Assembly (NCBI GenBank): GCA_017541205.1
Contig: JAFXZO010000067.1
Coordinates: 1-60,749 of the forward strand
Source of the DNA: Clostridia bacterium
Lineage (GTDB): Bacteria; Bacillota; Clostridia; Christensenellales; Aristaeellaceae
Direction: 5' to 3'
DNA length: 60,749 bases
Of the stretch, positions 1 through 60,749 are shown one piece after another. The position numbers and the translations under genes were made by a program. Within the stretch, counting starts at the first letter, position 1. The number at the start of each line of letters is the position of its first letter. The notes below the pieces were generated by a model. That model saw only the letters and a program-made list of their open reading frames with translations, had not been told where the DNA came from and ran no database searches.

Positions 1-55
1 CAGGCAGGCAGACAGGCAGGCAGGCGGCAGGTAGGCAGGTAGGCAGGCAGGCAGG
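1..55. repeat. CAGG tetranucleotide simple repeat
   Basis: The window opens with about 13 copies of a 4-base CAGG unit, with a few variants (GACAGG, GGCAGG, GTAGG). It may extend beyond the left edge. It is non-coding here, lying 35 bases before a terminator. Simple tracts like this can change length by slippage, but no gene reads through the visible part. Confidence 0.85.
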
Positions 56-89
56 GATAAATCTGCTTTCTGACAGCGGTTCGCTTTTT

Positions 90-133
90 GCGCGCGTTTC
101 ATGGGGCTACGGCCCGTGAGGCGCGCGTTTTTT
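90..133 (+). terminator. Rho-independent terminator of an upstream gene outside the window
   Basis: GCGCGCG (90-96) pairs with the GCGCGC at 121-126. The inner arms TCATGGG and CCCGTGA also pair, and a run of six T follows (128-133). It would end a plus-strand transcript entering from the left edge. No coding sequence for that transcript is visible. Confidence 0.7.
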
Positions 134-203
134 GTGCGCAGAAATCAATCATGGGCTGTTTTCCCGCATGAAAACAGCAACAATGAAGAAGGAAAGCATC
201 GGC

Positions 204-402
204 GTCATCCTGAGCGGGCGTGGAGCGAAAGGGCCGAAGCGCCTGGAAAATGATTCGGTGAATCGTTTTCAGTGAAGGCCGGGCGGCAGCCCTGTCCTGA
301 ACGCCCAGTGAAGGATCTCCTCCTGCGCTGAACAAACGCCAAACAGCAATGAGGTTCTTCACTCGCCGCATCCGAATAGCGGCGGTTCAGAATGACAGGA
401 GT
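204..402. repeat. Degenerate palindromic intergenic repeat, copy A
   Basis: The stretch contains GTCATCCTGAGCG (about 205-217) and GTGAAGGATCT (307-317). It then has the matching inverted words AGGTTCTTCAC (351-361) and TTCAGAATGACAGG (386-399). The same words recur in opposite order around 53794-53902. Imperfect inverted arms in non-coding DNA at two sites suggest a MITE-like or REP-like family. No transposase is present. With the terminator before it, this accounts for most of the gene-free left end. Confidence 0.55.
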
Positions 403-470
403 GGCGCGTTAAACCAACCAGGGAAGTTCCATAGATGAAAACCAGGACAAAACAAAAGGAGGAAAGGAAA

Positions 471-1865
471 ATGAAAAAGCTGTTGTTCGCCCTGGCGGCG
501 CTGGCGCTGGTGATCCTGCTGCTGCCCATGCAGGAGGCGAAAGCGGACTGGCATTATGGTGATACTTGTCCTGGATGCAGCAGGACTGATCTTGTTGTGG
601 CACAATATAATGGCGATTATCATAATGTTATTTGTACAGGATGCAATTACTTTGTAGATAACTATGATGAGGCCTTTGGCTTGCTTGAAAGACATTCCGG
701 CGGCACGGCCACCTGCCAGGCTCAGGCGGTTTGCGAGGTATGCGATCAGGAATATGGCGAGATTGATGCAAACAATCATGACCTGATCGACCATGACGCG
801 CAGGCTCCTACCTGTACGGCCATCGGCTGGGATGCTTACCAGACCTGTTCGCGGTGCGATTACACCACCTACGAAGAGAAAGCTGCTCTTGGTCACGATC
901 TGGTTGACCATGCGGCGCAGGCCGCTACTTGCACGGCCATCGGCTGGGATGCTTACGACACCTGCTCCCGGTGCGATTACACGACCTATGTGGAAAAGGC
1001 GAAGCTGGGCCATGATCTCATTCATCACGACGCGCAGGCCGCTACTTGCACGGCCATCGGCTGGGACGCCTACGACACCTGCTCCCGGTGCGATTATACC
1101 ACCTATGCGGAAATCCCCGCGCTGGGGCATGATCTGGTGCACCATGACGCGCAGGCTCCGACTTGCACAGAGATCGGCTGGGACGCCTATGACACCTGCT
1201 CCCGGTGCGATTACACGACCTATGCGGTAATCCCCGCGAAAGGCCACACCGAAGCGATTGATCCCGCCGTGCCCGCCACCTGCGCGAAAACCGGCCTCAC
1301 CGAAGGCAAACATTGCGCGGTCTGCGGCGCGGTCCTGGAAAAGCAGCTTGTGATCCCCGCCCTCGGCCACGTTTTCGGCGGCTCGTGGCAGCCCGCCGCC
1401 AAGGGGCGGCATGCGAAGGCCTGCGGCCGCTGCGGGGCGCAGCACGCCGTGGCCTGCGCCCTGACCACCGTTTCCGTGGACGATGAAAACACCGTCACCC
1501 TGTGCCCGGTGTGCGGATATTTCCAGGATATGGAAAACATGGAGGCCGTTTCCCAGGCCAAGGCAAGCGGAAAAACGCCCGGCGGCAATCTGCGCGTGTT
1601 CCTGTCCAAGCAGGGCGCGGAGCCTCGCCTGCTCACCGTGGCCTTTGAATCCGGCGGCAAACTATTGCAGCCGCAGGGAGAAGTGACGATCAGCCTGCCC
1701 GCGAAACTGCTTTCCGGCTATGATCTGATGCTCCTCAGTCCGGACGGCGAAGAAACGCCGATCGAATGCGGCCTGAACGGCGGCAAAGTATCCTTTATCT
1801 TAAGCTTCACGCAGGACGGCCAGCCCGCGCCCGCCGCGGTCCTGTTGATGATCCCCAAGAACTGA
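471..1865 (+). CDS. Secreted CxxC/GH-repeat protein
   Basis: 464 residues. The ATG at 471 is preferred over the in-frame ATG at 435 because AAAGGAGG lies just upstream of it and a signal peptide (MKKLLFALAALALVILLLP, cleavage near QEAKA-DW) begins there. Residues about 103-258 hold four near-identical 39-residue units, each with an HDL start, a TC, a CSRC pair and a TTY...LGH end. A fifth, diverged unit follows (CAVCG). The protein ends in a domain of about 100 residues without a recognisable family. Such Cys/His repeats are common in clostridial surface proteins, so metal binding or disulfide stabilisation is plausible but inferred. A paralogous repeat protein is at 54067-55392. Function unknown. 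Confidence 0.85.
   Translation: MKKLLFALAALALVILLLPMQEAKADWHYGDTCPGCSRTDLVVAQYNGDYHNVICTGCNYFVDNYDEAFGLLERHSGGTATCQAQAVCEVCDQEYGEIDANNHDLIDHDAQAPTCTAIGWDAYQTCSRCDYTTYEEKAALGHDLVDHAAQAATCTAIGWDAYDTCSRCDYTTYVEKAKLGHDLIHHDAQAATCTAIGWDAYDTCSRCDYTTYAEIPALGHDLVHHDAQAPTCTEIGWDAYDTCSRCDYTTYAVIPAKGHTEAIDPAVPATCAKTGLTEGKHCAVCGAVLEKQLVIPALGHVFGGSWQPAAKGRHAKACGRCGAQHAVACALTTVSVDDENTVTLCPVCGYFQDMENMEAVSQAKASGKTPGGNLRVFLSKQGAEPRLLTVAFESGGKLLQPQGEVTISLPAKLLSGYDLMLLSPDGEETPIECGLNGGKVSFILSFTQDGQPAPAAVLLMIPKN
777..1244 (+). repeat. Four tandem 117-bp coding repeats
   Basis: Units start at 777, 894, 1011 and 1128, each exactly 117 bp and in frame. They encode the 39-residue Cys-rich module of the surrounding gene. 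High identity at DNA level (shared TGGGA, TGCTCCCGGTGCGATTA) suggests recent duplication or gene conversion, and the copy number could vary between strains. Confidence 0.85.
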
Positions 1866-1997
1866 TACGAAATTGGATCTTATAGGCGAAGGACCTCCCC
1901 CCGCTTGGCATAACGCCTGCTTGGAGGGAGGCCCTGCGCTTATCACGCCGATGGCCGGTAAAAATATCGATCGGTATGAACGTTTTGCATCAATGAA

Positions 1998-3185
1998 TCA
2001 TTTTTCTTCTTCCGGCTCCACGATCATGACCACGTCGCCCAGCTTCCGCCCGCCTTTCTGCGGGGTGGAAAAAATGCCGCCGTTAAAGTACATGACCGAG
2101 GACTGCCCGCCGTCCAGATTGTAGGCCGCCTTGCAGCCCAGCTCCTCCATGAATTGGGAAACCTGGGCCAGGGTCAGCCCCTTATTGGTGCGGCCGGGGC
2201 TCAGGCGGCTCTGGGTCCCGCGTCCGTCCACCTGGACGAAGCAGTAATGCCCGGGCTCGTAATACCCGATGATCGAGCGGGGATTATGGATGCCCACGGA
2301 AGAATTGAATTCCGTCATATGCTTGCCCTCGCTGTCCAGGAGCGCGGGGCCAAAGAGGAAGGTCTGCCAGATCTCGCCCCCCTGCGCCAAGGCGGCGATT
2401 TGTTCGTGCACCAATTCGCCCGCGGGGATCACGGCCATTTCACCGTTGGTATAAAGGATGCACAGGTCGCGCTTGCGGTTTTTGGTCTTGCGCAGGATCT
2501 CGCCGTTCATAATGACCCAGCCCATATCCAGGTTTTCCGCGCTGTCGCTGGTCATGGACAGGATGGCCCCGTATTTTTCGGAAATCGCCGTGATCTTGGC
2601 GGTCCCTTTTGTCCATTGATCGGCCAGGCCGCGCTGGAAGCTTTCCAGGGAGCGGACGTAAATATCCGCCACGTACACGTCCGCGCGGTCGCTGCCGTGG
2701 TCCACCCAGTGGGAGCTGATGCTGATATAGATATTCTGGCTCTGGTAGGTGGTGCTGGTGCGGATGATTTCCTGGCCTTCATCCAATAAATAGGCAGGAT
2801 CGCACAGCGGTTCGCCGGGCGTCGGCTGAAAATCCGTCCTGCCGGGCGCGGCGGACGCCGAGCGGCTCTCCCCGCTTTCCGCCGCCTTTTCCTCTTTTTG
2901 CGCGGGCATGGCGCTTTGCGGGATCGACAGATATTCCGTCATCATATAGCCCGTCCGCTTGCCGACCTGCACGCGGCACCACGTTTCGCCCCATTCAAGG
3001 ATGGTCACGGGCGTATCTTTTTTGTATGTATCCAGCACCTTTGCGGATGCGTCCGGTTCCTTGCGAAGCTTCAGGGACGTCGTTGTGCGGGCATAGCCGT
3101 CCGCCGCCGATTCCGCCTGGACGGGCAGCGCGGCTGAAAAAAACAGAGCCAGCACAACAAACCAAACAATCATTCGTTTCGTCAC
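1998..3185 (-). CDS. Secreted SH3 / phosphodiester glycosidase (NAGPA-like) protein
   Basis: 395 residues. The GTG at 3185 is chosen because GGGGAGGG lies a few bases upstream; the longer frame has no ribosome site. A signal peptide (VTKRMIVWFVVLALFFSAALPVQA) is followed by a bacterial SH3 domain at roughly residues 25-85 (LKLRKEPDASAKVLDTY ... GYMMTEYL). A low-complexity linker comes next. The C-terminal half ends in the NAGPA-type signature YNLDGGQSS near residue 370. The family (phosphodiester glycosidase) cleaves sugar phosphodiesters; in bacteria it is usually cell-wall associated, so an envelope role is inferred. It is transcribed alone, divergently from the LCP gene, with its own promoter. 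Confidence 0.75.
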   Translation of the reverse strand: MTKRMIVWFVVLALFFSAALPVQAESAADGYARTTTSLKLRKEPDASAKVLDTYKKDTPVTILEWGETWCRVQVGKRTGYMMTEYLSIPQSAMPAQKEEKAAESGESRSASAAPGRTDFQPTPGEPLCDPAYLLDEGQEIIRTSTTYQSQNIYISISSHWVDHGSDRADVYVADIYVRSLESFQRGLADQWTKGTAKITAISEKYGAILSMTSDSAENLDMGWVIMNGEILRKTKNRKRDLCILYTNGEMAVIPAGELVHEQIAALAQGGEIWQTFLFGPALLDSEGKHMTEFNSSVGIHNPRSIIGYYEPGHYCFVQVDGRGTQSRLSPGRTNKGLTLAQVSQFMEELGCKAAYNLDGGQSSVMYFNGGIFSTPQKGGRKLGDVVMIVEPEEEK

Positions 3186-3221
3186 GGTTCCCTCCCCAAA
3201 TATAGTGGAATGATCCTGCTT

Positions 3222-3250
3222 AGTATACAATGCCTGGTTGCCTTTGGCAA
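3222..3250 (-). promoter_or_regulatory. Promoter of the SH3/NAGPA-like gene
   Basis: On the minus strand, TTGCCA (3250-3245) and TATACT (3227-3222) are separated by 17 bases, about 37 bases upstream of the GTG start at 3185. Confidence 0.6.
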
Positions 3251-3378
3251 GAGACGCGGCGTTTTTTCTCGCGCATTTTTACAAAGAGCAGGAAGCAAAA
3301 AACAAAAAGTGTTCAGTATTCCGTAATAAAAATGCAAAATCCGAGGGAAAATTATGAACGTTTGAGACATTTGGCATA

Positions 3379-3407
3379 TTGACAATTATAGGGTTCAGGC
3401 TTATAAT
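3379..3407 (+). promoter_or_regulatory. Consensus promoter of the LCP/capsule operon
   Basis: TTGACA (3379-3384), 17 bases, TATAAT (3402-3407): a perfect sigma-70-type promoter. Transcription would begin near 3414, leaving a leader of about 230 nt before the proposed TTG start at 3647. I see no known riboswitch in that leader, only local GC-rich inverted segments such as CCGCTGGCCGG/CCGG near 3536-3560. Confidence 0.8.
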
Positions 3408-3646
3408 AACTGAGTAAACTTATAGAGGCATGGAATGATGCTTTGTTGGTTTACGCTAAGGTGCGCCCGCTTTTCGCCTCTGGAAGGCCGGGTGGGCCTG
3501 ATTCCAACTGGGCCTTCAAACGGCTTACGGTTTCCGCTGGCCGGATGGTCAGCCGGAAAGGACCTGGTATACCGCAGCGGGTGGATGGGGAGAACGCCTT
3601 AAGGCGCGTTTTGATCATCCCGCGCTGTGAGAACGGGGGTGAGGCG

Positions 3647-4651
3647 TTGCAAAGGAGGCATCGGCTGCGTAAGCGCGATATCCTGCTGATCGCGGCCGCG
3701 GCGGTTTTGATCCTGGCTGGGCTTTTCCTGGGCGCGCAGTGGCTGGAGGACAGCAATGCGAACCCGGAACCCAAGGGGGATTATCACCAGCGCTTTGACG
3801 AGGAAACCATCACCGTCAACGGGAAGAAGTACCGGCAGAAGAGCAACCTGCTCACGATCCTGGTAATGGGCGTGGATCGGGACTCGGACGCCCCCTTCAT
3901 CAACAACAACCGCAACGGCGGCTCCTCGGACATGATGCGCCTGGTGATCATCGACCCGGCGGAAAGAAAGATCAGCCAACTCGCCATCGACCGTGATACC
4001 ATGACACCGATCACCATCCTGGGCATGATGGGCAACCGCTCCGGCGTGCGCACGATGCAGATCTGTCTGGCCCACGGGTACGGGGACGGGAAAGAGAAAA
4101 GCTGTGAACTGGCTGTGGAAGCCGTGTCCAATCTGCTTTTCAGCATTCCCATCAAATACTATATCGCCATGAATCTGGACGGCATTTCGGTGCTGAATGA
4201 CAGCGTCGGCGGCATTACGGTCACGCTGGAGGATGATTTCTCGCACATCGATCCCACCATGACCCAGGGAACAGAGATGACCCTGGTGGGCAAGCAGGCG
4301 GAAATCTTCGTCCGCAGCCGTATGAGCATGGCTGTCGGAACCAACGAAGCCCGTATGAAACGCCAGGAAAACTACATGAGCAAGCTGACCGACGCGCTTC
4401 TTGTCAAGATCAAGGGCAGCAGCAAGTATATCGGGACGCTGTTCGACGATATGACCCAGTACCTGTGCACCAACATGAGCCGCGCCAAGATCGTCAACGA
4501 AGCTTGGTCAGCCCGGGATTATCAGCGGGATCCGGTTGTAACGATCCAAGGCACCCACACGGAAAACGCGGAAGGCTACACGGAATTCTATGCGGATGAA
4601 GCCGCACTGGAGCAGGTCGTCCTCGACCTGTTCTACCTGGAAACGAAGTAA
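3647..4651 (+). CDS. LytR-CpsA-Psr (LCP) family cell-wall polymer ligase
   Basis: 334 residues from a TTG start. GGGGGTGAG lies 3-10 bases upstream, and the product then begins like a type II membrane protein: basic residues (RRHRLRKRD) followed by a hydrophobic segment (ILLIAAAAVLILAGLFLG). Reading further upstream would add an unlikely hydrophilic leader. LCP features include VMGVDRDSD, SDMMRLVIIDPAERK and the arginine-rich SQLAIDRDT segment, then DSVGGITVTLEDDF and VRSRM. LCP enzymes transfer lipid-linked glycopolymers onto peptidoglycan at the outer face of the membrane. The gene precedes a small secreted protein and a CpsC/CpsD pair, which supports a role in attaching capsule or a related polymer. 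Confidence 0.85.
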   Translation: MQRRHRLRKRDILLIAAAAVLILAGLFLGAQWLEDSNANPEPKGDYHQRFDEETITVNGKKYRQKSNLLTILVMGVDRDSDAPFINNNRNGGSSDMMRLVIIDPAERKISQLAIDRDTMTPITILGMMGNRSGVRTMQICLAHGYGDGKEKSCELAVEAVSNLLFSIPIKYYIAMNLDGISVLNDSVGGITVTLEDDFSHIDPTMTQGTEMTLVGKQAEIFVRSRMSMAVGTNEARMKRQENYMSKLTDALLVKIKGSSKYIGTLFDDMTQYLCTNMSRAKIVNEAWSARDYQRDPVVTIQGTHTENAEGYTEFYADEAALEQVVLDLFYLETK

Positions 4652-4720
4652 AGCCCGGAGAGGGGTTTACGATATGCGCGCACTGGAAACAGGCCGCACA
4701 ATTGAAAGGAGTAAAAAATC

Positions 4721-5269
4721 ATGAAAAAGATCGTTAGCGTCTTCCTTGCTCTGGTTCTGGTTCTGAGCGCTGTGTCCGCCCTGGCTGGCAAGAGCGCCAA
4801 CACCAATGATGTCTACCAGAAAACGACCGCTGAGGAAGGCAAATTCACCGTGGATCCCGACAGCAAAAAGGCTGCGGAACTGCTTGAAATGCTGAAAGAA
4901 TCCGACTCTGTGGATGAATTCTTCGGCGACGTCATCACCGCCGACGGCAGCACCGCCACCCTGAGCGAACTGCTGGGCTCCGATGACCTGGTTGTGAACG
5001 AGTTTGTCGGCGTCTCCTATGAAGGCCCCACCGATAAGCTCATCAAGGCTGCGATCACCGTTCCCTCCGTGTACGAAAAGGACGAAAAGGTCATCGTTGT
5101 GATCGGCATCATCGATGGCGAAGAAGTGACCTGGTACGCCTTTGAAGGCAAAGTGGAAAGCGTTGACAGCAACAGCAGCACCATCATCGTTGAACTGACT
5201 CCCGAACTGTTCAAGGCGATGCAGGATAAGGAATGCGTCATCGCGATCGTAAGCGTGAACGCTGACTAA
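4721..5269 (+). CDS. Small secreted protein of unknown function in capsule operon
   Basis: 182 residues with a clear signal peptide (MKKIVSVFLALVLVLSAVSALA) and GAAAGGAGT upstream. The mature part is acidic, without cysteines or a lipobox, and has no family I recognise. The second half alternates hydrophobic strands (VIVVIGIIDGEEVTWYAFEG ... STIIVELTPELF), suggesting a small beta-rich domain. It lies 69 bases after the LCP gene and is followed by a terminator, so the two probably share a transcript. Location between LCP and CpsC/CpsD suggests an envelope or capsule accessory; this is context only. Confidence 0.75.
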   Translation: MKKIVSVFLALVLVLSAVSALAGKSANTNDVYQKTTAEEGKFTVDPDSKKAAELLEMLKESDSVDEFFGDVITADGSTATLSELLGSDDLVVNEFVGVSYEGPTDKLIKAAITVPSVYEKDEKVIVVIGIIDGEEVTWYAFEGKVESVDSNSSTIIVELTPELFKAMQDKECVIAIVSVNAD

Positions 5270-5286
5270 TCATGGATACATGCCAT

Positions 5287-5334
5287 GGGCACGGATGAAA
5301 GGGCTGGTCCTTTTATCCGTGCCCTGGTATTTTT
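5287..5334 (+). terminator. Terminator after the small secreted protein
   Basis: GGGCACGGATGAAAGG (5287-5302) pairs with CCTTTTATCCGTGCCC (5309-5324), followed by TGGTATTTTT. A strong 16-bp stem separates the LCP unit from the CpsC/CpsD unit, though partial readthrough is possible. Confidence 0.8.
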
Positions 5335-5456
5335 GTGCACGGCAAGGAAGCGATGCCGAAAACGGCGCCGCCTGTTTTTCATGCGTGGATGCAGGCCTGC
5401 CGCGGGCGGGACGCTTCTTTGTCTTGTAACGAATGCTCAGATCGGAGAAGGATCAC

Positions 5457-6224
5457 ATGTCTGAACAACGAAAGACGCTCAATACTGCGCCTGCGCAGGG
5501 AAGATCGGCCGACACCGAAATGACCATCGACCTGGTGGACCTGTTCTATCGGCTGCTGGCCAATTGGAAGCTGATCCTCGTGGCGGCGCTGGTTTTCGCA
5601 CTCGCATTCGGCGTGTACACCATGTATTTTGTGACGCCGATGTACCGTGCCACCTCCATCATCTACGTGCTCAGCCAGGATTCCATCGTCAATGTGTCTT
5701 CTCTGCAGTTAGGCACCGCGCTGACGAGCGACTACATCAAGGTCTTCGATATGTGGGAGGTCCATGATGAGGTTGCCAAAAACCTCAATTTGAATTATTC
5801 ATATTCAAAAATGAAGAAGATGCTGTCGGTGACCAACAGCTCCGGAACGCGCATGCTGGATATTTCCGTTACTTCTCCTTCTCCCAAAGAAGCGGCCGAG
5901 ATGGCGAATGAGTATGCAAAGGTCGTCAGCAACTACATCGGGGAGACCATGGCCACCGACAAGCCCAACCTGATGTCCGTTGCCCTGGAGCCCACGAATC
6001 CGGTCAGCCCGAACCGCGTGAGAAATGTTGCGCTGGGCTTCATTTTGGGCGCTCTGCTCGCCTGCGCGATCGTGACGATCCGGTTCCTGCTGGATGATAA
6101 GTTCAAGACGCCCGAAGATATACGCCAGTTCACCGGGATGGTGACGCTGGCCGTGGTTCCGGTGGAAGAGGAAGAATTGGGCCGCGACACCAAGAACAAA
6201 AAGAATCGGGGGAAAAGAGAATGA
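5457..6224 (+). CDS. Wzz/CpsC-type polysaccharide chain-length and kinase-modulator protein
   Basis: 255 residues. The ATG at 5457 follows GGAGAAGG; an upstream in-frame ATG lacks a ribosome site. The protein has the Wzz topology: a short N-terminal cytoplasmic part, TM1 (LILVAALVFALAFGVYTMYF) around residues 40-60, an extracytoplasmic region, the PxxP-like segment PTNPVSPNR near residue 185, and TM2 (LGFILGALLACAIVTIRFLL). A short basic cytoplasmic tail follows. In Gram-positive bacteria this protein activates the separate CpsD-type tyrosine kinase, which is encoded next with a 4-base overlap. Together they control polymer length and export. Confidence 0.88.
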   Translation: MSEQRKTLNTAPAQGRSADTEMTIDLVDLFYRLLANWKLILVAALVFALAFGVYTMYFVTPMYRATSIIYVLSQDSIVNVSSLQLGTALTSDYIKVFDMWEVHDEVAKNLNLNYSYSKMKKMLSVTNSSGTRMLDISVTSPSPKEAAEMANEYAKVVSNYIGETMATDKPNLMSVALEPTNPVSPNRVRNVALGFILGALLACAIVTIRFLLDDKFKTPEDIRQFTGMVTLAVVPVEEEELGRDTKNKKNRGKRE

Positions 6225-6964
6225 ACACGCTGAGTATCAACCGCTTTTCTCCTTTGAATTACGCCGGCGCGGAAGCGGTGAACATGCTGTGCACCAATTT
6301 GTCCTTCTCCGGTGAAAACGTGAAAAAGATCATGCTGACCAGCTGCCACGCTTCCGAGGGAAAGAGCTTCCTTTCCATGAACGTGATGCGGACCCTGGCG
6401 AAGCTGGGCAAGAGCGTGGTGCTGGTGGACGCCGACCTTCGCCGCTCCATGCTCGTGCAGCGGTACGGGATCCAGTTTGAGCAGGAAGACCAGGTCGTTG
6501 GCCTTTCCCATTTGCTTGCGGGCATGGTGGAGGAAGCGGATGTTGTGTATGAAACCAACATTCCCGGCGCGTATATGGTGCCGGTGGGCAGGAAGGTCTC
6601 CAATTCCCTGCCGCTTTTGAATTCCTCCCGCTTCCAGCGGCTGCTGGATGACCTCGCCGCCGAGTTTGACTACGTCATCCTGGACGCGCCGCCCATCGGG
6701 CTGGTGATCGACGCCGCGCAGATCGCCAAATACTGCGACGGCACGGTATTCGTGGTTGGCTATAACACGGTCCGCCGCCAGGAGCTGATGGACGCCAAAG
6801 AGCAGATCGAGGCGACGGGCTGCCCCATCCTGGGCGCCGTGCTGAACCAGACGGAGTATGATAATTACCTGAGCAAGAAATACTCCTATAAATCGTATTA
6901 TTCGCATTACGGCTATTATCAGAAAGAAGAATCTGCGGCCGAGAAGAAAGGCAAAAAAGAATGA
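6221..6964 (+). CDS. CpsD/CapB-type bacterial tyrosine kinase (BY-kinase)
   Basis: 247 residues, starting inside the stop of the modulator gene (ATGA overlap), so translation is coupled. It has a P-loop (SCHASEGKSFLS, Walker A), Walker A-prime VVLVDADLRRS and Walker B VILDAPPIG. A C-terminal tyrosine cluster (KKYSYKSYYSHYGYYQ) is the autophosphorylation tail typical of the family. These cytoplasmic kinases pair with the Wzz-like partner to regulate capsule or exopolysaccharide synthesis. No glycosyltransferase, flippase or polymerase gene follows; a terminator does. Confidence 0.9.
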   Translation: MNTLSINRFSPLNYAGAEAVNMLCTNLSFSGENVKKIMLTSCHASEGKSFLSMNVMRTLAKLGKSVVLVDADLRRSMLVQRYGIQFEQEDQVVGLSHLLAGMVEEADVVYETNIPGAYMVPVGRKVSNSLPLLNSSRFQRLLDDLAAEFDYVILDAPPIGLVIDAAQIAKYCDGTVFVVGYNTVRRQELMDAKEQIEATGCPILGAVLNQTEYDNYLSKKYSYKSYYSHYGYYQKEESAAEKKGKKE

Positions 6965-7006
6965 CCGCCGGCTGCGGGCTTTGATTGCCGGGCATCCGAT
7001 CCATGA

Positions 7007-7036
7007 CTGCGACAGCGCGCTGCCGCAGTTTTTTTT
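7007..7036 (+). terminator. Terminator after the BY-kinase gene
   Basis: CTGCGACAGCG/CGCTGCCGCAG forms an 11-bp stem with one mismatch (7007-7028), followed by eight T (7029-7036). Confidence 0.85.
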
Positions 7037-7087
7037 CGTCAATCTTCGCGGCATGTTTGCTTTTTATTCCAAATTTCTTCGGAAGCC

Positions 7088-7132
7088 TTGACATGATTGT
7101 ATAAAAAATGTATTATTATCGCTGTATACAAT
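7088..7132 (+). promoter_or_regulatory. Promoter and candidate operator of the GntR-led operon
   Basis: TTGACA (7088-7093), 17 bases, TATTAT (7111-7116). An inverted repeat ATTGTATA (7096-7103) ... TATACAAT (7125-7132) is centred on the -10 box. FCD-type GntR regulators often bind palindromes of this kind, so autoregulation by the gene just downstream is a reasonable inference. Confidence 0.7.
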
Positions 7133-7155
7133 TCTTTGGCCGAGGAGGTTTTTTT

Positions 7156-7851
7156 GTGTCTTTTCAGTCGTTTGATACAAGCCTGGAAAGCCGCCCCATC
7201 CGCGATATCGCCTACGAGCAGCTAAAGCACGCGATCATTACGGGCCAGATTCCCGCGGGGTCCCGGATCGTGGAAACCATTTACGCCGAGCAGCTGCACA
7301 TCAGCCGCACGCCGCTTCGCGAAGCGCTTCGCCGCCTGGAAAGGGACGGGCTGGTGGAGTACGTGCTGCATCGGGGCGTTGTGGTGCGCGCTTTTACGAT
7401 CGAGGACATCGATGAGATTTTTACGATCCGCAACGCCATGATGATGCTGATCCTGCCCTCCATCGTAGAAAACGTGACGGACGAAAGGATCCGCGAGCTG
7501 CGGGACATCCTGCTCAAAATGGACGTGGAATATGAGCGCACGGACGCGGACGCCCTGGCGATCAGCAACCGCCAGTTCCACGGCACCATGGAGCATATTT
7601 CCACCAAGATCCGCATTCTGCGCGTGATCGACAGCCAGGAGGAGTATATCAAACGCTTCCAGGCGACCACCATCGCCTCTGTCGTGCGGCGTACGAATGC
7701 GCATCAGGAGCACCACGAAATGGTGGATCTGCTGGAAAAACGCGATCTGGAAGGGCTCAAGGTCCTCTTCCGGCATCATTTTGAAGAAAGCAAGGAAACC
7801 TGCCTGGCCGCCGTGCGCGTCAACAAACTCATCGACATCCCCAACGACTGA
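7156..7851 (+). CDS. GntR-family regulator, FCD (FadR-type) subgroup
   Basis: 231 residues from a GTG start preceded by GAGGAGG. An ATG 48 bases earlier has no ribosome site and lies in the promoter. The N-terminal winged helix has the GntR pattern (AYEQLKHAIITGQIPAG ... SRTPLREALRRLERDGLV). The C-terminal half is an all-helical FCD ligand domain with the metal-type histidines in NRQFHGTMEH and NAHQEHHEMVDLLEKRD. Such regulators sense small carboxylates or amino-acid-related metabolites. It is first in an operon with a peptidase and an aminotransferase, and an inverted repeat overlaps its promoter. Confidence 0.88.
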   Translation: MSFQSFDTSLESRPIRDIAYEQLKHAIITGQIPAGSRIVETIYAEQLHISRTPLREALRRLERDGLVEYVLHRGVVVRAFTIEDIDEIFTIRNAMMMLILPSIVENVTDERIRELRDILLKMDVEYERTDADALAISNRQFHGTMEHISTKIRILRVIDSQEEYIKRFQATTIASVVRRTNAHQEHHEMVDLLEKRDLEGLKVLFRHHFEESKETCLAAVRVNKLIDIPND

Positions 7852-7875
7852 TCGATCCGTCAAAAGGAGGCCCTT

Positions 7876-9648
7876 ATGGATTACACCTGGGATTTGTCCG
7901 TTCTTTATCAGGACTTTAACGACCCGAAGATCGAAAGCGATTTTGACGCGCTCAAGGCGCTGTGCCGGGATGCGAAGGAAATGCTTTCCCAGAAGGACGC
8001 GGAACCGAAAAAAGTGCTGGAAGCGTGCGAGGATAAAATGGAAGAGGTATCCCGCCTGATTTCTTCGCTTTCGAGCTTTGCCAGCCTTTCCCTGGCCGTG
8101 GACGCGGGCAACGAGGCCGCGCAGCAGCTGATGGACCGGCTGGAAGTGTTTTTTGTGCAGGTGTCCCTTTTGTCCTCCGCCCTGACCCGGTATGTCGGCG
8201 GTGTGGAGGATCTTGAAAAGCTCATCGAGGAAAGCCCGAAGCTGCAGCGGGTCGATTTCGCGCTGCGCCAGAAAAAGCTGGAGGCCGCGCACTTGATGGA
8301 CCCCGCCATTGAAGAATGGATGCTGAAAATGTCCCTGACCGGCAGCAACGCCTTTTCCAACCTGCGGGACAAGCTGGACGCCACGCTCACCGTGGATTAC
8401 CGCGGGGAAAAGCTGCCCCTGTCCGCCGTGCGCAGCAAGGCGTACGATCCGGACCCGGACGTGCGCAGGGAGGCGTACGAGGCCGAGCTGGCCGCCTACG
8501 CGAAGATCGAGATCCCCATGGCAGCGTGCCTGAACAGCATCAAGGGAGAATCGCTTACCTCCATCGAGGCCACCCACTTTGATTCCATCCTGGATGAAAC
8601 GCTGTTTTACTCCAATATGGACCGGGCCACCCTGGACGCCATGCTGACCGCCATCCGGGAGGCTTTGCCCGCCTTCCGCCGGTATCTGCGCAAAAAGGGC
8701 GAGATCCTGGGCCACAAGAAGGGCCTGCCGTTCTATGACCTGTTCGCGCCCATCGCGCCCAAGGATTACACGCCCCCGACCTTTACCATCGAGGAAGCCC
8801 GCCAAAAGCTGATGACCGAAATGGGAAAATTCACCCCGGACATGGCGGCGTTTATCGACCATGCGTTCCAAAACCGGTGGATCGACGTGTTCCCGCGGGA
8901 AGGCAAGGGCGGCGGCGCGTTCTGCGCGGGCCTGCATCATCTGGACCAGAGCCGGGTGCTCACGAATTTCGCCGGGTCTTTTTCCGACGTCAGCACCCTG
9001 GCGCATGAATTGGGCCACGCCTGGCACAACCGCTGCATGGCCGGCCTGCCCGCGAGCATGACCAACGCGCCGATGCCCCTGGCGGAAACCGCGTCCATCT
9101 TTAACGAAACCCTGCTTGCCAACGCCGCCATGGCGCAGGCGGGCAAGGCTGAACGCTTCACCCTCCTGGAAGGCAGCCTCATGGAAACCACCCAGTGCGT
9201 GGTGGATATTTACAGCCGGTACCTCTTTGAATCCGCCGTGATCGAAAAACGCAAGGAGCGCACGCTTTCGGTATCGGAGCTCAAACAGCTGATGCTGGAC
9301 GCCCAGGAGCAGAGCTACGGCGACGGGCTGGACCCCGACCTGCGCCATCCCTACATGTGGGCATGCAAGAGCCATTACTATATTCCCGGCTTCTCTTTCT
9401 ACAACTTCCCCTATGCCTTCGGCCAGCTGTTCGGCGCCGGCGTATTCAGCCAGTACCGGCAGGAGGGCGAGGCCTTTGTGCCCAAGTATTGCCGGCTGCT
9501 GCGCTCCTGCGGCTCCGGCATGGTCGCGGATGTGGCGGCCAGCGTGGGCATCGACGTGCGGAGCGTCGATTTCTGGCGCGAAAGCCTGAACGTGTATGTG
9601 CGGCAGATCGACCAGTTTATCACCCTGGCCGATGAACTGATGGCATGA
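7876..9648 (+). CDS. pepF: Oligoendopeptidase F-type metallopeptidase (M3 family)
   Basis: 590 residues, the usual length for M3B PepF; AAAAGGAGG precedes the ATG. The zinc site HELGH is at residues 377-381, with the third ligand in the downstream PLAETASIFNET segment. The helical N-terminal half (PepF N-terminal domain) is present and there is no signal peptide, so it acts on oligopeptides in the cytoplasm. It lies 24 bases after the GntR gene and 11 bases before an Lrp/AsnC gene, so these genes probably form one transcript for peptide and amino-acid use. Confidence 0.93.
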   Translation: MDYTWDLSVLYQDFNDPKIESDFDALKALCRDAKEMLSQKDAEPKKVLEACEDKMEEVSRLISSLSSFASLSLAVDAGNEAAQQLMDRLEVFFVQVSLLSSALTRYVGGVEDLEKLIEESPKLQRVDFALRQKKLEAAHLMDPAIEEWMLKMSLTGSNAFSNLRDKLDATLTVDYRGEKLPLSAVRSKAYDPDPDVRREAYEAELAAYAKIEIPMAACLNSIKGESLTSIEATHFDSILDETLFYSNMDRATLDAMLTAIREALPAFRRYLRKKGEILGHKKGLPFYDLFAPIAPKDYTPPTFTIEEARQKLMTEMGKFTPDMAAFIDHAFQNRWIDVFPREGKGGGAFCAGLHHLDQSRVLTNFAGSFSDVSTLAHELGHAWHNRCMAGLPASMTNAPMPLAETASIFNETLLANAAMAQAGKAERFTLLEGSLMETTQCVVDIYSRYLFESAVIEKRKERTLSVSELKQLMLDAQEQSYGDGLDPDLRHPYMWACKSHYYIPGFSFYNFPYAFGQLFGAGVFSQYRQEGEAFVPKYCRLLRSCGSGMVADVAASVGIDVRSVDFWRESLNVYVRQIDQFITLADELMA

Positions 9649-9659
9649 GGAGGCCCGCT

Positions 9660-10151
9660 ATGCAGGCATTGAAAGAACAGGTATTGGAGATCTTGTCCGA
9701 AGATTGCAGAACGCCGCTGGAGCGCATCGCCGTCATGACGGGGAGCGATTTGCAGCAGGTAGCCGAGGCGGTGGAAGAGCTGGAACGCGACCGCGTGATT
9801 TTGCAGTATTCGCCCGTCATCAACTGGGACAGGACGGACCGCGAGCGCGTGGAAGCGTTGATCGAGGTCAGGGTGACGCCGCAGCGGGACATGGGCTTTG
9901 ACGCCATCGCGGGCCGCATTTACCGGTTCGACGAGGTCAAATCCGTGTTCCTGATGTCCGGCGGATACGACCTGATGGTGCTGGTGGAAGCCAAAACGCT
10001 CAAAGAACTGGCCTTCTTCGTCAGCGAAAAGCTCAGCCCCCTCGAATCCGTCACCGGCACCTCCACCAGCTTTGTGCTCAAACGCTATAAGCAGGACGGC
10101 GTCATTTTCGTGGGGGAGACGACGGATAAGCGAATGGCGGTGTCGCCGTGA
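9660..10151 (+). CDS. Lrp/AsnC-family regulator (AlaR-like)
   Basis: 163 residues. The ATG at 9660 follows GAGGAGG; an earlier in-frame codon overlaps that ribosome site. It has an N-terminal helix-turn-helix (LEILSEDCRTPLERIAVMTG) and an AsnC/RAM ligand domain (ALIEVRVTPQRDMGFDAIAG ... SGGYDLMVLVEAKTLKELA). Its stop overlaps the GTG start of a class I aminotransferase. In Bacillus subtilis the Lrp-type activator AlaR precedes the alanine aminotransferase gene alaT in the same way, so a role in alanine or branched amino-acid control is inferred. Confidence 0.87.
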   Translation: MQALKEQVLEILSEDCRTPLERIAVMTGSDLQQVAEAVEELERDRVILQYSPVINWDRTDRERVEALIEVRVTPQRDMGFDAIAGRIYRFDEVKSVFLMSGGYDLMVLVEAKTLKELAFFVSEKLSPLESVTGTSTSFVLKRYKQDGVIFVGETTDKRMAVSP

Positions 10152-11326
10152 GCAGCCGCTATATCAACCCCGCCATCCAGCAAGTGCCGCCCAGCGGTAT
10201 CCGCCGCTTTTTTGACGTGGCGGGCACCATGAAGGACGCGATCTCCCTGGGCGTCGGCGAGCCGGATTTCGTGACGCCGTACCACATCCGCTCCGCCGCC
10301 ATCGATTCCATCCTGGACGGCGAAACCCAGTATACCCCGAACCGCGGCCTGCTTTCGCTTCGCAAAGAAATCGATCTGTATCTGAGCAAGCGTTTCCAGG
10401 TATCGTATGATCCGGAAACGGAAATCATGGTCACCGTGGGGGCCAGCGAAGCCATTGATCTGGCGCTGCGCGTGTGCCTTCGGCCGGGGGATGAGGTGAT
10501 CCTGCCCGACCCCGGGTATGTGAGCTACGCGCCCTGCGTCACCTTTGCCGGCGGCGTGCCCGTTCCGGTGCCGACCCGCGCGGAGGACGAATTCCGCATC
10601 ACCGCCGAGGCCGTCGAAAGCGCCGTCACCGAAAAAACCCGCGCGCTCATCTTTCCCTATCCCAACAACCCGACCGGCGCGGTCATGAATAAGCAGCAGA
10701 TGCTGTCCATTGCCGCCGTCGCGAAAAAGCACGATCTGCTGGTCATCAGCGATGAGATCTACGGCGAGCTCACCTATTCCGGCGAGGAAAAGATCGCCTT
10801 TTCCGCCTTGCCCGATATGCGGGAGCGCACGGTGCTCATCAACGGGTTTTCCAAAGCCTTCGCCATGACCGGCTGGCGCCTTGGCTATGCCTGCGCGCCC
10901 AGGGAAATCCTCTATGAAATGAACAAGATCCACCAGTACGCCATCATGTGCGCGCCGCGCCAGGCGCAGGTGGCCGGCGTACAGGCGCTCAAAAAGAACC
11001 GCGAAAACGGGTACGAGGACGTGGAGGCCATGCGGCGCAGCTATGACCGCCGCCGCAGGGTGATGCTGGACGCGTTCAGGAAAATGGGCCTTGATTGTTT
11101 TGAGCCCCGCGGCGCGTTCTATTGCTTTCCTTCCATTGCGATTACCGGCCTGACCAGCGAGGAATTCTGCACCCGCCTGCTCAAAGAATACCAGGTGGTC
11201 TGCGTGCCCGGCGACGCCTTTGGGCAAAGCGGCATCGGGCATATCCGCTGCTGCTACGCGACCGATCTGCAAAGGATGCTGGAAGCGTTCTCCCGAATGG
11301 AAAAGTTTATTCAGGATTTAGCGTGA
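10148..11326 (+). CDS. Class I/II PLP aminotransferase (AlaT/PatA-like)
   Basis: 392 residues from a GTG that overlaps the preceding stop (GTGA). Fold-type I signatures are SLGVGEPDF, QYTPNRGLLSLR, the PNNPTGAV motif, SDEIYGELTY and the PLP lysine in NGFSKAFAMTGWRLGY. The arginine of the substrate carboxylate site lies in the C-terminal part (GHIRCCYA). The family transfers amino groups between aspartate/alanine-type donors and 2-oxo acids. The tight coupling with an Lrp-type gene favours an AlaT-like alanine transaminase, but substrate cannot be fixed from sequence alone. Confidence 0.88.
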   Translation: MSSRYINPAIQQVPPSGIRRFFDVAGTMKDAISLGVGEPDFVTPYHIRSAAIDSILDGETQYTPNRGLLSLRKEIDLYLSKRFQVSYDPETEIMVTVGASEAIDLALRVCLRPGDEVILPDPGYVSYAPCVTFAGGVPVPVPTRAEDEFRITAEAVESAVTEKTRALIFPYPNNPTGAVMNKQQMLSIAAVAKKHDLLVISDEIYGELTYSGEEKIAFSALPDMRERTVLINGFSKAFAMTGWRLGYACAPREILYEMNKIHQYAIMCAPRQAQVAGVQALKKNRENGYEDVEAMRRSYDRRRRVMLDAFRKMGLDCFEPRGAFYCFPSIAITGLTSEEFCTRLLKEYQVVCVPGDAFGQSGIGHIRCCYATDLQRMLEAFSRMEKFIQDLA

Positions 11327-11336
11327 GGAGGTTCGC

Positions 11337-13074
<1,738 letters not shown>

Positions 13075-13105
13075 CGGACGGCCCTACGAAGGATGGAGGA
13101 ATACA

Positions 13106-14053
13106 TTGCGCGCGAAAATCATGCTGCTCTCCGCCTCCGAGCGGGACGAATGCAATCTGCAATACGCCGAAAAGATCCTGACGGATATTTCCGCGGCTTT
13201 TAACCATACCTTTCTTTTATACCGGGAAAGGATCGGGGAGAAATCCCGGGCCGCCTGCGGCGAAAGCCTGACGGACAAAGCGATCGCCGCCTGCCAGGAC
13301 TGCCAGGCGGTGTTTGTGTGCGACGGGCGGTGCGGCGGCATCGCCGAATTGTACGACGCGCTGGACCTGCCGCTCTCGCTTCGCTCCCTTTCCGTGCCGG
13401 AATGCCTGTGCGGGCGGAACGAGGTCCCGGTCTCGCTGTATATCGGCACGGTGCTTTCGCTGGATGAGGAAACGCTTCGGCGGGCGATGCGGGCGTCTTT
13501 CCTGATCGCCCATGACGCGGATATGCGCCTTTGCCACGTGACGCCCACCGGCGCGTCCCAGGAAAGCTGGGAAGCCGCCGTGCGCGTGCAGGAAGCGCAG
13601 TTTCCGGCCGTTTCCGCCCTGAAGCTGACCGCGCCGGAGGCGGTGACCGAATTGATCCTGTCCCCGCAGCGCATGGGCCTGCTGCTTTGCCCGCCTTACG
13701 CGGGCAGCGTGCTCCTCGCCGCGGGCACGGCCCTGTGCGCGCATCCGGCCGTCGCGCACGATATGGCGCTGGATGACGAGGGCATGGGCGTATACGCCGC
13801 CCTGCCGCGGGTTGACGGCCGTAAGAGCGATCCCCTGTCCGCGGCCCTCGCCGTTGCGAAGCTGCTTCGCTTTTCCCTCAGGCTGCAGCGCGAATCCGCG
13901 TGCCTGGAGGCAGCGGTCAAAAACGTGGTTTCCTCCGGCTGGGAAAGCGGGGACGGCAGCGCGGTGAGCGGCGAAGGCGTGATGAAGCTGATCTGCGAGC
14001 AGATCACCGTGGCCGGGGAGCTCATGCAGCGCGGGGCGCTGGGCGCGGGATAA
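13106..14053 (+). CDS. Degenerate isocitrate/isopropylmalate-dehydrogenase-like protein (probable pseudoenzyme)
   Basis: 315 residues from a TTG start with GGATGGAGG upstream. The order of segments follows LeuB/Icd: ESLTDKAIAACQDCQAVFVCD (like LTD..ACK..DAVLLG), LSLRSLSVPE (like ANLRP), VTELILSPQRMGLLLCPPYA (like AMQLV..P..FDVIVTENMF), and SAALAVAKLLRFSLRLQ (like SAALMLRYSL). The metal-binding GDILSDE is replaced by GSVLLAAG (residues 200-207), losing both aspartates. The expected lysine (near the TPTGASQESW segment) and aspartate (LTAPEAV) are also absent, and the protein is shorter than LeuB (about 355). Catalysis is therefore unlikely. A regulatory or binding role is possible but unknown. 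Last gene of the gntR-pyrR operon. Confidence 0.7.
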   Translation: MRAKIMLLSASERDECNLQYAEKILTDISAAFNHTFLLYRERIGEKSRAACGESLTDKAIAACQDCQAVFVCDGRCGGIAELYDALDLPLSLRSLSVPECLCGRNEVPVSLYIGTVLSLDEETLRRAMRASFLIAHDADMRLCHVTPTGASQESWEAAVRVQEAQFPAVSALKLTAPEAVTELILSPQRMGLLLCPPYAGSVLLAAGTALCAHPAVAHDMALDDEGMGVYAALPRVDGRKSDPLSAALAVAKLLRFSLRLQRESACLEAAVKNVVSSGWESGDGSAVSGEGVMKLICEQITVAGELMQRGALGAG

Positions 14054-14083
14054 GCATAAAGGAATTTGCAGTATAAAATTTTC

Positions 14084-14113
14084 AGGGTGTCGAAAGGAGC
14101 GTTTCGACACCCT
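14084..14113. terminator. Bidirectional terminator
   Basis: AGGGTGTCGAAA/TTTCGACACCCT is a perfect 12-bp stem with a 6-base loop. It is flanked by AAAATTTT on the left and ATTTTT on the right. It lies between the convergent LeuB-like gene (ends 14053) and the EAL-domain gene (ends 14137) and can serve both. Confidence 0.85.
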
Positions 14114-14136
14114 AAGATTTTTGGATTATTGGGATG

Positions 14137-17103
14137 TTATACGTCCGCGATATTCACGCCGACGATGAGCTTTTGCGCTTCGTTTTCCCGCACCATCGCC
14201 GCTTTGAGGAGGATGGGCTTGGGTTCCCCGTTGATCACAAGCCGATACTGGATCTGGAACAATCCTTTCTCACGGACGGCGCGCAGAATGTTCTCTTGGG
14301 TGAATTGCGCACGGAACAAGGAAAGATCGTCTTTGAAAACCATCTGTTCCCCGTCGCTTCTGCCCTTGACGAAGAAGTTTTCGCCGTCTTTATCGAAGCC
14401 GAGGCTGCCGTAGCCCGAAGTGACGTTGTATTCGGAATATTTCCCCGTCTCCGGGTCAATGATGTACAAGGCGTAAAACTTTCCGGAAAGGGCGGCGATG
14501 CGGCTGAACAGGACGCTCTGCTCGCGCGCTTTTTTGATTTCTTCCTTTTGCCTCATCTGCGCTTCGACGATGCTGACGCCCAGGATGATGCGGTTTCCGC
14601 CGTGCAGCCGGGTGATCTTCATATTGACGTACATGGGCGTGCCCGTATCGATCAACCGATAGAGGGCCGTGAATACGCCCTGACTGTCCAGGTCCTTGAG
14701 CACGTTTTCTTTCGTAAACAACGCCAGGAACGACGCCCTGTCCTCTTCGTAGATGCGGGTCAGCGTATCGCGCCGCGCTTTTTCAAAGAACTTCTCGCCG
14801 CGCTGCACGGCCGGCAGATCCTGGCCGTTGGCCCGGGAGGAATACTCGATGAACGCGTCGGTGTTCAGATCGACCACGTAGATCGAATAATAGTCGGCGG
14901 CAAGCGCCATGGCAATATCGGTATACGTCTCGTCCTGGTCCGGGTCGCTGACGGACAGTACGGCGATGGCCAAGGCGACGCTTCCCGTTACCGGGTTGAC
15001 GCTGATCCTTCTGACGAAGGAATGAACCTTGGACCCATCGGACATCCGCTCGTCAAAGAAGGCGGAATTCCCGGTTTCGCAGCACTGCCGGAGATGATTC
15101 AGAAACATGATGCCGTTGGGGGAGATCGGCTGAGAAAAATCCGGATCTTCTCTGAACACGTCCATTTGGAAGAACCGCTTCATGAAATCCCGGTAAGACG
15201 GGCTGGTGCGCACATACCGGGCGGAATCGGCCCGGATCTCCAGAATGCCCATCGGAAGCGTGTCAAACGCATTTTGGAGCTCGTTATCATGCCCGCGGGT
15301 TATCACCCCCAGGTCGTAGAGGTTGACCCGGCCGATCGTCTCATAATACGAGGATTCCTCGGGATTTTCGGGCAGGAGCGGACTCCCCTTCTCCTTCCTT
15401 TCAAGGATTTCCTGATAAGACACCGGCTTGCTGAAATAATAGCCCTGGAGCTTGGAGCAGCCGATTTCCTGCAGGAAATGGACCTGCTCCGCCGTTTCCA
15501 CGCCTTCACAGATCGTGTCCATGCCAAGGGACGTCGCCATCTTTACCAATTCGGTCAGGATGATCTTTCCGCTTTCGCCTTCATGCAGCCGACGCATGAA
15601 GCCCATATCAAATTTGAGCAGATCGAAGCGGATGCTTTGCAGCACGTCCAGGGAAGAATATCCGCTTCCGAAATCATCCATCCATACCGGGAAACCAAGC
15701 TTTTGGAAACGCTCCACCTGCGTTTTCATGAAGTCAAAATCCTTGCCGATGATGCTCTCGGTGATTTCGATGGATATTATGGCGTGGCTGATCCCCGCGG
15801 CGTCGACGCGCTTGCGGATTTCTTCCACGATATCGCAGGCGTCGAAATCGGAGCGAGAGAGGTTGATGGAGTGCGGAACGACCTGCAGACCGTCGGACGT
15901 CACCCGGTTCATTTTTATCAGCACCTGCTCCAGCACATACAGATCCAGCTTATAAATGAGCCCTGCGTCCTCCAGATACGGGATAAACTCCGCCGGGGAC
16001 AAAAAGCCTTCTTCGGGATCGATCCATCTGGCAAGGGCTTCCACGTCGCACGCCCGGCCGTTGATGGCCCGGACGATGGGCTGATAGTAAACCTTGATCC
16101 ATTTTTCGGAAATCGCCCGGTCGATGCTGGACTGGATATAGAGCCGCCGCTTCAGTTCGTTGAGCAGCTTCTGGCTGTAGTAATTATACCGGGACGTACT
16201 GGATTGGCTCAGCGCGTCGCAGGCGATTTTCGCGCGGTCATAAGCCGTGCTGACGGGCACCTCTTCAATGCTGGACGAATAGATGCCGACGCGGAGGGGG
16301 AGGGACTTTCCCTCGTTGAGCGCTTTCGCTTCCGTGAACAGCCGGGCGAGGATCTCATCCAGCCCTGCTTCCTTCGCATAGACGGCATACCGGTCCGCCC
16401 CGATATGGCAGCAGTTTTCGATCCCGAACGTCTTGCTCAAAAGCTTTGCCAGGCCCTGCAGCAGCTTATCGCCTTCCGAGAAGCCGTGCTTGCTGTTATA
16501 ATACTTCATGCCTTCCAGATCGAGATATAGAAGGGCTGTGATCATTTCTTCCCCGGCCTTTGCGATCTGGCTGTTTTCCACCAGCTCAAAAAAATGGGGG
16601 AGGTTGGGAAGCCCGGTCAAGTTATCATAATAGTTTGCTTTCAGGATGCTTTCTTCATGCAGCGCGTTATTGAAGGCCCTGTTCAAGGCGGAAGCCTGCG
16701 TATCCCTGTTCCCGGTATATTCGCCCTCGTCCGTATACCAAACGTAGGCCAGGCGAACCCCGCTGTGCGTATAGACGTGCCTGCCCAGGCCGTGGATGAT
16801 GCGGTAGGACTGCTCGTGATGCTTTCTTGCCCGGAAAATCACTTCGTACCGGCCGCTGCCCGCGGAAAAACGGCGCACCGCCTCATAGATCCTCCCCACG
16901 TCGTCCGGATGGGTGTTATAGCAAATACCCTGGTCCATCAGCCGGTATGCCTCGGCCAGATCCGCATACCCGAAAAGCTCGCAAAAGCCGTCCGTGAGGG
17001 CAAGCGTATGGACGTGGCTGCCAACGCTTTGATAGACGGCCATTGCGGTTGGAAGGCCCTCCAGAAAGGAAAGCTCTGACGCAGTGAATTGGTATTTGGA
17101 CAT
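14137..17103 (-). CDS. PAS - degenerate GGDEF - EAL signalling protein with two C-terminal repeat sensor domains
   Basis: 988 residues, no membrane segment. ATG at 17103 follows GGGTGATCAGG; a TTG 60 bases upstream has no ribosome site. Domains in order: PAS-like region (about 1-130), GGDEF fold (about 160-290) whose signature is GADRY (235-239), so cyclase activity is unlikely, and an EAL domain (about 315-560). The EAL domain has E355-A-L, INLSRSD, EITES, MDDFGSGYSSLD, LLKFD and CEGVET, so phosphodiesterase residues look intact. Three PAS-like stretches follow. The last two repeat one another (YSIYVVDLNTDAFIEYSS versus YALYIIDPETGKYSEYNV). The protein probably hydrolyses c-di-GMP in response to cytoplasmic signals. 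The long sensory tail after the EAL domain is unusual. Confidence 0.88.
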   Translation of the reverse strand: MSKYQFTASELSFLEGLPTAMAVYQSVGSHVHTLALTDGFCELFGYADLAEAYRLMDQGICYNTHPDDVGRIYEAVRRFSAGSGRYEVIFRARKHHEQSYRIIHGLGRHVYTHSGVRLAYVWYTDEGEYTGNRDTQASALNRAFNNALHEESILKANYYDNLTGLPNLPHFFELVENSQIAKAGEEMITALLYLDLEGMKYYNSKHGFSEGDKLLQGLAKLLSKTFGIENCCHIGADRYAVYAKEAGLDEILARLFTEAKALNEGKSLPLRVGIYSSSIEEVPVSTAYDRAKIACDALSQSSTSRYNYYSQKLLNELKRRLYIQSSIDRAISEKWIKVYYQPIVRAINGRACDVEALARWIDPEEGFLSPAEFIPYLEDAGLIYKLDLYVLEQVLIKMNRVTSDGLQVVPHSINLSRSDFDACDIVEEIRKRVDAAGISHAIISIEITESIIGKDFDFMKTQVERFQKLGFPVWMDDFGSGYSSLDVLQSIRFDLLKFDMGFMRRLHEGESGKIILTELVKMATSLGMDTICEGVETAEQVHFLQEIGCSKLQGYYFSKPVSYQEILERKEKGSPLLPENPEESSYYETIGRVNLYDLGVITRGHDNELQNAFDTLPMGILEIRADSARYVRTSPSYRDFMKRFFQMDVFREDPDFSQPISPNGIMFLNHLRQCCETGNSAFFDERMSDGSKVHSFVRRISVNPVTGSVALAIAVLSVSDPDQDETYTDIAMALAADYYSIYVVDLNTDAFIEYSSRANGQDLPAVQRGEKFFEKARRDTLTRIYEEDRASFLALFTKENVLKDLDSQGVFTALYRLIDTGTPMYVNMKITRLHGGNRIILGVSIVEAQMRQKEEIKKAREQSVLFSRIAALSGKFYALYIIDPETGKYSEYNVTSGYGSLGFDKDGENFFVKGRSDGEQMVFKDDLSLFRAQFTQENILRAVREKGLFQIQYRLVINGEPKPILLKAAMVRENEAQKLIVGVNIADV

Positions 17104-17168
17104 CCTGATCACCCGTTTATCAAATTGGATATTTGTCATATGCGTTAAAAGAAATATTTTCAAACTCT

Positions 17169-17197
17169 ATTATATAGCAAAATCAGCCGCAGGACAA
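17169..17197 (-). promoter_or_regulatory. Promoter of the EAL-domain gene
   Basis: On the minus strand TTGTCC (17197-17192), 17 bases, TATAAT (17174-17169), about 65 bases before the ATG at 17103. Confidence 0.65.
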
Positions 17198-17200
17198 GAG

Positions 17201-17227
17201 AAAAAAGCCGGGGAACATCGGCCCGGC
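17201..17227 (-). terminator. Terminator of spoIIE
   Basis: On the minus strand GCCGGG (17227-17222) pairs with CCCCGGC (17213-17207), followed by TTTTTT (17206-17201), 13 bases after the spoIIE stop. Confidence 0.75.
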
Positions 17228-17239
17228 CAACATAATTTT

Positions 17240-19561
17240 TCAGCGCCTTCGTCTTTCGCGGCCCAGGACGCGGGCGCACAGCGCCGTCCGATCGTCGCTT
17301 GGCAAGCTGCCCCGGCATGCGGCGGCCTCGTTCAAAAGCGCCTGCGCGATCATTTCCGGCGGCTGATCCCGGTATTGGGTCAAGACCGCGATGATCTCTT
17401 CTTCCCCCTCGAACGCGTCCGTGATCCCGTCGCTGAGCATCAGCAGCATGTCCCCTTCGCCAAGGGTAAAACGATGCTCCATGGGGATCACATGCTCAAT
17501 GATCCCAAGCGGCAGCGCCGCGCCTTCCACGGTGCGGATCTTTTGCCCCTGGAAAAGGAAGGAGACGCAGGCGCCCAGTTTATTCATGGCGGCTTCGCCC
17601 GTCCACAGGTCGATCACGCACAGGTCCACCGTGGCGAAGGATTCGCCGCCCGCGGCGGACAGCATGGCCCCGTTCACCGCGGTCATGGCCTGGGTGCGGC
17701 TGTATCCGGCTTTGAGGCACAGGGAAAGCAGCTCCAGCGTTTTGCGGCTTTCGGCCTGGGCGCCTTTGCCATGGCCCATGCCGTCGCTGAGCGCCAGCAG
17801 GGTTTTCCCTCCGTCCAGGGGGCACGTCAGGACGGCGTCGCCGTTTTCGGGCGCGCCGCCGCTGCGCCGTTTCCGCTCATAGCCGGAGGCGCAGGCCGAC
17901 GCCGTGCCGATCTGCAGCCTGAGCGGCGGCTCCTGCTCCAACAGGATCCTGCCCTCCTTCTGCTCCGCGATCAGAAACCCAGCCCCCAGCGCGCTGCCGA
18001 CGCAGGCGGCCAGCGCTTCCGCCGAGACGGGCTGCACGGCCAGGGGATCGCACTGAACGCAGAGGGACAAGCGCTCCTTCACGCGCTGGACGAACAGCAC
18101 GCGGCCGGGGAAGCGCATCTGATCGACGGCCTCCTGCGCCTTCCGCTCCAGCAGGCTTTCCTCCCCGTCCGCTTCCCTTTCTTCCAGCAGGATGCGCTGC
18201 GCGGCCTGGGAGAGCGCCGTCAGGTGCGTGCGCAGCATGTCCCGTTCGTATTCGGCGCACAGGGAGCGCTGAAGACTTTTTACGCGTTCCTCGTCCATCC
18301 GTGCAAGGAGGTCCGGCAGGCGGTCAATGCGCGGGCAGAGCGAAAAATACCGGTTCATGAGCTCCGCATAGGCGTTTGCATCCTCCTCCCGTTTAAGCAG
18401 CGCTTCCATGCCCGCCGCCGTTTCCGCCCGCTTTTCGTGCCAGCAGATGGGCAGCCGGTCGCAGCCCTCGCAGAGCGCCTCCCGGAGCGCTTCCGCCTCC
18501 GCCTGGGGCGGCATAACATCCGCTCGGGGCTGCGGCAGCGCGTCGGCGATCCGATCGATGATCCGGGCCCAGCGCCGCATGGCAAGCTGGGTGGACGCGC
18601 TGGCGCAGGAGCAGGGCATGCCCTTTTCCCGCACGAAGCGGCGCAGGCTTTCCAGGAGCCTGCCCGGCAGCAGGCAGAACAGCAGCGCCGCCGCGCCTTC
18701 CGCGAAAAAGAACGGCGCCTGGAAGGAGGAAGCCGTCAGATACGTGCTCACGAGCGTGCACAGCAAAAATACGCCCGCCGTCAGCGCGCGCTTTTTCCCT
18801 TGCAGCAGGCCCGCCGCCAGGCCGCCGAAGGCCAGGTTCACCAGCCCCAGCGCGCTTTGCCCGCCGATCAGCAGCGCCGCGCCCAAGCTGATCCCGAACG
18901 CCGCGCCGGAAGGGCCGCCAAGCAGCCAGGATGCCGTCAGCGTGAGCGCCGAAGCGCAGAAATAGCCTGCGTTCACCTTGACGAGGGCGATCCTGCCCGC
19001 GCCTGAGATCATCAGCAGCAGCGGCATAAGCAGGCAGAGCCGGTCGTCCTGCTCTTTGAGCGCCCTTTTTTCTTTCAGCGTCCGCGCCGCGCTTCGCAGC
19101 GCGGGCAGGACGGCGACGCCGAGCGTCGCGCTGATGAGGCTTAAGATCACGGTTTGGCTTTCCCCGGCCCGCAGCATGCCGGGCAGCAGCCTCGCCAGGT
19201 TCAGCCCGAAGGAAAAGAGCGCGATTTTCCATCCTTTCCTGCCCGCGGCGCGCGCAAGCGGGAAGCATGCCGCGCATCCGATCAGCTGGCCCACATCCCA
19301 TCCCCGGCCCCACAGCCCCCGAAACAGGACGCCCAGGCCGATGCCGAGCAGCGCGCCGCTGGGCCTAAAGCCAACGCTCAACAGCGCCGTCAGGCAGCAC
19401 ACGGAAAACGGCGCCGGCAGGGAAAAGCATTGGATCAGACTGAGCAGGAAAAAAGAAACGGTGAAGGGCAGGCAGCGCCGGACGGCCTGCCAAACGATCC
19501 GCCCCTTTTCCCGGCCCGTTTGTTCGCTTTTGATTTCCGGACGCTGTGCAATCTGCTCCAC
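17240..19561 (-). CDS. spoIIE: Stage II sporulation protein E (PP2C-type phosphatase)
   Basis: 773 residues from a GTG start with GGGGGATG upstream; length matches SpoIIE (about 800). Residues about 30-330 contain some ten hydrophobic segments. A central regulatory region with many charged residues and cysteines follows (CEGCDRLPICW). A PP2C/SpoIIE phosphatase domain occupies the last 210 residues: ALSDGMGHGKGAQAES, SFATVDLCVIDLWTGEA, and LLMLSDGITDAF with its metal aspartates. SpoIIE dephosphorylates SpoIIAA to activate sigma-F in the forespore and joins the asymmetric septum. Its presence, with yunB, is the main evidence that this organism forms or once formed endospores. Confidence 0.94.
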   Translation of the reverse strand: MEQIAQRPEIKSEQTGREKGRIVWQAVRRCLPFTVSFFLLSLIQCFSLPAPFSVCCLTALLSVGFRPSGALLGIGLGVLFRGLWGRGWDVGQLIGCAACFPLARAAGRKGWKIALFSFGLNLARLLPGMLRAGESQTVILSLISATLGVAVLPALRSAARTLKEKRALKEQDDRLCLLMPLLLMISGAGRIALVKVNAGYFCASALTLTASWLLGGPSGAAFGISLGAALLIGGQSALGLVNLAFGGLAAGLLQGKKRALTAGVFLLCTLVSTYLTASSFQAPFFFAEGAAALLFCLLPGRLLESLRRFVREKGMPCSCASASTQLAMRRWARIIDRIADALPQPRADVMPPQAEAEALREALCEGCDRLPICWHEKRAETAAGMEALLKREEDANAYAELMNRYFSLCPRIDRLPDLLARMDEERVKSLQRSLCAEYERDMLRTHLTALSQAAQRILLEEREADGEESLLERKAQEAVDQMRFPGRVLFVQRVKERLSLCVQCDPLAVQPVSAEALAACVGSALGAGFLIAEQKEGRILLEQEPPLRLQIGTASACASGYERKRRSGGAPENGDAVLTCPLDGGKTLLALSDGMGHGKGAQAESRKTLELLSLCLKAGYSRTQAMTAVNGAMLSAAGGESFATVDLCVIDLWTGEAAMNKLGACVSFLFQGQKIRTVEGAALPLGIIEHVIPMEHRFTLGEGDMLLMLSDGITDAFEGEEEIIAVLTQYRDQPPEMIAQALLNEAAACRGSLPSDDRTALCARVLGRERRRR

Positions 19562-19757
19562 CGCGCATCCCCCATCCCCGTATGAATACGGACATGATAG
19601 GCGGGAGCGCGGCGTTTGCCCGTCGAAGCAGGCCGCGGGGAATGTCGAAGCCGCTTCCCCGGCCGCGCTTTTTTCCTTTTTCCGCGGGTTTGGCGGAAGA
19701 AAAGCGGTTCGTCCGCGCGGATCCGCAAGAAGAAGGAAGATATTTTTCGATTTTTCG

Positions 19758-19786
19758 TTTCCAAATGATTTGGATTATGGTATACT
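19758..19786 (+). promoter_or_regulatory. Promoter of the GNAT/methyltransferase operon
   Basis: TTTCCA (19758-19763), 17 bases, TATACT (19781-19786), 30 bases before the ATG at 19817. The -35 match is moderate. The rest of the 255-base gap from 19562 holds nothing else I can identify. Confidence 0.55.
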
Positions 19787-19816
19787 GGTTGCAAATAGCA
19801 CTGAGGAGCGAAAACA

Positions 19817-20350
19817 ATGCACATCACGGAGCTGCCCCGCGCGCAGTTTGAGGGGTACCAGGTGTTTTTTTCCTATGATACCCGCGCGTATTACGATCTG
19901 AAAATGCGGTCCACGCAGAATGTGTTTGCGCTGGAGCTGGTGCGCACCCCCTGCGAAAAAACGCACAAGGAATTCGTGGATCACCTTTTCGCGCCGCACT
20001 GGGATGATCCGCACGCCTACGCCCTGTGGGACGGGCAGGAGATCCGGGCGATCCTGGAGGTGACCCCGGAAAACTGGAACAACCGCCTAAGGATCACGAA
20101 CCTGTGCGTGGACGACGGGTTCCGCCGCCGCGGCTATGGCTCGCTGCTCGTGACGCGGGCAAAGGAAATCGCCCGGGCGCAGAAGCGGCGCGCCCTGATC
20201 CTGGAAACCCAGAGCTGCAACGCGCCCGCCATTTCCTTTTATCTTTCCCAGGGCTTGACGCTGATGGGCTATAACGCCTGCGAATACAGCAACGAGGACG
20301 TGCAAAAGCATGAGATCCGCCTGGAAATGGGCTGCCTGATCGACGGGTGA
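19817..20350 (+). CDS. GNAT-family N-acetyltransferase
   Basis: 177 residues; GAGGAGCG precedes the ATG. The acetyl-CoA site is visible in ITNLCVDDGFRRRGYGSLLV (motif A, R/Q-x-x-G-x-G/A type), followed by the ILETQSCNAPAISFYLSQGL strand-helix segment. Substrate unknown. It is 16 bases before a THUMP-type rRNA methyltransferase gene, so both probably share a transcript; an RNA or ribosomal-protein substrate would fit but is not shown by sequence. Confidence 0.85.
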   Translation: MHITELPRAQFEGYQVFFSYDTRAYYDLKMRSTQNVFALELVRTPCEKTHKEFVDHLFAPHWDDPHAYALWDGQEIRAILEVTPENWNNRLRITNLCVDDGFRRRGYGSLLVTRAKEIARAQKRRALILETQSCNAPAISFYLSQGLTLMGYNACEYSNEDVQKHEIRLEMGCLIDG

Positions 20351-20366
20351 CAAAGGAGTGGGCGCA

Positions 20367-21467
20367 ATGGAGTTCATGGCGGCTGCGGCCTTCGGGCTGG
20401 AAGGGCTGGTAAAAAAGGAATTGAACCAGATGGGGCTGGAGGCGCGGGGCGAAAACGGCGGCGCGCGTTTTTCCGGCGGGGCCCGGGACGCGTTCCGCGC
20501 AAATCTGTGGCTGCGCACGGCGGACCGGGTGCTTTTGATCGTCGGGGAAGGCAAGGTCCTGTCCTTCGAGGATCTGTTTCAATTGGCGCTCAGCCTGCCC
20601 TGGGAGGATTATCTGCCCCCGAACGCCCGCTTCCCGGTCAGCGGCAAATGCGCAAGGAGCCGGCTGATGAGCGTGAGCGATTGCCAGGCCGTCACGAAAA
20701 AAGCCGTCGTGGAGCGGCTCAAACGGCGCTACAAGGTTTCCTGGTTCGAGGAAACCGGGCCGGAATTCCGCGTGGACGTTTCCATCCATGGGGACATGGC
20801 GCGCCTCACGCTCGATACGAGCGGCGCCGCGCTCAACCGCCGGGGCTACCGCACCTGGAATGGCGAAGCGCCGCTTCGGGAAACGCTGGCCGCCGCGCTG
20901 GTGATGCTGGCCCCCTGGAAAAGCGATATGCCGCTGTGGGACCCCTGCTGCGGCACGGGCACGATCCTGATCGAGGCGGCGTACCAGCGGGCGAACCGCG
21001 CCCCGGGCCTGACGCGGCCCTTCGCATGCGAAAGCTGGCCCTGCTTTCCCAAGCAGGCGATGGAGGATCTGCGCCGGGAGGCCGAGGAAAAAGCGGACCT
21101 TGGGAAAATCGGCATGATCGGCGGCAGCGATCTTGATCCCCAGGCGCTGGAGCTGTGCAAGCGGCATATCAGGCAGGCGGGCCTGGGCGGCAGGATCACG
21201 GTGCGGCAGAAGGACTTACGGGAGCTGACGCTGGACGCCGACAGCCCCCTGTTCCTCGCCAATCCGCCTTACGGCGAACGATTGAGCGATCGGAAAAACT
21301 GCGAAAAACTGTACCGCGATCTGCGCGCGCTCTATGACCGGCACGAAAACTGCCGCCTTTGCGTCATCACGGCGCATACCGGCTTTGAGCGGTGCTTCGG
21401 CCGCCGCGCCGCGCAAAAGCGCCGCCTGTACAACGGGCGGCTGGAATGCGAGTATCTGATCTATTGA
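20367..21467 (+). CDS. THUMP-domain class I rRNA guanine-N2-methyltransferase (RlmL/YpsC-like)
   Basis: 366 residues. The ATG at 20367 is preferred to the GTG at 20358, which sits inside the AAAGGAGTG ribosome site. The N-terminal THUMP region (about 1-150) begins with AAAFGLEGLVKKEL and includes RTADRVLL. The Rossmann methyltransferase has LWDPCCGTGTILIEAA (AdoMet motif I), GGSDLDPQALELCKRHI (motif II) and the base-binding catalytic motif LANPPYGERL (motif IV). Members methylate exocyclic N2 of guanosines in 23S rRNA; older annotations as DNA N6-adenine methylase are misleading. The length matches the Gram-positive single-domain type rather than the fused RlmKL. Confidence 0.9.
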   Translation: MEFMAAAAFGLEGLVKKELNQMGLEARGENGGARFSGGARDAFRANLWLRTADRVLLIVGEGKVLSFEDLFQLALSLPWEDYLPPNARFPVSGKCARSRLMSVSDCQAVTKKAVVERLKRRYKVSWFEETGPEFRVDVSIHGDMARLTLDTSGAALNRRGYRTWNGEAPLRETLAAALVMLAPWKSDMPLWDPCCGTGTILIEAAYQRANRAPGLTRPFACESWPCFPKQAMEDLRREAEEKADLGKIGMIGGSDLDPQALELCKRHIRQAGLGGRITVRQKDLRELTLDADSPLFLANPPYGERLSDRKNCEKLYRDLRALYDRHENCRLCVITAHTGFERCFGRRAAQKRRLYNGRLECEYLIY

Positions 21468-21506
21468 GCGTTCAAACGCTTCAAGAGAAAGAAAGGAAGA
21501 AGAAAC

Positions 21507-22865
21507 ATGAAAAACAATCCACCCAGCAGCCTGCCATACCTGAACGGCGGGCCGCCCGACGCCTTCAGAGGCTTTACCCGCGTGGAAGCGGTCGTGAGCA
21601 TCATAAGCTGCGTCCTTTCCGTCATCAGCGCCGTCATTCTGCTGATACAAGGGCAATGGACCAGCCTGTTTTCTGTTCCGCTGACGATCTTCGCCACGAA
21701 GCTTACGGTGGACGTGTACACGGGCCTGAAAAAGATCCGCCAGGGCGACTGCTCCGGCGCGGGGCAGATCGAATCCGCGTGCAAAAGCCGCCGGGTCCTG
21801 GTCTGGGTCAGCTTTGGACTGGGCGCCCTGGTCATGCTGATCTCGGCCCTATCGTCCAGAAACAGCGGAAGCGGCCTGCTCGGCTTTGCGGTCGGGATCG
21901 GCCTGTCCTTGCTGATCGTTTTGCCGATGATCTATTATTACAAGGACGTCGAGCAGATCATGGGCACCTATGTTTACCGTGAGGTGGCCGACGGCCGCCC
22001 GTCCCGCGTGTCCGGCCCCGTCGGGCAGCTGACCGCGCTGTGCGTCGGGTTCGCGGTTCTTATGATCGCGGCGGCGGCCGCGCTGCCCTTCCTGCCGATA
22101 CGGGGAAATAATACCACGTCGATCCTCATAACGATAAGCAGACTTGGGCTCTACCTGATGGGAGCCCGTTTCCTGCTGGTCAACCTGTGCTATCACGGGT
22201 TCCTGCGTTCCCATTCCTTTGCGGGCGGCGAAAACGACGCGGCGTTCGCGCCGACCGGATACAGCGAAGCGTCCGCGTTTATCGTGTTCGGCTCGATCCT
22301 GTTCGGATGGTTTGCGCTGTCGAGCCTGAATGGGATGATCCAAACCCTGTCCAACCATTATTACATTACACCATGGAGCCCGATCAAAACCGGCATTGCC
22401 TGCGCCGCGTATGCCCTGTTCGGGCTGGCGCTGACCCGCAAGCCCTGGCGTTCGGACCTGGCCATCTTCGGGGCAGTCCTCATGATCGTGATGGAAGGCG
22501 TATCGATGTTCTCCACTTCCCTTTTCTGGTATATCGGCCAGGACGCCGTCCTGATCGCCTTCTTCGGCATGCTCCTCGTCGCTGCCATCCTCCGCATGAA
22601 GGGAAAACCGGTTTCCAAAGCGTTTGGGATCGTGATGATCGTCCTGGCCGCTGCGTACACGGGTCTTTCGATCGCGTTCACCGTCTCCAATATCATCGGG
22701 GCTTTCAGCTACTATGTGCTGAACTTCCTCTATTGGATGCTGGACGACGCGCTTTTCCTGATTGCCCTGCTCGCGCTGGCCCGGGCGTTCACGGGGCCCG
22801 CGGCTTCCGGCCCCGACGGCGCTCAGACCCAGAAGGAGATCCTTCCCGATCAGCTCGGCGCGTAA
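21507..22865 (+). CDS. Polytopic membrane protein of unknown family
   Basis: 452 residues; GAAAGGAAG lies upstream. About ten hydrophobic segments are seen, for example VVSIISCVLSVISAVILLI, LGFAVGIGLSLLIVLPMIYY and KAFGIVMIVLAAAYTGLSI. Short proline-rich N-terminal and hydrophilic C-terminal tails lie at the ends. I do not recognise transporter or enzyme motifs. It starts 39 bases after the methyltransferase stop and may be cotranscribed with it, ending before the terminator shared with the convergent symporter gene. Confidence 0.75.
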   Translation: MKNNPPSSLPYLNGGPPDAFRGFTRVEAVVSIISCVLSVISAVILLIQGQWTSLFSVPLTIFATKLTVDVYTGLKKIRQGDCSGAGQIESACKSRRVLVWVSFGLGALVMLISALSSRNSGSGLLGFAVGIGLSLLIVLPMIYYYKDVEQIMGTYVYREVADGRPSRVSGPVGQLTALCVGFAVLMIAAAAALPFLPIRGNNTTSILITISRLGLYLMGARFLLVNLCYHGFLRSHSFAGGENDAAFAPTGYSEASAFIVFGSILFGWFALSSLNGMIQTLSNHYYITPWSPIKTGIACAAYALFGLALTRKPWRSDLAIFGAVLMIVMEGVSMFSTSLFWYIGQDAVLIAFFGMLLVAAILRMKGKPVSKAFGIVMIVLAAAYTGLSIAFTVSNIIGAFSYYVLNFLYWMLDDALFLIALLALARAFTGPAASGPDGAQTQKEILPDQLGA

Positions 22866-22910
22866 GAAGCGCCGTCCGCGCCTTTCCCCTGGAACACGCC
22901 TGCGCAACAG

Positions 22911-22948
22911 AAAAAGTCCCCCTGCTTTCCAATGCGAAAACAGGGGGA
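22911..22948 (-). terminator. Terminator of the AGCS symporter gene
   Basis: CCCCCTG (22918-22924) pairs with CAGGGGG (22941-22947); on the minus strand the stem is followed by CTTTTT. It lies 50 bases past the symporter stop. Confidence 0.75.
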
Positions 22949-22999
22949 TCGATGCGTTTTGGGAGACGGTTATTCTCTCTCGAAAGGGCTTATTTCCAA

Positions 23000-24493
23000 T
23001 CAGTCTTCCCGCGCTTCCTGTTCTTTCTGGATCTCCGGGAAAGCGCTCAGCATGGGCTTGATGTCTGTCTTGCCTTTGATCCGGCGATCGACATAGTTCT
23101 TCGTAATCTTCATCACGACGCCGGAGAGGGCGATCACGCCGATCAGGTTCGGGATCATCATCAGGCCGTTGAAGGTATCCGCAAGGTCCCAGGCCAGGTT
23201 GTCGCCCATGACCGCGCCGCCGAACACCAGCAGCACGAAGAGCACGCGATAGGGGATGGTCCGCTTTTCACCCAGCAGGTATTCGCAGGCTTTGGTGCCG
23301 TAATGGCTCCAGCCCAGCACCGTGGAGAAGGCAAACAGCGCGATGGATATCGCGATGAAGCCGGATCCGATGACCCCGAACTTCTGCTCAAAAACGGTGG
23401 CGACCAGATCGTTCTTCGTCAGGCTGCTGAACGCCTCCACCAGCTTGCCGGTGTTCAGGTCGATCAGGCCGGAGGACAGGACGGCGAAAGCGGTCAGCGT
23501 GCAGACGATGATCGTGTCCGCGAATACCTCGAAGATGCCCCACATTCCCTGCATGACCGGTTCCTTCACATTGGAATTGGAATGAACCATGACGGAAGAA
23601 CCGAGGCCGGCTTCATTGGAGAACACGCCGCGCTTCATGCCCCATTCAATGGCCAGCTTGATCCCGTAGCCGACAATGCCGCCGGCGGCAGCCTGCATGC
23701 CGAACGCGCCCTGGAAGATGGATTTGAAAACGGCGCCGAACTGGTCGATATGCAGGAAGAAGATCGTGATGGTGCCGAGCATATAGAGAATGACCATGAA
23801 GGGAACGATCTTTTCGGTGACGGCGGCAATCCGCTTCAGGCCGCCGACGACCACCAGCCCGACCAGGATCATCACCACGGCGCCGGTGATCCACGTCGGC
23901 AGGCCGAACACGTTCTGCATGTTGCCGGAAATGGCGTTCACCTGGGTCATGTTGCCGATGCCGAAGGCGGCGATCAGGCAGAAAACGGAGAAGAGCACAG
24001 CCAGCACCTTGCCGATCGTTTTGCAGCCTTTTTTGGATCCCAGGCCGTCGCGCAGGTAGTACATCGCGCCGCCGGACCATTCGCCGGCGGAATTCTTGCG
24101 GCGGTAGTAGATGCCCAGCACGTTTTCGGAATAGTTGGTCATCATGCCGAGGAAGGCCATGACCCACATCCAGAACACGGCGCCGGGACCGCCCGCGATG
24201 ATCGCGCCGGAAACGCCCACGATGTTGCCGGTTCCGACCGTCGCAGCCAGCGCCGTACACAGACTCTGGAACTGAGAAATGCTTTTATCCTTGGTATGCG
24301 ACGTCACCTGCTTATCCTTGAATACGGCGCCGATGGTCTTTTTCATCCAGTGGCCGAAATGGGACACCTGGAAGACCTTTGTCAGAACCGTCATCAGCAC
24401 GCCGACAAACGCCAGCAGGATCAGGGCGGGCACGCCCCATACGACGCCGTTGACCGCGTTGTTGATCGATGTAAGCTGCTCGATCAGATTCAT
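23000..24493 (-). CDS. Alanine/glycine:cation symporter (AGCS family)
   Basis: 497 residues from the ATG at 24493 (GGAAAGG upstream). A longer frame reaches into the riboswitch and is not used. The AGCS pattern is clear: NNAVNGVVWGVPALILLAFVG at the start, the GTGNIVGVSGAI motif near residue 95, FSNEAGLGSS near residue 290, and about eleven membrane segments. These proteins import alanine or glycine with Na+ or H+. A tandem glycine riboswitch in the leader points to glycine as substrate. It stands alone, with its own terminator. Confidence 0.93.
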   Translation of the reverse strand: MNLIEQLTSINNAVNGVVWGVPALILLAFVGVLMTVLTKVFQVSHFGHWMKKTIGAVFKDKQVTSHTKDKSISQFQSLCTALAATVGTGNIVGVSGAIIAGGPGAVFWMWVMAFLGMMTNYSENVLGIYYRRKNSAGEWSGGAMYYLRDGLGSKKGCKTIGKVLAVLFSVFCLIAAFGIGNMTQVNAISGNMQNVFGLPTWITGAVVMILVGLVVVGGLKRIAAVTEKIVPFMVILYMLGTITIFFLHIDQFGAVFKSIFQGAFGMQAAAGGIVGYGIKLAIEWGMKRGVFSNEAGLGSSVMVHSNSNVKEPVMQGMWGIFEVFADTIIVCTLTAFAVLSSGLIDLNTGKLVEAFSSLTKNDLVATVFEQKFGVIGSGFIAISIALFAFSTVLGWSHYGTKACEYLLGEKRTIPYRVLFVLLVFGGAVMGDNLAWDLADTFNGLMMIPNLIGVIALSGVVMKITKNYVDRRIKGKTDIKPMLSAFPEIQKEQEARED

Positions 24494-24582
24494 GTGTACA
24501 CGACCTTTCCATAAAAAATAGAGCCCGCCGAGGCGAAACTCTCCCGATCCATTTGAACGAAAGCGGAATACCAAATAGGCGC

Positions 24583-24756
24583 TCCGACTCTGTCCTTTTG
24601 CCTGAGAGATTGGCCGGAAAACCGGCTTTGCACCTTCGGCACCCGGAATGAACCCGGGATTCTCCAGAGCTTCATCCGCGCCCAGTCCCCGCCGCGAAAG
24701 CGGCACCTGAGAGTGTTACTCCTTCGGTCACCCTTGAGGGTATTTCCTGGGCGTTT
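24583..24756 (-). promoter_or_regulatory. Tandem glycine riboswitch
   Basis: Read on the minus strand, aptamer I (about 24756-24685) has GGGTGACCGAAGGAG and CACTCTCAGG between closing arms CGCCCAG and CTGGGCG. Aptamer II (about 24675-24583) has GCTCTGGAGAA, GCCGAAGGTGCAAAGCC and CTCTCAGGCAAAAGGACAGAG. These are the conserved cores of the glycine riboswitch. It sits about 90 bases before the AGCS start. In this family glycine usually switches expression on or off depending on the gene; with an importer either sign has been reported, and I cannot tell which from sequence. Confidence 0.93.
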
Positions 24757-24790
24757 CATATGAAGGGAATGCATATATGATACAAGAGGA

Positions 24791-24817
24791 AAGCCCGGCG
24801 GTCAATATGCCGGGCTT
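24791..24817 (-). terminator. Terminator of the SDR epimerase gene
   Basis: AAGCCCGGC/GCCGGGCTT stem with a 9-base loop. On the minus strand TTTCCTCTT follows, about 34 bases after the stop at 24851. Confidence 0.65.
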
Positions 24818-24850
24818 CCTGATTCTGTATTTTCGCTGTTCTTATCCCGT

Positions 24851-25867
24851 TTATAACGCTTCCACCTGCCGGGCCGCCTGGTCCATGATGGCGACGAGGG
24901 AATCGGAAAAATGATCGAAATCCGGGTCCTCGATCTGCAATTCGGGGTGCGAAAGGATATAGGCTACGCTTTCGCGCGCGGCCTGGTCGAAGCGCTTTTT
25001 CGCCTGGAACGTGGGCACCAGCCTATGCAGGAGCGCGTTGTCAAAAATGACGGTGTTGGCTTTGTCGCCGAGCATGCTGCCGGTGAAATCGTATTGCTTG
25101 CTCTTCATGAGCAGGGCGGTGGGCACATAGCAGGGCTTGTATTCCACGCCCAGCGCCCGGGCGACGGACTGCATGATCTGGTTCCAGGTGAGCAATTCCT
25201 CGCCCGTGATCTGCACGGCCTGGCCGATGGCGTGCGGGTTGCCCATGAGGCCCATGAACGCCGGGGCGAAATCCTCGCTGTTCATGACGGCCCAGAGGCT
25301 GCTGCCGTCGCCGGGCATGAGCACGGGCTTGCCCTCCAGCATGCGCTTGAGCACCTGCCAGGGGCCTTTGTCGCCGTGCAGGGCCAGGGGCAGGGAGCGG
25401 CAGGAGAAGGTGTGGCTGGGGCGCACGATGGTGACGGGGAAGCCCGTTTCCCGGTACTCGCGGATCAGGTATTCCTCAATGGCGATCTTGTTGCGGGAGT
25501 ATTCCCAGTAGGGGTTGGAAAGCGGCGTCGCCTCGGTGACGACGGGATGGGAGAGCGGCTTTTGATACGCGGATGCGGAGCTGATGACGATGTACTGAGC
25601 CGTTTTGCCCCGGAACAGGCGCACGTCGCGCTCCGCCTGGGCGGGCACGAAAGCGATAAAATCGGCCACCACATCGTAGGCTTCGCCGGCAATGGCTTTC
25701 GCGGCGGCGCTTTCATCGCTGATGTCCAGGGTCAATTGCCGCGCGCCCTTAACGTCGCTTTGCCGATTGCCCCGGTTGAGCAGCGTCAGATCCCAGCCCT
25801 GGGATACGAGAAGTCTGGAAATAGCGGTGCTGATAACGCCCGTGCCGCCGATAAACAATGCTTTCAT
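24851..25867 (-). CDS. Extended SDR / NAD-dependent epimerase-dehydratase family protein
   Basis: 338 residues; ATG at 25867 with AAAGGAG 8 bases upstream. The N-terminal NAD(P) motif is ALFIGGTGVISTAISRLL (GxxGxxS-type, as in atypical epimerases such as isoflavone-reductase-like and CSP41-like proteins). DFIAFVPAQAERDV and YIVISSASAYQ follow, with the Tyr-lysine pair in YSRNKIAIEEYL. The protein probably acts on a nucleotide sugar or a small carbonyl compound; the substrate cannot be named. It is transcribed alone, divergent from murC. Confidence 0.85.
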   Translation of the reverse strand: MKALFIGGTGVISTAISRLLVSQGWDLTLLNRGNRQSDVKGARQLTLDISDESAAAKAIAGEAYDVVADFIAFVPAQAERDVRLFRGKTAQYIVISSASAYQKPLSHPVVTEATPLSNPYWEYSRNKIAIEEYLIREYRETGFPVTIVRPSHTFSCRSLPLALHGDKGPWQVLKRMLEGKPVLMPGDGSSLWAVMNSEDFAPAFMGLMGNPHAIGQAVQITGEELLTWNQIMQSVARALGVEYKPCYVPTALLMKSKQYDFTGSMLGDKANTVIFDNALLHRLVPTFQAKKRFDQAARESVAYILSHPELQIEDPDFDHFSDSLVAIMDQAARQVEAL

Positions 25868-25904
25868 GCGGAACACTCCTTTTCAATTGGGTTTTCTTGG
25901 CTTT

Positions 25905-25933
25905 ATTATACAGGATCGGGGCGAAAGACGCAA
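25905..25933 (-). promoter_or_regulatory. Promoter of the SDR epimerase gene
   Basis: On the minus strand TTGCGT (25933-25928), 17 bases, TATAAT (25910-25905), 38 bases before the ATG. Confidence 0.6.
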
Positions 25934-25967
25934 GTCCGGGATGGAAATTCCTGTAAAATACGGCCTC

Positions 25968-25997
25968 TTGATATTTGCCCATGTTTCGTCGTATAAT
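25968..25997 (+). promoter_or_regulatory. Promoter of murC
   Basis: TTGATA (25968-25973), 18 bases, TATAAT (25992-25997), 45 bases before the murC ATG. Confidence 0.75.
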
Positions 25998-26041
25998 AGA
26001 CCGGAACGAATCCTCATGAACGAATCATGCAGAGGTGGCCT

Positions 26042-27430
26042 ATGACGGACATTTTGGATTATCAGGGCAAACGGGTGCATATGGTCGGCATTGGCGGGAG
26101 CAGCATGAGCGGGCTGGCCGAGATGCTGCTGAAGGAAGGATATATCGTCACCGGCTCGGACAACGCCAATTCCCACGCGGTGGAGCGTCTGCGCAGGCAG
26201 GGGATCGAGGTCTCCGTCGGCCATGCGGCGCAGAATGTGCCGGGCGCGCAGCTGCTCGTTTTTTCCGCGGCGATTTCGCCGGAAAACGTCGAGCGGCAGG
26301 AGGCCGAGCGCCTGGGTATCCCGCAGATGGAGCGGTCCACCTTGCTTGGCCAGCTGATGCGGGGGCACAAAAACGCCGTTTGCGTCAGCGGCACGCACGG
26401 GAAAACCACCACGTCCTCCATGATCGCGGAAACGCTGCTGGAATGCGGACTGGATCCCGCCGTGTCCATCGGCGGCAGGCTGGACGCGCTGGGCGGCGGC
26501 AGCCGCGTGGGGGGCAAGGAGGTCTTTGTGGCCGAGGCGTGCGAATTCCACGGCAGCTTCCTGGAAATGCACCCGACGGTGGCGGTGGTACTGAACATCG
26601 AGGCGGATCATCTGGACTGGTACGGCGATATCGAGCATATCGAAGCGGCGTTCGGGGATTTCCTGCGTCTTTTGCCCGAAAACGGCCTGGCCCTTGGCTG
26701 GGGCGAGGATGAACGCGTTCGGCGGCTGTTCGGCAAGCTTTCCTGCGAGCACCGCACCTTCGGCATGGAAAAAACCAACGATTATTACCCCGAAAATCTG
26801 ACGTACAGCGAAAACGGGTGCCCGAGGTTCGACTGCATGTTCCGCGGGGAAAAGCAGGCCCATATCGCGCTCAGGGTCGCGGGCGCGTTCAACGTCCTCA
26901 ACGCGCTGGCCGCATTCGCCGCGTCCGTCGCCTCGGGGGCCGATCGGCAGGCCGCGGCGGAAAGCCTGTCCCGCTTTGCGGGGGTGCACAGAAGATTCGA
27001 GCTTACGGGCATCATCGACGGGGTCAAAATGTACCACGATTACGGGCATAACCCCACCGAAATGAAGGCGGCGCTGAGCGTGGCCCGCATGCAGAAGCCG
27101 AACCGCCTCTGGGCCGTGATGCAGCCGCATACCTACAGCCGCGTCAAGAGCCTGTTCCAGGATTATCTCACCTGCACCCTTGCGGCGGACTTCACCCTCG
27201 TGACCGACATTTACGCGGCCCGCGAAAAGGACCCCGGCGATATCAAGGCCGAAATGGTGGTGGCCGGCATGCGGGAGCACGGGATCAACGCCGTGCATAC
27301 GCCGAGCTTTAACGACACCGAAAACTATCTCCGCGCGCACTGGCAGCCGGGCGATCTGGTGCTCACGATGGGCTGCGGGAACATCAACCTCCTCAACGAG
27401 CAAATGCAGCTGCACGGCGACACAAAATAG
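26042..27430 (+). CDS. murC: UDP-N-acetylmuramate--L-alanine ligase
   Basis: 462 residues; ATG at 26042 with AGAGGTGG upstream, preferred to a frame start 15 bases earlier. Mur ligase layout: an N-terminal Rossmann domain with VHMVGIGGSSMSGLAEML, the ATP P-loop GTHGKTTTS at residues 117-125, FVAEACEFHGSFL, and NIEADHLDWYG. The C-terminal part has FAGVHRRFELTG and YHDYGHNPTEM. MurC adds L-alanine to UDP-MurNAc in the cytoplasm. It is followed 80 bases later by a penicillin-binding carboxypeptidase gene, so both may be one peptidoglycan transcript. Confidence 0.95.
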   Translation: MTDILDYQGKRVHMVGIGGSSMSGLAEMLLKEGYIVTGSDNANSHAVERLRRQGIEVSVGHAAQNVPGAQLLVFSAAISPENVERQEAERLGIPQMERSTLLGQLMRGHKNAVCVSGTHGKTTTSSMIAETLLECGLDPAVSIGGRLDALGGGSRVGGKEVFVAEACEFHGSFLEMHPTVAVVLNIEADHLDWYGDIEHIEAAFGDFLRLLPENGLALGWGEDERVRRLFGKLSCEHRTFGMEKTNDYYPENLTYSENGCPRFDCMFRGEKQAHIALRVAGAFNVLNALAAFAASVASGADRQAAAESLSRFAGVHRRFELTGIIDGVKMYHDYGHNPTEMKAALSVARMQKPNRLWAVMQPHTYSRVKSLFQDYLTCTLAADFTLVTDIYAAREKDPGDIKAEMVVAGMREHGINAVHTPSFNDTENYLRAHWQPGDLVLTMGCGNINLLNEQMQLHGDTK

Positions 27431-27510
27431 AATAAGATCCCCATGAGCGGGCCATGCTGATACAGTACCGGATGATTCCGCCGCCGGGCGGAGCAAGGAG
27501 GAAAATCAGC

Positions 27511-28674
27511 ATGACCCGTTTGTTTGTCCGTTTTTTGTGTTTCGCCTGCGCGCTGGCGCTCCTGCCGCTGGGGGCGGCCCTCGCGGAGCCACTGGAGGAA
27601 GGCGCGCCCATGACCCTGACCGCGCCGAGCGCCATCCTGATGGAAGCGGAAACCGGCGCGGTGATCTTTGAAAAGAACGCGGACGACGCCCGTCCCGCCG
27701 CGTCCATCACAAAGCTGATGACGCTGCTGCTGGTGCTGGAAAAGCTGGAAAAGAATGGAATCACGCTGGAGGACCGCGTCACCGTTTCCCCCCAGGCCGC
27801 GGCCCAGCCGGGCTCCCAGGCGTTTTTGGACGCCGGAGCGCAGTATCCGCTGCGCGATTTGCTCAAAGCCACCATCATTTCCAGCGCCAACGACGGCGCG
27901 GCGGCCTTGGCGGAATACCTGGCAGGGACCGAGGAAAGCTTTGTGCGGCTGATGAACCAGCGGGCGGAGGAAATGGGCCTTCAAAATACGCACTATGTCA
28001 ATTGCACCGGGCTTCCCGCCCAGGGGCAGTACACCTGCGCCCGCGACGTGGCCGCGATTTCCCGCGAAATCGCCCGGCATCCCGCCTATTTTTCCTATTC
28101 CGCCACCTGGCTGGACAGCCTGACCCACCCCTCCGGCCGGGTGACGGACCTGACGAATACCAACCGGCTCGTCCGTTTTTATCCGGGCTGCGACGGGTTC
28201 AAGACCGGCTCGACCTCCGAAGCCAAATACTGCCTGAGCGCTACGGCGGAAAAGAACGGCATGCGGCTGATCGCCGTGGTGCTGGGCGTGCCCAGCAGCC
28301 AGACCCGCTTTGACGAAGCCCGCGCCATGATGGATTACGGCTTTTCCGCCTATACCCGCGTGCGGGCGGCGCAGGCGGGCGATCTGGTGGGTTTGAGCGT
28401 GCCGGTGCGCTTGGGCGCGCGCGATCAGGTGGAGGCGGCGCTGGAAAACGGGCTGGACCTGCTGCTGCGGACGGGCGACGAAAGCAAGCTGCGCTTTGAA
28501 GCGGCCTTGGCGGATTCCGTCGCCGCGCCGGTGCACGCGGGCGATCCCCTGGGGCATGTGGATATCCTCTTGGATGGCAAACGCATCGCCCGCATCCCCG
28601 CCGTCGCCGCGCACGACGTGCGCCTGCCCGGCCTGCTGGAGGGCTTTTTCCGGATGATGGAGAACTGGCGATAA
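27511..28674 (+). CDS. D-alanyl-D-alanine carboxypeptidase (PBP5/DacF type, S11)
   Basis: 387 residues; ATG at 27511 with AAGGAGG upstream. A signal peptide (RLFVRFLCFACALALLPLGAALA) precedes the catalytic domain. All three penicillin-binding motifs are present: S65-ITK, SAND at 125-128 and K231-TG. The C-terminal beta-rich PBP5-C domain (about 290-370) ends in a helix (LPGLLEGFFRMMENWR) that can act as an amphipathic membrane anchor. It trims the terminal D-Ala from pentapeptide stems outside the membrane. DacF-like roles in sporulation are possible in this organism. Confidence 0.93.
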   Translation: MTRLFVRFLCFACALALLPLGAALAEPLEEGAPMTLTAPSAILMEAETGAVIFEKNADDARPAASITKLMTLLLVLEKLEKNGITLEDRVTVSPQAAAQPGSQAFLDAGAQYPLRDLLKATIISSANDGAAALAEYLAGTEESFVRLMNQRAEEMGLQNTHYVNCTGLPAQGQYTCARDVAAISREIARHPAYFSYSATWLDSLTHPSGRVTDLTNTNRLVRFYPGCDGFKTGSTSEAKYCLSATAEKNGMRLIAVVLGVPSSQTRFDEARAMMDYGFSAYTRVRAAQAGDLVGLSVPVRLGARDQVEAALENGLDLLLRTGDESKLRFEAALADSVAAPVHAGDPLGHVDILLDGKRIARIPAVAAHDVRLPGLLEGFFRMMENWR

Positions 28675-28676
28675 CG

Positions 28677-29798
28677 CTATCTGGCAAGGTCCGATACGGC
28701 TAAGAGCAGCGCGTCCACGTCGCGCTCGGTGGAAAAAGGCCCGGGGCTCGCGCGCACCGCGCCTTCGCTTCCCAGATAGGCGTGTACGGACGGCGCGCAG
28801 TGCAGCCCGCCGCGCACGGCGATGCGGCGCTTGTTCAATTCGTCCGCCGCCCGGCCGCTGTCCATGCCGTCCAGGCGGAAGCTGACCACAGCGGCATGGG
28901 GCACGTCCGCGGGCCCGCGGTAGACCGTGACGCCGGGCATGTTCATAAGCCCTTCGCTTAGGCGCTCTGCCAATTGATGCTCGTATTCCCGCAGGGCCGC
29001 GCGGTGGCGGCGCACAAAGCGAAGCCCCTGCAAAAGCCCCGCGATGCCCGGCAAATTGGCCGTGCCGCTCTCCAGGCGGTCGGGCAGCATGTCCGGCTGG
29101 CGCAGGCTGTCGGAAACGGAGCCTGTGCCGCCCGCGCGGAAAGGCCGGGGCACGATTTGGCCGCTCAGGCACAAAAGCCCCGTGCCCATCGGGCCCAATA
29201 AGCCCTTGTGTCCCGGCATGGCGATCATGTCCGCCCCAATGGGGGCCAATTCTTCCGTGCCCGCCGTCTGCGCGGCGTCCAACAGCAGCGGAACGCCCTG
29301 GCTGTGGCAGGCCCTGGCAATATCGCGCGCGGGCTGAATGATGCCGGTCACATTGCTGGCGTGGCAGAGGACGCAGAGCGCGGTCCTGGGCCCGATGGCG
29401 GCGGACACCGTTTCCGGGGTGAGGATGCCCCTTTCATCCGGCGGCAGGATGCGAAGCGTGATCTGGCCCGCGTCGTGGCAGCCGATCAGAGGCCGCATGA
29501 CGGCGTTGTGCTCCGCGTAGGAAACGAGCACTTCGTCGCCCGCGTGCAGGGTGCCCCGGATGGCCATGTTCAAGGCGTCCGTGCAGTTCAGGCAAAAGAT
29601 CACCTTTTCCGGGCCGCTCACGCCCGTATATTCCGCCGCCGCTTCCCGGCACGCTTCCATGATCCGGCCCCCCGCGAGCGCGCCCAGGTGCCCGCCGCGT
29701 CCCGGATTGCCGCCGAGCTTTTCCGTCACGCCCGCCATGGCCCGTATCACCTCCGGGGGCTTGGGGTAGCTCGTGGCCGCGTTGTCCAGATAAATCAT
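28677..29798 (-). CDS. Cysteine desulfurase-family class V aminotransferase
   Basis: 373 residues; GGGGGAGGAATG spacing supports the ATG at 29798. Motifs: YLDNAATSYPKPPEV, SYAEHNAVMRPL, LLDAAQTAGTEELAPI, the PLP lysine in MPGHKGLLGPMGTGLL, and the catalytic cysteine in VRGGLHCAPSVHAYLG. This is the HKGLxGP subgroup of cysteine desulfurases/selenocysteine lyases rather than IscS or SufS. It mobilises sulfur (or selenium) from cysteine for carrier proteins. It is divergent from a DUF3343 gene across 73 bases, a pairing known from sulfur/selenium loci. Confidence 0.88.
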   Translation of the reverse strand: MIYLDNAATSYPKPPEVIRAMAGVTEKLGGNPGRGGHLGALAGGRIMEACREAAAEYTGVSGPEKVIFCLNCTDALNMAIRGTLHAGDEVLVSYAEHNAVMRPLIGCHDAGQITLRILPPDERGILTPETVSAAIGPRTALCVLCHASNVTGIIQPARDIARACHSQGVPLLLDAAQTAGTEELAPIGADMIAMPGHKGLLGPMGTGLLCLSGQIVPRPFRAGGTGSVSDSLRQPDMLPDRLESGTANLPGIAGLLQGLRFVRRHRAALREYEHQLAERLSEGLMNMPGVTVYRGPADVPHAAVVSFRLDGMDSGRAADELNKRRIAVRGGLHCAPSVHAYLGSEGAVRASPGPFSTERDVDALLLAVSDLAR

Positions 29799-29871
29799 GC
29801 TGCATTCCTCCCCCTGCGCTTCACGGCATTCCGCCGATCCTCATAGACTATATGAGGAAGGAGGGATATGC

Positions 29872-30147
29872 ATGACCTATCCGGAAACATTCGGCATCGC
29901 CGCGTTCCGCTCCCGGCAGCAGGTAATGCGCTTTGACAGCGCGCTGAAGAGGGCCGGGCTGCGTTCAGAAGTGATTTCCACGCCCCGTGAAGTGTCCATG
30001 GGCTGCGGCCTTTCGGTCCGGTTCGATCTGAACGACGCGGAGCGCGTAATGAATATCTATCGCCGCTCCCGCCCCGAAAATCTGATCGGCATGTATCAGG
30101 TGGAAATGAACGGGAACGGCAGGCCGACGGTTACGCCGATGGTATAA
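29872..30147 (+). CDS. DUF3343 protein (putative S/Se carrier-like)
   Basis: 91 residues; ATG at 29872 with GGAAGGAGGG upstream. The sequence TFGIAAFRSRQQVMRFDSAL ... LRSEVISTPREVSMGCGLSVRF fits DUF3343. This is a ferredoxin-like-fold domain that usually carries a cysteine in a CG or CGxxxR context and is often found beside YedF, SelD or cysteine desulfurases. The single C-G-L-S-V-R-F site is preserved. A role as acceptor of sulfur or selenium from the divergent desulfurase is inference from neighbourhood. Confidence 0.82.
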   Translation: MTYPETFGIAAFRSRQQVMRFDSALKRAGLRSEVISTPREVSMGCGLSVRFDLNDAERVMNIYRRSRPENLIGMYQVEMNGNGRPTVTPMV

Positions 30148-30153
30148 ACAAAA

Positions 30154-30184
30154 AAGGCCCGTCTCAATGGCCGAGGCGGGTCTT
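30154..30184. terminator. Terminator between DUF3343 gene and xth
   Basis: AAAGGCCCGTCTC pairs with GAGGCGGGTCTTT (with G-U pairs) around a 7-base loop, with A-rich and T-rich flanks. It can stop transcripts from both the DUF3343 gene and the convergent xth operon. Confidence 0.75.
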
Positions 30185-30208
30185 TAGCTTCCTGATGATA
30201 AGCTCCTT

Positions 30209-30961
30209 TCAGTCAATCACCAGCTCCACCGGGCAATGATCGGAGCCGTAAATTTCCGGGTGGATACAGGCGCTTTGCAGGCGGCCTTCCAGCGCATCGG
30301 ATACGATGAAGTAATCGATGCGCCAGCCCGCGTTGTTTTCCCGCGCGTGGAAGCGGTAGCTCCACCAGCTGTACGCGCCGACGGCGTCGGGGTGGAAATA
30401 GCGGAAGGTATCGATGAAGCCGCTGCCAAGGAGGGCGGTCATCTTGTCGCGTTCCTCCTGGGTGAAGCCTGCGCTGCGGAGGTTGCTCTTGGGGTTCTTG
30501 ATGTCGATCTCCTTGTGCGCCACGTTCAGATCGCCGCAGAAGACCACGGGCTTTTGCCCCTCCAATTCCTTGAGGTAAGCAAGAAAGCGGTCCTCCCACG
30601 CCATGCGGTAGGGCAGGCGGGCCAATTCGTCCTGGGAGTTGGGGGTGTAGACGGTGAGGAAAAAGAAATCCGGGAATTCCAGCGCGATCACGCGGCCTTC
30701 GTGGTCAAATTCGTCCGCGCCGATGCCCAGGCGCACGGACAAGGGCTCCAGCCTGGTAAAGATCGCCGTGCCGGAATAGCCTTTTTTTTCGGCGTAATTC
30801 CAGAATTGATGATAGCCGGGCAGGTCGAGCGCGATTTGCCCCGCCTGGAGCTTGGTTTCCTGCAGGCAGAAAATATCCGCGTCCAGGGCGGCGAACGCGT
30901 CCATAAAGCCCTTGCCTATCGCGGCGCGCAGGCCGTTCACATTCCAGGAAACCATTTTCAT
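30209..30961 (-). CDS. xth: Exodeoxyribonuclease III / AP endonuclease
   Basis: 250 residues, the standard ExoIII length. Mg2+ and catalytic motifs in order: SWNVNGLRAA, FCLQETKLQ, the LTVYTPNSQ strand, VVFCGDLNVAHKEID, WRIDYFIVSD and the terminal GSDHCPVELVID. It repairs abasic sites and 3-prime blocked ends in the cytoplasm. It is the last gene of a four-gene minus-strand run starting at 33667, with 19 bases between it and the HAD gene. Confidence 0.95.
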   Translation of the reverse strand: MKMVSWNVNGLRAAIGKGFMDAFAALDADIFCLQETKLQAGQIALDLPGYHQFWNYAEKKGYSGTAIFTRLEPLSVRLGIGADEFDHEGRVIALEFPDFFFLTVYTPNSQDELARLPYRMAWEDRFLAYLKELEGQKPVVFCGDLNVAHKEIDIKNPKSNLRSAGFTQEERDKMTALLGSGFIDTFRYFHPDAVGAYSWWSYRFHARENNAGWRIDYFIVSDALEGRLQSACIHPEIYGSDHCPVELVID

Positions 30962-30980
30962 AGAAGCGTACCTCCGTGAT

Positions 30981-31631
30981 TCATTCGTGCGTCCATTCTT
31001 CCGCCCGCATATCCGGCGCGGCTTTTCGCAGCGCTTTTTTCGCGTTTACCCTTACGGGATGGCCGCACAGGCGCAGCATGGGCAGATCGCTCCCGCTGTC
31101 CCCGTACGCCCAGGAGGCGGCGTAATCCGCCTGCAGGCCGCTGTCCGAAAGCCATGCGGCGACGCGCTTTGGCTTTTCCTCGCCCTTGCAGTTTTCCCCG
31201 AGCCGGCCGTCCGGGAAATAAGGCGTCGCGAGCACGGCGTCAAAGCCGAGCGCCCGCCCGATCAAAAGCATGTAATTGTCCGTGGACGCGGTGACCAGCA
31301 CGGCTTTTCTTCCGGCTGCCTGATGGCCGCGCACGCATGCGATGCCCCGGGGATAAACCAAGGGCAGAAGCGCTTCGTTTACGAAAGCGCGGCACAGCTT
31401 TTCCTGTTCGCCGCCGGAAAAGCGCTGAAGGAACCGGAGCGCGCGTTCCTTGGACTCCTTTGCGCTGACCAGCCCAAGGCCGTATCCCCCCGCGGCGATG
31501 AGGGCGGAAAAGAATTCCCCGCCCGTCATCGCTTTTTTTCGCCGCGCCCAGCGGACCAGCAGGGCGATGCTGTCTCCGGGGATCAGGGTGCCGTCAAAAT
31601 CGAACAGCGCCAATCGAATGGGCTCTCCCAT
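30981..31631 (-). CDS. HAD-IB family phosphatase (SerB-like)
   Basis: 216 residues; GGAGGGG before the ATG. HAD motif I is LALFDFDGTLIPGDS, motif II LVTASTDNYM, and motif III/IV the conserved lysine region (GEEKPKRV) followed by AYGDSGSDLPML. The helical cap between residues 25 and 90 and the DxDGT/GDSxxD pattern place it in HAD-IB, with phosphoserine phosphatase and lipid or glycerol phosphate phosphatases. Substrate unknown. Its neighbours are a CHAP protein and xth. Confidence 0.87.
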   Translation of the reverse strand: MGEPIRLALFDFDGTLIPGDSIALLVRWARRKKAMTGGEFFSALIAAGGYGLGLVSAKESKERALRFLQRFSGGEQEKLCRAFVNEALLPLVYPRGIACVRGHQAAGRKAVLVTASTDNYMLLIGRALGFDAVLATPYFPDGRLGENCKGEEKPKRVAAWLSDSGLQADYAASWAYGDSGSDLPMLRLCGHPVRVNAKKALRKAAPDMRAEEWTHE

Positions 31632-31643
31632 GCCGCCCCTCCG

Positions 31644-32567
31644 TCAGTACCAGGTGGCGCAGAACTCGGTCACGTACCAGGTGTTTTGGTGGGGGGTGTA
31701 ATTGACGTTCGGCTCGGTCTGCTCTTCCCGGGGGATGGGGGAAAGGTTTTGATGCTCCACGTTGCGGGCGTCGTAAAGGTAACAGTAGCTTTTGACCGTG
31801 CTGCCCATGTTTCCCTCGACCGTGGTCACCTTGTACAGCCCTTCGCCATAATCCTTGACGTCCGTCACGATGCCCACGTGCTTATAGCCGTAAGCGTCCT
31901 TGACGCTGCCGTAGATCACCAGATACCCGGGCCGGGGGATCTTGGTGGTGCGGCCCAGGTTCGTGTACCCGGTATCGATCTTGGGCACGCCCGCGGCCTT
32001 GATCCCGTGCGGATCGCCGTTCGTCAGAGGTTTGAGCTTGCGGATATCGTCTTCTTTTTCCAGGGGCACGCCCGCCGTATCCAGGCAGTAGCCCGCGAAC
32101 GCGCCGCACCAGCCGATGTTGCCGTAGCCCCACCATTTCACATACTTGTTGCTTTTGGTATCCTTGCTCATCGCCTGGCCGCCCACCGCGATCCATTCGT
32201 CCGTTGCGATGTCGATCACCCTTTGGATCACGTCCGGCACGGGGTCGTCCGCGCTTTCGTCGGGCAGCACCGTCACCTTCACCTGGGCGGTCTTGTTGGT
32301 GCGGGTGCCGGTCAGGGTCAGGGTGGCTTCGCCCGCGGAGAAGCCGATCAGGCGCACGTTCTTTTTATCGTTCACGTCCGCTTCCGCGCCGGCGACGGCC
32401 GGATCGCTGCTCTCCCAGACGCCGGTAAAGCCCTGGGAAAATAATTGAAACTGCCCGGCGGTGAGCGTCAGCTCCTTGGGCAGGGAAGGAATTTTCGCCG
32501 CGGCAAGGCCGGAAAGAGGCTGAAGGGCCAGGGCGAGAAGCAGCAGCGCGCAAATCAGCTTTTTCAT
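31644..32567 (-). CDS. Secreted Ig-like / CHAP-type cysteine peptidase or amidase
   Basis: 307 residues with a signal peptide (KLICALLLLALALQPLSGLAAA). Residues about 25-105 form a BIG2-like beta domain (LTLTAGQFQLFSQG ... GEATLTLTGTRTNKTAQVKVTV). The rest is a CHAP-like papain fold: catalytic cysteine in IGWCGAFAGYCL, histidine in YKHVGIVTDV and the acidic residue in TTVEGNMG. CHAP enzymes cut peptidoglycan cross-bridges or stem amide bonds outside the cell. Located 12 bases before the HAD gene and after a membrane flippase-like gene. Confidence 0.82.
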   Translation of the reverse strand: MKKLICALLLLALALQPLSGLAAAKIPSLPKELTLTAGQFQLFSQGFTGVWESSDPAVAGAEADVNDKKNVRLIGFSAGEATLTLTGTRTNKTAQVKVTVLPDESADDPVPDVIQRVIDIATDEWIAVGGQAMSKDTKSNKYVKWWGYGNIGWCGAFAGYCLDTAGVPLEKEDDIRKLKPLTNGDPHGIKAAGVPKIDTGYTNLGRTTKIPRPGYLVIYGSVKDAYGYKHVGIVTDVKDYGEGLYKVTTVEGNMGSTVKSYCYLYDARNVEHQNLSPIPREEQTEPNVNYTPHQNTWYVTEFCATWY

Positions 32568-32587
32568 GTTTGCCTCCAGAAATGTGT

Positions 32588-33667
32588 TTATGGGTTTTTG
32601 CTTTGAGGGGCTGCCTTCTTCTCAGCATCCGCTGACAGGCGGCGCATGCTCTGCACGCTGTCCAGGATGACGGCGGCAAGCCCCACGATGAGGGTGAAAT
32701 AGTAGGTGAAAAAGCGCCAAAGCAGCAGCGCGCCCACCAGCTTGTCCGCCGGGAAAATATGCTGGAAGAAGATATAGAAGCCGCCCTCCTGCGCCCCGGA
32801 AGCGCCGGGCAGCGGCGTAAAGGACGCGCCGATGAACAATAGGAACTGCAGCGTCAGGATATCGGCGTAGGAATACTGGGAAAGCCCCAGCGCGCGGTAC
32901 ACGCAGTAGGCGATGCTCATCAGGCCCAGCACCTGCAGGCAGGAGAGCAGGTATAATTTGAACAGCCGGAAGGGGTGATGCGTCAGCATATCCACGGAAG
33001 CGTGAAAATCGCTGATGGCGGCGTCGGCCCTGGAGGCTGTGCGGGCCACGTCCTTGACCAGATGCAGCGCTTTGCCAAGGCGGATGGCCAGCGTCAGGAT
33101 GGCGCGCACGATGTTTTTGTTGATCGCGAGCAGCAGCACCGCCGCGACGGATAAGCCGTTGAGCACAAAGCCCGCGAATACGATCCATTTGGCGTTGTCG
33201 ATGCAGGAGAGCACGATCTGGGGGCGCAGGATCCACAGCAGGCCGCCCAGGGACAAAAGCGCCGTCTGGAACGTGAAAAATTTGACCGCGAGGCCGGAGG
33301 AGGAAATGCCCGCCGGGATATTCCGCTTTTTGAGCGCCAGCACCTGCATGGGCTGGCCGCCCGTCGCCGCGGGCGTTACCGAGGAATAAAAGCTGCCGAT
33401 CAGCGCGACCAGGAGCGACAGCCCAAACTTGATCTTGATTTTCTGCTGATGGAAAAACACGTGCAGGCCCATGGCCTCAAACGTCATAAAAACGCACCAG
33501 GAGCCGAGCGCCGCCAGGATCCACCACGGATCGGCGGATCTGAGCGCCCGCCACGCGTCGCTAATGCCGCCGCCCCGCGCACTCAAATAAAGCACCAGCC
33601 CCAGGGTGCTAAAAATAATCAGCGCGTTCAGCAGCCGGCTTCTGGCTGCTTTGGTCATTTTTTTCAA
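32588..33667 (-). CDS. LPG-synthase-type transmembrane protein (UPF0104/AglD-like)
   Basis: 359 residues. A TTG at 33667 has AAGGCGG at good spacing; the ATG at 33658 is the alternative. About eight membrane segments, with the family-typical SFYSSVTPAATGGQPMQVLALKK, LLSCLQVLG and LPGASGAQEGGFY signatures. This is the flippase-like domain of MprF without the synthase half. Stand-alone homologues are thought to move lipids or lipid-linked sugars across the membrane. It heads the minus-strand run CHAP-HAD-xth. Confidence 0.83.
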   Translation of the reverse strand: MKKMTKAARSRLLNALIIFSTLGLVLYLSARGGGISDAWRALRSADPWWILAALGSWCVFMTFEAMGLHVFFHQQKIKIKFGLSLLVALIGSFYSSVTPAATGGQPMQVLALKKRNIPAGISSSGLAVKFFTFQTALLSLGGLLWILRPQIVLSCIDNAKWIVFAGFVLNGLSVAAVLLLAINKNIVRAILTLAIRLGKALHLVKDVARTASRADAAISDFHASVDMLTHHPFRLFKLYLLSCLQVLGLMSIAYCVYRALGLSQYSYADILTLQFLLFIGASFTPLPGASGAQEGGFYIFFQHIFPADKLVGALLLWRFFTYYFTLIVGLAAVILDSVQSMRRLSADAEKKAAPQSKNP

Positions 33668-33763
33668 ACGATGGCCGCCTTTTTCACTGAATACCCGCCG
33701 ATCAAACCGATCAGCCGATGAAAAACAGGATGATAAATCGGACGGGCAAATCCCGCCTCATAC

Positions 33764-33793
33764 AGTATACCATATCTCCCGAGCGTTTGTCAC
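33764..33793 (-). promoter_or_regulatory. Promoter of the flippase-CHAP-HAD-xth run
   Basis: On the minus strand GTGACA (33793-33788), 18 bases, TATACT (33769-33764), roughly 100 bases before the gene start. Confidence 0.55.
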
Positions 33794-33961
33794 CTTTTTT
33801 TTCTGGGGACGGCCGATGAAAGGAGGTCCTGATAAAGATGGCAAATTATGGAACAATGAGATAAATGCATCAGAAAATAAAATTAATCAATCAAAAGTAT
33901 GCGCATAATTGGAAGAAATATGATCGAAATTGGCAACGTTTGACGTTATCGCTCCCACGCC

Positions 33962-33990
33962 TTGACAGGGAAACAGGTTCCGCCTATAAT
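33962..33990 (+). promoter_or_regulatory. Consensus promoter of glmM
   Basis: TTGACA (33962-33967), 17 bases, TATAAT (33985-33990): both hexamers perfect. The rest of the 388-base gap (33668-34055) holds the divergent promoter and an A+T-rich stretch (about 33830-33905). I see no gene there; a nine-codon frame after AAAGGAGG near 33820 is too small to call. Confidence 0.85.
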
Positions 33991-34055
33991 GAAACGAATC
34001 CGGTAAATCAGGCGGGAGGGGCAAAAGCGCCCTTTCGCTCTTAGGAGGAAAAGGA

Positions 34056-35402
34056 ATGGGCAAGTATTTCGGCACGGATGGATTCCGTGGGGAAGCGAAC
34101 GTCAACCTGACGGTGGAGCACGCCTTCAAGGTGGGCCGCTACATCGGATATTATTATGGCCGCGGCCACAAGGCCCGCATCGTGATCGGCAAGGACACCC
34201 GCCTGTCCAGCTATATGTTTGAATACGCCCTGGCCGCGGGCCTGACAGCCAGCGGCGCGGATGTGTATCTGCTGCACGTGACCAGCACGCCCTCCGTCGC
34301 GTATGTCACGCGGAACGAGCGCTTCGACTGCGGCATCATGATTTCCGCCAGCCATAACCCGTATTATGATAACGGGCTCAAGCTCATCAACGGCAACGGC
34401 GAAAAGATGGCCGACGAAGTGACCGCCCAGGTGGAAAAATACCTCGACGGCCTGCTGCCCGAAGCGCCCTACGCCACCCGCGACAGCATCGGCCGCACCA
34501 TCGATTACGCCGCGGGCCGCAACCGCTATATCGGGTATCTGATCTCCCTGGCCCGGTTTGATTTCAAGGGCATTAAGGTGGGCCTGGACTGCGCGAACGG
34601 CTCCACCTGGATGATCGCCAAATCCGTTTTCGACGCCCTAGGCGCGGAAACCCATGTGATCAACAACACCCCGGACGGCGTCAATATCAACACCAACTGC
34701 GGCTCCACCCACATCGAGGGCCTGAAAAAATATGTGAAGGAAAACCATCTGAACATCGGCTTTGCCTACGACGGCGACGCCGACCGCTGCCTGGCCGTGG
34801 ATGAAAACGGCGAATTGGTCAACGGCGACCAGATTCTTTACATTTACGGCACCTATATGAAGAAGCGCGATAAGCTGACCACCAATACCATCGTTTCCAC
34901 CGTCATGAGCAATTACGGCCTGGGCAAAGCCCTGAAGGAAGCGGATATCGACTGGATCCAGACCCAGGTGGGCGACCGCTTCGTGTACGAATGCATGCGT
35001 CAGGGCGGCCATTTGCTGGGCGGCGAGGACAGCGGCCACATCATATTCAGCAAGTACGCCACCACCGGCGACGGCGTGCTCACCTCCATCAAGGTGATGC
35101 AGGCGATGATCGACCAGAAGCTGCCGCTGAGCAAGTTGGCGGAGCCCATCAAGCTCTATCCCCAGGTGCTCAAGAACGTCCGCGTCGCGGATAAGGACGC
35201 GGCCCTCTCCAACCCCGCCGTACAGGCCGCCTATGAGGCAGCCCAGAAAGCGCTGGAGGGCAACGGCCGCGTGCTGCTGCGCAAGAGCGGCACCGAGCCC
35301 GTCGTGCGCGTGATGGCGGAGGCCGGCAGCACGGAAATCTGCAACAAGTACGTGGACGAGATCATTGACGTGATGAAAGCGGAAAACCTGATCGCCAACT
35401 GA
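34056..35402 (+). CDS. glmM: Phosphoglucosamine mutase
   Basis: 448 residues, full GlmM length; TTAGGAGG precedes the ATG. It has the GlmM opening GKYFGTDGFRG, the phosphoserine loop MISASHNPYYDNG near residue 100, the metal loop AYDGDADRCLAV near 240, GGEDSGHII and the C-terminal phosphate site LRKSGTEPVVRVM. It makes glucosamine-1-phosphate for UDP-GlcNAc. The next gene, 19 bases on, encodes a GlmU-C-like protein, consistent with the same pathway. Confidence 0.96.
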   Translation: MGKYFGTDGFRGEANVNLTVEHAFKVGRYIGYYYGRGHKARIVIGKDTRLSSYMFEYALAAGLTASGADVYLLHVTSTPSVAYVTRNERFDCGIMISASHNPYYDNGLKLINGNGEKMADEVTAQVEKYLDGLLPEAPYATRDSIGRTIDYAAGRNRYIGYLISLARFDFKGIKVGLDCANGSTWMIAKSVFDALGAETHVINNTPDGVNINTNCGSTHIEGLKKYVKENHLNIGFAYDGDADRCLAVDENGELVNGDQILYIYGTYMKKRDKLTTNTIVSTVMSNYGLGKALKEADIDWIQTQVGDRFVYECMRQGGHLLGGEDSGHIIFSKYATTGDGVLTSIKVMQAMIDQKLPLSKLAEPIKLYPQVLKNVRVADKDAALSNPAVQAAYEAAQKALEGNGRVLLRKSGTEPVVRVMAEAGSTEICNKYVDEIIDVMKAENLIAN

Positions 35403-35421
35403 GAGAAAAGGGGTGTCCTCC

Positions 35422-36084
35422 ATGCTGAAAACCAAGGATTTATACGATCTTTCCCATACCCTGGCCGCCCCGCTGCTGGAAAAAACGGAATATCCCTGGG
35501 AAGCGCTGGACGGGATCAAGGAATTTATCCTTTCCCTCGGCCCGACGCTGCCCAAGGACGAATACGACGAGGTTTCGCCGAACGTGTGGGTAGCCAAGGA
35601 CGCGAACGTGTACCCCACGGCCATGCTCGGCGCGCCCTGCATCATCGGGCATAAGACCGAGGTGCGCCACTGCGCCTTTATCCGCGGCAGCGCCCTGGTC
35701 GGCGACGGCGCGGTGGTGGGCAATTCGGTGGAAATCAAAAACGCCATCCTGTTCGACGGCGTGCAGGTGCCGCACTTCAACTATGTGGGCGATTCCGTGA
35801 TGGGCTATAAGAGCCACATGGGCGCGGGGTCCGTCACCTCCAACGTCAAGAGCGACAAGACCCTCGTCGTGGTCAAGGACGGAAGCGAGCAGATCGCCAC
35901 CGGCCGCAAAAAGTTCGGCGCGATGGTGGGCGATTTCGTGGAGGTCGGCTGCAACAGCGTCCTCAATCCCGGCACGGTGCTCGGCCCCCGCGCCAGCGTG
36001 TACCCCACCTCCTGCGTGCGCGGCGTGATCCCCGCCGATCATATCTTCAAGAACAAAAACGAAATCGTGCTGCGGAAAAAGTAA
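35422..36084 (+). CDS. Hexapeptide-repeat protein related to the C-terminal domain of GlmU
   Basis: 220 residues; the ATG at 35422 is better spaced from AAAAGGGG than the GTG at 35413. The left-handed beta-helix dominates: VWVAKDANVYPTAMLGAPCIIG, ALVGDGAVVGNSVEIKNAIL, VPHFNYVGDSVMG, MGAGSVTSNVK. This resembles GlmU C-terminal repeats (HFNYxGDxxxG, GAGxxxxNx), but there is no nucleotidyltransferase half. An acyl- or acetyltransferase acting on an aminosugar is likely. Coupling to glmM suggests glucosamine-1-phosphate acetylation, which is inference. A separate GlmU may exist elsewhere. Confidence 0.82.
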   Translation: MLKTKDLYDLSHTLAAPLLEKTEYPWEALDGIKEFILSLGPTLPKDEYDEVSPNVWVAKDANVYPTAMLGAPCIIGHKTEVRHCAFIRGSALVGDGAVVGNSVEIKNAILFDGVQVPHFNYVGDSVMGYKSHMGAGSVTSNVKSDKTLVVVKDGSEQIATGRKKFGAMVGDFVEVGCNSVLNPGTVLGPRASVYPTSCVRGVIPADHIFKNKNEIVLRKK

Positions 36085-36102
36085 AACCGCAGCATCGGGA
36101 AA

Positions 36103-36145
36103 GAGCGCTCCTTCCGGGAAAGATGGGAGGGGCGCTCCTTTTTTT
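36103..36145 (+). terminator. Terminator of the glmM unit
   Basis: GAGCGCTCC (36103-36111) pairs with GGAGGGGCGCTC (36126-36137), with a CTTTTTTT run after it. Confidence 0.8.
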
Positions 36146-36330
36146 CCGGCCCCGGTGCCGCCGCATCGCGTCCAGGATGAATCCTTCGTCCGCAATCGAA
36201 AAGCAATTTCGTGCAAACGGGAGGAAGGGCTGAATGGAAAAGTTGCATAGAGAGTGACTTCATTTTTTGTTAAACATGGAAAAAATGGTATAAAAGTCCT
36301 GAAAAAATGATAAAATAGAACCTGCGGCCC

Positions 36331-36359
36331 TTGAAGTGCCACGGAAAGTTTGCTATAAT
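36331..36359 (+). promoter_or_regulatory. Extended -10 promoter of murB-whiA
   Basis: TTGAAG (36331-36336), 17 bases, TATAAT (36354-36359) preceded by TGC, a full extended -10 element. Confidence 0.8.
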
Positions 36360-36380
36360 GATCGGGGAGAATGGATAAAA

Positions 36381-37286
36381 ATGATGTTTTTTGAAAGATT
36401 GAACCGGCTGAATGCGCAGATCCGCGTACAGCTGAACGTTCCGCTTTCCCGGTATACCACGCTCCGGGTGGGCGGTCCGGCGGATTATTTTGTGGAAATC
36501 GAAGATGAAAAGGGCCTTATGGACGTGCTGCGCGCCGGGAAGGAAACGGGGGAGGACGTCCTGCTGCTTGGCAACGGCTCCAACCTTCTGGTGCGGGACG
36601 GCGGCTTCCGCGGCGTGGCCGTGCATTTCGGGCGCGCGTTTTCCAAGGTGGAAAGGCAGGGGGATCATCTGTACGCCCAGGCCGGCGCTCTGCTTTCCGG
36701 CCTTTCTGTTCGGGCGCGGGACGAAGGGCTTTCCGGGCTTGAATTTGCCCAGGGCATCCCGGGCACGGTGGGCGGCGGCGCGTACATGAACGCCGGGGCG
36801 TACGGCGGGGAGCTCGGCGCGCTGATAAAAACCGTCCGAATCTGGGACGGCCGGGAAATTCGCCAGATCCCAGGCGAACAAATGGATTTTTCCTATCGCC
36901 ACACGCGGGCGATGGATGAACGATGGATCATTTTGGGGGCGCTGTTTGCCCTGCAGGCGGGCGATCCCCGGGCGATCGACGCCGCCATGCGCGATTACGC
37001 GGCCAGGCGGCGGGACAAGCAGCCGCTGGAGTATCCGAGCGCCGGCTCCTTTTTCAAGCGTCCGGCGGGGCACTTTGCCGGGGCGCTGATCGAGCAGGCG
37101 GGCCTGAAGGGCCTTACCGTCGGCGGCGCGCAGGTGAGCGAAAAGCACGCCGGGTTCCTGATTAACGTGGGGAACGCAAAGGCGGCGGATTTCCTCCTGC
37201 TCATGGAGCAGGTCCGGCAGGCGGTGTATGAACGGTTCCAGGTGCGCCTGGAGCCGGAGGTGCGCATCGTGGGGAGTGACGCATGA
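36381..37286 (+). CDS. murB: UDP-N-acetylenolpyruvoylglucosamine reductase
   Basis: 301 residues; ATG at 36381, with GGGGAG 12 bases upstream. It is the type II (Gram-positive) MurB. FAD-binding features: YTTLRVGGPADYF, LLLGNGSNLLV, LEFAQGIPGTVGGGAYMNAGAYGG and YRHTRAM. The catalytic SAGSFFKRP is near residue 225, with a C-terminal glutamate in LEPEVRIVG. It completes UDP-MurNAc synthesis using NADPH. The stop overlaps the whiA start by 4 bases (ATGA). Confidence 0.96.
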   Translation: MMFFERLNRLNAQIRVQLNVPLSRYTTLRVGGPADYFVEIEDEKGLMDVLRAGKETGEDVLLLGNGSNLLVRDGGFRGVAVHFGRAFSKVERQGDHLYAQAGALLSGLSVRARDEGLSGLEFAQGIPGTVGGGAYMNAGAYGGELGALIKTVRIWDGREIRQIPGEQMDFSYRHTRAMDERWIILGALFALQAGDPRAIDAAMRDYAARRRDKQPLEYPSAGSFFKRPAGHFAGALIEQAGLKGLTVGGAQVSEKHAGFLINVGNAKAADFLLLMEQVRQAVYERFQVRLEPEVRIVGSDA

Positions 37287-38293
37287 GCTTTTCATCCCAG
37301 GTGAAGCAGGAATTGCTGCGCATCCAGCCGGAAAAGCACTGCTGCATGCTGGCGGAATTGAGCGCCCTGACCCAGGCGGCGGGCTCGCTGCGCCTGAGCG
37401 GCGGGGGCAAGGTGCAGGTGGTGTACGAAACGGAAAACCCGGCCCTGGCCAAGCGCATTTTCCTGCTGCTCAAGCGCCGCATGGAAATCACCCCGCAATT
37501 GGAATTCAACCGGCATAAGCGGCTGGGCGGGCGCAGGCTGTCGATCCTCACGGTATCGGAGGGCGACGCGAGGCGCCTGCTGATCGCCCTTCGCATGCTC
37601 CAGGAATCGGAGAGCGGCACGGTGTTCAAGGGCGTTCCCCGCGCGGCGATGACCCGGCGCTGCTGCCGCGCCGCGTTCGTCCGCGCCGCGTTCCTGGGCG
37701 GGGGCTCCATGACCGCGCCCGATCAGGAATACCATCTGGAGTTTACGTCCAGCCCCAGCCGCTCGGAAGCGCTGATGAAGATGCTGGAAAAAAGCGGCAT
37801 CGAATCGCGCCTCACCCAGCGCAGGGATACGGACGTGGTATATATCCGCCGGGGGGATGACGTGGTCAACTGCCTGGCGCTGATGGGCGCGCACAGGGCG
37901 CTCATGGAAATGGAAAACATCCGCATCGGCCGGGACGCCCGCAACCAGGCGAACCGCGCCCGCAACTGCGACGAGGCGAACCTGAAAAAGCAATTGTCCA
38001 CGGGGGAGAGGCAGGCGCAGGCCATCGTGCGCTATTCCCTGGCCCACAGCCTTTCCGCGCTGCCGGACGAACTGCAGGAGATCGGACGGATCCGGATGCT
38101 GCATCCCGAAGTATCACTGGAGGAATTGGGCCAGATGCTGCCAAAGCCCATTGGGAAATCCGGGGCCAACCACCGGATGCGGCGGCTGATGCGCCTGATC
38201 GAAATAGACCAAAGACAGGACGGAGACCAATACCATGATAACGCGGACGCTGGATTTGTCGGGTGTCACGCCCCTGAACCGGACCCAGATTGA
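37283..38293 (+). CDS. whiA: WhiA, LAGLIDADG-fold / HTH regulator
   Basis: 336 residues. Family landmarks: SFSSQVKQELLRI at the start, CCRAAFVRAAFLGGGSMTAPDQEYHLEF in the first LAGLIDADG-like domain, VNCLALMGAHRALMEMENIRI, and the helix-turn-helix LEELGQMLPKPIGKSGANHRMRRL. WhiA controls division-related genes in sporulating actinobacteria and affects cell division in Firmicutes. The last 19 residues (from about H318) read through the first 59 bases of the next gene and go past the usual family end. In Bacillus the order is rapZ-glmR-whiA-crh. Here rapZ and glmR are absent and murB comes directly before. Confidence 0.95.
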   Translation: MSFSSQVKQELLRIQPEKHCCMLAELSALTQAAGSLRLSGGGKVQVVYETENPALAKRIFLLLKRRMEITPQLEFNRHKRLGGRRLSILTVSEGDARRLLIALRMLQESESGTVFKGVPRAAMTRRCCRAAFVRAAFLGGGSMTAPDQEYHLEFTSSPSRSEALMKMLEKSGIESRLTQRRDTDVVYIRRGDDVVNCLALMGAHRALMEMENIRIGRDARNQANRARNCDEANLKKQLSTGERQAQAIVRYSLAHSLSALPDELQEIGRIRMLHPEVSLEELGQMLPKPIGKSGANHRMRRLMRLIEIDQRQDGDQYHDNADAGFVGCHAPEPDPD

Positions 38294-39260
38294 GCATCTG
38301 GTGCATTTGTCGGGCGACTTTGTGTCCAAGATCATCTTTGAGCACAAAAACCGCACCATCAACGGAAAATCGATGCTGGGCCTCCTCTCCATGGGCGAAA
38401 CGGGCAAGGACCCGGTCACCCTGATCGTGGACGGGGAGGATGAGGAGGAGGCCTGCACGGCCATCACGGAGATGCTCAAAGCGGGGGTGGTGCCCCCCAA
38501 ATCGGCGGTGGACGCGCAGCAGCTGATGCAGCGCATCAAGGATCGGTACGTCACCATCCTGGGGGATAACCTGGTGGGCATATATCTGCATGGCTCGCTG
38601 GCCTCCGGCTGCTTCCGCTGGGACGGGAGTGACATCGATTTCCTCGTTGTGGCGAAAAAGCCGCTCTCCTTGGATAAGAAGATCGCCCTGGTGGAAGCCC
38701 TCCATGCCCTGGAGAGCGAAGCGCCGCCCAAGGGGCTGGAAATGAGCGTGATCCTGGAGAAAAACTGCCGGGATATCCCATGCCCCGTGCCCTTTGAAAT
38801 CCATTATTCGTCCGGGCACCGGGAGGAATACGAGCGGGACGGGCGGGGCTTCTGCGCCCGCATGCACGGCGAGGACCCGGATCTGACCGCCCATATCCTG
38901 TGCGTCAACGCCTTTGGCGAGGTGATCTGCGGCCCCGGCATCACCCGGGTGTTCGATCAGGTAAAGAAGGAGGACGCGCTCAGGGCCATCCTCTTTGACG
39001 TGGAGGACGCGCAGGATCAGCTGCATGAAAACCCGGTGTACTATGTGCTCAACCTCTGCCGCGCCGTCGCGTATAAGCGCGAGGATCTGGTTCTGAGCAA
39101 GCGCGAGGGCGGCGAATGGGCGCTGCGCCATATGCCCTCCGTCCATCAGCAGGTGATCCAGGCGGCCCTCAACGCGTATAACACGGGCCTTGGCATGTTC
39201 TATAACAAAGGCGAGGCCGAAGCCTTCCGCTTTGACGCGATGAAGGAACTGAAAGAATAG
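38235..39260 (+). CDS. Crh/HPr-like domain fused to an AadA/DUF4111-type nucleotidyltransferase
   Basis: 341 residues in one frame. Residues 1-85 align without gaps to HPr/Crh: VSKIIFEHKNRTINGKS then MLGLLSMG and LIVDGEDEEEACTAI. Position 15 is Asn, so no PEP-dependent phospho-His. Ser46 is kept in GKS46MLGLLSMG, the HprK site. Residues about 110-200 are a nucleotidyltransferase: H119-GS121 and SD133-I-D135 with FLVV. The C-terminal part (YYVLNLCRAVAY ... GEWAL) matches DUF4111 of aminoglycoside adenylyltransferases. It occupies the crh position after whiA. A Ser46-controlled nucleotidyl transfer to an unknown substrate is inferred. Antibiotic resistance is one possibility but not shown. Confidence 0.82.
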   Translation: MITRTLDLSGVTPLNRTQIEHLVHLSGDFVSKIIFEHKNRTINGKSMLGLLSMGETGKDPVTLIVDGEDEEEACTAITEMLKAGVVPPKSAVDAQQLMQRIKDRYVTILGDNLVGIYLHGSLASGCFRWDGSDIDFLVVAKKPLSLDKKIALVEALHALESEAPPKGLEMSVILEKNCRDIPCPVPFEIHYSSGHREEYERDGRGFCARMHGEDPDLTAHILCVNAFGEVICGPGITRVFDQVKKEDALRAILFDVEDAQDQLHENPVYYVLNLCRAVAYKREDLVLSKREGGEWALRHMPSVHQQVIQAALNAYNTGLGMFYNKGEAEAFRFDAMKELKE

Positions 39261-39285
39261 CTTTGTTTTTTCCTTTTTTGCTCCG

Positions 39286-39311
39286 CCTGCCGGTTTTCCG
39301 GCAGGTTTTTT
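39286..39311 (+). terminator. Terminator after the HPr-fusion gene
   Basis: CCTGCCGG/CCGGCAGG perfect 8-bp stem with a TTTT loop, followed by six T. Confidence 0.9.
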
Positions 39312-39314
39312 GCT

Positions 39315-39343
39315 TTGCATTTTCCGGAAAGCTGTGATATAAT
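39315..39343 (+). promoter_or_regulatory. Promoter of cysK
   Basis: TTGCAT (39315-39320), 17 bases, TATAAT (39338-39343) preceded by TGA (extended -10). It begins directly behind the terminator. Confidence 0.75.
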
Positions 39344-39381
39344 CAGCGGGCTTACGCGACTGCCGGATGGGAGGGAAATCC

Positions 39382-40311
39382 ATGATTCATCAGAATGTAC
39401 TGGAGGCCGTGGGGAATACGCCGCTGATCCGCCTGAACCGGATGCCGGAAGCGGGAAGCGCGGAGATCCTGGTCAAGTTTGAGGCGCTGAACGTGGGCGG
39501 CTCCATCAAAACCAGGACGGCGCTGAACATGATCGAACAGGCGGAAAAGGAAGGCCTCATCGATCAGGATTCGATCATCGTGGAGCCGACAAGCGGCAAC
39601 CAGGGCATCGGCCTTGCGCTGGTCGGGGCGGTGAAGGGCTACCGCACCATCATCATCATGCCGGACTCGGTGAGCACCGAGCGGCGCAAGCTCGTGCAGC
39701 ACTATGGCGCGGAGGTCAAGCTCATCCACGATGCGGGCGACATCGGCAAGTGCATCGAGGAATGCCTGCACGCGGCGCTGGAAATGAAAAAGAAGAACCC
39801 CAAGGTGTTCGTGCCCCAGCAGTTTGAAAACCCGAACAATACCCTGGCCCATAAAAAGCACACGGCCCTGGAGATCATGGCCCAGGCGGCCCGGCCCATT
39901 CACGGCTATTGCAGCGGCATCGGCACCGGCGGCACCCTGACCGGCATCGGCGAGGTGCTCAAAGCGCAGTATCCGCAGATCGAGATTTGGGCCGTGGAGC
40001 CGGAGAACGCCGCCATCCTGGCCGGGGGCACCATCGGCACCCATATCCAGATGGGCATCGGCGACGGCATTATCCCGGAGATTTTGAACCGGGAAATCTA
40101 CGATCATATTTACGTCGTCACCGATCAGGAGGCCATTCAGACCGCGCGGCGGCTCGCCCGCGAAGAGGGCCTGATGTGCGGCATTTCCAGCGGCACCAAC
40201 GTGGCCGCGGCCCTGAAGCTTGCGAAAAAATTGGGGCCGGGCAAAACGGTGGTCACCGTCCTGCCCGACACCGCGGAACGCTATTATTCAACCGTGCTGT
40301 TCGGAGAATGA
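39382..40311 (+). CDS. cysK: Cysteine synthase (O-acetylserine sulfhydrylase family)
   Basis: 309 residues; ATG at 39382 with GGGAGGG upstream. Fold-type II PLP enzyme: PLP lysine in NVGGSIKTRTALNMIE near residue 42, the substrate loop VEPTSGNQGIGLALV, the glycine-rich phosphate loop GIGTGGTLTGIGE and CGISSGTNVAAAL. The loop reads TSGNQG where most CysK have TSGNTG, a variant I recall in clostridial homologues. A beta-replacing relative with another nucleophile is therefore not excluded. It converges with the GH106-like gene 10 bases away, with no terminator between. Confidence 0.85.
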   Translation: MIHQNVLEAVGNTPLIRLNRMPEAGSAEILVKFEALNVGGSIKTRTALNMIEQAEKEGLIDQDSIIVEPTSGNQGIGLALVGAVKGYRTIIIMPDSVSTERRKLVQHYGAEVKLIHDAGDIGKCIEECLHAALEMKKKNPKVFVPQQFENPNNTLAHKKHTALEIMAQAARPIHGYCSGIGTGGTLTGIGEVLKAQYPQIEIWAVEPENAAILAGGTIGTHIQMGIGDGIIPEILNREIYDHIYVVTDQEAIQTARRLAREEGLMCGISSGTNVAAALKLAKKLGPGKTVVTVLPDTAERYYSTVLFGE

Positions 40312-40321
40312 GCCCCCGCCT

Positions 40322-42397
40322 TCAGCCCAGGCCGTACCAGACGGGGCTGCCGTACTGGCAGGCTTTGCTGCCCGTGACGGTCAGGCGCAGGGTAAACGCG
40401 CCGCGGGGCAGGCGGGATCCGGGGATCATGATCCGCTGGGGCGGCCAGAAGGCTGCGCCGAAACATTCGTCGTTCAAAAACACTTCCGCCATTTCCTGGG
40501 CGGACAGGGAGATCAGCAGGGGCCCCAAACAGGCGGGCACATGGGCGCTGTACGTGATTTGGTGCAGCGCTTTGTTTTCGCTTTCAAACGTGAAATCCCG
40601 ATTTCTCAGGGTAACGGCAGGGGCGGTTTCCTTTGGCAGGGCGTCCCATTCCGCCTGGGAATCGCAGGAAAAGATCAGCAGGCTTTCGTTCGGGGCAAGG
40701 CAGATCCGGGCGCGCCGACATTTTCCGTCCGCCCGGCTCTCCAGCCGCCAAATCTGGTTCTGCCAAAGATCGTATTTTCCAAGCGGCGCGGAGGCGGGGA
40801 AACGGATGTCCGCTTCCAGGGGCTTTTCCAGGCTTTCGTTGACGAGCAGCCACACCGCGCGGCCGTGGAACTTCAGGCGGGCGGCGCGAAGATGCGGCTG
40901 CGCGGGCTCGCACGCGCAGTCGGGCGGCACGGAAAACACATCCCGGGATACGGAGGGAAATGCGCCGTCCAGGGTCATCACGGCCTCAAACGTCCTATTT
41001 TGGCAAATCAGAGCGCCGTTTTCCTCCCGGCAGTCCTTCCATACGCTTTCGGGCAGGTATTGGAAGGAGCGCTGGCTTTCAAACAGGGGCTTGACCTCCT
41101 CCCAGCGCAGCGCGCGGTTGCGGCAGAGCACGGCGATCCCGCATGCCGCTTCGCCCTCCGTCATCAGGCAGGAGAGCCGCGCCATATAATCCGCCCAGAG
41201 GCGATAGTGCGGCCACCAGATGCTGCCGGGCCCTACGTCCGGCGGGCGTTCGGCGCTGCGCCTTCCGCGCAGGCTGTAATAGAACGCGTGCGGGATGAAC
41301 AGGTTCACCCCGCGCACGGCCAGATAATCGATGTACCATTTCATATCCGCGCCGGTGAAATGCCAGGGGTTTCCGTTTCGGCTGCACGCGCCGAAGCATT
41401 CGTTGGAATTCCGTCTGCGGCCCATGAGGCGCGCCATATCCGCGCCGCATTTGGCCATCACGCTGTCCATGCCGTTCACGCCGCCTTTTTCGGGGGACAC
41501 CCAGCGGAACACCAGGTCCTGCCCCGGAATGTGGAAATACCGCTGCGGCTCGATGTCGTCGCTCTGGTGCGGGTGCCCCATCAGGGCGACCCCGTGCTTT
41601 TCACACCATTGGGACAGGCGCCGATAGTAGACCTCGCCTTCCCGCTGCCGGATCAAAAGGCGGTACAGCGCGGTATCCGCGTTTTCTTCGCCCGTGAACA
41701 GGCCCGTCAGGCCCTCCAGGCTTCCGCCCGCCGCCACAAACACCTGATCGAAACCCTTCGTCCAAGGCTGCAAACCGCGGGTATTGCGGCCCAGGACGCT
41801 GGGCTCGTCCGTAAAAAAGCCAATGACGGTATTGCCGAAATACGCGCTGAATTCCCGGTAATAGGCTTCATGCGTGATGCGGATGAATTCATCCACCGCT
41901 TCCGGGTTCAGGATATCGGCGCTGCGGGGGGCGTTTCTTTCCCCGTCGTCTTCCCCGTAATGGATGCCGCGGATGGTGCCGAGGCTGAAACGCTCAACGA
42001 GGAAGCCCTTTTTTGTTTCGCAGAGGATATGGTCGCCGGGCAAGGGCGTTTCCGCCAGCGCCAGGCCCCGGCTGGCCCAGTCGGGGCGGGACTGCACGAT
42101 GAGCCCGGAGGCGGAGCCGGAGGGGTACATGCCTTCGTCATACAGAACGATCCGCATATCGAGCGCATGGGCCGTTTCGATGGCCGTGCGCAGGTATGCG
42201 AAGAACGAAGCGGACAGATACCCGATCCGCTTGCTGATCCCCATCCGGGGATGCAGCACCACGCCCCACACCCCGTGATCGGCAAAATCCCTGAGCTGCC
42301 GCTTGATTTCCGCATGGCGCAGATCGCCGTTCAAAAACCAGAAGGGGATCGGCGTGTATTCGCGGGCAGGATGAAGCAGCGGTTCCCAAAAATCCAT
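40322..42397 (-). CDS. Putative glycoside hydrolase, GH106-like (alpha-L-rhamnosidase-type)
   Basis: 691 residues; ATG at 42397 with AAAGGAGG upstream, no signal peptide. The N-terminal half looks like a TIM barrel: IPFWFLNGDLRHAEIKRQL, GVWGVVLHPRMGIS, RIVLYDEGMYPSGSASG, FGNTVIGFFTDEPS with a likely acidic catalytic or binding pair, and YIDYLAVRGVNLFIPHAFYY. The C-terminal third is beta-rich (LTVTGSKACQYGSP), like galactose-binding or sandwich domains. The pattern recalls GH106-like rhamnosidases; family assignment is tentative. It is last in a minus-strand unit GH105-GH28-this gene, which fits removal of rhamnose from rhamnogalacturonan pieces inside the cell. Confidence 0.6.
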   Translation of the reverse strand: MDFWEPLLHPAREYTPIPFWFLNGDLRHAEIKRQLRDFADHGVWGVVLHPRMGISKRIGYLSASFFAYLRTAIETAHALDMRIVLYDEGMYPSGSASGLIVQSRPDWASRGLALAETPLPGDHILCETKKGFLVERFSLGTIRGIHYGEDDGERNAPRSADILNPEAVDEFIRITHEAYYREFSAYFGNTVIGFFTDEPSVLGRNTRGLQPWTKGFDQVFVAAGGSLEGLTGLFTGEENADTALYRLLIRQREGEVYYRRLSQWCEKHGVALMGHPHQSDDIEPQRYFHIPGQDLVFRWVSPEKGGVNGMDSVMAKCGADMARLMGRRRNSNECFGACSRNGNPWHFTGADMKWYIDYLAVRGVNLFIPHAFYYSLRGRRSAERPPDVGPGSIWWPHYRLWADYMARLSCLMTEGEAACGIAVLCRNRALRWEEVKPLFESQRSFQYLPESVWKDCREENGALICQNRTFEAVMTLDGAFPSVSRDVFSVPPDCACEPAQPHLRAARLKFHGRAVWLLVNESLEKPLEADIRFPASAPLGKYDLWQNQIWRLESRADGKCRRARICLAPNESLLIFSCDSQAEWDALPKETAPAVTLRNRDFTFESENKALHQITYSAHVPACLGPLLISLSAQEMAEVFLNDECFGAAFWPPQRIMIPGSRLPRGAFTLRLTVTGSKACQYGSPVWYGLG

Positions 42398-42411
42398 GGA
42401 AGCAGCCTCCT

Positions 42412-43884
42412 TTATTCGGCTTTCCGAACGTCGAGCGCAATCTGCCGGCAGCGGCGCAGGGAAACGGTCGCGTGTTCTTCCAGGACGCAATCGGAAAAGC
42501 GCATGTCCCGCGCTTCGTACCCCGGCACGTCAAAGCCACTTACGTCAATGCCGGGCACGGGATGGTCCTCCTTCTCCCAGTAATCGCGGGCCCAGCCGGT
42601 AAAGCGCACGCGCTCGCAGCAAAAATCGGAAAACACGGGCGGCACGTCCGAGCCTTCGCCGTCGTCGTTATACAGCACGGCGCAGGCGAGGAAGCGGGAA
42701 AGCACGCTGTCGCGCACCGAAATATCCTTGACGTACCCGCCGCGCTTTTTGGTCGCCTTGATCTGCACCCCATAGAGGGAATGTGCAAGATTGCAGTCCC
42801 AGATCTTCACGTCCTCCACGCCGCCGCTCATTTCGCTGCCGATGGCGATGCCCAGGCCGTATTCGCTCACGCAGTCGAACACCCGGATATGGCGCGTGGG
42901 CCGATGGATGCGGTTGCCCTCCGGGTTTTTGCCGCTTTTGATGGCGACGGAATCATCGCCGGTGTGGAATTCGCTGGCGAACAGGGTGCAGCATTCGCTG
43001 GAATCCGGGTCCCAGCCGTCGCCGTTCCACACCTTTTCCGAGCGGAACACGCAGTGGTCGGTGACGATATTTCGGGAATAGAGCATATGCACGTTCCAGC
43101 TGGCCCCGTTTTGCAGCGTCAGCCCGGTGATGCGGATGTTTTCGCAGTTGCTCAGGTTGATGAGCCTTCCGCGCGCGCGGCCGGGGATGGTGTGGTCGTT
43201 TTCATATTCCCTGATTTTGTCGCCGAGCGAGGCCAGATAGGCTTCCAGGCGCTTTTTTTCCGCGTCGATGATGCCGAGCGCCAGCTCCTGCCCGCCGCCG
43301 GAGATCACGCCCTTGCCGTAAATCAGCACGTTTCGGCAGTTGGGCCCCGCCGCGTGGTCCATTTCACCCAGGTTCAGCAGGCTTTGGTAGCATTCCATTT
43401 CCGTCCCTTCAAAGCGGCTGCGGATCTTGGGCAGATAATCCTTTGGGTCCTGCGTGCCCTGGAGCACCGCGCCCTGCGCAAGGCACAGGGCCATATCGCT
43501 GTGCAGCCTGAGCGCGCCGGTCAGATAGACGCCGGCGGGGAGATACACCTCCTCATCCGGCCCGCAGCGGTCAACGGCGGCTTGCAGGGCTTTTGTGTCC
43601 ATGGTTTTCCCATCGCCCAAAGCGCCGAAATCCTTCACGTTCAGGCGGCGGCGCTGAAAGCCGGGGCGGGCCCGGGTACAGCCGATTTCTTTTCCGTTCA
43701 TCAGCACCCGGATATCATGCGCGCGATCCGGGCCCGGGGCCTCCAAGGCGTAATGCGTGCGGTTCGTATGCCCGATTTCCCGGCCGTCCAGCAGCACGGC
43801 GTATTCCGCGTTTTCCGGAGAGCCCGCCGGCTGATCCCACCATAAGGTCAGGCCGTTCGCGGCGAAAGCGCTATGGATTTCCAT
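42412..43884 (-). CDS. GH28 family glycoside hydrolase (polygalacturonase/rhamnogalacturonase type)
   Basis: 490 residues; start ATG overlaps the GH105 stop (TGATG) and has GGAGG upstream. An N-terminal fibronectin-like part (about 1-85) is followed by the GH28 beta-helix with VKDFGALGDGKTMDTKALQAAVD. The acidic residues are in NGDGWDPDSSECC and HTGDDSVAIKSGKN, and IAIGSEMSGGVEDV follows. The histidine usually found in the GHG segment before IGS is absent: the text here is EYGLGIAIGS. No signal peptide, so it works on imported oligosaccharides. It probably cleaves galacturonosyl linkages of rhamnogalacturonan together with the GH105 enzyme. Confidence 0.88.
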   Translation of the reverse strand: MEIHSAFAANGLTLWWDQPAGSPENAEYAVLLDGREIGHTNRTHYALEAPGPDRAHDIRVLMNGKEIGCTRARPGFQRRRLNVKDFGALGDGKTMDTKALQAAVDRCGPDEEVYLPAGVYLTGALRLHSDMALCLAQGAVLQGTQDPKDYLPKIRSRFEGTEMECYQSLLNLGEMDHAAGPNCRNVLIYGKGVISGGGQELALGIIDAEKKRLEAYLASLGDKIREYENDHTIPGRARGRLINLSNCENIRITGLTLQNGASWNVHMLYSRNIVTDHCVFRSEKVWNGDGWDPDSSECCTLFASEFHTGDDSVAIKSGKNPEGNRIHRPTRHIRVFDCVSEYGLGIAIGSEMSGGVEDVKIWDCNLAHSLYGVQIKATKKRGGYVKDISVRDSVLSRFLACAVLYNDDGEGSDVPPVFSDFCCERVRFTGWARDYWEKEDHPVPGIDVSGFDVPGYEARDMRFSDCVLEEHATVSLRRCRQIALDVRKAE

Positions 43885-44975
43885 CAGGCATCCTCCTTCC
43901 GTTCGTCCAGGCATTGCTGCATTTCCACGCACATCAGCAGGAACGCGCCGACGCCGTGCAGGTCGTTCACGCTGGTTGGCCGCGCGCAGTAAAACGCGTA
44001 ATCGCCCACGCCGGTCCCAACGCACACATTGCCGATCAGAAGATCGTCTCCGTCCCGGGCAAGGCTGCCGATCACGCCCGCATACCCGCGCCGGGCCGCG
44101 TCCAGAAAGTCCCTTTCCATCATGCCGCGGCGGACGGCCTTGCACAGCGCCGCGACATACAGGCAGGAGCAGGAGTTTTCCAGCCAGTTGCCTTCCTGGC
44201 CGCCCTTGTTCACCACCTGGTACCAGCGTCCGTCCCTGGATTGATAGCGGCACAGGGCTTTGAGCAGGTCCACGGCCATCTCCTGGACGGCGCCGAAACC
44301 GGGATGGTCGGCCGGAATAAAATCAAGCTCGTTGAGCAGCGCCACCGGCACCCAGCCCATGGAGCGGCCCCAGAATTCCGGCGCGCGGCCCGTGATCGGA
44401 TCCGCCCAGGGGGCTTCAAACCGCCCGTCCCACGCGTGGCGCATGAGGCCCGTTTTTTCGTCCCACGTCACCTGCTTCATCAGCAGCGCCTGGTGGATGG
44501 TTTCGTCGGTCAGCGCGGGCAGATCGTAACGGTACGCGTATTCCGCGCAGAAGGGCCCGGCCATGTACAGCCCATCCAGCCACATCTGGTCCGGCGTCCC
44601 GGTCTTGTGCCAATAGCCGCCCTGCGAGTTGCGCGGGATGGCCTTGACTTCTTCATAGACGGACGCGAGGCATTTTTCATAATAGCCGTCCTTCGTTTCG
44701 TCCAGGAGCGAAAAGAGCAGGATGCCCGGCTGGATATCGTCCAGATCGGCGAAGCTGCACGCCCGGATGCCGCCGTTTTCATCGAATACGGAATCCACCC
44801 AGGCTTTGATGTAATCGAAGTATTTCCTTTCGCCGGTCAATTGCCAGACGCCGTGCATGCCGGAAAGGAAAACCCCCTGGTGATAATGGAAATGGCCTTT
44901 GGGGGGCAAATCGGGCGCGGAGAATCTGCGCATCATGGTATCGCAGGCGGCTTTTGCGTAATCAAGGGGCGTCAT
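43884..44975 (-). CDS. GH105 unsaturated rhamnogalacturonyl hydrolase (YteR/RhiN-like)
   Basis: 363 residues; ATG at 44975 with GAGAGGTG upstream (a GTG 12 bases earlier is the alternative). The family's (alpha/alpha)6 pattern is visible: FHYHQGVFLSGMHGVWQLTGERKYFDYI, DDIQPGILLFSLLDET, GGYWHKTGTPDQMWLDGLYMAGPF with the catalytic aspartate in QMWLDG, and FWGRSMGWVPVAL. The C-terminal end has PTSVNDLHGVGAFLLMCVEM. It removes unsaturated galacturonic acid from rhamnogalacturonan oligosaccharides made by lyases. Cytoplasmic. First gene of the minus-strand half of a divergent locus with YtePQ-type transport genes. Confidence 0.93.
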   Translation of the reverse strand: MTPLDYAKAACDTMMRRFSAPDLPPKGHFHYHQGVFLSGMHGVWQLTGERKYFDYIKAWVDSVFDENGGIRACSFADLDDIQPGILLFSLLDETKDGYYEKCLASVYEEVKAIPRNSQGGYWHKTGTPDQMWLDGLYMAGPFCAEYAYRYDLPALTDETIHQALLMKQVTWDEKTGLMRHAWDGRFEAPWADPITGRAPEFWGRSMGWVPVALLNELDFIPADHPGFGAVQEMAVDLLKALCRYQSRDGRWYQVVNKGGQEGNWLENSCSCLYVAALCKAVRRGMMERDFLDAARRGYAGVIGSLARDGDDLLIGNVCVGTGVGDYAFYCARPTSVNDLHGVGAFLLMCVEMQQCLDERKEDA

Positions 44976-45012
44976 GAAAACAAGCACCTCTCTTTATCGA
45001 TCAGATGCCTGT

Positions 45013-45041
45013 ATGATAGCATGATCTCCATGATTTCGCAA
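45013..45041 (-). promoter_or_regulatory. Promoter of the GH105-GH28-GH106 unit
   Basis: On the minus strand TTGCGA (45041-45036), 17 bases, TATCAT (45018-45013). Three ATGAT words (45013, 45021, 45030) lie within it and could be regulator contacts. No regulator gene is adjacent. Confidence 0.65.
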
Positions 45042-45105
45042 GCCGCGCCGCGGGATCGAGGCAAATCAAAAATCCGGGCCGATCTGGAAAAGGGGCAAAT
45101 AGTGC

Positions 45106-45134
45106 TTGCGGACCAGGCGCGTTTTATGTATAAT
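45106..45134 (+). promoter_or_regulatory. Promoter of the oligosaccharide ABC transporter operon
   Basis: TTGCGG (45106-45111), 17 bases, TATAAT (45129-45134), about 90 bases before the first permease gene and divergent from the GH105 promoter. Confidence 0.7.
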
Positions 45135-45222
45135 ATAAATAATCATTCGGGCAGGCAAAAGGCGAGGGAGCGTTTGCCCTGCCGCGGACTGCCAGAGGGA
45201 TATAAAAGGAGCGAGCGGACTG

Positions 45223-46173
45223 ATGAGCACAAAAACGGTAAAAGCCCCTTCATTGCGGGAAAAAACCACCTGGGGCAAAGCCCTGTCGCGCGACTGGCAT
45301 CTGTATCTGATGCTGCTTTTGCCCGTCGCGCTGGTCATCCTGTTCAATTATGCCGCCTACCCGGGCCTTCGCATGGTATTCATGGATTATAAGCCCGCCA
45401 AGGGCTATGCGGGCAGCAAATGGGTGGGCCTTGAAACGTTCCGGAAGGTTTTTAAGGACAAGGACTTTCTCCGCGCCCTCAATAATTCCCTGATCTTCAA
45501 TCTCCTGGATCTGCTCGTCTCCTTCCCCATGCCCATCATCCTGGCCTTGATGCTCAACGAGCTTCGGTTCCCAAGGTTCAAAAAGGTGACGCAGACGGTG
45601 CTCTATCTGCCCCATTTTCTCAGCTGGGTGATCGTGGGCTCCGTGGCGTATCAATTGTTTAAGCCGAACAGCGGCATCGTGAACGTGCTGATGATGAAAT
45701 GGGGCTGGATCAGCAAGGGGGTCCCGTTCCTGACCGAAAAGAATCATTGGGCCGCCACCTACCTGCTCATCGGCGTATGGCAGGGCATGGGCTGGGGCAC
45801 CATCATCTACCTGGCCGCCATCACAGGCATCAGCGGCGAGCTCTACGAAGCCGCGATGATCGACGGCGCAAGCCGCATGCAGCGCATCTGGCATATTACC
45901 CTGCCCGGCATCCGCTCCACCATCGTGGTGCTGCTCATCATGAACCTGGGCAAGATCATGGGCAGCAATTTCGAGCGTCTGGACGTGTTCGCCAACACCC
46001 AGGTGAGGGATTACCAATACCAATTGGCCATCTATATTTACGAGAAAGGCCTCGCGAACTCCAAATTCTCCATGGCCACCGCCGTGGGCCTGTTCCAATC
46101 GCTGGTGGGCCTGCTGCTGGTGCTTTTGAGCGACCGCTTTGCCAAAGCCTTGGGCGAAGACGGCCTGCTGTAA
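45223..46173 (+). CDS. LplB/YteP-type ABC sugar permease
   Basis: 316 residues; AAAAGGAGCG before the ATG. Six membrane segments and the inner-membrane EAA loop (YEAAMIDGASRMQRIWHITLPGI). The opening (ALSRDWHLYLMLLLPVALVILFNYAAYPGL) is typical of the LplB group of CUT1 permeases. In Bacillus subtilis YteP-YtcP-YtcQ import rhamnogalacturonan disaccharides. Here the same three-component set lies divergently from GH105. No ATPase gene is present; such systems share the MsmX-type ATPase. Confidence 0.92.
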   Translation: MSTKTVKAPSLREKTTWGKALSRDWHLYLMLLLPVALVILFNYAAYPGLRMVFMDYKPAKGYAGSKWVGLETFRKVFKDKDFLRALNNSLIFNLLDLLVSFPMPIILALMLNELRFPRFKKVTQTVLYLPHFLSWVIVGSVAYQLFKPNSGIVNVLMMKWGWISKGVPFLTEKNHWAATYLLIGVWQGMGWGTIIYLAAITGISGELYEAAMIDGASRMQRIWHITLPGIRSTIVVLLIMNLGKIMGSNFERLDVFANTQVRDYQYQLAIYIYEKGLANSKFSMATAVGLFQSLVGLLLVLLSDRFAKALGEDGLL

Positions 46174-46186
46174 GGAGGTGGGACGC

Positions 46187-47110
46187 GTGGCAAAGAATAA
46201 AACGATCAAGGATTTCGACACCGTCAACGACGGTTCCCACGCCATCCGGAAGTTTTCCGTCGGCGATTTCCTGATCATCCTGATCCTGGTGATCCTGTGC
46301 CTCACCTGCATCCTGCCCTTCGTCCATCTGGCCGCGAAATCCGTGTCCAGCAATACGGCGGTTATGCAAAAGAGCGTGGTGCTCTGGCCCAAGGGATGGA
46401 GCTTTGACGCGTACAACACCATCTTCCAGGACGGCACCCTGGTGCATTCCTTCCTGTACAGCGTGAAGGTGGTGCTGATCTTTACCGCGATGGGCATGGT
46501 CACCTGCACCTGCGCGGCGTACCCGCTGTCCAAGAAACGTTTGAAGGGCCGCGCGTTCTTTACGTTCCTGCTCATGATCCCCATGTATTTTAACGCCGGC
46601 CTGATCCCCTCCTATCTGCTTTACAAGGATCTGGGCCTGCTCAATTCCATGTGGGTGCTGATCCTGCCGCTGATCTATTCTTCCTACAACATGCTGATTA
46701 TGAAGAACTACTTCCGCTCCACCATTCCGGATACGCTGGAGGAAGCGGCGTTCCTGGACGGGGCCAACAATTTTCAGATCCTGTTCAAAATCGTGCTGCC
46801 CCTGTCCATGCCCATCATCGCCACCCTTTCCCTGTTCTACGCCGTGGGCCGCTGGAACGCCTATGCGGACAACAAGTATTACATCACCCGCGAAGGGCTG
46901 AAGATGATCCAGTATAAGCTGTATCAGCTGGTCGCCTCCGCGACCGAAGCCCAGACCACCACCCTCTCCGAAGCCATCGAAGTGACCAGTACCCCCGAGG
47001 TGCTGCAGGCCGCCTGCATCATGTTCGCCACCATTCCCATCATCTGCATCTATCCCTTCCTGCAAAAGTATTTCGTGAAGGGCGTCATGGTCGGCGCGGT
47101 AAAAGGATGA
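46187..47110 (+). CDS. YtcP/LplC-type ABC sugar permease
   Basis: 307 residues from a GTG with TAAGGAGGTG upstream. It starts 13 bases after the previous stop. Six membrane segments with VGDFLIILILVILCLTCILPF first. The EAA motif is LEEAAFLDGANNFQILFKIVLPLSMP, and the C-terminus QKYFVKGVMVGAVKG is typical of the YtcP/LplC group. It is the second half of the CUT1 permease heterodimer. Confidence 0.92.
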   Translation: MAKNKTIKDFDTVNDGSHAIRKFSVGDFLIILILVILCLTCILPFVHLAAKSVSSNTAVMQKSVVLWPKGWSFDAYNTIFQDGTLVHSFLYSVKVVLIFTAMGMVTCTCAAYPLSKKRLKGRAFFTFLLMIPMYFNAGLIPSYLLYKDLGLLNSMWVLILPLIYSSYNMLIMKNYFRSTIPDTLEEAAFLDGANNFQILFKIVLPLSMPIIATLSLFYAVGRWNAYADNKYYITREGLKMIQYKLYQLVASATEAQTTTLSEAIEVTSTPEVLQAACIMFATIPIICIYPFLQKYFVKGVMVGAVKG

Positions 47111-47189
47111 ACCTTCGACGGCCCGCAGTGCGGGAAATCCCGTCGAAGGTGAAATCAGCCGAAACAAGCGATCTGTCCATGAAGGACAG
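47111..47189 (+). other. Intercistronic hairpins upstream of the binding-protein gene
   Basis: ACCTTCGACGG (47111-47121) and CCGTCGAAGGT (47140-47150) form a perfect 11-bp stem. It encloses a second stem CCCGC/GCGGG (47122-47134). A further CTGTCC/GGACAG hairpin is at 47173-47189. There is no T-tract, so these are more likely mRNA-stabilising or processing structures that raise binding-protein levels than terminators. The rest of the 168-base gap is the leader, ending in AAAAGGAGG. Confidence 0.65.
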
Positions 47190-47278
47190 TCGCGCCGATT
47201 GAGGCTGCGGGATGAAGCTCGGACATTCTGTTTCGATCCTATGGGCGGATGCCCAAAATATAAAAGGAGGAAAACCCC

Positions 47279-48913
47279 ATGAAGAAAACCCTTGCTCTGG
47301 TGCTCGCAGTCGTCATGCTGATGAGCATCGCCTCTTTCGCGGCTGCGGAAGCCCCCGCCTGGGAACCGTTCGCTGAGAACGTGACCATCACCATCCCGGT
47401 CTATGACCGCGGTCAGGCCGGGGTGCCCAATGTGGAAGACAACTACTGGACCAAGTGGATCCAGAGCAACTTTGGCGACAAGTACAACATCACTGTCAAC
47501 TATGTGGCCATCCCCCGCAGCGACGTGATGAACAAGTATTCCATGCTGGCCGCCGGCGGGGATCTGCCCACCGTGCTGATGGAATACGACTATCCGAAGG
47601 TCACCCAGTGGGCCGCCGACGGCTACCTGACCACCTTCGATATGGACGCCTTCGCCGCGATCGCCCCCACCTACTACAACCGCATGGTGGAAAACAACCA
47701 GCTGACCTACACCAAGATCAACGGCGAAACCTACTTCTGCGCGGCCCTGCGCCCCTACTATGACACCTCCTACACCTTCCAGACCTTCGTGCGTATGGAC
47801 TGGCTCAAGCAGGTCGGCTACGATCACGTGCCCGTGAGCACCACCGAATACAACGAAGCGATGCTCAAGATCAAGGAAGCGGGCATTGCCGAATATCCCG
47901 CCGGCGGCACCATGGTGACCGGCGTCGGCTCCGACCAGAACTATGCCTGGCGCACCTGGCCCCTGGACGAAAAAGAATGGGCCATGTACGGCGATTACAA
48001 CATCCCCTCCCTCGGCTGGGAGCCCAACTATAAGTTCCTCAAGAACGAAAACTACAAGTACAACGCCGGCCTGACCAACCCCGAATATTACCTGACCAAC
48101 GCCGAAGACGACAAGACCAACTTCATCAACGGCAAGAGCTATTCCTATGCGGGCTACATTTCCGCCTCCATGGACTGGCTGACCGCCTTCTATGAAGCCA
48201 ATCCTGACGCCGAGCTGGCCATCGCGCCCGTGTCCGGCCTGATCGACGCCGAAGCCGGCACCACCCCCGGCTACCGCACCGACAACCCCTTCGGCATGAT
48301 GATCGGCTTCTCCGCCTTCGCCAGCGAAGATCAGATCAAGGCCGCCTGGATGTACATGGAATGGCTGACCCAGGAAGAAAACCTGAAGGTGTTCCAGTGG
48401 GGCATCGAGGGCGAAAACTACAACTATGACGAGAACGGCCTGCCTGTGACCGTGAGCGACTACAACGGCGAATGCAAGATGGGCTTCTCCAACAACAAGG
48501 ACTACTGGTGCATCACCATCGAAGCCCGCCAGGCCGGTACGATCGAAGACGTGATCAGCGCGAACATGCCGCACGATCTGCCCCAGGACTTCACCGCGGA
48601 CGTGATCGCCTGGTACTATGCCAAGGTCGCCGTGAAGAACGCCGGCTGGGCCATCGCCAACGCCCTGTACTCCGTCTCCATGGAAGCCGAAGTGGAATAC
48701 CAGACCACCTTGGTTGAAAAGTATAAGGAATTCCGCGATAAGCTGACCATGTGCGCGCCCGAAGAATTCGACGCCCTGTATGCCCAGTTTGCCCAGGAAT
48801 TCCTGGATGCCGGCTATCAGGAAGTCATCGACGAACGCCTAGCCGCCTATGAAGCGGGCAATTCCACCCACCTGCTGAACCAGAACGCCGCCGAAGTCGA
48901 TCTGAGCAAGTAA
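47279..48913 (+). CDS. Extracellular solute-binding protein for oligosaccharides (YtcQ-like)
   Basis: 544 residues; AAAAGGAGG before the ATG. A signal peptide (KKTLALVLAVVMLMSIASFAAAEAP) ends in a signal-peptidase I-type site, with no lipobox cysteine. The mature protein has the family-1 binding-protein layout with many aromatic residues (WTKWIQSNFGDKYNI, VLMEYDYPKVTQWAADGYL, YYDTSYTFQTFVRMDWLKQVGY). The C-terminal cap helices are also present. It captures the sugar for the two permeases just upstream. Lacking a lipid anchor, it may be held by another means or released. A terminator follows immediately. Confidence 0.9.
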   Translation: MKKTLALVLAVVMLMSIASFAAAEAPAWEPFAENVTITIPVYDRGQAGVPNVEDNYWTKWIQSNFGDKYNITVNYVAIPRSDVMNKYSMLAAGGDLPTVLMEYDYPKVTQWAADGYLTTFDMDAFAAIAPTYYNRMVENNQLTYTKINGETYFCAALRPYYDTSYTFQTFVRMDWLKQVGYDHVPVSTTEYNEAMLKIKEAGIAEYPAGGTMVTGVGSDQNYAWRTWPLDEKEWAMYGDYNIPSLGWEPNYKFLKNENYKYNAGLTNPEYYLTNAEDDKTNFINGKSYSYAGYISASMDWLTAFYEANPDAELAIAPVSGLIDAEAGTTPGYRTDNPFGMMIGFSAFASEDQIKAAWMYMEWLTQEENLKVFQWGIEGENYNYDENGLPVTVSDYNGECKMGFSNNKDYWCITIEARQAGTIEDVISANMPHDLPQDFTADVIAWYYAKVAVKNAGWAIANALYSVSMEAEVEYQTTLVEKYKEFRDKLTMCAPEEFDALYAQFAQEFLDAGYQEVIDERLAAYEAGNSTHLLNQNAAEVDLSK

Positions 48914-48935
48914 TTACTCGCAAACCAGAACCGCG

Positions 48936-48960
48936 CCGGGGCCGAAAGGCCCCGGTTTTT
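48936..48960 (+). terminator. Terminator of the ABC transporter operon
   Basis: CCGGGGCC-GAAA-GGCCCCGG perfect 8-bp stem, GNRA-type loop, then TTTTT. Confidence 0.92.
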
Positions 48961-49026
48961 ATTGCAAAAGAAGCGATTTATATGATAAAATAAGAAAGCA
49001 TGGCGAAGAGAAAGGGGGGATTGCCG

Positions 49027-50214
49027 ATGAAAAACGAAAGCGCGTATCTGACGGTTTCCTATGCCGCGGTCCAGTTCTTTTTCTGGTTTGTGTACGGCAC
49101 GGCGCTGGCGTACGCGAGTCCGTATTTATTGAGCTGCGGCCTGAACAACACCATGATCGGGCTCATCAGCGCGGCGGCGTGCTTTTTATCGGTGATCCTG
49201 CAGCCGGGCCTGGCGGCGTATGCGGACAGGGAAAGCAGCCTGTCCGTCAAAGCGATCCTGATGCTTGCGGCGGGGGGCATGGCCGGGTTCGGCGCGCTGC
49301 TTTCGCTCGCGTACGGCAGGGGCGGCGCGCTCAACGGGCTGCTGCTTGGCCTGTCCATCCTTTTGATCCAGCTGGCCCTGCCCTTTTCCAACGCGCTGGC
49401 GACGGAAACCATCAACCAGGGAAAGAAGCTGCAGTTCAGTCTGGCCCGCGGGTTTGGCTCCATCGGGTACGCGGTCATGTCCGTTACGATGGGGCGGCTG
49501 ATCGCGCGGCACGGCGCGCCGGCGGAGCCCTATGCCCTGATCGCGACCTCTCTGTGCTTCCTGGCCACGATCGCCCTGTTCCCGTTCCGGAAAGCAAGGG
49601 AAGAAAAGAAGGACGCGCCTGCGGCTTCAGGAGGCGCGCTGGCGTTCCTGCGGCGGTATCCGGCGTTCGCCGTCACGCTGCTTGGCTGCGTGCTCATTTA
49701 TATCAGCCACGTATGCATCAATAATTTTGTGTATCAGATCGTGGTGCCGCGCGGCGGCGACAGCCGGCATATGGGCACGGCCATGGCGCTGGCGGGTCTG
49801 CTCGAGGTATTGACCATGTTTTTCTTTTCCAGGCTGCTGAAATGGAAGCGCGCGGATTTCTGGTTCCGCATTTCCGGCGTGTTCTTTACCTTCAAGGCCC
49901 TTGGCACGCTTCTGGCCCCCTCGATGGGCGTATTCTATCTGGTGCAGGTCTTTCAGCCGCTCGGCTGGGGGCTGATGACCGTATCCTCCGTGGTTTACGT
50001 GAACAGTATCATGCAGCCGCAGGACCGCATCAAAGGCCAGGCGTACATGACCATGTCGCTTTCCGTCGCCACCATTCTGGGCTCCCTTGGCGGCGGCTTC
50101 CTGATCGACGCCCTGGGCGTGAACGGCATGCTGGTATTCGCCGTCGCCTGCGGCGCGGCAGGGACGCTGATCGTGATGCGAAGAAAAGAAAAACAGGCGC
50201 TGAACGCGCCGTGA
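49027..50214 (+). CDS. MFS transporter, LacY/nucleoside-type subgroup
   Basis: 395 residues; the ATG at 49027 has AAAGGGGGG upstream, so an earlier ATG at 49000 is not used. Twelve membrane segments in two halves. The opening YLTVSYAAVQFFFWFVYGTALAYASPYLL and GLISAAACFLSVILQPGLAAYADR recall the MFS_1-like oligosaccharide or nucleoside:H+ symporters. QLALPFSNALATE is the helix 4 region. It has its own transcript after the sugar ABC operon terminator. An oligosaccharide substrate from the same polysaccharide is possible but unproven. Confidence 0.85.
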   Translation: MKNESAYLTVSYAAVQFFFWFVYGTALAYASPYLLSCGLNNTMIGLISAAACFLSVILQPGLAAYADRESSLSVKAILMLAAGGMAGFGALLSLAYGRGGALNGLLLGLSILLIQLALPFSNALATETINQGKKLQFSLARGFGSIGYAVMSVTMGRLIARHGAPAEPYALIATSLCFLATIALFPFRKAREEKKDAPAASGGALAFLRRYPAFAVTLLGCVLIYISHVCINNFVYQIVVPRGGDSRHMGTAMALAGLLEVLTMFFFSRLLKWKRADFWFRISGVFFTFKALGTLLAPSMGVFYLVQVFQPLGWGLMTVSSVVYVNSIMQPQDRIKGQAYMTMSLSVATILGSLGGGFLIDALGVNGMLVFAVACGAAGTLIVMRRKEKQALNAP

Positions 50215-50269
50215 CGCGCAGCGCGCGCGGCTGCTGTGCCAAAAAGGAATCAGGAAAGAGGATCATTCC

Positions 50270-51598
50270 ATGCTGCAAAACGATACCATTGCCGCCCTGG
50301 CGACGGCCCCGGGCGAAGGGGGCATCGCCATTGTGCGCGTCAGCGGCCCGGCGGCGGCGGCGCTGCTGGAAAAGCTGTTCGCGCCCGCCGTGCCCTGGGA
50401 GCCCAGAAAAATGTATTACGGCCATATCCGCTTTGAGAGCGAAACGCTGGACGAATGTATGGCGGTGCTGATGCCCGGGCCCAAGAGCTACACGCGGGAG
50501 GACGTGGCGGAAATCCATCTGCACGGCGGCGCGTGGGCGGCAGGCAGCGTGCTGAGGGCGCTGTACCAATTGGGCGCGCGGCCCGCGGAGCCGGGGGAAT
50601 TCACCCGGCGCGCGTTCATGAACGGGCGCGTTGACCTGAGCCGGGCCGAGGCCGTGATGGCGCTGATTTCAGCCGAAGGCGGGCGCGCGGCGCGGGCGGC
50701 CGTGCGGCAATTGCAGGGCGGGGTCAGCGGGTTTATCCGCTCCGCGCAGGAGGAGCTGCTTTCGCTGCTTTCCGGCGCGGCGGCGGCCATTGATTATCCC
50801 GAAGAGATCAGCACGGAGGAAGCGGCGGGCGATCTGGAAAAGGGCGCGCGGCGGCTTGCGGATAAGCTGGAAAAGGCGTGCGACGAACGTGGGGCGCGCA
50901 TCGTGCAGGACGGGCTGGAGGCCGTGCTCTGCGGCAGGCCCAACGTGGGCAAATCATCGCTGCTCAACGCTTTGGCGCGGCAGGAGCGCGCCATTGTGAC
51001 CGACATTCCCGGCACCACGCGCGACGTGATCCGCGCGGACGTGATGATCGACGGCCTGCGCGTGCATTTTTCCGATACGGCGGGCCTTCGCGAAGGGGCG
51101 GATGCAATCGAAAGGATCGGGGTCGACCGCGCGCGCCAGGCCATGGCCGGGGCGGACGCGGTGCTGCTGGTATTCAACGCGGCGGAGGACTGGACGGATG
51201 CGGACCAGCGCTTGCTGGACGAAACGAAGGACGCCCCGCGCGTCATCGTTCTCAACCAGTGCGACCGGCCCCTTCGCCTCGATCCGGCACGCTTTGAGCG
51301 CCCCGTCCTGATTTCCGCCAAGACGGGGGACGGCCTTGCGGAGCTGGAAAAGCGGGTGGCCGCGTTCGGCGCGGGCGCGGGGGAAAGCGCCCTGACCCAG
51401 CAGCGGCATATCGCGCTGGCGCGGAAGGCGGCATCGTCCCTGCGGAACGCGGCGGACGCCTGCGCCCGCGGCGACGCGGTGGACCTGTGCGCGATCGATC
51501 TGCAGGACGCGCTGCACGCTTTGGGCCAAGTGACGGGCGAGCAGGTGGATGAAAAAATGATCGACGATATTTTTTCGCGTTTCTGCGTGGGAAAATAA
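50270..51598 (+). CDS. mnmE: tRNA modification GTPase MnmE
   Basis: 442 residues, near the usual 455. It has an N-terminal tetrahydrofolate-binding domain (DTIAALATAPGEGGIAIVRVSGPAA). The helical domain is interrupted by a G domain: GRPNVGKSSLLNAL (G1), IPGTTRDV (G2), DTAGLRE (G3) and LNQCD (G4). The end DIFSRFCVGK carries the catalytic cysteine. With MnmG it modifies U34 of several tRNAs. It lies 55 bases after the MFS gene and is followed by the separately promoted rho gene. Confidence 0.96.
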   Translation: MLQNDTIAALATAPGEGGIAIVRVSGPAAAALLEKLFAPAVPWEPRKMYYGHIRFESETLDECMAVLMPGPKSYTREDVAEIHLHGGAWAAGSVLRALYQLGARPAEPGEFTRRAFMNGRVDLSRAEAVMALISAEGGRAARAAVRQLQGGVSGFIRSAQEELLSLLSGAAAAIDYPEEISTEEAAGDLEKGARRLADKLEKACDERGARIVQDGLEAVLCGRPNVGKSSLLNALARQERAIVTDIPGTTRDVIRADVMIDGLRVHFSDTAGLREGADAIERIGVDRARQAMAGADAVLLVFNAAEDWTDADQRLLDETKDAPRVIVLNQCDRPLRLDPARFERPVLISAKTGDGLAELEKRVAAFGAGAGESALTQQRHIALARKAASSLRNAADACARGDAVDLCAIDLQDALHALGQVTGEQVDEKMIDDIFSRFCVGK

Positions 51599-51628
51599 AG
51601 AAATAAAACGCAATTTCATGAAAATCCG

Positions 51629-51657
51629 TTGAAATTATTTCTTGAATTTGGTATAAT
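51629..51657 (+). promoter_or_regulatory. Promoter of rho
   Basis: TTGAAA (51629-51634), 17 bases, TATAAT (51652-51657). The start near 51664 leaves a leader of about 184 nt. Confidence 0.8.
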
Positions 51658-51663
51658 ATAGGT

Positions 51664-51847
51664 AAGCGAAAGCTTATTGCGGTTTCGGCAAATATCTTCT
51701 GTGAAAAAACGAAGCGAGGGTCAGTTCATTCCATGCAGTCAAACGATACAAGCAGATAACGCGGCAGACAAACGCATCGGCCCTTCCCATGGGGTTGTTT
51801 TATTGAACTGATTTCTTTGCCTTTTCCCAATTTAAGGAGGATCGTCC
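51664..51847 (+). promoter_or_regulatory. Structured rho leader (candidate cis-regulatory RNA)
   Basis: TAAGC-GAAA-GCTTA forms a small hairpin at the 5-prime end. TCAGTTCA (51721-51728) is perfectly complementary to TGAACTGA (51804-51811). Nested within it, CCATG (51731-51735) pairs with CATGG (51788-51792). The enclosed region is largely unpaired and C/A-rich. This matches no riboswitch class I know. Rho is often autoregulated through its leader, so a control element is plausible. Confidence 0.45.
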
Positions 51848-53734
51848 ATGAGCGAACAATTGGAAAGCATGTCGGTACTGGAGCTGAGGCAGAAGGCCAA
51901 GGAAATGGGCGTCAAGCTCAGCGCGGGCATCAATAAGCAGGGCATCATTGAACGGCTGACGCAGGCGCTCCATGATGCCCAAGAAAGCGCGCCCGAGGCC
52001 GCGGCGGAAGCCCCGGCGCGGCCCATCCGCAGCGCCGCCATCATTACCGACGACGATGAGGAAACCGACGATGATGATGTGCCCGTGCTCACCCGCAATC
52101 CCAACCTTCGGCCCAATCCCCGGCCCGCGGCCCCCGTGCCCACCGGCGCGGCGGCGCCCAGCGGCTCTTCTTTGAGCACCATTTCCGCCAAGGCCCCGGC
52201 CTTCACGATGGAGGGCTCCCGCGCCTGGCATAACCCGCGCGCGTACCAGGGCGCGAATTCCTATCAGCGTTCCGCGCCGGCGCAGAATTCCTGGAACAGC
52301 CGCTCCCCGCAGCAGAGCGTGGGCGACGCGCGCTCCTACCGCGCGCCGATGCAGTCTGCGCATCCGGATACGCGCACCCAGGCGCCCCGTCCCCAGAGCC
52401 CGCAGTATGTGAACCGCTTCGGGCCGGATCAGAGCGCGCCGGAAACGGAGCAGCGCCCCGCCAACGATTATCGGCCGTACGGCGCGCAGCAGGATTATTC
52501 CGCCCCGCGGGAAACCGCCCCCGCGCAACAGTCCGGTTATGGCTACAATCAGCCCGGGTACGGCCAGCAGGGCTTCTCGCCCCGGGATCCCGCGTCGGTC
52601 AACGCCGGCATTTCGGAGATCCTGGCCGCGGGCGAATGCGGCGATGGCGAAGGGCTTTTGGAGGTCCTCCCGGACGGGTACGGCTTCCTGCGCACCAACC
52701 ACTATCTGCCCGGCAAACAGGATGTGTACATCTCCAACGCCCAGATCCGGCGCTTCGGCCTGCGCACGGGCGATTTCGTGACGGGCAAGACCCGCCCGCA
52801 GCGGGAGGCCGACCGCTACAGCGCCATGCTGTATATTACGGAAATCAACGGCGGCATTCCCGAGGAAATGCCGACCCGGCCGCGCTTTGAGGACTTCACG
52901 CCCATTTACCCCAAAAAACGCATCACCCTTTCCGTGAAAAAGGAAAACGACGCGCTGAGCCGCCTGATGGATCTGCTGTGCCCGGTCGGCTTTGGCCAGC
53001 GCGCGATGCTGCTCTGCACGCCCAAGGTGGACAGGATCGGCCTCCTTAAGCGCCTCGCCGCCGCGATCAGCAGGAACCACGCCAAGGCGCAGCTCATGCT
53101 CCTGCTCGTGGATGAAAGGCCGGAGGAAGTGACGGATATTCAGGAATCCGTGAAGGGCGAGGTGGTGTTCTCCACCTTTGAAGAGCCCGCGGAAAGCCAG
53201 GTGCGCGTGGTGGAAATGGCGCTGGAACGCGCCATGCGCATGGTGGAGCAGAAAAAGGACGTGGTCATCCTGGCCGACGGCTTGACCCGCCTTGCCCGCG
53301 CCTGCAACGCGATCGCCCCGCAGAACGCCCGCACCCTCAACGGCGGCCTGGCCTCCGGCGCGCTCAATAAGCCCAAGAAATTCTTTGGCGCGGCCCGCAA
53401 TACCCGCGAGGGCGGCAGCCTGACCATCCTTACCACCGTGCTCAACGACCCCTCCAGCGAACTGGATACCGCCATTTTGCAGGAATTCAGGAGCAACGGC
53501 AACATGACCTGCTCCCTGCGCCAGCGCGGGGACGGCCCGCTCCTCAATTGGGAGGACAGCGCGACCATCCACGGTGAATGGCTGCTGACCGAGGAGGAGC
53601 AGGCCCTGGCCGCCAAGCTCCGCTCCCTGCTCCAGCGGGACGGCATGGACGCCGTGCTGGCGCTGCTCAAGGAGAACGAAACCAACGAAGCCCTGGCCCA
53701 GGCCGTCTCCGGATTGCTTGAGAAAGAGGGTTAA
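51848..53734 (+). CDS. rho: Transcription termination factor Rho homologue with degenerate Walker A
   Basis: 628 residues; AAGGAGG before the ATG. Layout: Rho_N SAP-like domain (about 1-45), a long Q/P/R-rich disordered insert (about 50-255), a cold-shock RNA-binding domain (ILAAGECGDGEGLLEVL, DGYGFLR, VYISNAQIRRFGLRTGD), then the ATPase. LMLLLVDERPEEVTDIQ keeps the catalytic glutamate, VVILADGLTRLARA the Walker B aspartate, and KPKKFFGAARNTREGGSLTI the Q-loop area. But the P-loop, normally PPKAGKT, is TPKVDRI (391-397), without its lysine and threonine, and the C-terminal region past about 560 diverges. Length is conserved across the motif and the frame is intact. ATP-driven translocation is doubtful; an RNA-binding regulator is the alternative. 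Confidence 0.85.
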   Translation: MSEQLESMSVLELRQKAKEMGVKLSAGINKQGIIERLTQALHDAQESAPEAAAEAPARPIRSAAIITDDDEETDDDDVPVLTRNPNLRPNPRPAAPVPTGAAAPSGSSLSTISAKAPAFTMEGSRAWHNPRAYQGANSYQRSAPAQNSWNSRSPQQSVGDARSYRAPMQSAHPDTRTQAPRPQSPQYVNRFGPDQSAPETEQRPANDYRPYGAQQDYSAPRETAPAQQSGYGYNQPGYGQQGFSPRDPASVNAGISEILAAGECGDGEGLLEVLPDGYGFLRTNHYLPGKQDVYISNAQIRRFGLRTGDFVTGKTRPQREADRYSAMLYITEINGGIPEEMPTRPRFEDFTPIYPKKRITLSVKKENDALSRLMDLLCPVGFGQRAMLLCTPKVDRIGLLKRLAAAISRNHAKAQLMLLLVDERPEEVTDIQESVKGEVVFSTFEEPAESQVRVVEMALERAMRMVEQKKDVVILADGLTRLARACNAIAPQNARTLNGGLASGALNKPKKFFGAARNTREGGSLTILTTVLNDPSSELDTAILQEFRSNGNMTCSLRQRGDGPLLNWEDSATIHGEWLLTEEEQALAAKLRSLLQRDGMDAVLALLKENETNEALAQAVSGLLEKEG

Positions 53735-53793
53735 TCCTGTTTTTCGTCTAATACGAAATCCCATCCAAAAGCTTGAATAGAATAGATGCAAGC

Positions 53794-53902
53794 AGATTCT
53801 TCGCTGGCGCTGCGCTAACGCTCCGCTGGCTCAGAATGACAGCGTTACCGCTTGTCATCCTGAGCATCACGGAGCGGTAGCGGAGTGATAAGCGAAGGAT
53901 CT
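53794..53902. repeat. Palindromic intergenic repeat, copy B
   Basis: Left arm AGATTCTTCGCTGGCGC ... GGCTCAGAATGACA (53794-53840). Right arm TGTCATCCTGAGC ... ATAAGCGAAGGATCT (53853-53902), an imperfect inverted copy of it. Same word set as copy A at 204-402. In RNA either strand would make a long hairpin. It fills most of the gap behind rho; with the terminators below, no gene is left in 53735-54066. Confidence 0.65.
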
Positions 53903-53949
53903 TCTTCGTTTTGTGATATTCAGTTTTTTAGAAGATAATAAAGTAAAAG

Positions 53950-53983
53950 CCGACAGCCGTTTTTTCGGGACTGTCGGTTTTTT
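53950..53983 (+). terminator. Terminator downstream of rho
   Basis: CCGACAG (53950-53956) pairs with CTGTCGG (53971-53977), followed by six T. It lies 215 bases past the rho stop, behind the palindromic repeat. Confidence 0.75.
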
Positions 53984-54019
53984 AATGGGGGGGCAAGGGA
54001 AAGAGAAACCTCGCCCAAT

Positions 54020-54047
54020 AAAAAAAACCCGCCCGAAAAGGGGCGGG
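54020..54047 (-). terminator. Terminator of the second CxxC-repeat gene
   Basis: On the minus strand CCCGCCCC-TTTTC-GGGCGGG followed by eight T, 20 bases past the stop at 54067. Confidence 0.85.
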
Positions 54048-54066
54048 GCAGGAGTGCAATCCGGGA

Positions 54067-55392
54067 TCAGAACGTATCGGTCTGCATCAGATAGCGCATG
54101 TTGTCCAGGATGCGCTGATGCTCGTTGGATTTATAATTGAGGTCATCCCAGGTGTTTTTGTAGTAGGCGGTGACGCGGCTGCACAGGTAGAGCACCAGGT
54201 TGCGGTCCTCGCCGAACTGAGCTTCCATATCGTAGGGCTGCTCGAACTGCATGTTCAGGTTCATCAGCTGTTCGGGCTCGTACATGGTCAGGTCGGTGAT
54301 CTTATTGAGCACGGTGAAGAACTTGAGATCGTAGCTCAGGGAGTTGCCGCGGATCACCGGCTCATGCACGGTCAGGTAGCCGTTGCTGACGGTGATGGTG
54401 ATGGTGCCGGGAATGTACCTGTCCATGAACACCACTTCAAAGGTCTGGCTGCCGTTCATGGAGGCGTCGAAGGGCGTATACATATACCACTTATCGTAAT
54501 TGTAGGGGTACAGGTTGGAATCCTTCAGACGGAAGCCGAACGCGCACAGGGTGCCGACCATGGCCTTGCGGCTGATCTTTTCGTTCTTCACGTGGGAGGG
54601 ATCGTTCTGGCAGACATACTGCTTGATGCCTTCTTCGTACATCGTGGGCTGCTTGATGACGGTGCCGTTATCCCATTTATGGCCGGTCTTGGGAATGGCG
54701 CGCTGTTCCTTGGTGCCGCACTTGGAGCAGACGCGTTCTTCCTTGCCGTCCTTTTCGCAGGTGGCGGGGGTCACGACCGTCCAGGGGCCCCAGTTATGGC
54801 CGGTGGCGCTGACGTCGCGGTATTCCACGTGGGAGGAATCGTTCTTGCAGACGCGCTTCTGCTTGCCGCCCGTGATGCAGGTGGGGGTGGAGACGTCCTC
54901 CCAATCGCCCCAGTTATGGCCGGTCGGGTCGATCGCGCCGACGTAGGTATGGCTGGAATCCCGCTTGCAGGTATAGAGCATTTCGCCCGGCGTCAGGCAG
55001 GTGGGCGCCTTTTTCACAACGCCGCTGTCCCAAAGGTGGCCCAGGGCGGGCAGATCTTCGTTCTGCACATGGTGGCTCACGTACGCGCAGACGCGGGAAC
55101 GGTGGCCCGCCTCGGTGCAGGTCGCGGGCTTATCGACGGTCCATTCGCCCCATTTGTGCGCGTTGGGGTTGGTGGGGCCGACTTCCACTTTCTTGGTGGC
55201 GCCGCAGCCGGGAAGCGTGCAGGTATACAGCCAGATCTCGCCATGGGAGCAAGTGGCAGCCTCGAAATACTCACCGCTGTTCCAGACATGATCCTGAATG
55301 CCTTCGGCACTCGCGCTGAAGCATACGAGGGCCAACACGGCTGTCAGGGCCAGGAATAAAATGACTTTTCCCGCATGACTCATCTTTGTCAT
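54067..55392 (-). CDS. Secreted CxxC/GH-repeat protein, second paralogue
   Basis: 441 residues; TAGGAGGAAGG before the ATG. A signal peptide (GKVILFLALTAVLALVCFSASAE) is followed by five or six repeats (about 30-270) of roughly 45 residues. They follow the pattern GHxW(G/D)xWxxxxxATC...G...RVC....xxx..PATGH, for example GHNWGPWTVVTPATCEKDG and GTKEQRAIPKTGH. Several units carry DSSH, a second His-containing turn. The C-terminal 170 residues (from about MVGTLCAFG) form a non-repeat domain with many Tyr and Asn that I do not recognise. Related in repeat type to 471-1865, but the terminal domains differ. Surface role inferred. Confidence 0.82.
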   Translation of the reverse strand: MTKMSHAGKVILFLALTAVLALVCFSASAEGIQDHVWNSGEYFEAATCSHGEIWLYTCTLPGCGATKKVEVGPTNPNAHKWGEWTVDKPATCTEAGHRSRVCAYVSHHVQNEDLPALGHLWDSGVVKKAPTCLTPGEMLYTCKRDSSHTYVGAIDPTGHNWGDWEDVSTPTCITGGKQKRVCKNDSSHVEYRDVSATGHNWGPWTVVTPATCEKDGKEERVCSKCGTKEQRAIPKTGHKWDNGTVIKQPTMYEEGIKQYVCQNDPSHVKNEKISRKAMVGTLCAFGFRLKDSNLYPYNYDKWYMYTPFDASMNGSQTFEVVFMDRYIPGTITITVSNGYLTVHEPVIRGNSLSYDLKFFTVLNKITDLTMYEPEQLMNLNMQFEQPYDMEAQFGEDRNLVLYLCSRVTAYYKNTWDDLNYKSNEHQRILDNMRYLMQTDTF

Positions 55393-55578
55393 TTTTCCTT
55401 CCTCCTATCTATTAATACGGATCGCGCCGCTGCGCGGATATGAAGAACAAGCCCGATTCTTCGGCAACAGGGGGCCGCTGTTCTTTGAAGGCTGGCTGAA
55501 GATTTCCACCCGCCAACACCTCAGGGGGAAAAGTCGCTCCCGATGAACTTTCGGAAAGACACCTGATTCTTCCCGTAA

Positions 55579-55608
55579 AATATACCACATCTGGCAGGTG
55601 AAAGTCAA
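55579..55608 (-). promoter_or_regulatory. Promoter of the second CxxC-repeat gene
   Basis: On the minus strand TTGACT (55608-55603), 18 bases, TATATT (55584-55579). The transcript would have a leader of about 180 nt (55572-55393). I recognise no riboswitch in it. Confidence 0.65.
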
Positions 55609-55748
55609 CTGTTTCACGATCGGTTTTACAAGAAAAATACAGAAACAAGCACTGCAGCGGCAGGATTTGTTAAAAATGTGTTAAAATCGTTACAAAATAA
55701 TCAAAACGCCTTTCGCCGCATACAATTCCTGGAAGAGGAGGGATGAAC

Positions 55749-56420
55749 ATGGCGCGGCGGAAAAATTGCGCGGGGATGAAAAGCAGGCGAAAGATCCTCC
55801 TGTGGATCGGCATCGCGGCGGCGCTGCTGCTGGCCGGCCGTGCGCTGGAAAAGAACCTGGAGGGCGTGATTTTGGATATGGCGCACGCGCGGGCGGAAGC
55901 CATGGCCGTGGAATACATGCATGAGGCCGTGCGCGAAGTGCTGGGCGACGAGGTGACCTATGAGGACATGATCACCGTACGCACGGACGCGCAGGGGCGC
56001 GTCACCATGCTGCAGGCCAATGCCGTGCGTATGAATGAATTGGCCACGCTCACCGCGCTCAAGGCTCAGGCCAAGCTTGAAAGCGCCGACGCGCAGAGCG
56101 TCACGATCCCCCTGGGCGCGGCGCTGGGCGTGCCGTTCCTCTCCGCCATGGGGCCGCGCGTTCAGGTGCGCGTGGTGCCTGTCAGCGCGGTATCCGCCGC
56201 CTTTTCCACGGAATTTGAATCCGCCGGGATCAACCAGACCCGGCACAAGATCTATCTCTCTCTCCGCGCCAGCGTCCGCCTCGTGATCCCCAGCTCCGCG
56301 CGCCAGGTGTCGCTCACCAGCCAGGTGCTCATCGCCGAATCGATCATCGTGGGCGCCGTGCCCGAATCCTACGTTCAGGTGCCCGATTTGGACAGCGCCC
56401 TGGATTTTGCAGTTCCATGA
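55749..56420 (+). CDS. yunB: Sporulation protein YunB
   Basis: 223 residues; the ATG at 55749 is spaced correctly from GAGGAGGG, while that at 55743 abuts it. A basic N-terminus and one membrane segment (ILLWIGIAAALLLAGRALE) precede the YunB domain: AVEYMHEAVREVLG, TVRTDAQGRVTMLQANAVRMNEL, VTIPLGAALGVPFLSAMGPRV, and the C-terminal QVLIAESIIVGAVPESYVQV. YunB is a sigma-E-dependent protein of the mother-cell membrane in Bacillus. It stands alone here. The gap from 55393 to 55748 otherwise contains the leader and promoter of the divergent gene. Confidence 0.9.
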   Translation: MARRKNCAGMKSRRKILLWIGIAAALLLAGRALEKNLEGVILDMAHARAEAMAVEYMHEAVREVLGDEVTYEDMITVRTDAQGRVTMLQANAVRMNELATLTALKAQAKLESADAQSVTIPLGAALGVPFLSAMGPRVQVRVVPVSAVSAAFSTEFESAGINQTRHKIYLSLRASVRLVIPSSARQVSLTSQVLIAESIIVGAVPESYVQVPDLDSALDFAVP

Positions 56421-56441
56421 GCGGGAAGATGCGATTCCGCA

Positions 56442-56470
56442 TTGAATTATCCGCCAAAATGCGGTAGAAT
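56442..56470 (+). promoter_or_regulatory. Promoter of the zinc-ribbon/SH3 gene
   Basis: TTGAAT (56442-56447), 17 bases, TAGAAT (56465-56470), about 85 bases before the ATG. Confidence 0.65.
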
Positions 56471-56554
56471 AAGGAAAAGATCATGGACGAGGTATACCCG
56501 AGATTCATGCTTGAAATCTGGGCGTAAAGCCCGATGAACGAAGGAGGATGCGAG

Positions 56555-57271
56555 ATGAAACGGATCTGCGCGCTCTTGGCGGCCGCGCTGCTCTTGTGCT
56601 GCGTTTTGCCGGCGATGGCCGGGGAAACCTGGTATTGCCCGGTGTGCGGACGGCTCAACGACAATAATTTCTGCCCGGTGGACGGGACGGCCCGGCCCGC
56701 GGACATCCAGGAGACGACCGTCGAAAACTACACCTACACCTATGCTGAGCCCATGATGAATTTCTATACCGAATACGCCTATGTGACCGGCACCCTGAAC
56801 GCGAAGCTCGCCACCCGCACCGGCCCGGGCACGCTCTATGACGAGCCGGGCAGCTTCCTGTCCGCCGGCAGCCGGGTCACGGTGCTTTCCAAGGCGTACG
56901 ACCAGCGCAACGGCATCTGGTGGGTGCAGGTGGATTTCACCGAATCCGGCGCGCACTACCGGGCGTACACGGGCGTAAAGCGCTTTAACGGCCTGAACCT
57001 GAACCTGATCCCCGAGGACCAGGTGATCGGCTCCTGCGCGGTGCGACAGAGCCTGACCGGCTATTACGGCCCGGGCTACGGTTACCGCGCCATCGGCAAA
57101 AAGGTCCCTGCCGGCATCCAGTGCGAAATTTACGGCTACGCCACCGACGGCGATAACGATTTTATCCAGATCGAATTCTACGATCAGAGCCAAAACCGCA
57201 GCCGCCGCGCCTGGATCCCCATTTCTTACGCGGAAGATTTGGTGATGTATTCCGGCTATTACAGCTATTGA
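56555..57271 (+). CDS. Secreted zinc-ribbon and SH3-domain protein
   Basis: 238 residues; ATG at 56555 with GAAGGAGG upstream. A signal peptide (KRICALLAAALLLCCVLPAMAG) is followed at once by a short double-cysteine ribbon (WYCPVCGRLNDNNFCPVDG). A bacterial SH3 domain (about 75-145: LATRTGPGTLYDEPGSF ... GIWWVQVDF) and a second SH3-like part (CAVRQSLTGYYGPGYGYRAIG) come next. SH3_3 domains bind cell-wall peptides; the ribbon before them is unusual for an exported protein. No enzyme domain is present. Substrate or partner unknown. Confidence 0.8.
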   Translation: MKRICALLAAALLLCCVLPAMAGETWYCPVCGRLNDNNFCPVDGTARPADIQETTVENYTYTYAEPMMNFYTEYAYVTGTLNAKLATRTGPGTLYDEPGSFLSAGSRVTVLSKAYDQRNGIWWVQVDFTESGAHYRAYTGVKRFNGLNLNLIPEDQVIGSCAVRQSLTGYYGPGYGYRAIGKKVPAGIQCEIYGYATDGDNDFIQIEFYDQSQNRSRRAWIPISYAEDLVMYSGYYSY

Positions 57272-57300
57272 CGTGCGGACGCGCCGTATGCAAAAACGGT

Positions 57301-58059
57301 TTACGGGGTCCAGCCTTCCAGCAGCCCCCGCATCCAGGCGTGAACGTCCATGCCGTATACGGCGTTCAGGTTTTCCGGCGTGAAGACTTCTTCGATCCCG
57401 CCGCAGGCCGTGACGCGCCCTTCGTGCATGAGCGCCGCCCGGGTGCCGTACCTGCGCGCAAGGGAAAGATCGTGCACCACGGAGAGCACGGCGCGGCCGC
57501 CCCGGGAGAGCCATTCCCGGATCAGGCCAAAGATGTGCTGCTGGTATTTCAGGTCCAGGTGGTTCGCGGGCTCGTCGAGGATCAGGATCCGGGGGTCCTG
57601 GGCGAACACCTGGGCAAGGAAAGCGCGCTGCGCTTCGCCGCCGGAGAGGGTGAGCATGCTGGCGTTTTTCAAATGGGTCAGGCCGGTCAATTCGAGGGCC
57701 TGATCTATTTTTTCTTTGCCTTCGCTGTCCCGGTGGCTCAGAAAGCCCTTTTCGTGGGCGTAACGGCCCAGGGAGACGATCTGATGCACGGTGTAGGCGT
57801 AGGATACCTGATGCTGCTGGCTGAGGACGCCGATCTGCCGGGCCAGCGCGCTTGGCCGCATGGCGGAGAGATCCTGCCCGTCCAGGGTGATTTTTCCCGT
57901 ATAGGGGACGTCCTGCGCGATGGCGCGGACGACCGTGCTCTTGCCCGCGCCGTTCGGCCCGGCGAGCATGAGCCAATCCCCGGTATGGAGGAAGAAGGAC
58001 GCCTGATCCGCGGCGAGGAAGCCGCCGAAGCGGACGGTCACGTTTTCCAATTGCAGCAT
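57301..58059 (-). CDS. FecE/BtuD-type ABC ATP-binding protein
   Basis: 252 residues; ATG at 58059 has AGGTG upstream. A GTG at 58068 overlapping the permease stop is the alternative. Walker A AGPNGAGKST, Q-loop GVLSQQHQV, signature LTLSGGEAQRAFLAQ, Walker B RILILDEPANHLD and the H-loop in LSVVHDLSLARR. It belongs to the iron-chelate/cobalamin importer ATPases. It pairs with the permease directly upstream; the binding protein gene is not in the window. Confidence 0.9.
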   Translation of the reverse strand: MLQLENVTVRFGGFLAADQASFFLHTGDWLMLAGPNGAGKSTVVRAIAQDVPYTGKITLDGQDLSAMRPSALARQIGVLSQQHQVSYAYTVHQIVSLGRYAHEKGFLSHRDSEGKEKIDQALELTGLTHLKNASMLTLSGGEAQRAFLAQVFAQDPRILILDEPANHLDLKYQQHIFGLIREWLSRGGRAVLSVVHDLSLARRYGTRAALMHEGRVTACGGIEEVFTPENLNAVYGMDVHAWMRGLLEGWTP

Positions 58060-58064
58060 GCCCT

Positions 58065-59093
58065 TCACCTGCCCTTCCTGGTCGCGCGGAAAATGATGAC
58101 GAACGCGAACGCGCCGATCAGGGACGTGACCACGCCGACGCTCAGCTCGACGGGCGAAAGCAGCGTGCGCGCGATGAGATCGGAAAGCAGCAGGAAGATC
58201 GCCCCGGAAAACATGGAGGCGGGCAGCAGCTTTTTATGGTTCGGCCCCGCGACCATCCGCGAAAGATGCGGCGTGACCAGCCCGACGAACCCGATCGTCC
58301 CGCCGATGGACACGCATACGCCGATCAGCACCGAAACGGAAACGAGCAGCGTGAGCTTGACGCTTTTCACATCCACGCCCACATTGCGCGCGTTGTCCTC
58401 GCCCACGGCAAAGGCGTTCATCTCCCGCGCGCGGGAGAGGATCACCCCGCCGCAGAGGATCAGCGCCGTCAGCAGGATCAGCGCGTAATCGTAATTGCTG
58501 CCGGAGAGGGAGCCCATCGTCCAGAACGTGATGGATTTGATTTTTTCCCCGGCGAAGGAAATGATCAGGCTCATGAGCGCCGAGGCGAACATGGAAAAAA
58601 TGACGCCGATCAGGATGATCGCGTGCGTGGAAAAGGATTTATCCAGCGCGTAGGCCAGCGACAGGATCATCACCAGCGATCCGAACGCGAACAGCATGGC
58701 CATGCCCATGGTGCCGCCGTAGGGAATGCCGGGGATGGAAACGCCGAACGCCAGCGCCGTGACCGCGCCGAGCGACGCCCCCGCGGAAACGCCGAGCGTG
58801 GAGCCGTCGGCGAGCGGATTGCGAAGCAGCCCCTGCATGGCCGCGCCGCACAGGGACAGCGCCGCGCCGCTGAGCGCGACGCACAGCACCCGGGGCAGAC
58901 GCACCGAGAGGATGATGCCCTTGGGCACGCCCTCCGGGACGGGCTTGCCCGCCAGGCTGTTCCAGATGGCGGTCAGCGTGCTTTTGAGCGGCACATTCAC
59001 GCTGCCGACGCACACGCACAGCGCCATCGCCGCAAGCAGCGCCCCCGTGAACAGCGCGTATTCCCACCAGGAAAACCGATCCGTCCGCTGCAC
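58065..59093 (-). CDS. FecCD-family ABC permease (siderophore/B12/heme type)
   Basis: 342 residues. The GTG at 59093 lies 7 bases from AAAGGAGG, while the ATG at 59099 is almost touching it. About nine to ten membrane segments. Family hallmarks: RLPRVLCVALSGAALSLCGAAMQGLLRNPLADGSTLGVSAGASLGAV, and the coupling region GTIGFVGLVTPHLSRMVAGPNHKKLLPASMFSGAIFLLLSD. It imports an iron chelate, heme or corrinoid; which one is not determinable here. It forms an operon with the ATPase downstream. The permease gene comes first, with no binding protein gene beside it. Confidence 0.92.
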   Translation of the reverse strand: MQRTDRFSWWEYALFTGALLAAMALCVCVGSVNVPLKSTLTAIWNSLAGKPVPEGVPKGIILSVRLPRVLCVALSGAALSLCGAAMQGLLRNPLADGSTLGVSAGASLGAVTALAFGVSIPGIPYGGTMGMAMLFAFGSLVMILSLAYALDKSFSTHAIILIGVIFSMFASALMSLIISFAGEKIKSITFWTMGSLSGSNYDYALILLTALILCGGVILSRAREMNAFAVGEDNARNVGVDVKSVKLTLLVSVSVLIGVCVSIGGTIGFVGLVTPHLSRMVAGPNHKKLLPASMFSGAIFLLLSDLIARTLLSPVELSVGVVTSLIGAFAFVIIFRATRKGR

Positions 59094-59177
59094 GCCCATC
59101 CCTCCTTTCCGGGTCGATTATAGCACAGCGGCGCGAAAAAAAGAAGAGCGGCGGCCGAAACAGCAAAAAATCCCGGC

Positions 59178-59206
59178 TTGACAATCCGGGCAAAACCTGC
59201 TATAGT
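59178..59206 (+). promoter_or_regulatory. Promoter of the NCS2 permease
   Basis: TTGACA (59178-59183), 17 bases, TATAGT (59201-59206) preceded by TGC (extended -10). A strong promoter whose transcript runs into the attenuator. Confidence 0.85.
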
Positions 59207-59215
59207 TTGCACGGT

Positions 59216-59324
59216 TCATCTTTAAGGCGGTACAGAGAGACCGGCAAGAGACGATGGAACGCTTTGGCGCGCGCGGAAAATGCGGGCTGAACGGTCTTGC
59301 CCTGTACCGGGCAAGGCCTTTTTT
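59216..59324 (+). promoter_or_regulatory. PyrR-type attenuator leader
   Basis: TTCATCTTTAAGGCGG leads into GGTACAGAGAGACCGGCAAG, which resembles the PyrR-binding loop of Bacillus pyr leaders. The antiterminator pairs GGTACAG (59229-59235) with CTGTACC (59302-59308), and GGCAAGA (59243-59249) with TCTTGCC (59295-59301). The terminator instead pairs GGTCTTGCCC (59293-59302) with GGGCAAGGCC (59309-59318), then TTTTTT. The two forms exclude each other. High UMP with PyrR should favour termination. Confidence 0.8.
59293..59324 (+). terminator. Regulated terminator in the NCS2 permease leader
   Basis: A 10-bp stem GGTCTTGCCC/GGGCAAGGCC (one G-U pair) with loop TGTACC, followed by six T. Confidence 0.88.
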
Positions 59325-59369
59325 CATCGCCAAAGAGAACCGAAAGAAATGGGATAGGGGGATATACCA

Positions 59370-60749
59370 ATGAAACTGGTGTACGACATCAATGACAAAC
59401 CACCCATCAAAAAAAACCTGATCTACGCTTTCCAGCAGCTGCTGGCCATCATGGCCGCCACCCTGCTGGTGCCCATCCTGGTGGACGGCACCGGCTTATA
59501 CATGAGCCAGCCCGCCGCCCTGTGCGGCGCGGGCGTCGGCACGCTGTTCTACCTCTTCGTTGCCACCAAGAAAAAGAGCCCCGTGTTCCTGGGTTCTTCC
59601 TTCGCCTTCATCAGCCCCCTGTGCACCGCCGTCGCCTTCGGCTTCCTGGGCATCTTCCTGGGCGCCGTGTTCGCGGGCCTGGTGTACGTGATCATCGCCC
59701 TGATTATCAAGAAGACCGGCTCCGCCTGGGTCAACCGGCTTCTGCCGCCCGTGGTCATCGGCCCCACCGTGGCCCTGATCGGTCTGTCCCTGTGCGGCAG
59801 CGCCGTGAACAACATCAACAATACCGCCGCGGGCAGCTATAACCTGGTGGCGATCCTGGTGGGCGTGATCGCCTTCATCATCACCGTGTTCGCCTCCACC
59901 AAGGGCGGCAAGGGCATGAAGATGATCCCCTTCATCATCGGTATCCTGGGCGCTTATGTCATCGCCCTGCTCTTCACCTTCGTCGGCAACGCCGCCGGCA
60001 TCGACGCCCTCAAGCTGGTGAATCTTTCCGCGTTCGACAACATGAAGATCATCGCCCTGCCGCGCTTTACGTTCCTGGGCATGTTCGGCGCGTATTCCGA
60101 CGCGGCGAACAGCCTTGCCGCTCCCGCGGCCAGCGCCTTTGCCGAGGGCGCGGTGCCCGAAAATTATACGGTGCTGACCGGCATCCTCACCCTGCTGGTG
60201 GCCTTCGCTCCCGTTGCCTTCGTGACCCTGGCCGAGCACATCGCCGATCACAAGAACCTCGGCTCCATCATTGAACGCGACCTGATCACCGATCCCGGCC
60301 TGGACAAGACCCTGGTCGGCGACGGCGTGGGCAGCATCATCGGCTCCTTCTTCGGCGGTTGCCCGAACACCACCTACGGCGAATCCGTGGGCTGCGTCGC
60401 CATCACCGGCAACGCCTCCATCAGCACCATCGCCATCGCGGCGGTGTACTGCATCATCCTTTCCTTCTTTGATCCCTTCGTGTGCTTTGTGAACTCCATC
60501 CCCTCCTGCATCGTGGGCGGCGTGTGCATCGCGCTGTACGGCTTCATCGCCGTATCCGGCCTCAAGATGCTCCAGCCCGTGGACCTGAACGACAACCGCA
60601 ACCTCTTCGTGGTCGCGGCCATCCTGGTGCCCGGCATCGGCAGCCTGACGCTCAACTTCGGCGCGGTCACCGTGTCCTCCATCGCCACCGGCCTGATCCT
60701 GGGCATCATCGTGAACGTGATCTTCAACAAGCGGGGCGCCAAGGGCAAC
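59370..60749 (+). CDS. uraA: NCS2-family uracil/xanthine permease (UraA-like), partial
   Basis: 460 codons to the right edge with no stop; the end is missing but little may be lost. GGGATAGGGGG precedes the ATG. NCS2 features: LIYAFQQLLAIMAATLLVPILV near the start, GSSFAFISPL, VNRLLPPVVIGPTVALIGLSLC with the conserved PxxxGxxxxxxG run, and LAEHIADHKNLGSII. The motif GCPNTTYGESVGCVAITG is typical of the uracil subgroup. It imports uracil (or a purine) with protons. A PyrR-type attenuator ahead of it and pyrR in the same window support uracil. Confidence 0.93.
   Translation, partial: MKLVYDINDKPPIKKNLIYAFQQLLAIMAATLLVPILVDGTGLYMSQPAALCGAGVGTLFYLFVATKKKSPVFLGSSFAFISPLCTAVAFGFLGIFLGAVFAGLVYVIIALIIKKTGSAWVNRLLPPVVIGPTVALIGLSLCGSAVNNINNTAAGSYNLVAILVGVIAFIITVFASTKGGKGMKMIPFIIGILGAYVIALLFTFVGNAAGIDALKLVNLSAFDNMKIIALPRFTFLGMFGAYSDAANSLAAPAASAFAEGAVPENYTVLTGILTLLVAFAPVAFVTLAEHIADHKNLGSIIERDLITDPGLDKTLVGDGVGSIIGSFFGGCPNTTYGESVGCVAITGNASISTIAIAAVYCIILSFFDPFVCFVNSIPSCIVGGVCIALYGFIAVSGLKMLQPVDLNDNRNLFVVAAILVPGIGSLTLNFGAVTVSSIATGLILGIIVNVIFNKRGAKGN

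Follow-up and report, generated by a model that had tools for sequence, protein, structure and literature searches.

Why should a group of uncultured Clostridia have tied Crh, normally a stand-alone protein encoded beside whiA, permanently to an enzyme? The question is raised by a single gene in the window, the whole 60,749-nucleotide stretch of DNA analysed here, in which murB, whiA and a fusion gene form a run with the fusion as its last member (Table 1). The initial annotation had read this gene as a fusion, standing where crh is expected, of an HPr/Crh domain with an enzyme of the aminoglycoside-adenylyltransferase type, and the presence of both folds, with whiA upstream, bears this reading out. 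Below we examine what each half has conserved, how the fusion is distributed, which HPr-like proteins and HprK copies accompany it, and what the joined protein may do.

Architecture and conservation of the fusion gene

The listed start of murB, a GTG, possibly lies upstream of the true one. In the window, the last 59 bases of whiA are also the first 59 of the fusion gene, read in another frame, and in several relatives the end of whiA precedes the fusion start without overlap. The GlmU-like protein beside glmM matches positions 216-393 of the 393-position model TIGR03992, below its cut-off, and is without the nucleotidyltransferase half. Further along, a run of glycoside hydrolase genes on the minus strand (40322-44987 of the window; families 106, 28 and 88) suggests pectin breakdown.

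Table 1 Features of the fusion gene and its surroundings, in window coordinates
Feature	Coordinates	Strand	Basis or remarks
glmM, just upstream of the murB-whiA-fusion run	34056-35402		538.1 bits vs cut-off 447.55
223-residue GlmU-like protein beside glmM	35413-36084	+	Acetyltransferase end of GlmU-type models only, under the cut-off of each
Promoter-like site TTGAAG-17-TATAAT, 5' of murB	36331..36359	+	Consensus match only
murB, upstream of whiA	36336..37286	+	PRK13905 348.5 bits vs cut-off 259
whiA, directly upstream of the fusion	37283..38293	+	TIGR00647 248.7 bits vs cut-off 44.1
Crh-nucleotidyltransferase fusion gene	38235..39260	+	341 codons plus stop
HPr/Crh domain, residues 1-85	38235..38489	+	
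Place of the lost phospho-His15, residues 12-18 (TPLNRTQ)	38268..38288	+	Alignment
Ser46 codon (tcg), presumed HprK site, in NGKSMLG	38370..38372	+	Sequence; Ser in 31/31
Linker, about residues 86-98	38490..38528	+	Identity 52.0%; pLDDT
AadA-type nucleotidyltransferase with AadA_C domain, residues 90-341	38502..39257	+	
Catalytic span: HGS 119-121, SDID 132-135, Glu169	38589..38741	+	Alignment; roles after the accessible part of PMC6065190
Terminator-like hairpin, 9 pairs plus T run, 3' of the fusion	39285..39306	+	Consensus match only

Structure prediction, together with structural matches obtained by running VIA-align on the top chains from Foldseek, recovered in the N-terminal domain the HPr fold (beta-alpha-beta-beta-alpha-beta-alpha) that had been anticipated there. 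The fusion scores above the gathering score of Pfam PTS-HPr (46.2 bits vs 23) and below the NCBIfam HPr-type cut-offs (TIGR01003, 39.6 vs 47.9; PRK13780, 38.9 vs 110; PRK13782, 34 vs 123). The initial annotation had also proposed that the phospho-His was lost and Ser46 kept, and the alignment confirms this throughout: His15 is present in 0/31 fusions, 0/14 stand-alone Crhs adjacent to whiA and 10/10 HPrs of the genus, whereas Ser46 is present in 31/31, 14/14 and 0/10, respectively. The phospho-His region of the fusions is replaced by an invariant TP-x-[NSTD]-R-x-Q, with T12, P13, R16 and Q18 identical in 31/31; a stand-alone Crh in genome G236 reads PLTRT where the window's fusion reads PLNRT. 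The surroundings of Ser46 follow the pattern NGK-S-[MV]-LG.

Mean pairwise identity among the 31 fusions is 59.8% over residues 1-85 and 84.5% over residues 40-54, around Ser46, compared with 61.4% and 63.2% over residues 99-237 and 238-320 of the enzyme half. Of the stretches measured, the linker is conserved least (52.0%), and in the predicted structure (pTM 0.74) mean pLDDT falls to 69 at residues 81-90. One alignment row, L115, begins six residues ahead of the conserved domain start, its start codon being ambiguous. We estimated dN/dS for 25 of the 31 fusions, keeping, out of 300 pairs, the 145 that had a dS of 0.05 to 1.2; it was below 1 in every pair used, for the whole gene and each half alike, with values of similar size in the two halves and often somewhat higher in the HPr half. 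Neither half of the fusion resembles a remnant.

Distribution and origin of the fusion

Across 308 genomes of the window's family, 118 match the fusion at 1e-20, and 31 of these carry it at full length: 28 of the 29 genomes of the window's genus (g1) and, from sister genera and as counted among the matches listed, G032 (g5) and G219 and G220 (g65). The remaining 87 matches comprise the enzyme part only or little more, and an enzyme without HPr accordingly occurs in 87 of the 277 fusion-free family genomes. Wider sampling kept the fusion close to this group: 27 of 396 genomes in an order sample matched at 1e-30, with both full-length matches in the window's genus, and 20 of 391 in a class sample matched at 1e-40, with a full-length match in G000 only. 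A scan of contigs with short patterns taken from one sequence returned 11 loci, ten of them HPr-only and one a fusion, in the uncultured Clostridiales MAG RUG14706. Among plasmids, 230 records matched the fusion query, none reaching 80% query coverage.

The question whether the fusion is always found beside whiA can be answered almost without exception, as whiA lies directly upstream in 30/31 cases and the remaining one is a contig end. In B. subtilis, whiA shares an operon with glmR and crh (PMC10714963, in its accessible part). Of 22 whiA loci examined, two were followed by the fusion and 14 of the other 20 by a small stand-alone HPr-like gene, in genomes of the family (G236, G030, G114, G162, G132 and G033, with G030 and G033 being weak matches) and of the order (G057, G354, G038, G056, G059, G055, G036 and G040). 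No HPr-like gene followed whiA at the other 6/20 loci (G018, G062, G329, G031, G049 and G029); in G018, the sole g1 genome lacking the fusion, whiA is immediately followed by a frame that we take to be guaB-like.

Both halves exist apart in five genomes (G236, G114, G132, G162 and G354), each with crh after whiA and an HPr-less enzyme elsewhere; in G114 some 2.8 Mb separates the two genes by the coordinates of a single contig. A tree of the 31 fused enzyme halves and 24 of the family's 87 stand-alone ones set all fused sequences apart from the others by a branch supported at 100/99, so that one fusion event is enough to account for them, and placed g65 inside g1 on a long branch. Among the sequences compared, the fused enzyme halves have a single origin, the protein combines two folds, and relatives carry separate genes of the donor types.

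HPr-like proteins, HprK and Crh partners in the genus

Matches to the HPr family at a threshold of 1e-20, the range into which the His15-bearing copies fall, were found in 10/29 genus genomes; in the ten genomes that are at least 90% complete, such an HPr was found in two and HprK in all ten. The best HPr copy per genome combines His15 with Lys46 (10/10). Second His15-bearing HPrs occur in G006, G026, G021 and G003 (L141, L142, L143 and L144) with the site GMHARH or GMHARQ, and position 46, read by eye from the frames, is Asn in three and Gly in one, bringing to 14/14 the His15-bearing copies read in the genus that are without Ser46. No HARP motif is present in a third small HPr-like protein, whose position 46 is Ser in 7/7 copies (L033, L145-L149 and L152, from six genomes plus G000 in part; by eye except L033) and which may serve HprK as another substrate. 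The L033 gene (580-804, G000:C87) is followed by frames that we presume to be yqfC- and yqfD-like, and G014 has two copies of this third type, one of them L152. In every HPr copy read in the genus, therefore, the two classical HPr phosphorylation sites lie on separate proteins.

HprK was detected in 28/29 genus genomes and in 30/31 fusion genomes; the G219 copy is in two pieces at contig ends, and that of G000 carries GESGVGKS. G018 has HprK and the third HPr-like protein and no fusion. The family search for HprK gave no match in the B. subtilis control, a species that has HprK (PMC8004850, accessible part), and the absences in G010 and G030 are therefore weak.

CcpA, which the initial annotation had suggested as a partner, finds no support in G000: in this 84.86% complete genome the best ccpA match reaches 204.5 bits against the NCBIfam cut-off of 442.35, and all nine ccpA-model matches are under it. 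In B. subtilis, unphosphorylated Crh inhibits MgsA and phosphorylation by HprK ends the inhibition (available text of PMC13130090). MgsA was found in 0/23 genus genomes searched, and the known Crh target thus seems gone from the genus. With MgsA not found in these 23 and no ccpA match over the cut-off in G000, Crh would, on the simplest reading, have acquired a different enzyme as its target and become locked to it.

The nucleotidyltransferase half and its stand-alone relatives

Structural matches show that the enzyme half has the whole two-domain AadA fold, and its AadA_C domain is over the gathering score. AadA binds ATP and magnesium and supplies its catalytic base through Ser36, Ser46, Asp47, Asp49, Glu87, Arg192, Lys205 and Tyr231 (PMC6065190, as far as its text is accessible). 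We mapped these by profile alignment to AadA-type chains, with AadA Ser36 and Ser46 placed by alignment position and not by structure superposition. The fusion equivalents are S121, S132, D133, D135, E169, R276, K289 and Y315, with Glu169 corresponding to Glu87, and all eight are invariant in the 31 fusions and in the 24 stand-alone enzymes compared.

The acceptor side is different. Besides Glu87, the proposed spectinomycin determinants are Trp112, Asp182 and His/Asn185, and enzymes of similar architecture that keep only the N-terminal ATP and magnesium residues may differ in function (both from the accessible part of PMC6065190). Asp182 maps to column 266, which is Asp in 2/31 fusions, and His/Asn185 to column 269, which is Tyr in 31/31; column 194, aligned with Trp112, has no Trp, and column 195 has His, Tyr or Trp in 31/31, so that a shift by one residue is possible. 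The natural reading would be a nucleotidyltransferase that is still active and whose acceptor has changed. Because Asp182 and His/Asn185 are mostly or wholly unconserved, standard aminoglycosides are doubtful acceptors, and the acceptor is probably something else. None of the NCBIfam ANT models was over its cut-off for the fusion, the best being ANT_9 for ANT(9) at 76.2 vs 340. In addition, W129, C207, Q305, Q309, N313 and M321 never vary among the fusions but do so among the stand-alone enzymes.

Among the matches listed, stand-alone relatives are 36-49% identical to the window's enzyme half, and the 24 compared share H190 (24/24), S192 (22/24) and Y269 (24/24). Some have resistance- or efflux-type neighbours: APH(3')-type kinases (239.3 bits at L107 and 232.2 at L111, vs the NCBIfam cut-off of 205), GNAT acetyltransferases (L107, L108, L111 and L095), a MATE gene (L104) and an ABC-F gene (L097). 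Further relatives have ordinary neighbours. Because of the resistance- and efflux-type surroundings, the subfamily as a whole points to acceptors that may be small and drug-like or amino-sugar-like.

Several individual loci deserve mention. In G062 and G068 the HPr-less enzyme shares a frame with GNAT domains (L107 937-2280 with one, L108 994-2703 with two), and at L107 the APH(3')-type kinase follows this frame. The Campylobacter jejuni plasmid NZ_CP048757.1 carries a relative of the enzyme half (L140, 35.8% identity) in an island with aph(3')-IIIa, ant(9), a GNAT gene and aph(2'')-If. The HPr-less enzyme of G236 (L150, G236:C58:2900-4200, minus strand) is part of a far longer open frame that extends beyond it on both sides. 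The idea that crh and the enzyme generally occur together was considered and is unsupported, as some genomes among the matches listed (e.g. G062, G063, G068, G082, G089 and G093) have an HPr-less enzyme with just one weak HPr-family match.

Possible roles of the fusion

HprK phosphorylates and dephosphorylates Crh at a serine (PMC13130090, accessible part). We propose, at roughly even chances, that the fusion is an enzyme addressed by HprK. On this proposal a crh gene after whiA would have been fused in frame to an AadA-type nucleotidyltransferase gene; HprK, following the energy and carbon state, would add phosphate to Ser46 of the Crh domain and take it off; the phosphate would alter the seat of the Crh domain on the attached enzyme, or substrate entry; and the switch would control a reaction in which ATP donates a nucleotide, AMP if AadA is a guide, to a small acceptor that carries a hydroxyl group and perhaps resembles an aminocyclitol or an amino sugar. 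Phosphorylation of Ser46 by HprK is the step we regard as quite likely; that it gates the enzyme half is about evenly balanced, and the switch could run in either direction.

Counting for an HprK-addressed enzyme are the conserved Ser46 and catalytic residues, the presence of HprK alongside His15-bearing HPrs that are without Ser46, dN/dS below 1, the single fused branch and the Crh-MgsA precedent of B. subtilis. Counting against it, the third HPr-like protein keeps Ser46, so that HprK could be retained for that protein alone; HPr-less enzymes beside one weak HPr match indicate no general Crh-enzyme partnership; and the placement of the domains is unsettled (pTM 0.74), the HPr half has the higher dN/dS in many pairs and its HPr score lies under the NCBIfam cut-off.

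HPr and Crh act by binding partners, and a somewhat unlikely alternative starts from this known behaviour: the Crh domain would be a docking or regulatory module with partners of its own (HprK, a LacI-type regulator or another), the fusion would couple location and dosage and not activity, and the enzyme half would work independently or act on whatever docks with Crh. The invariance of T12, P13, R16, Q18 and the Ser46 region exceeds what a phosphorylation site alone needs, and the poorly conserved linker, the uncertain domain placement and the nine sub-cut-off ccpA-model matches in G000 also lean this way; however, no ccpA match in G000 is over the cut-off, MgsA is found in 0/23 genus genomes searched, and an interface or a new acceptor would predict fusion-specific invariant residues such as W129, C207, Q305, Q309, N313 and M321. 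Less probable again is a mainly antibiotic-modifying enzyme of aminoglycoside or aminocyclitol type, captured into the murB-whiA-crh run, with the Crh half retaining its former role and their joining devoid of regulatory meaning. The APH(3')-type, GNAT, MATE and ABC-F genes near some stand-alone relatives, the Campylobacter plasmid relative with its aph(3')-IIIa, ant(9) and aph(2'')-If, and ANT(9) as the best NCBIfam match speak for such a capture, but that match scores 76.2 against a cut-off of 340, Asp182 (2/31) and His/Asn185 (Tyr in 31/31) are unmatched, the column aligned with Trp112 has no Trp, and the fusion occurs in 28/29 genus genomes while the HPr-less enzyme is patchy (87/277 fusion-free family genomes).

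MNT antitoxins are nucleotidyltransferases that modify a protein, and their presence among the structural matches, with the same broad fold, together with the altered acceptor site, leaves a very improbable option in which the enzyme nucleotidylates its own Crh domain, an HPr-like protein or a protein bound to the Crh domain. That annotation or assembly joined two neighbouring genes in error is practically inconceivable, and nothing was seen in its favour: the expectation of one unbroken frame and not two genes holds in all 31 genomes, where the frame is full-length and uninterrupted, which rules out an artefact or a split gene, and purifying selection acts on both halves in the pairs used.

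Returning to the HprK-addressed enzyme, we tentatively suggest that genus g1 has a carbon-status output of a new kind, in which HprK switches a metabolite-nucleotidylating enzyme and not the PTS HPr, with His15 and Ser46 residing on separate proteins: the HPrs with His15 would have given up Ser46 or disappeared, leaving Ser46 to the enzyme-bound Crh and to one small HPr-like protein. Through the fusion, to judge from sequence, the state of the cell's carbon supply may directly control a chemical modification. The acceptor under such a reading is possibly an amino-sugar or cell-wall-related compound, which the surrounding glmM, GlmU-like gene, murB and whiA make an attractive guess, if an unsupported one. 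If true, a relative of drug-modifying enzymes has been recruited into core regulation, and the known outputs of the HprK switch extend to nucleotidyl transfer. The fusion, kept across almost the whole genus, shows the activity to which Crh was tied, and offers one protein in which HprK phosphorylation and enzyme activity can be read together. Such a protein bears on the role of Crh in Clostridia and on the targets of HprK in cells without a Ser46-bearing PTS HPr.

Comparison with known systems

The initial annotation knew of no described protein of this architecture, and none came to light in a search of the open-licence literature, in which the papers listed mention no HPr or Crh domain joined to an AadA-type enzyme in their titles or the beginnings of their abstracts. 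The parts, by contrast, have close counterparts. Like Bacillus Crh, the N-terminal half has the HPr fold, is without His15, keeps Ser46, and is encoded directly after whiA in genomes with HprK; unlike it, this Crh is covalently joined to an enzyme, carries TP-x-[NSTD]-R-x-Q and belongs to a genus with MgsA in 0/23 genomes searched. With AadA, ANT(3'')(9) and ANT(9) the C-terminal half shares the two-domain fold and the ATP, Mg and catalytic-base residues, but it is mostly or wholly without Asp182 and His/Asn185, has no Trp at the Trp112 column, follows an N-terminal Crh domain and is near-universal in its genus. The stand-alone 'aminoglycoside adenylyltransferase domain-containing' proteins of Clostridia and Campylobacter plasmids belong to the same subfamily as the fused enzyme, whereas they have no HPr domain, are patchy in the family and in some cases have resistance- or efflux-type neighbours. 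The closest parallel in the way it works is B. subtilis Crh-MgsA, in which Crh is likewise a phospho-switched regulator of an enzyme (PMC13130090, accessible part); there two proteins bind each other, whereas here Crh and a different enzyme form one polypeptide.
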